NCBI GenBank assembly: GCA_947494405.1
Contig: CANLWQ010000011.1
Coordinates: 1-17,471 of the forward strand
DNA length: 17,471 nt
Source: Comamonadaceae bacterium
GTDB taxonomy: Bacteria; Pseudomonadota; Gammaproteobacteria; Burkholderiales; Burkholderiaceae_C
Direction: 5' to 3'
The number at the start of each line of letters is the position of its first letter. The stretch's first letter is position 1. Made by a program: the position numbers and the translations under genes. This document shows, piece by piece, positions 1 through 17,471 of the stretch. The notes under the pieces are model-generated. The model was given only the letters and a program-made list of their open reading frames with translations, searched no databases and was not told where the DNA came from.

Positions 1-1077
1 AGGCCGCACTGTCCTCTTGGATTCCTTCACAATTTCAAAATCTCCATCGGCCCTGGATCTGCCAATTCGCGAATACACCCAGCAATGGTTGTTATCTGGA
101 TCGATTCGAACACGGCCTTGGGGCGCCTCAACTTCCATGCCACGCAATACTTTGAGTAGACTGTCTGTGTGAACGTCATCTGCTTCGATCAGCGCTTTGG
201 CAAACAGCATAACTTGAAAATAAGCGGATTCCCAGCATTGATTCACAGGGACTTCCCGAGTTTGGGCAGCCAATTGCTGCCAAGAGGGCATGGGGGATTG
301 CTTGAGCAAAGAAGCAAAGAACGGGGCCGCAGTGAAGTGATCGGCTCTGGCAAATGGCTGCATGATCGCCAACTCAGCCTCGGAGGTGGTCAAACTGGCA
401 ATCGGCAACGAAAGTGGATTTAAACCTGCTTGTGCATATGTTTCGTACAGTGCAGCGGTAGACGAACCCACCACGGTTGAAAAAATAAAGTCTGGTTTGC
501 AGGCCGCAATATCATCAACCACCGGTCTGAATTCTGCATGGGAAGCATCCATAGGAAGGTAATGCTCACCCATGATTTTTCCGCCAAAGCCGTTGACCAT
601 GTCTTTCATGATCCGGTTGGACTCGTAAGGGTAAACATAGTCTGAGCCAATCAAATAACAATTTTTTCCAAACTTGGAGAACATGAACTCCGCCAAAATA
701 ATGATGTTTTGATTGGGACACGCGCCGGTATAAATCACATTGGGTGAAAACTCAAAACCCTCATACAAGGTGGGATAAAAAAGCAGTTTGTTGTGTTTCT
801 CAATCACCGGAACCACCGACTTACGGCTGATAGATGTGTAACAACCAAAGATCACTCCCACCCCCTGCTCGGTGATCAACTTTTCACTCATGGAAGAAAA
901 AAGATAGGGATCGGATTGTGGATCCATACAAAAAGGCTGGATTTCTAAACCGTAAGTTGAAAGCAAAGTATTGGCCTCATCAATCGCCAGCAAGCTTGCA
1001 TTCAACTGGGTTTTCTCAATCACAGAGGTAGCACCTGTTTGCGAAAAAAGTACGCCCACAGGAATAACGTTCTTCAT
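1..1077 (-). CDS. amiC: AmiC-type cytoplasmic amide sensor (3' end cut by window edge)
   Basis: The reading frame is open from the ATG at 1077 to the left edge, giving 359 codons with the C-terminus missing. It begins MKNVIPVGVLFSQTG without a signal peptide, as expected for the cytoplasmic regulator AmiC rather than an exported binding protein. The periplasmic-binding-protein type I fold is recognisable. Motifs lining the amide pocket in Pseudomonas AmiC are kept: CYTS (residues 79-82), YPTLYEG (101-107) and a GSDYVYP stretch. In P. aeruginosa, AmiC holds the ANTAR antiterminator AmiR inactive until an amide binds. The start overlaps the preceding VWA gene by 4 bp (ATGA), so it is the last visible gene of the amide operon. 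amiR would be expected just beyond the left edge, which I cannot see. P. aeruginosa AmiC is about 385 residues, so little of this gene is missing. Confidence 0.88.
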   Translation of the reverse strand, partial: MKNVIPVGVLFSQTGATSVIEKTQLNASLLAIDEANTLLSTYGLEIQPFCMDPQSDPYLFSSMSEKLITEQGVGVIFGCYTSISRKSVVPVIEKHNKLLFYPTLYEGFEFSPNVIYTGACPNQNIIILAEFMFSKFGKNCYLIGSDYVYPYESNRIMKDMVNGFGGKIMGEHYLPMDASHAEFRPVVDDIAACKPDFIFSTVVGSSTAALYETYAQAGLNPLSLPIASLTTSEAELAIMQPFARADHFTAAPFFASLLKQSPMPSWQQLAAQTREVPVNQCWESAYFQVMLFAKALIEADDVHTDSLLKVLRGMEVEAPQGRVRIDPDNNHCWVYSRIGRSRADGDFEIVKESKRTVRP

Positions 1078-2702
1078 GGAAAGCTCTTTCTTATTTTTTT
1101 AAATACAGTGCGCATAGCCAAATCTATATTGGCAGCCTCACAAAATACAGTGTGCGACAAGCCGAAGATTCTCTGACAAATTTGAGCCTGAGAAGCGCCT
1201 ATTTTCAAACACATCACGCTCAGGCCTTCTTCCCTCAACTGAGCCACTGCAAATTGGCTGTCTTGGCACAAATAATCTTCGCAGGGGCAATCAATATCGC
1301 TGGGGACACCATCTGTCAAAACCAAGACCATGGGTTGCTGTAAACGGCTGGCACACAGACTGCTCATATGTCGCAGAGCAGCACCCAGTCGGGTGGAATA
1401 AGCTGCTTGCAAACGTTGTAATTCTCGTTGCTGCGTGTGGGCCCAAGGTGACACAAAATCTTTGTGCAGAGTGACGCTGACATGGTCTTTTGTATTAGAG
1501 TGAAAACTCGAAACAGCAAATGGAATGCGCGCTGATTGAAAAAAATCAGCCAAATAGCCAACTGCTTTTTTCTCTAAATCGAGAATGCTGGTGAAACTGC
1601 CCGCAATCCGGTCATTGGCAGATTCAGATGCGTCTATCAGCACCATCACGCCCGCGCTCAATTGCTGGCGTTGCCACTGCAGGAAAATATTTTCATCCGA
1701 TGATATATGGCAGCGTAAGTCAATATTGCGCTCTATGGCTTTGTCCAACCACAGTTGTTCACTGGCTTCAACTGAAGACTTGAACTCACCACGCATGGCT
1801 CGCCTGCGACGAGTTTTCAAGTTCGACGTATGGGCCGCACGAAGGGGAATACGCTGCAAGCCAGAGGCTGGCAACAACCCCAAATGATTGACCGTAACGA
1901 CAGCCTTGTTCAAGGTCTGCTTTGCCTCATCCCATTCGTCATAGTAGAAAGTCAGTTTTTCTTGTTTGGGTGGTGTGTCAGGATCAGAGGGCGAAGAGGT
2001 TCTTGAATGGGAAACCGTTTCCTTGATTTTCTGTTCAGCAGACGCATCGGTCCAAAGAATAGAGTTGTCATCGCGGTAAGCAGGCCAAACCGCATATTTT
2101 GTGTGGTCAAACCGGTAACGCATTTGTCCCAAGTCATTGGCCAAAATTGAGCCGGCTTCGCGCAGTGCTGCAAACCCACCGCCGCTGCTTAAAGCCTGTT
2201 CATACATAGCCAGCGCTTTGCCGCACCAATAGTCTTCATAGACATTGTGTCTGCGGTTTAAACAAACAGATAATTTAGCCAACTGCGTTTCCACGCCACC
2301 AATACCCAATGCCGCGTCCCTGTTGATACGCGAGGCAAATACGGCACTCATACCTTCCATCTCTTCGCCCATCAAACGCTCCACCCGCTCATCTTCCAGC
2401 AAAGAGATAACGGCCAACGACAGATGTTTGAATTTACCTACCGGCTGAAAAAAAGCCGAGTACTTTAAATGGGCTTTGGCATGCGCCACCATGCACAGCA
2501 AATCCACGGGTTCATAGCTGCCGTGTAAAACGCCTGAAAGCTGCTGCGACAAACTGTGCGGCAAAGACAAGCCAAAAGGTGTAATAGCCAAACGCTGTTG
2601 TTGTTGGCTCCGGTCCACAGAAACGACTGGCAAGCTTTGCTCAGACTGTTGCAACCCACGCAAGACGGATTCAAGCCATTGATCAGCAATCACTGTGGCC
2701 AT
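1074..2702 (-). CDS. CbbO/NorD-type von Willebrand factor A domain protein
   Basis: This 542-residue protein has a C-terminal VWA domain. The MIDAS motif DASES is at residues 357-361, a threonine in a STRLGAALRH stretch follows near 437, and LTDGVPSDID lies around 462-471. These match the CbbO/NorD family. The N-terminal half contains a LLEDERVE segment (about 101-108) also typical of NorD-like proteins, and the middle is hydrophilic. The family partners with CbbQ/NorQ AAA+ ATPases to remodel or activate an enzyme: Rubisco for CbbQO, nitric oxide reductase for NorQD. The AAA+ partner is encoded immediately upstream (10-bp gap) and the amiC-like gene overlaps the stop by 4 bp. No clear Shine-Dalgarno precedes the ATG, so coupling to the upstream gene is likely. 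Its client here is unknown. Confidence 0.85.
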   Translation of the reverse strand: MATVIADQWLESVLRGLQQSEQSLPVVSVDRSQQQQRLAITPFGLSLPHSLSQQLSGVLHGSYEPVDLLCMVAHAKAHLKYSAFFQPVGKFKHLSLAVISLLEDERVERLMGEEMEGMSAVFASRINRDAALGIGGVETQLAKLSVCLNRRHNVYEDYWCGKALAMYEQALSSGGGFAALREAGSILANDLGQMRYRFDHTKYAVWPAYRDDNSILWTDASAEQKIKETVSHSRTSSPSDPDTPPKQEKLTFYYDEWDEAKQTLNKAVVTVNHLGLLPASGLQRIPLRAAHTSNLKTRRRRAMRGEFKSSVEASEQLWLDKAIERNIDLRCHISSDENIFLQWQRQQLSAGVMVLIDASESANDRIAGSFTSILDLEKKAVGYLADFFQSARIPFAVSSFHSNTKDHVSVTLHKDFVSPWAHTQQRELQRLQAAYSTRLGAALRHMSSLCASRLQQPMVLVLTDGVPSDIDCPCEDYLCQDSQFAVAQLREEGLSVMCLKIGASQAQICQRIFGLSHTVFCEAANIDLAMRTVFKKIRKSFP

Positions 2703-2712
2703 GGCTGGAAAA

Positions 2713-3555
2713 TCACATGTGAACTGCAGCCATCACCAGTGGCAACAAAGCCAGCAAGCTTGCTCTGATGGTGGGTTCATCCGTCACAGGGTCTATCAAT
2801 GCAGATTCCAAAAGAATTTGGTGACCCGACTTTTGCGACATCAACTTAGCGGCATGGATCAACATGCGGGTAGACACACCTTCAAACAAACCGCTGCCGG
2901 CGAGTTTGCGCGAACTCGCACCAAAATTTGCAAGCGCCCGAGCAAGCGCCGAAGTACATCCAGACTCACTGGCAATGATGTGTTGTTCCTGTTCAATCGC
3001 AGGGTAGTCAAACCGCACGGCCACAAACCGCTGCTTGATCGATTCCTTCAAGTCGCGCATCACGCTTTGATAGCCGGGGTTGTAAGACACCACCAGCATG
3101 AAATGTGCAGGTGCTTTCAAGACTTCATTGGTCTTGTCAATAAACAGTTGCCGACGATGGTCAGCCAACGCATTCAACACAACCAGGGCTTCTTGCCTAG
3201 CCTCTATCACTTCATCCAAATAACAAATACCACCTTGCCTGACAGCCTGCGTCAGTGGGCCATCTATCCATGGGGTCTCGTTTCCTTTGAGGATATATCT
3301 GCCCACCAAATCGCTGGCACTGGTGTCTTCATTACAAGCGACCGTCCACATGGGCAACTTCAGTTGTTGCGCCATGTACTCGACAAATCGTGTTTTCCCG
3401 CATCCGGTAGGGCCCTTGATGAGCAACGGTAGATGATGATCGAACGCCTGACGGAAAACCAGTTCTTCGTCACCTAGCGGATGGTAGGAAACAGTCAAAG
3501 GGAAATCACCGGTGCGGGGTGGATTGATTGGGGATGCCCGCAATAGGTGCTTCAT
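2713..3555 (-). CDS. CbbQ/NirQ/NorQ-type MoxR AAA+ ATPase
   Basis: With the start chosen here the protein has 280 residues. It shows Walker A GPTGCGKT (48-55), Walker B ICYLDE (110-115), a sensor-1 asparagine in SYNPGYQ (about 157-163), an arginine in IKQRF and the CbbQ_C-like [11 protein letters not shown] stretch. The frame is open up to 3639. I chose the ATG at 3555 because a GGGAACGG Shine-Dalgarno lies just before it, the longer version would overlap amiE by 134 bp, and CbbQ/NirQ proteins start only shortly before the Walker A region. Even so it overlaps the amidase 3' end by 50 bp. The P. aeruginosa amidase operon also encodes an ATPase (AmiB) after amiE, so this is probably its positional counterpart. 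I infer that it works with the downstream VWA protein. Confidence 0.85.
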
Positions 3556-4543
3556 CCGTTCCCGGCGTAGAACGGGTAATGGATTCAACCATTTTGCGCG
3601 TACCTTCTGGGTCATTGATCCATTTGGAGTAGAACTCAAACGGACATGCCGCTACACCGTTGGCGTCTTCACCCGAATTGATTTTTCCGGTGTAGCCACG
3701 GTGCAGTAACTTGTACAAATGGTTTTGTGACTGCATGGTGCGTCTTGCATCGCGAATCAAACTGACAGAGAGTTCAGCGTACTGAATACCCATATCCTCT
3801 TCGCCACATTCGCCAAGCGTGCGGCCATCAAAACCAACAATAGCTGAGTGACCGAAATAAGAATACACACCATCAAAGCCGGATGCATTGGCAACCGCAA
3901 CGTAGCAGTTGTTCATCCATGCCATGGCTTTAGCCACAATCACTTGTTGATCTTTGGCTGGATACATATACCCTTGGCAACGCACAATCAACTCAGCGCC
4001 GCGCATAGCGCAATCGCGCCAGATTTCAGGGTAGTTGCCATCATCACAAATGATGAGACTGATCTTCATACCTTTAGGTCCATCGGACACATAAGTGCAG
4101 TCGCCGGGATACCAGCCTTCGATGGGCACCCAAGGCATGATCTTGCGGTACTTCTGCACGATTTCACCTTTGTCGTTCATCAGAATCAAGGTGTTGTAAG
4201 GCGCTTTTTTCGGATGTTCTTCGTGACGTTCACCAGTTAAAGAGAACACGCCCCAGACCTTGGCCTTGCGGCAAGCGGCCGCAAAAATTTCGGTTTCTTC
4301 ACCAGGAACTGTTGCGGCAGTGTCGTACATCTCTTTAGAGTCATACATGATGCCGTGGGTAGAGTATTCGGGAAAGATCACCAGATCCATGCCGGGCAAG
4401 CCTTGCTTCATACCCACTAACATGTCCGCGATTTTGCGCGCGTTATCCAAAACCTCAGCCTTGGTATGCAAACGTGGCATTTTGTAGTTGACGACTGCAA
4501 CGCCAACACAATCCTTGCTGCTTGAAATATCACCGTGTCTCAT
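3506..4543 (-). CDS. amiE: Aliphatic amidase (acylamide amidohydrolase)
   Basis: This 345-residue protein begins [10 protein letters not shown] and follows Pseudomonas AmiE (about 346 residues) closely through most of its length. The nitrilase-superfamily catalytic triad falls at the canonical positions Glu59 (FPEY), Lys134 (KYRK) and Cys166 (IICDDGN). AmiE hydrolyses short aliphatic amides such as acetamide and propionamide to the carboxylic acid and ammonia in the cytoplasm. The last 50 or so residues diverge from the Pseudomonas protein. A strong AGGAG Shine-Dalgarno precedes the ATG, 20 bp after the ABC transporter genes, so uptake and hydrolysis appear to be co-transcribed. Formamidase (AmiF) is the nearest alternative, but the N-terminus and triad context are of the AmiE type. 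Confidence 0.97.
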
Positions 4544-4563
4544 GAAAGTTCTCCTGTGAATGG

Positions 4564-5259
4564 TTAAATTGTTAAAAACGCCTTAACGGCATCTACGTCC
4601 CCTGCCCCTTTGCCGCAGGTATGCACGACCGCACCGCGTTCCATCACTACCAAACGGTCGGCCACACTGACAGCAAAACTCAACACCTGCTCAGACAACA
4701 GAACGGTGCAATCGCTTGCCTGTTGCAACTTGATCAATGCAGTTGCAATTTCCTTGATGATGGAAGGTTGAATGCCCTCAGTGGGTTCATCCAATATCAA
4801 CAGGCTTGGCCCGGCTGTCAGGGCGCGGCCAATCGCAACCATCTGTTGCTGCCCACCGGATAAATTTCCCGCTTTGCGATCCTTCATTTGTGACAGCACC
4901 GGAAACAAGTCATACACCAGATCAGGGATTTTGTTGAGACGGCCGGTATTGAGGGAAGTCAACAGGTTTTCTTCCACGGTTAACTGACCGAACAACAACC
5001 TGCCTTGTGGCACATAGCCAATGCCTAAGCGTGCGCGCTCAAACACCGGCATGCGAGTGATGTCTTGCCCCATGAATTCAATACGCCCCGAATGCACGGG
5101 CAACAATCCCACAAGAGTTTTGAAAAAAGTCGACTTGGACATGCCATTTTTTCCAACCACGGCCACTGCTTCATGGGCTTGCATTTCGAAAGACACACCG
5201 TGCAAAACAATGCTTTGTCCATAACCTGCCATCAAGTCTGTTGTCTGTAGCAAAGTCAT
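4564..5259 (-). CDS. urtE: UrtE-type ABC transporter ATP-binding protein
   Basis: This is a 231-residue LivF/UrtE-family nucleotide-binding subunit. The signature [15 protein letters not shown], Walker [15 protein letters not shown] and the H-loop-region LLSEQ stretch are present. [12 protein letters not shown] is a hallmark of UrtE. The Walker A reads GKNGMSKST near residue 37: the usual glycine before the lysine is serine (codon TCC), which is unusual but need not abolish ATP binding. It starts 3 bp after the upstream ATPase gene. Together with the other ATPase and two permeases it would form an importer for urea or short-chain amides. The symbol is a family name; the amidase-linked context suggests amides as substrate. 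Confidence 0.9.
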
Positions 5260-5262
5260 TCC

Positions 5263-6000
5263 CTAATCCCCTAAGTAGACTTCGCGCACGCGAGGATCTG
5301 CTTGAATTTGTTCTATCAAGCCTTCACACAAAATAGCCCCTTGGTGCAAGACAGTGACCTTGGCTGAAAGCTTCTTCACAAAATCCATATCGTGCTCAAT
5401 CACCACAATGGCTTGAATGGCTGAAATACGCTGAATCAAATCGACTGTCTGGTCACGCTCTTTCAAACTCATGCCCGCCACAGGTTCATCCAGCAACAGC
5501 AATTGAGGATGCTGCACCAACAGCATCGCTATTTCCAACCACTGTTTCTGCCCGTGGCTGAGGGTTCCCGCAGCTACATTCAGCGAGTTGACCAAGTTGG
5601 TGGTCTTAGCTACTTCAATAATTTCTTGATTGAACTGATCATCACTGTTGAAGATGGCAGACAACATGGTCTGGCCTCTGGGTACAGAAATTTGTATGTT
5701 CTGGTAAACCGTTAAATCATCGTAGACAGAGGGCGTCTGAAATTTTCTTCCCATGCCCATGCGGGTACGTTTGAATTCGCTCTCTCTGTCAATGCGTTGA
5801 CCTTTGAAAAATATACTGCCTTGGGTGGCAGGTGTCTTGCCGCAGATCGCATCAAGCAGTGTGGTTTTACCCGCGCCATTCGGTCCAATGATGCAACGGA
5901 TTTCACCCTTTTGTATGGTCAGATTCACATGGTCAATGGCCACAAAGCCGCCAAAGCTGACCACCAAATCACGAACCTCCATCAATGACTGATTGCTCAT
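5263..6000 (-). CDS. urtD: UrtD-type ABC transporter ATP-binding protein
   Basis: This is a 245-residue LivG/UrtD-family ATPase. It shows Walker A GPNGAGKTTLL, signature LSHGQKQWLEIAM and Walker B LLLLDEPVAGMS, followed by VVIEHDMDFV containing the H-loop histidine. The LSHGQKQWLEI form with DEPVAGM is characteristic of UrtD. All nucleotide-binding motifs are canonical, unlike the partner ATPase. The start codon overlaps the stop of the upstream permease (ATGA, 5997-6000), implying translational coupling. It energises the importer encoded around it. The symbol is a family name, and substrate specificity is set by the binding protein, which looks amide-type. Confidence 0.92.
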   Translation of the reverse strand: MSNQSLMEVRDLVVSFGGFVAIDHVNLTIQKGEIRCIIGPNGAGKTTLLDAICGKTPATQGSIFFKGQRIDRESEFKRTRMGMGRKFQTPSVYDDLTVYQNIQISVPRGQTMLSAIFNSDDQFNQEIIEVAKTTNLVNSLNVAAGTLSHGQKQWLEIAMLLVQHPQLLLLDEPVAGMSLKERDQTVDLIQRISAIQAIVVIEHDMDFVKKLSAKVTVLHQGAILCEGLIEQIQADPRVREVYLGD

Positions 6001-7046
6001 TGCTTGTTACTTTCAACTTTGGATTGCTTTTTAAACATTCCAACTAAACCTGCCATGCCCTGTGGAAGCACTGCCGTGACGAGTAAGAACAACCCACCGA
6101 GGAAAAATAACCAGCCCTGAGGAAATTCCTCTGACAAAGCTGACTTCAGCCACCCAATGGAAAAAGCCGCAAAAATCGCGCCCAAAACAGATGTGCGACC
6201 ACCGAAAGCTGCATAAACAATCATCTCCACTGAGGCGACAGCACCCACCAGTTGAGGTGTGATCAATCCGGTGAACAATACAAACATCGCGCCGCCTATG
6301 GACGCCAGCACACAAGACACAGACAAAGTGGCTGCTTTGATCCAAGCAGTGTCATAGCCGGAGAACCGAACCCTATCTTCTCTGTCTCTGATTGCTATCA
6401 AAACTTTGCCGTAACGGGATGAAACAAGGTACTGCACCACTGCCGTACATACCGCTAACAATCCCAGCATCAGGTAATACAAGCGCGTCCGTGCCGCATC
6501 TGAAGCCACATCCCAACCCAGCAAAGTGCTGAAGTCGGTGATGCCATTGGCCCCGCCCGTGCCTCCCTGGCTGCCGATGATCAAGACCGTCAAAGTCAGA
6601 GACAAGGCAAGAGTCAGGATTGCAAAATACACACCGCTGACGCGCTTTTTAAAAATCAAATAAGTGAACGGAAATGCCACCAATACAGGCAGTACGAATA
6701 TGCACAGCAAAGTGAAGCTCAAACTTTGAAATGGCAACCAGGCCAAAGGCAGTTGCTCTACGCTGCTCCAAACCATAAAGTCGGGCAGTTCAGGACTAGA
6801 AGCCTCCAGTTTTAAAAACATGGCCAAGGCATACGCACCAATGCCAAAGAAGATTCCTTGCCCCAAACTCAGAATGCCGCAATAGCCCCAGCTGAGCACA
6901 ATGCCTAAAGCCACAAAAGCAAATGACAGGTATTTGCCATAAAGCGGCACTCTGAATTCCGGCGAGCCCAGAGGCAATAACAAAAGCAAACCGAAGATGA
7001 TGATGAAATTCACCCACCAACTTTTACGCAAAAAATCTTTTGGCAT
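5997..7046 (-). CDS. urtC: UrtC-type ABC transporter permease
   Basis: This 349-residue polytopic membrane protein belongs to the LivM/UrtC permease family. It has about ten hydrophobic segments, a YFAILTLALSLTL stretch, a GGxGGANGITDF loop, an internal RDREDRVRFSGYD coupling-helix region typical of the family, and a C-terminal FPQGWLFFLGGLFLLVT segment like UrtC. The start at 7046 follows a GAGGAG Shine-Dalgarno located in the end of the preceding permease gene, leaving a 1-bp gap between the two. It ends overlapping the next ATPase gene by 4 bp. The protein is one half of the heterodimeric inner-membrane channel. Confidence 0.92.
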   Translation of the reverse strand: MPKDFLRKSWWVNFIIIFGLLLLLPLGSPEFRVPLYGKYLSFAFVALGIVLSWGYCGILSLGQGIFFGIGAYALAMFLKLEASSPELPDFMVWSSVEQLPLAWLPFQSLSFTLLCIFVLPVLVAFPFTYLIFKKRVSGVYFAILTLALSLTLTVLIIGSQGGTGGANGITDFSTLLGWDVASDAARTRLYYLMLGLLAVCTAVVQYLVSSRYGKVLIAIRDREDRVRFSGYDTAWIKAATLSVSCVLASIGGAMFVLFTGLITPQLVGAVASVEMIVYAAFGGRTSVLGAIFAAFSIGWLKSALSEEFPQGWLFFLGGLFLLVTAVLPQGMAGLVGMFKKQSKVESNKQ

Positions 7047-7047
7047 A

Positions 7048-7950
7048 TCAACTCCTCACTTTGGGAGAAAACAGGCCATTCGGGCGGTAGTAAAGAATCA
7101 CCACCACGATAAGCATTAATAAAACTTTGGCATAAGAACTGGTCGTCATGAACTCAAACGTGGTTTGCAGTTGCGCAATGATGAAACTAGACAACGCCGT
7201 ACCCATGATGCTGGCTACACCACCAAACACGACCACGATGAAGGTATCGATGATGTAGAGCTGGCCGGTCCCGGGATTGGTAGAACCGATCATGGTGAAC
7301 ACACTGCCGGCAATCCCAGCCAATCCGCTTCCAAGCGCAAAGGTGTACATGTCGACTTGACGTGTATTGATACCGACTGTTTCAGCAATTGCGCGGTTTT
7401 GCGTGATGGCGCGAACTTTCAAACCCATGCGAGTTTTAAAAAACAGCAAGTACACAGCCGCGGCCACTATCAACGTAAGCACAATAATGAATATGCGATT
7501 CAACGGAATTTGTACGCCGCTAAACGGCTCAACAGCACCATCCAGCCATGAGGCCATTGGAATAGTGACCTCTTGCGGGCCAAACACTGTGCGGTAAGTT
7601 TGTTGCAATATCAAACTCAAACCCCAGGTCGCCAGCAAGGTATCTAGTGGGCGGTTGTAAAACCAGCGAACCACCGACCACTCTAAGAACATACCGAATA
7701 AAAAGGTAACTAAAAATGCAATCGGAATAGCGAACAAAATATAGATGTCCACCGAATCAGGAAAGACATTTAAAAATACATTGGCAACCATGAAGGTGAC
7801 GTAGGCTCCTAAAGCCATCAGTTCGCCATGCGCCATATTGATGACGCCCATCAAACCAAAAACAATGGCCAGACCCAATGACATCAGCAGCAATATTGCC
7901 GTATAGCTGACACCGCTGAAGAGTTGCATCCAAAAAATTTCAAGACTCAC
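7048..7950 (-). CDS. urtB: UrtB-type ABC transporter permease (short form)
   Basis: This LivH/UrtB-family inner-membrane permease shows INMAHGELMALGAY near the N-terminus, the coupling region RAITQNRAIAETVGI, FGGVASIMGT and YYRPNGLF at the C-terminus. An upstream in-frame ATG at 7992 exists, but I chose the GTG at 7950. It has a strong GAGGAG Shine-Dalgarno at 7-nt spacing, and the extra residues of the longer form are encoded by an RNA hairpin and are not membrane-like. The resulting 300-residue protein lacks the long N-terminal extension that, from memory, many proteobacterial urea UrtB proteins carry (about 500 residues). This hints at a non-urea substrate. The gene abuts the second permease gene. 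Confidence 0.9.
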   Translation of the reverse strand: MSLEIFWMQLFSGVSYTAILLLMSLGLAIVFGLMGVINMAHGELMALGAYVTFMVANVFLNVFPDSVDIYILFAIPIAFLVTFLFGMFLEWSVVRWFYNRPLDTLLATWGLSLILQQTYRTVFGPQEVTIPMASWLDGAVEPFSGVQIPLNRIFIIVLTLIVAAAVYLLFFKTRMGLKVRAITQNRAIAETVGINTRQVDMYTFALGSGLAGIAGSVFTMIGSTNPGTGQLYIIDTFIVVVFGGVASIMGTALSSFIIAQLQTTFEFMTTSSYAKVLLMLIVVVILYYRPNGLFSPKVRS

Positions 7951-7966
7951 AGGGACTCTCCTCGGG

Positions 7967-7990
7967 GGCCCACCGGTTACCCGGCAGGCC
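7967..7990 (-). promoter_or_regulatory. Intercistronic RNA stem-loop with GUAA tetraloop
   Basis: On the minus-strand transcript, arms GGCCUGCCGG and CCGGUGGGCC pair over 10 bp (two of them G-U) and are closed by the GNRA-type loop GUAA. It lies in the 64-nt gap between the binding-protein gene and the first permease gene. There is no U-tract after it, so it is not an intrinsic terminator. Such hairpins commonly protect the 3' end of the upstream cistron from exonucleases and raise binding-protein levels over permeases; that role is inferred here. Confidence 0.6.
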
Positions 7991-8014
7991 ATCCGAATGC
8001 TTCACTTCAATAAA

Positions 8015-9205
8015 TTACAGCTTAGGGAACGGGTTAGGTTCAGTCAGTTGACTTTCGTGAACGATGTCAAACTGCCCGTCTGCACGTGCGCGTCCAATAC
8101 GGACTTTTTTCCACACATGGTGATTGGTTTTATGAATTCTCACCAGACCCTCTGGCGCTTTAAATTCAATTTCTGAGGAGGCAGCAATCACCTTTGCTAC
8201 GTCGAATGACTTGGCTTTTTCAACAGCCAATTTCCATAAATAGACAGCGTTATAGCCGCATTCCATGGGGTCACCCACAACACGGTCTTTGCCGTACTTG
8301 GCTTTGATGGCCGCCACAAATTTTTCGTTTTCAGGTGACTTGATGCTTTGGAAATAACCCATGCAAGCGTAATAGCCCACTGCATTGTCTTTGCCAATGC
8401 CGTCAATTTCATTTTCAGAAACCACGGTGGACAACAGCTTTTGCTTGGTGCCATCAAGGCCGGCGGCCTTTAACTGCTTGTAGAAAGCGACGTTAGAGCC
8501 ACCCACCACGGTGGAATAAATCCAGTCAGGTTTGGCTGCCTTGATTTTATTGATGATGGAAGAAAACTCGGTATGTCCCAATGGGGCATATTCTTCACCG
8601 ACCACGCTAGAACCCAGACGGGTAGCAGTGGCTTTGGCGATTTTGTTGCAAGTGCGTGGATAGATGTAATCCGAGCCGACAAAGAAGAATGTTTTTCCTT
8701 GCTGCTTGGCCATCCACTCCATCGCTGCAACCACGGATTGCGTGGCTTCCTGCGATGTATAAATGACCTGTGGATCTTCTTCCTGGCCTTCGTAATAAGT
8801 TGGGTAGTACAACAAACCCTTGTTGGCCTTGAACACAGGCAACACGGCTTTACGTGAAGCAGATGTGTAGCAACCAATCACAGCGGGCACTTTGTCTTGC
8901 TGCAATAGTTTTTTAGCTTTTTCAGCAAAAGTTGGCCAATCGCTTGCACCATCTTCGAGTACGGGAACAATTTTTTTACCCAGTACACCACCTGCGGCAT
9001 TGATCTCATCAATAGCCATTTTTTCTGCGTTCACAATGGCAGCCTCCGCCAAAGCGATGGTGCCAGACATCGAGTGCAGCAAGCCCAATTTGACCTCGTT
9101 AGCTGCCTGACTCACACTGGGCCAAAGCGCTGCGCCCGGAAGGGCTGTGGCAGCAACCAAGGTACTGCCCTTTTGTATAAACCGACGACGTGATGACAAA
9201 CTCAT
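8015..9205 (-). CDS. urtA: Tat-exported UrtA/FmdD-type amide (or urea) substrate-binding protein
   Basis: This 396-residue periplasmic binding protein has an N-terminal Tat motif SRRRFIQ (5-11), a hydrophobic core and a likely cleavage at VSQA/AN (34/35). The mature part starts VKLGLLHSMSGT, as in UrtA, FmdD and AmiC. The pocket motifs are CYTS (112-115), YPTYYEG (134-140) and GSDYIYPR (177-184). These resemble the amide sensor AmiC at the other end of the operon more than the CWTS/YPVQYEG form I associate with UrtA. I therefore infer that it binds short-chain amides and passes them to the permeases downstream. An AAGGAG Shine-Dalgarno sits 5 nt before the ATG. It is the first gene of the operon, behind a leader containing an intrinsic terminator. 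The symbol is a family name; urea binding cannot be excluded. Confidence 0.9.
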   Translation of the reverse strand: MSLSSRRRFIQKGSTLVAATALPGAALWPSVSQAANEVKLGLLHSMSGTIALAEAAIVNAEKMAIDEINAAGGVLGKKIVPVLEDGASDWPTFAEKAKKLLQQDKVPAVIGCYTSASRKAVLPVFKANKGLLYYPTYYEGQEEDPQVIYTSQEATQSVVAAMEWMAKQQGKTFFFVGSDYIYPRTCNKIAKATATRLGSSVVGEEYAPLGHTEFSSIINKIKAAKPDWIYSTVVGGSNVAFYKQLKAAGLDGTKQKLLSTVVSENEIDGIGKDNAVGYYACMGYFQSIKSPENEKFVAAIKAKYGKDRVVGDPMECGYNAVYLWKLAVEKAKSFDVAKVIAASSEIEFKAPEGLVRIHKTNHHVWKKVRIGRARADGQFDIVHESQLTEPNPFPKL

Positions 9206-9254
9206 GTTGACTCCTTAATCATTAATTCACAAAGTAAACTGCCGCACAAAACGC

Positions 9255-9295
9255 AAAAAGCCCCATGCCACGACAAGCGTGTATGAGGCTTTTTT
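9255..9295 (-). terminator. Intrinsic terminator in the leader of the amide operon (putative attenuator)
   Basis: On the minus strand, AAAAAGCCUCAU pairs with AUGGGGCUUUUU, continued by CACG/CGUG after a small bulge, with a CUUGU loop. The stem ends in a U-tract followed by GCGUUUUG. It lies 50 nt upstream of the first start codon (9205), between two divergent operons, where no gene ends. An in-leader attenuator is therefore the simplest explanation. The amidase operon of P. aeruginosa has such a leader terminator relieved by AmiR. The hairpin can also form on the plus strand, but there one wobble pair is lost. Confidence 0.75.
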
Positions 9296-9301
9296 GCTTC
9301 T

Positions 9302-9322
9302 TCAAGAAACCGGCTTTCTTGA
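9302..9322 (-). promoter_or_regulatory. Second leader hairpin upstream of the terminator
   Basis: The perfect 8-bp inverted repeat UCAAGAAA / UUUCUUGA with spacer GCCGG lies just 5' of the terminator in the minus-strand transcript. Its right arm, GGUUUCUU, could alternatively pair with the A-rich left arm of the terminator (AAAAAGCC) with one mismatch and one wobble. That would give a mutually exclusive antiterminator. I could not identify the paired six-base loops (A at 1, G at 4) known for ANTAR targets. Confidence 0.5.
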
Positions 9323-9348
9323 CGGTTTTTTGAAATTCAACAAAACTA

Positions 9349-9376
9349 ATATTAAATCTGGTTTTAGTTATCGTAA
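9349..9376 (-). promoter_or_regulatory. Possible sigma-70 promoter for the amide operon
   Basis: TTACGA (9376-9371) and TAATAT (9354-9349), separated by 16 nt on the minus strand, are a weak match to -35/-10 boxes. They would start a transcript near 9341, giving a leader of about 136 nt containing both hairpins. The match is poor (3/6 and 4/6), so the real promoter may lie farther upstream. Confidence 0.25.
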
Positions 9377-9517
9377 GTGGTATTTACCCTTAACCCACCA
9401 GACAAATGCAAAACAAGAAATACCTTTTCAGTGCGGATTGCACCAACAAAGCACAAGCTCCAGATAACCAAGCACCAGAAACATGCAGCACAGATTGACC
9501 AATAGGTTTTTGATTCA

Positions 9518-9533
9518 AGGCATGGCAATTGCA
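9518..9533 (+). promoter_or_regulatory. Putative sigma-54 (RpoN) promoter for the urease operon
   Basis: AGGCATGGCAATTGCA matches the -24/-12 consensus TGGCACGNNNNTTGCW at all but two specified positions, with the invariant GG (9519-9520) and GC (9531-9532) exactly 10 nt apart. Transcription would start near 9544, about 38 nt before the ureA ATG. This suits nitrogen-limited control via an enhancer-binding protein such as NtrC, which is inferred. I see no convincing sigma-70 boxes closer to ureA. Confidence 0.55.
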
Positions 9534-9581
9534 TGACAATGAGATCACATATTCATTTCAATAACTCTACTGAGCCAAACC

Positions 9582-9884
9582 ATGGAACTCACCCCCCGCG
9601 AAAAAGACAAGCTGCTGATTTTTACAGCTGGGCTGCTGGCCGAGCGCCGCAAAGCCAGAGGCTTGAAACTCAATTACCCTGAAGCAGTTGCTTATATCAG
9701 TGCAGCTGTCATGGAGGGCGCACGCGACGGCAAGACGGTGGCGCAACTGATGAGCGAAGGGCGCACCTTCCTCAACCGCGCCGATGTCATGGACGGTATC
9801 GCAGAAATGATCCCCGACATCCAAGTGGAAGCTACCTTTCCAGACGGCACCAAACTGGTGACCGTGCACCAACCCATTGTGTAA
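9582..9884 (+). CDS. ureA: Urease gamma subunit
   Basis: This 100-residue protein begins [23 protein letters not shown] and contains [22 protein letters not shown] and [22 protein letters not shown], all classic for UreA of the three-chain bacterial urease. The length is the family norm. It assembles with UreB and UreC into the (alpha-beta-gamma)3 enzyme that hydrolyses urea in the cytoplasm. The Shine-Dalgarno is weak. It is the first gene of the plus-strand urease operon. Notably, ureD, which usually sits directly upstream, is missing there. Confidence 0.98.
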
Positions 9885-9903
9885 ATTCATCAAGGAGTTC
9901 AAC

Positions 9904-10059
9904 ATGCTCAAAACCATGACTGGTTTATTTTTGGCTTTACCCGCCCTTGCGCATGAGGGGCATGGACTTCAAGACCCTCACAGCCATGTCACTGACTTGG
10001 TGGGACTGTGCATAGCTTTAGTGGTGATTGCAGCGTTTTATTGGGCAGGCCGCAAATGA
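9904..10059 (+). CDS. Small exported His-rich single-pass membrane protein between ureA and ureB
   Basis: This 51-residue protein has an ideal AAGGAG Shine-Dalgarno 6-7 nt before the ATG at 9904, and its stop overlaps the ureB start (ATGA, 10056-10059). An in-frame start at 9877 would add nine residues but overlap ureA. The N-terminus looks like a short signal peptide with an Ala-x-Ala-type site (PALA/HEGHG). Next comes a His-rich segment [12 protein letters not shown], then one hydrophobic stretch of about 19 residues ending in GRK. The AHEGHG start resembles the mature N-terminus of HupE/UreJ nickel permeases, but the rest of that protein is absent. It may bind nickel or another metal at the membrane. 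Function is unknown; that it is a real gene rests on the Shine-Dalgarno, coding coupling and topology. Confidence 0.75.
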
Positions 10060-10385
10060 GCAGCCGCTTTATTCCTGGTGAACTCATCACCGACGCAGGT
10101 CACCACGAACTCAACACCGGCAGACGCACCCACACATTGGTGGTGAAGAACAGCGGCGACCGCCCCATACAAGTGGGCTCGCACTACCACTTTGCCGAAA
10201 CCAACTCAGGCTTGCTGTTTGACCGCATTGCAGCGCGCGGCATGCGCTTGAACATCGCGTCTGGCACCGCGGTCCGTTTTGAACCAGGCCAAGAACGTAC
10301 CGTGGAATTGGTCGACTACGCCGGTACGCGAGATGTCTATGGTTTTCGCGGCGAAGTGCAAGGCGCATTGAAAGGGGGCGCGTGA
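10056..10385 (+). CDS. ureB: Urease beta subunit
   Basis: This 109-residue protein begins [15 protein letters not shown]. It contains the family core: [50 protein letters not shown] and the closing YGFRGEVQG. The frame extends upstream to 10008, but the ATG at 10056 fits the usual UreB N-terminus and overlaps the stop of the miniprotein gene by 4 bp. Its own stop overlaps the ureC start (TGATG). It is a structural subunit packed against UreC. It is a few residues longer than most UreB proteins, without a visible disruption. Confidence 0.98.
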
Positions 10386-12130
10386 TGGCGCAGATCGAAA
10401 AAAGAGCTTATGCGGAAATGTTTGGTCCCACCGTAGGCGACCGTCTGCGTTTGGCCGACACCGACCTCTTTATTGAAGTTGAAGAAGATTACACCCTGCG
10501 TGCAGGCAGCTATGGCGAAGAGGTCAAGTTTGGCGGCGGCAAAACCATACGCGACGGCATGGCGCAAAGCCAACGCACACGCAATGGCCCGTTAGGCACC
10601 GGCGCACAAGCAGGCGGAGCAATGGACTGTGTGCTCACCAACGCGCTCATCCTCGACCACTGGGGCATCATCAAAGCCGATATAGGCATCAAAAATTCGC
10701 GCATTGCAGCGATCGGCAAAGCCGGCAACCCCGACACCCAACCGGGCGTGGACATCGTCATTGGGCCGGGCACCGAAATCATTTCTTGCGAAGGCATGAT
10801 TGTTACAGCCGGCGCTATCGACACACACATCCATTTCATTGCACCTCAGCAAATCGAAGAAGCCTTGGCCAGTGGCGTGACCACCATGCTGGGCGGCGGC
10901 ACGGGCCCGGCTACTGGCACCTTTGCCACCACTTGTACGCCCGGTCCTTGGAATATCGAGCGCATGCTGCAAGCAGCTGACGCCTTTCCCATGAACTTGG
11001 GCTTTTTGGGCAAAGGCAATGCTTCCTTACCCAACTCACTGCACGAACAAATCAATGCCGGCGCTATTGGCTTGAAATTGCACGAAGACTGGGGCACCAC
11101 ACCGGCAGCCATCGACAACTGCTTGAATGTGGCCGAGGCCACCGACACCCAAGTGGCCATACACACCGACACGCTCAACGAATCTGGGTTTGTGGAAGAC
11201 ACCATCGCCGCATTCAAGGGTCGCACCATCCATACGTTTCATACCGAAGGTGCGGGCGGTGGCCATGCGCCGGATATTTTGAAAGTGGTGGGTGAAGCCA
11301 ATGTGCTGCCTTCCTCCACCAACCCGACACGGCCCTACACCATCAACACGCTCGATGAACACGTCGATATGCTGATGGTGTGCCATCACCTTGATGCGTC
11401 CATTGCGGAAGACTTGGCATTCGCAGAAAGCCGTATCCGCCGCGAAACCATTGCCGCTGAGGACATCTTGCACGACTTGGGTGCGATCAGCATGTTCTCC
11501 TCCGACTCTCAGGCCATGGGGCGGGTGGGCGAGGTCATCATGCGCTGCTGGCAAACCGCTCACAAAATGAAACAGCAACGCGGCCCACTCCCCGGTGACA
11601 GCGACAGACACGACAACGCTCGCATCAAACGCTATGTGGCCAAACTCGCCATCAACCCTGCCATTGCGCATGGCATCAGCCACGAGGTGGGCAGCATCGA
11701 GGTTGGCAAATGGGCTGACATTGTTTTGTGGAAACCGGCTTTTTTTGGTGTCAAGCCCTTCATCATCATGAAGGGTGGTTTCATCGCCATGGCCGCCATG
11801 GGCGACCCCAATGCTTCTATACCCACGCCACAACCGGTGCATTACCGTCCTATGTTTGGTGCGTTTGGTGGCGCCTTGCATCGTGGCTCACTCAGTTTTG
11901 TGTCGCAAGCCGCGCTGGCCGGCGGTGTCGGCGAGCGCTATGGTCTGCACAAAACCTTGAGCGCGGTGAAAAACATCCGTGGCATTGGCAAACGTCATAT
12001 GCTGCACAACGACTATGCGCCCCACATGGATGTCGACGCCCAGACCTATGCTGTACGTGCCGACGGCATGCTGTTGACGTGTGAACCCGCGAGTGTTCTG
12101 CCCATGGCGCAGCGCTACTTCTTGTTTTAA
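10385..12130 (+). CDS. ureC: Urease alpha (catalytic) subunit
   Basis: This 581-residue protein starts from the ATG at 10385; a GTG one codon upstream (10382) is an alternative. All nickel-site and catalytic residues are seen: HIH (148/150), the carbamylated-lysine motif GLKLHEDWG (Lys231, His233), [10 protein letters not shown] (His260), [15 protein letters not shown] (His286), the flap VCHHLD with Cys-His, and [12 protein letters not shown] (Asp374). Numbering is shifted by 14 relative to Klebsiella UreC because of two short N-terminal insertions, around LRAGS and in the glycine/alanine-rich stretch before MDCVLTNA. It ends MAQRYFLF as usual. The enzyme hydrolyses urea to ammonia and carbamate. 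The gene is intact and presumably functional once matured by UreDEFG. Confidence 0.99.
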
Positions 12131-12154
12131 TAATTGGGGTCAGATTCCAATTAA
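12131..12154. repeat. REP-like 24-bp repeat, left copy (inverted relative to 12646-12669)
   Basis: TAATTGGGGTCAG followed by ATTCCAATTAA fills the gap between the ureC stop and ureE. It matches the reverse complement of the copy at 12646-12669 at 23 of 24 positions. It is also itself a stem-loop: TAATTGG and CCAATTA pair around a 9-nt loop. The GGGGTCAG core resembles dispersed REP-type elements linked to RAYT transposases, which is from memory. Confidence 0.8.
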
Positions 12155-12160
12155 ATCACC

Positions 12161-12649
12161 ATGATCCATTTCTCCAAACTCATCCGACAAGGACAGGGCT
12201 TAGCACCCGTGTTACTCAAACGCGCAACCTCAATCACCTTGGATTGGGATGTGCGGCAAAAAAGTCGCTTCGAGTCCACCGACAGCGCAGGGCGGCAAGT
12301 GGGCGTTTTTTTACAGCGCGGCCAAGTGGTGCGCGGCGGCGATGTACTGGTCGGTGACGATGGCTCGCTGCTCAAAATACAGGCCGCCCCACAAGCGGTG
12401 TTGCGCATCAGCCATTGCAGCGAACACGGCACGCTGTTTGATCTGACCCGCGCGGCTTATCACTTGGGCAATCGACATGTGCCCATCGAGTTGCAGCCCG
12501 ACCATTTGAAAATTGAACCCGACCATGTGCTGGCCGATATGCTGCGCGCCATGCACCTGATCATCCACGAGGTGCATGAAAGTTTTGAGCCAGAAAATGG
12601 CGCTTATGGCGAACACGGTGGTGGACACCACCATGGACACGAGCATTAA
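12161..12649 (+). CDS. ureE: Urease accessory protein UreE (nickel metallochaperone)
   Basis: This 162-residue protein has the N-terminal UreE peptide-binding domain (RGQVVRGGDVLVGDDGSLLKIQAAPQ context) and the C-terminal metal-binding domain with AAYHLGNRHVPIEL, including the conserved His of the dimer nickel site. It ends in a His-rich tail, GEHGGGHHHGHEH. UreE delivers nickel to the UreG/UreF/UreD-urease complex. The gene lies exactly between two inverted copies of a 24-bp repeat. The left copy replaces any Shine-Dalgarno, and the right copy supplies the TAA stop. This suggests either insertion of repeats on both sides or arrival of ureE as a bracketed module. Confidence 0.97.
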   Translation: MIHFSKLIRQGQGLAPVLLKRATSITLDWDVRQKSRFESTDSAGRQVGVFLQRGQVVRGGDVLVGDDGSLLKIQAAPQAVLRISHCSEHGTLFDLTRAAYHLGNRHVPIELQPDHLKIEPDHVLADMLRAMHLIIHEVHESFEPENGAYGEHGGGHHHGHEH

Positions 12650-12669
12650 TTGGAATCTGACCCCATTTA
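12646..12669. repeat. REP-like 24-bp repeat, right copy, overlapping the ureE stop and ureF start
   Basis: TTAATTGGAATCTGACCCC followed by ATTTA is the inverse of the copy at 12131-12154 (23/24 identical). The copy contains the ureE TAA stop (12647-12649) and, directly adjacent, the TTG (12650-12652) that is the most upstream start for ureF. It encodes the first UreF residues, ESDPI. The inner palindrome is less perfect than in the left copy. Confidence 0.8.
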
Positions 12670-13333
12670 TTTGTTTCGCTTGTTGCAGCTGGCCTCGCCG
12701 GCTTTGCCTGTGGGCGGCTTCTCCTACTCTGAGGGGATGGAGGCGGCTGTCGCCCACCAACTGGTGCACGACGAAGCTTCTGCCCAAGCTTGGCTGATCG
12801 ATCACCTGCATTTGGTGCTTTCACGCGGCGATTTGCCTGTGCTGGCCCAAGCTATTCCTGCATGGCAACAACATGATGTCGCGCAACTCAAGCAACTCAA
12901 TGACTGGGTGATGCAAACCCGGGAAACTTTTGAGATGCGTTTGCAAACCGAACAAATGGGCCGCTCTTTGTTGGTGTGGCTGCGCAACCAAACCGATGCA
13001 GATAGCGCACGCATGCAAAGCTGCGAAAACCTCCCCCCCACTTGGCCGCTGGCGTTTGCCTTGGCTTTGTCGACCCATGGTGTTCCCATGCGCGAGGGCG
13101 TGTGGACCGCGTCTTTCGGTTGGGCAGAAAACATGGTGCAAGCCGCCATCAAAGCTGTACCTTTGGGTCAACTCAGCGGACAACGTATATTGGCGGCGTT
13201 GACGACTGACATACCTGAGGCTGTCGATCATGCGATGAAGTTAGCTTCACATGAACGCCAAGCTTTTAGCCCGCGTCTGGCCATTTTGTCAGCGCGTCAC
13301 GAAACCCAGTACTCCAGACTCTTTCGATCATGA
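12650..13333 (+). CDS. ureF: Urease accessory protein UreF
   Basis: This 227-residue protein has the UreF signature [24 protein letters not shown] right at the N-terminus (residues 11-34) and the helical all-alpha pattern of the family. No ATG precedes the signature; the first in-frame ATG would remove it. The start must therefore be non-ATG: TTG at 12650, directly after the ureE stop, or TTG at 12671. The region 12650-12669 is part of the 24-bp repeat, so the repeat probably replaced the original N-terminus and start signals. UreF forms the scaffold with UreD and acts as a GTPase-gating partner of UreG. The stop overlaps the ureG ATG (ATGA). Confidence 0.95.
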
Positions 13334-13989
13334 CCACACCTTTGCACCACATTGCCAACCGCAGCAAAAAACTCCCCCCCCTGCGTGTAGGCATTGGCGG
13401 CCCCGTTGGCTCGGGCAAAACCACTTTGCTTGAAATGCTGTGCAAAGCCATGCGTGACAACTACGATTTGATAGCCATCACCAACGACATTTACACCAAA
13501 GAAGACCAACGCCTCTTGACCATCAGTGGCGCTTTAGCCGCTGAACGCATCATGGGCGTTGAAACCGGCGGCTGTCCCCACACCGCCATCCGCGAAGATG
13601 CATCCATCAATTTAGAAGCCATAGACCGCATGCTGGAAAAATTTCCCAATGCCGATGTGGTGTTTGTAGAAAGCGGTGGCGACAATTTGGCCGCCACGTT
13701 CAGCCCCGAACTCAGCGACTTGACGATTTACGTGATTGATGTGGCCGCTGGCGAAAAAATTCCGCGCAAGGGGGGGCCGGGCATCACCAAAAGTGATTTA
13801 TTCATCATCAATAAAACCGATCTCGCGCCTCATGTAGGCGCGAATTTAGACATCATGCAATCGGACACCGAGCGTATGCGAGCCAGCCCCCAAGGTGTGA
13901 AACCCTTTGTGATGACCAACCTGAAAACCCAAACGGGACTGATGGATGTGGTGAAGTTCATCGAAACAAAAGGAATGTTGTTGCTATGA
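13330..13989 (+). CDS. ureG: Urease accessory GTPase UreG
   Basis: This 219-residue SIMIBI-class GTPase shows P-loop GPVGSGKT (24-31), the metal-binding GCPH motif (81-84), [15 protein letters not shown] (114 on), [16 protein letters not shown] and the guanine-specificity motif NKTDLAP. UreG couples GTP hydrolysis to insertion of nickel into urease, with UreE, UreF and UreD. It starts in the ureF stop (ATGA) and ends in the start of the hydrolase gene (ATGA, 13986-13989). The whole E-F-G-hydrolase block therefore looks translationally coupled. Confidence 0.99.
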
Positions 13990-14993
13990 AATTTTGCAAA
14001 CCATGGCTTGTAGGTCTCTCGGTGTTATGGGCTATCGGTGCGCACGCTCAAGAACAGATGTATGGCGCAGAGCTCCAAGGTTTTGACTACCCCGCACCGG
14101 TGCAGAAATTCAACTTCAGCTCGCAGCAGCAGGCCGTGCACATGGCGTATTTGGATATACAACCGGCCAAAGCAAATGGCCATGTGGTTGTGTTGCTGCA
14201 TGGAAAAAACTTTTGCGCCGCCACTTGGCAATCCACCTACAAGGTATTGCAAGGCTACGGTTTTCGCGTCATCGTTCCCGATCAAATTGGTTTTTGCAAG
14301 TCCAGCAAACCCAGCGCTTACCAATACAGTTTTCAGCAACTGGCGCACAACACCCGTGCACTGCTGAGTTCATTGGGCATTGCGCAAGCCACTGTGATCG
14401 GTCACTCCACCGGCGGCATGTTGGCCACCCGCTATGCGTTGATGTTTCCCGAATCCGTCAAGCAACTGGTGATGGTCAACCCCATTGGTTTGGAAGATTG
14501 GAAAGCCATGGGCGTGCCCAGCCTCAGCATTGACCAGTGGTACCAGCGCGAATTGCAAGTCACCGACGAGCGAATTCGCAACTATGAGCGCAGCACTTAT
14601 TACGTGAATGAATGGAAGCCCGAGTACGAGCCCTGGGTGCAAATGTTGGCGGGCATGTTTCGCGGACCCGACAAGAAAACCGTGGCTTGGCATTCGGCCT
14701 TGATTTACGACATGATTTTTAACCAACCCGTGTTCTACGAGTTTGCACTGCTCAAAGTTCCCACCTTGCTGTTGATAGGTGAAAAAGACAATACCGCTAT
14801 TGGCAAAGATTTGGTGAGTGCTGAGCTTAAGGCGCGCATGGGTCTTTACCCCGAGTTGGCCAGACGCACCGCCAAACTCATTCCAGGCGCCACACTGGTG
14901 CTGTTCCCCGACCTAGGTCATGCGCCACAAATGCAAAACCCCATGCGGTTTCACACCGCCTTGGTGAACAACTTGCTGGCTTTGGAAAATTGA
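13986..14993 (+). CDS. Secreted alpha/beta-fold hydrolase
   Basis: This 335-residue protein has a signal peptide (Lys-containing start, hydrophobic core, AHA/QEQ cleavage near residue 21). The alpha/beta hydrolase core shows VVLLHG (68-73), the nucleophile elbow GHSTGG (Ser141), an acidic residue in LLLIGEKD (Asp268) and the catalytic His312 in DLGHAP. Only two cysteines are left in the mature chain (Cys77, Cys104). Substrate unknown; esterase, lipase-like or peptidase activity cannot be distinguished. Its ATG overlaps the ureG stop, so it appears to be the last gene of the urease transcript, which is not a standard urease component. It ends one base before a convergent gene, without room for a terminator. 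Confidence 0.88.
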
Positions 14994-14994
14994 T

Positions 14995-15675
14995 TCAGCG
15001 CTGCACCCAGCCGCCACACACGGGAAACACCTGCCCCACAAAGCAGTCTGCTTTGTCTGAGCACAGATAGGCCGCAAACTCTGCGTCTTCTTCTGCTTTC
15101 ACCAGTCGCCCCAAAGGAACTTCGCGTTGAAGTCGTTCGGCAAAACGTGGGTTGGCCTGCACTTCGGGGGGAAAGTAGGTAGGGTTCTCCACAAAATTTT
15201 GTGCAATTGCATTGACTTGGATATTCAATGCAGCCAACTCCACACCCACCGCTTGCACCCATGCCAGTTGCGCACCACGTGCAGCGCTGTAGCTGGATGC
15301 GCGCTTCATGCCGCGCAAGGCACTGGCACTGCCCATGACCAAAAATTTGCCCCTGCCACGTGCTTTCATTTGCGGCATCACTTCGCGCAACAACCTAGGC
15401 AAAGGGTGAACCATGACGTCGAACACCTGGGCCCACTCCGCATCTTCCACCTCTGCTGCAGGTGTAGCGGGTGCGGTCATCGCCAAGTTGGCGACCAAGA
15501 CATCGATATGCCCATGGCTTTGCACCAACTCTCTTGAGGCATTGGGGAGATGCAGCTGTCTTTGGTCGGCCAGCACAGTCGCCCCGTGAGACGCCAGCAC
15601 TTGGCATAAAGCCGGGCCCATGAAATCTTGCGCTTGGGTGACCACGATTCGCAAACCTTGCAACAAGCCACTCAT
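14995..15675 (-). CDS. Halohydrin dehalogenase-like protein of the SDR fold
   Basis: With the ATG at 15675 (AGGTG Shine-Dalgarno, 6-nt spacing) the protein has 226 residues; a GTG at 15684 is possible. It has the short-chain dehydrogenase fold but not its key motifs. The NAD-binding TGxxxGxG is replaced by TQAQDFMG (13-20), and the catalytic YxxxK is YSAAR (Tyr129, Arg133), with Ser116. These fit T-x4-F-x-G and S-x12-Y-x3-R, the two motifs used to define halohydrin dehalogenases. The stretch NFVENPTYFPP (160-170) and C-terminal GQVFPVCGGW also resemble that family. Such enzymes convert vicinal haloalcohols to epoxides and open epoxides with cyanide, azide or nitrite. A generic inactive SDR is the alternative. 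It is the last of four same-strand genes. Confidence 0.75.
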   Translation of the reverse strand: MSGLLQGLRIVVTQAQDFMGPALCQVLASHGATVLADQRQLHLPNASRELVQSHGHIDVLVANLAMTAPATPAAEVEDAEWAQVFDVMVHPLPRLLREVMPQMKARGRGKFLVMGSASALRGMKRASSYSAARGAQLAWVQAVGVELAALNIQVNAIAQNFVENPTYFPPEVQANPRFAERLQREVPLGRLVKAEEDAEFAAYLCSDKADCFVGQVFPVCGGWVQR

Positions 15676-15684
15676 AGACAGCAC

Positions 15685-16020
15685 CTATTCGGGCAAATCA
15701 TCTTCAAGGTTTTCAGATACCAAAGGTATGAGCTCTGGCTTGGGTGTGCGCTTGCCATGCTTGGCCAGAATTTCCACATAAACAGATGTGGCCTGTGTTT
15801 TGGCCAGCGCATCAATGGCCGTCACCAAAGCCGCCACATGCACCACTTCAGCCGCATCGGCTTGCAAACCGCATTTGCAATCGAAGTCCCAAAAATCAAC
15901 GCCCTCGGGTAAATCACGGCGACGCTCGCGTTTGAGGTATTTACGTACCTCGTTTTTGACGGCATCGAGCACCCGGTCTGGATGGCGGCCCTCGATGTGC
16001 AGGGGGAAATTTTTTCTCAT
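15685..16020 (-). CDS. Small conserved protein of unknown function (DUF6172-like)
   Basis: This 111-residue soluble, highly charged protein begins MRKNFPLHIEGRHPDRVLDAVKN. It is followed by a basic YLKRERRR stretch, GVDFWDFDCKCG with two cysteines, and an acidic C-terminus. I recognise it as a conserved proteobacterial family of about 100 residues, which I believe is DUF6172; the number is from memory. I chose the ATG at 16020, where the conserved family N-terminus begins, over a GTG at 16044 that overlaps the upstream methyltransferase gene. It lies 7 bp after that gene and 9 bp before the dehalogenase-like gene. No function can be assigned. Confidence 0.75.
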   Translation of the reverse strand: MRKNFPLHIEGRHPDRVLDAVKNEVRKYLKRERRRDLPEGVDFWDFDCKCGLQADAAEVVHVAALVTAIDALAKTQATSVYVEILAKHGKRTPKPELIPLVSENLEDDLPE

Positions 16021-16027
16021 AGGGTGA

Positions 16028-17170
16028 TTATGCGACCCGCACACCCAAGCGCCACAAAGAGGTCAGCTCTTGCTGCCTGGCCGCATGCAAAGCATCTGAG
16101 GCGTCGTGTACCTTGGCGTGGCTCGGGCGTATGTCATCGCGCCCCAGCACCTGCAAGCCTGCATCGGCTATCCACTGCAACAGTTGTGCGCGTGGTCGCA
16201 AGTTCAAATGTTCGGCCAAGTCTGACACGATCAACCAAGCCTCCCCGTCTGGCGTCAAGTGGGCTGCCACACCCGCGATGAAGGTTCGCAACATGCGACT
16301 GTCGGGGTCGTAAATCGCATGCTCAAGCAAAGAAGTGGCTTTGCCTGGCAGCCAAGGGGGATTGCACACAATCAGAGGCGCCAAGCCTTGAGGGAATACA
16401 TCGCACAGTTGTAATGTGGCCCTGTCCGCCAACTTGAGTCGTTGCAAATTGTCTTGAGCACAATTCAAAGCACGTTCACTGTTGTCGGTGGCAATCACTT
16501 GCTTGACACCACGCATAAGCAACAAAGCCGCCACCACACCCGTGCCCGTGCCAATGTCAAACGCCAAGTCCAAACTGGGCAGGGGTGCTTTGGCCAAGAG
16601 TTGCAAATACTCGTTTCTGACGGGTGAAAAAACCCCGTAGTGGGAATGGACTGTCAAACCCTCTTGAAGTCCCACATCCACATACACGCCCTTGCGTTGC
16701 CACTCAAAAGCACTGAGGACCCCCAGCAATTCGCGCAGTGACACCACCCTTGCCTCACCCGTGGCCGGTCCCCATGCATGCGTCAAAGCCTCATGTACCT
16801 CGGGCGCACGGCGTAAACCGATGCGGTAGTCGCCTTGTATGGTCAACACCAACATGGACAAAATCCGTGCGCGTTGCGCTTGCGCCATGCGGTAAGCATG
16901 AAAGGCTTGGGGCATGGCCGCTTTAGCGGTCTGGGGTTTGGCGGCTTGGGCTTTGGCTGCAAGCGCCACCCTGCGCGTCAAGGCTTGCAGTATTTGCCGC
17001 GCCTGCGCAAAGTCACCCTGCCAGTGCATAGCAGTGCCTGCACACGCCAATCTGTAAGCTGTGTCTGCGTTGATGCTGTCATCCACTGCCTCAAACCTTT
17101 TGGGTGCGGCCGCACCACTGGACGAATACCAGTGGTCTTTCCATGCATGGCTGTCCAGTGAATCAGGCAA
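16028..17170 (-). CDS. Class I SAM-dependent methyltransferase (NPPW-type)
   Basis: The C-terminal half carries a methyltransferase domain with motif I DIGTGTGVV (about 205-213), an acidic loop IATDNSERAL and motif IV NPPWLP (about 270-275). NPPW/Y is typical of enzymes that methylate the nitrogen of adenine, guanine or glutamine (HemK/RlmG-like). The N-terminal half is a family-specific region with an Ala/Lys/Gln-rich linker near residues 70-90. The frame is open to 17320 but that part overlaps the conserved end of the upstream hydantoinase gene. I place the start at TTG 17170, just before the recognisable KDHWYSSSG segment. An ATG at 17209 is the other possibility, overlapping by 47 bp. Substrate unknown. 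Confidence 0.8.
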   Translation of the reverse strand: MPDSLDSHAWKDHWYSSSGAAAPKRFEAVDDSINADTAYRLACAGTAMHWQGDFAQARQILQALTRRVALAAKAQAAKPQTAKAAMPQAFHAYRMAQAQRARILSMLVLTIQGDYRIGLRRAPEVHEALTHAWGPATGEARVVSLRELLGVLSAFEWQRKGVYVDVGLQEGLTVHSHYGVFSPVRNEYLQLLAKAPLPSLDLAFDIGTGTGVVAALLLMRGVKQVIATDNSERALNCAQDNLQRLKLADRATLQLCDVFPQGLAPLIVCNPPWLPGKATSLLEHAIYDPDSRMLRTFIAGVAAHLTPDGEAWLIVSDLAEHLNLRPRAQLLQWIADAGLQVLGRDDIRPSHAKVHDASDALHAARQQELTSLWRLGVRVA

Positions 17171-17471
17171 GGTAAGCGCCGCCGCCTGGCGTGTGAATTT
17201 CAAACACATCACCTGTATCCATTTGCACCTGATCGATATGCGCCAAGATCTGCACCTCACCGTTGGCACGCAGCACCCGATTAAGGCCTGTTTGTCCGGC
17301 TTGACCGCCAGCCAAACCAAACGCGGGGTAGATGCGTCCGTTGGAGAGAATGCCGGCGGTCATGGGTTCTAAAAATTCGATACGCCGAATACCACCTTCG
17401 CCACCGGCGTATTTGCCCTGACCACCCGAGCCCACTCGAAGCGCATAAGACAGCAAGCGCACCGGAAAGCG
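17163..17471 (-). CDS. hyuB: Hydantoinase B / 5-oxoprolinase-type protein, C-terminal part
   Basis: Only the last 102 residues are in the window; the frame stays open through the right edge. The segment reads YALRVGSGGQGKYAGGEGGIRRIEFLE in two overlapping motifs, then GLAGGQAGQTGLNRV and a closing DTGDVFEIHTPGGGAY. This is the typical C-terminus of N-methylhydantoinase B / HyuB and of the C-terminal half of 5-oxoprolinases. These enzymes open cyclic amides in an ATP-dependent way, usually with HyuA. Whether hyuA or a fused form lies upstream cannot be seen. The chemistry (cyclic amide opening) fits the nitrogen-acquisition theme of the neighbourhood. Confidence 0.88.
   Translation of the reverse strand, partial: RFPVRLLSYALRVGSGGQGKYAGGEGGIRRIEFLEPMTAGILSNGRIYPAFGLAGGQAGQTGLNRVLRANGEVQILAHIDQVQMDTGDVFEIHTPGGGAYLA

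Follow-up and report, generated by a model that had tools for sequence, protein, structure and literature searches.

Described halohydrin dehalogenases

Halohydrin dehalogenases (HHDHs) are useful biocatalysts that are often concealed under SDR labels. In known members, a first sequence motif forms part of the nucleophile pocket and replaces the Gly-rich NAD(P) motif (PMC4989007, PMC11976700). According to the 2016 review of these enzymes, two motifs, T-X4-F/Y-X-G and S-X12-Y-X3-R, with Phe or Tyr in the first, served as a filter that yielded 37 new HHDH genes, and a selected 19 of the motif-mined enzymes were shown to be active (PMC4989007). The same review has HheD19 to HheD38 as 57-95% identical to verified D enzymes and notes only two HHDH genes then known that adjoined an epoxide hydrolase gene. 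Among solved structures, 7b73 is HheD2, termed a halohydrin dehalogenase (PMC9629495), and 8xxb is titled as an HheD8 triple mutant with chloride.

The window analysed here is a stretch of 17,471 nucleotides from a Comamonadaceae bacterium (contig CANLWQ010000011.1). A sequence-only reading of this DNA had proposed that one open reading frame encodes an HHDH hidden among SDR proteins. Judging from sequence comparisons and a predicted structure, we conclude that the encoded protein of 226 amino acids is very probably an HHDH of subtype D (HheD), with an SDR fold that would have no nicotinamide site. The gene would be one further sequence in a known subtype. The features of the locus are as follows.

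14995..15675, minus strand: predicted HheD-type halohydrin dehalogenase gene, 226 aa (identity to HheD2 and to the HheD8 mutant, tree, fold)
15616..15639, minus strand: motif 1, TQAQDFMG (T13-x4-F18-x-G20), residues 13-20 (pattern match)
15277..15330, minus strand: putative catalytic motif S116-x12-Y129-x3-R133 (exact match; aligned with the S/Y/R of HheA, HheB, HheC and HheD2)
15166..15198, minus strand: loop NFVENPTYFPP, residues 160-170 (alignment)
15685..16044, minus strand: DUF6172 protein gene directly upstream, with a 9-base gap from its stop codon to the HHDH ATG
13986..14993, plus strand: alpha/beta hydrolase gene, convergent with and abutting the HHDH gene, with a signal-peptide-like start (by eye) and a GHSTGG serine elbow

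Sequence motifs and proposed chemistry

The reading frame runs on the minus strand, which the sequence-only reading had not specified, from an ATG at 15675 to a stop codon at 14997-14995. The three stretches that the sequence-only reading had picked out, i.e., T13-x4-F18-x-G20 in place of the NAD glycine motif, the Ser116-x12-Tyr129-x3-Arg133 set and NFVENPTYFPP, were all recovered exactly, and the use of the first two in mining genomes for HHDHs is confirmed by the 2016 review (PMC4989007). In the alignment, TQAQDFMG occupies the position of the SDR glycine motif, and a pattern search of the 226 residues for G-x3-G-x-G and TG-x3-G gave no match. The classical SDR marks TGxxx[GA]xG and Tyr-x3-Lys are likewise missing from the protein, Arg133 standing in the place of the Lys. 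The loop NFVENPTYFPP aligned with GPNYLH.. of HheC, GPNFFNNPTYFP of HheA2 and QNFVDNPTYFPE of HheD2. The Asn of its NFV aligned with the Asn of GPNY in HheC and of GPNF in HheA2, a position held by Gly in most of ten further SDR hits from the window's genome, and the loop may have a halide-binding role.

The motifs are retained among relatives. From 8000 candidates scored in a protein search, 7898 homologues emerged, of which the top 120 were listed, spanning 73-94% identity. When the query is added, both motifs, the first as T-x4-F-x-G, are present in 118 of the 121 proteins, which is more than chance. Each of the remaining three lacks one motif, one of them being a fragment of 193 amino acids. 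In the genome collection, which gave 149 relatives, both motifs (Phe or Tyr allowed in motif 1) are encoded in all of the best 80 loci that were kept, at 63-95% identity. The ten own-genome SDR hits served as a control: none has motif 1 or S-x12-Y-x3-R, with L082 unjudgeable for motif 1, all ten have Tyr-x3-Lys, and eight have TGxxx[GA]xG, the exceptions being L082 (a fragment with its N-terminus missing) and L090.

By analogy with known family members, the protein would interconvert halogen-alcohols and epoxides without any cofactor. Ser116, together with Tyr129, would bind the substrate oxygen, and Arg133 would lower the pKa of Tyr129, which could then take up the proton of the hydroxyl group; the resulting alkoxide would displace the vicinal halide, giving an epoxide. 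The displaced halide would be received by a pocket made of T13, F18 and G20 and the NFVENPTYFPP loop. In the reverse direction, the epoxide may be opened by halide, azide, cyanide or nitrite.

Relationship to known subtypes

Sequence matches in the PDB were led by 7b73 (304 bits) and 8xxb (284), followed by HheB (180), 6a41 (125) and HheA (85). By BLASTP, the protein is 65% identical to HheD2 over 219 amino acids and 60% identical to the HheD8 mutant over 222, as against 44% to HheB over 223, 29.9% to HheA, 29.5% to HheA2 and about 31% (31.1%) to HheC over just 180, and is thus closer to D than to the other subtypes compared. The identity to wild-type HheD8 is perhaps slightly higher, since the solved chain has three engineered changes. 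Note that HheC (63 bits) and HheG (60) score no better than some NAD(P)-dependent SDRs, such as actinorhodin ketoreductase (72) and E. coli FabG (66), and pairwise scores alone therefore do not separate the two groups on the HheC/HheG side.

The nearest described enzyme, HheD2, shares the motifs and is also the top structural match, but differs in about one third of its residues and has the loop NFVDNPTYFPE where the present protein has NFVENPTYFPP. The latter is identical in HheD8. HheB (4zd6) has Tyr for Phe in motif 1 and QHW..NKEYFWP in the loop. The two motifs and the S-Y-R set are shared with HheA, HheA2 and HheC (4z9f, 1zmo, 1pwx), which form a tree branch of their own and are longer, the first two by 18 residues and HheC by 28. 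The sequence-only reading had the length right at 226 residues, but the short side on which it placed the protein is not distinctive, given that HheB has 227 and HheD8 has 233. It had also called the protein probably divergent. This description does not hold: 65% identity to HheD2 falls within the 57-95% range given for D enzymes (PMC4989007), and the protein therefore lies in the ordinary D range. Judged by sequence and model, it is a regular member of an already described HHDH subgroup.

The tree that had been proposed as a check was built from the protein, 12 D-type relatives, HheD2, the HheD8 mutant, HheB, HheA, HheA2, HheC, 6a41 and the ten own-genome SDR hits; HheE, HheF and HheG were left out. 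The protein grouped with the HHDHs and 6a41, apart from the ten SDRs, at 100/99, a split that was among the cases in which the program warned of long branches meeting, and the bootstrap was not quite settled. It fell within a branch of D sequences and HheB, also at 100/99, in which D and B were not resolved, the D rows standing apart from HheB in no more than 22% of the bootstrap replicates. The predicted fold, modelled as a monomer, found its best matches in HheD2, HheB and HheD8, with HheD2 (7b73) at the top, but model confidence was low in two functional regions, the pocket loops included (block means of 71 and 63 within residues 111-130 and of 61 at 161-170, and values below 50 at 119-123). 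The identity to HheD2 and HheD8, the tree, the model and both motifs support the proposal that a real HHDH lies under an SDR label. The predicted label is borne out too: listed homologues are named 'SDR family oxidoreductase' or '2-keto-3-deoxy-L-fuconate dehydrogenase'.

Distribution of D-type genes

Within the family to which the window belongs, D-type genes have a patchy distribution but are not rare. At E values of 1e-50 or better, and with the own genome counted, they occur in 39 of the 299 family genomes sampled, one match apiece, two of the matches being partial; three other listed genomes of the own genus in this sample had none. A phylum-wide sample gave four of 398 genomes, own genome included, all four from the window's family. 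HHDHs are described as rare in a 2018 review (PMC6922532) and the sequence-only reading had called them a rare enzyme class, which does not fit the D subtype in this family. Such genes are easily found there and in related proteobacteria. D-type genes also appear in public MAG records titled Rickettsia typhi (L002, 93% identity), Akkermansia muciniphila (L020, 70%) and Klebsiella pneumoniae (L044, 69%), titles that look like wrong labels.

Gene neighbourhood and native role

The gene context of D-type genes was compared at 81 loci, with genes called by simple custom scoring rather than by a standard gene finder. Since a good number of the loci lie on short contigs and families were clustered with thresholds of 30% for identity and 60% for length, the counts are lower bounds. 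The DUF6172 gene is present in seven loci, all nearest relatives, and the alpha/beta hydrolase gene in eight, all close relatives. Apart from the HHDH itself, no gene family was seen in more than eight of the 81 loci, and the maximum is confined to nearest relatives. Upstream genes vary between loci (DUF6172, glyoxalase, MazG-like, cupin and DUF2164 were seen), part of this comparison resting on 20 genes, all small, picked from 121 immediate neighbours. These 121, out of 126 neighbours of at least 110 amino acids, were scanned against Pfam, leaving out six of the closest loci (L001-L004, L006 and L008). Among the 25 of 137 families listed, the commonest was Glyoxalase, in five of the 121; none was specific to epoxide hydrolases, and the broad Abhydrolase_1 was found in three. 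A same-strand neighbour within 100 bases is missing in 30 of the 72 loci that have both neighbours. Since neighbours differ between loci, context offers no clue to a pathway and, in this sample, gives no answer on the native function of D-type enzymes.

D-type HHDHs are single copies in many betaproteobacteria and have no fixed degradation partner. Their native role may lie elsewhere than in the breakdown of industrial haloalcohols; for example, they may form or eliminate a halohydrin or epoxide that occurs as a natural metabolite, a suggestion that we offer tentatively. A literature search on the physiological role of HHDHs returned no paper. An alternative that we take seriously, while giving it somewhat less than an even chance, is that a protein of HHDH fold carries out another cofactor-free reaction in the cell, acting on a metabolite by epoxide, alcohol or anion chemistry, and dehalogenates only as a side activity. 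The lack of a neighbour family beyond eight loci, the absence of epoxide-hydrolase-specific families among those listed for the 121 neighbours and the presence of the gene in 39 of 299 family genomes are all in keeping with it, and other physiological functions are allowed for in the 2016 review (PMC4989007). However, a missing neighbour pattern lends no positive support, and short contigs are frequent among the loci. The motif residues have not changed, and that review counts proteins 57-95% identical to verified D enzymes among the HHDHs. As far as behaviour in the test tube goes, this alternative and the HheD reading are compatible.

It is highly improbable that the locus is a haloalcohol catabolic unit in which the adjacent alpha/beta hydrolase acts as an epoxide hydrolase. 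The hydrolase gene does abut the HHDH gene, keeps this company in the close relatives counted above, and has many epoxide hydrolases among the weak PDB matches of its product. However, the two genes are convergent and therefore do not form one transcript. The elbow GHSTGG provides a serine as nucleophile, a part that in epoxide hydrolases is generally played by an Asp; the start of the protein resembles a signal peptide; and among its PDB matches 4f0j, 'Probable hydrolytic enzyme', is far ahead at 454 bits, the next being an epoxide hydrolase at 56. Gene orientation and the serine elbow led us to reject such an operon.

That the protein is a standard NAD(P)-dependent SDR, which database names such as 2-keto-3-deoxy-L-fuconate dehydrogenase would suggest, is hardly credible: adh_short_C2 and adh_short of Pfam exceed their cut-offs and such dehydrogenases appear among the Foldseek matches, but this identity is contradicted by the motifs (no Gly-rich motif, Arg for the catalytic Lys), by the position outside the SDR rows in the tree (with its long-branch warning) and by the NCBIfam cut-offs, all 25 listed models, out of 182 matched, scoring below the curated value.

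Other genes of the locus

In L011, L014 and L016, the gene immediately upstream of the D-type one is small and belongs to the glyoxalase family, the match in L016 being much weaker. In the window itself, positions 9582-13989 of the plus strand hold what we take, from the translations, to be a urease cluster with ureA, B, C, E, F and G. Within the window no ureD reading frame was seen next to this cluster; the genome's single UreD match is on another contig (G000 contig C93:387-995). The minus strand of window positions 1-9205 carries, by its translations, urea-ABC-transporter-like genes, an amidase/nitrilase-like gene and an AAA and von Willebrand pair. These genes precede the urease genes, and the alpha/beta hydrolase gene comes after them.
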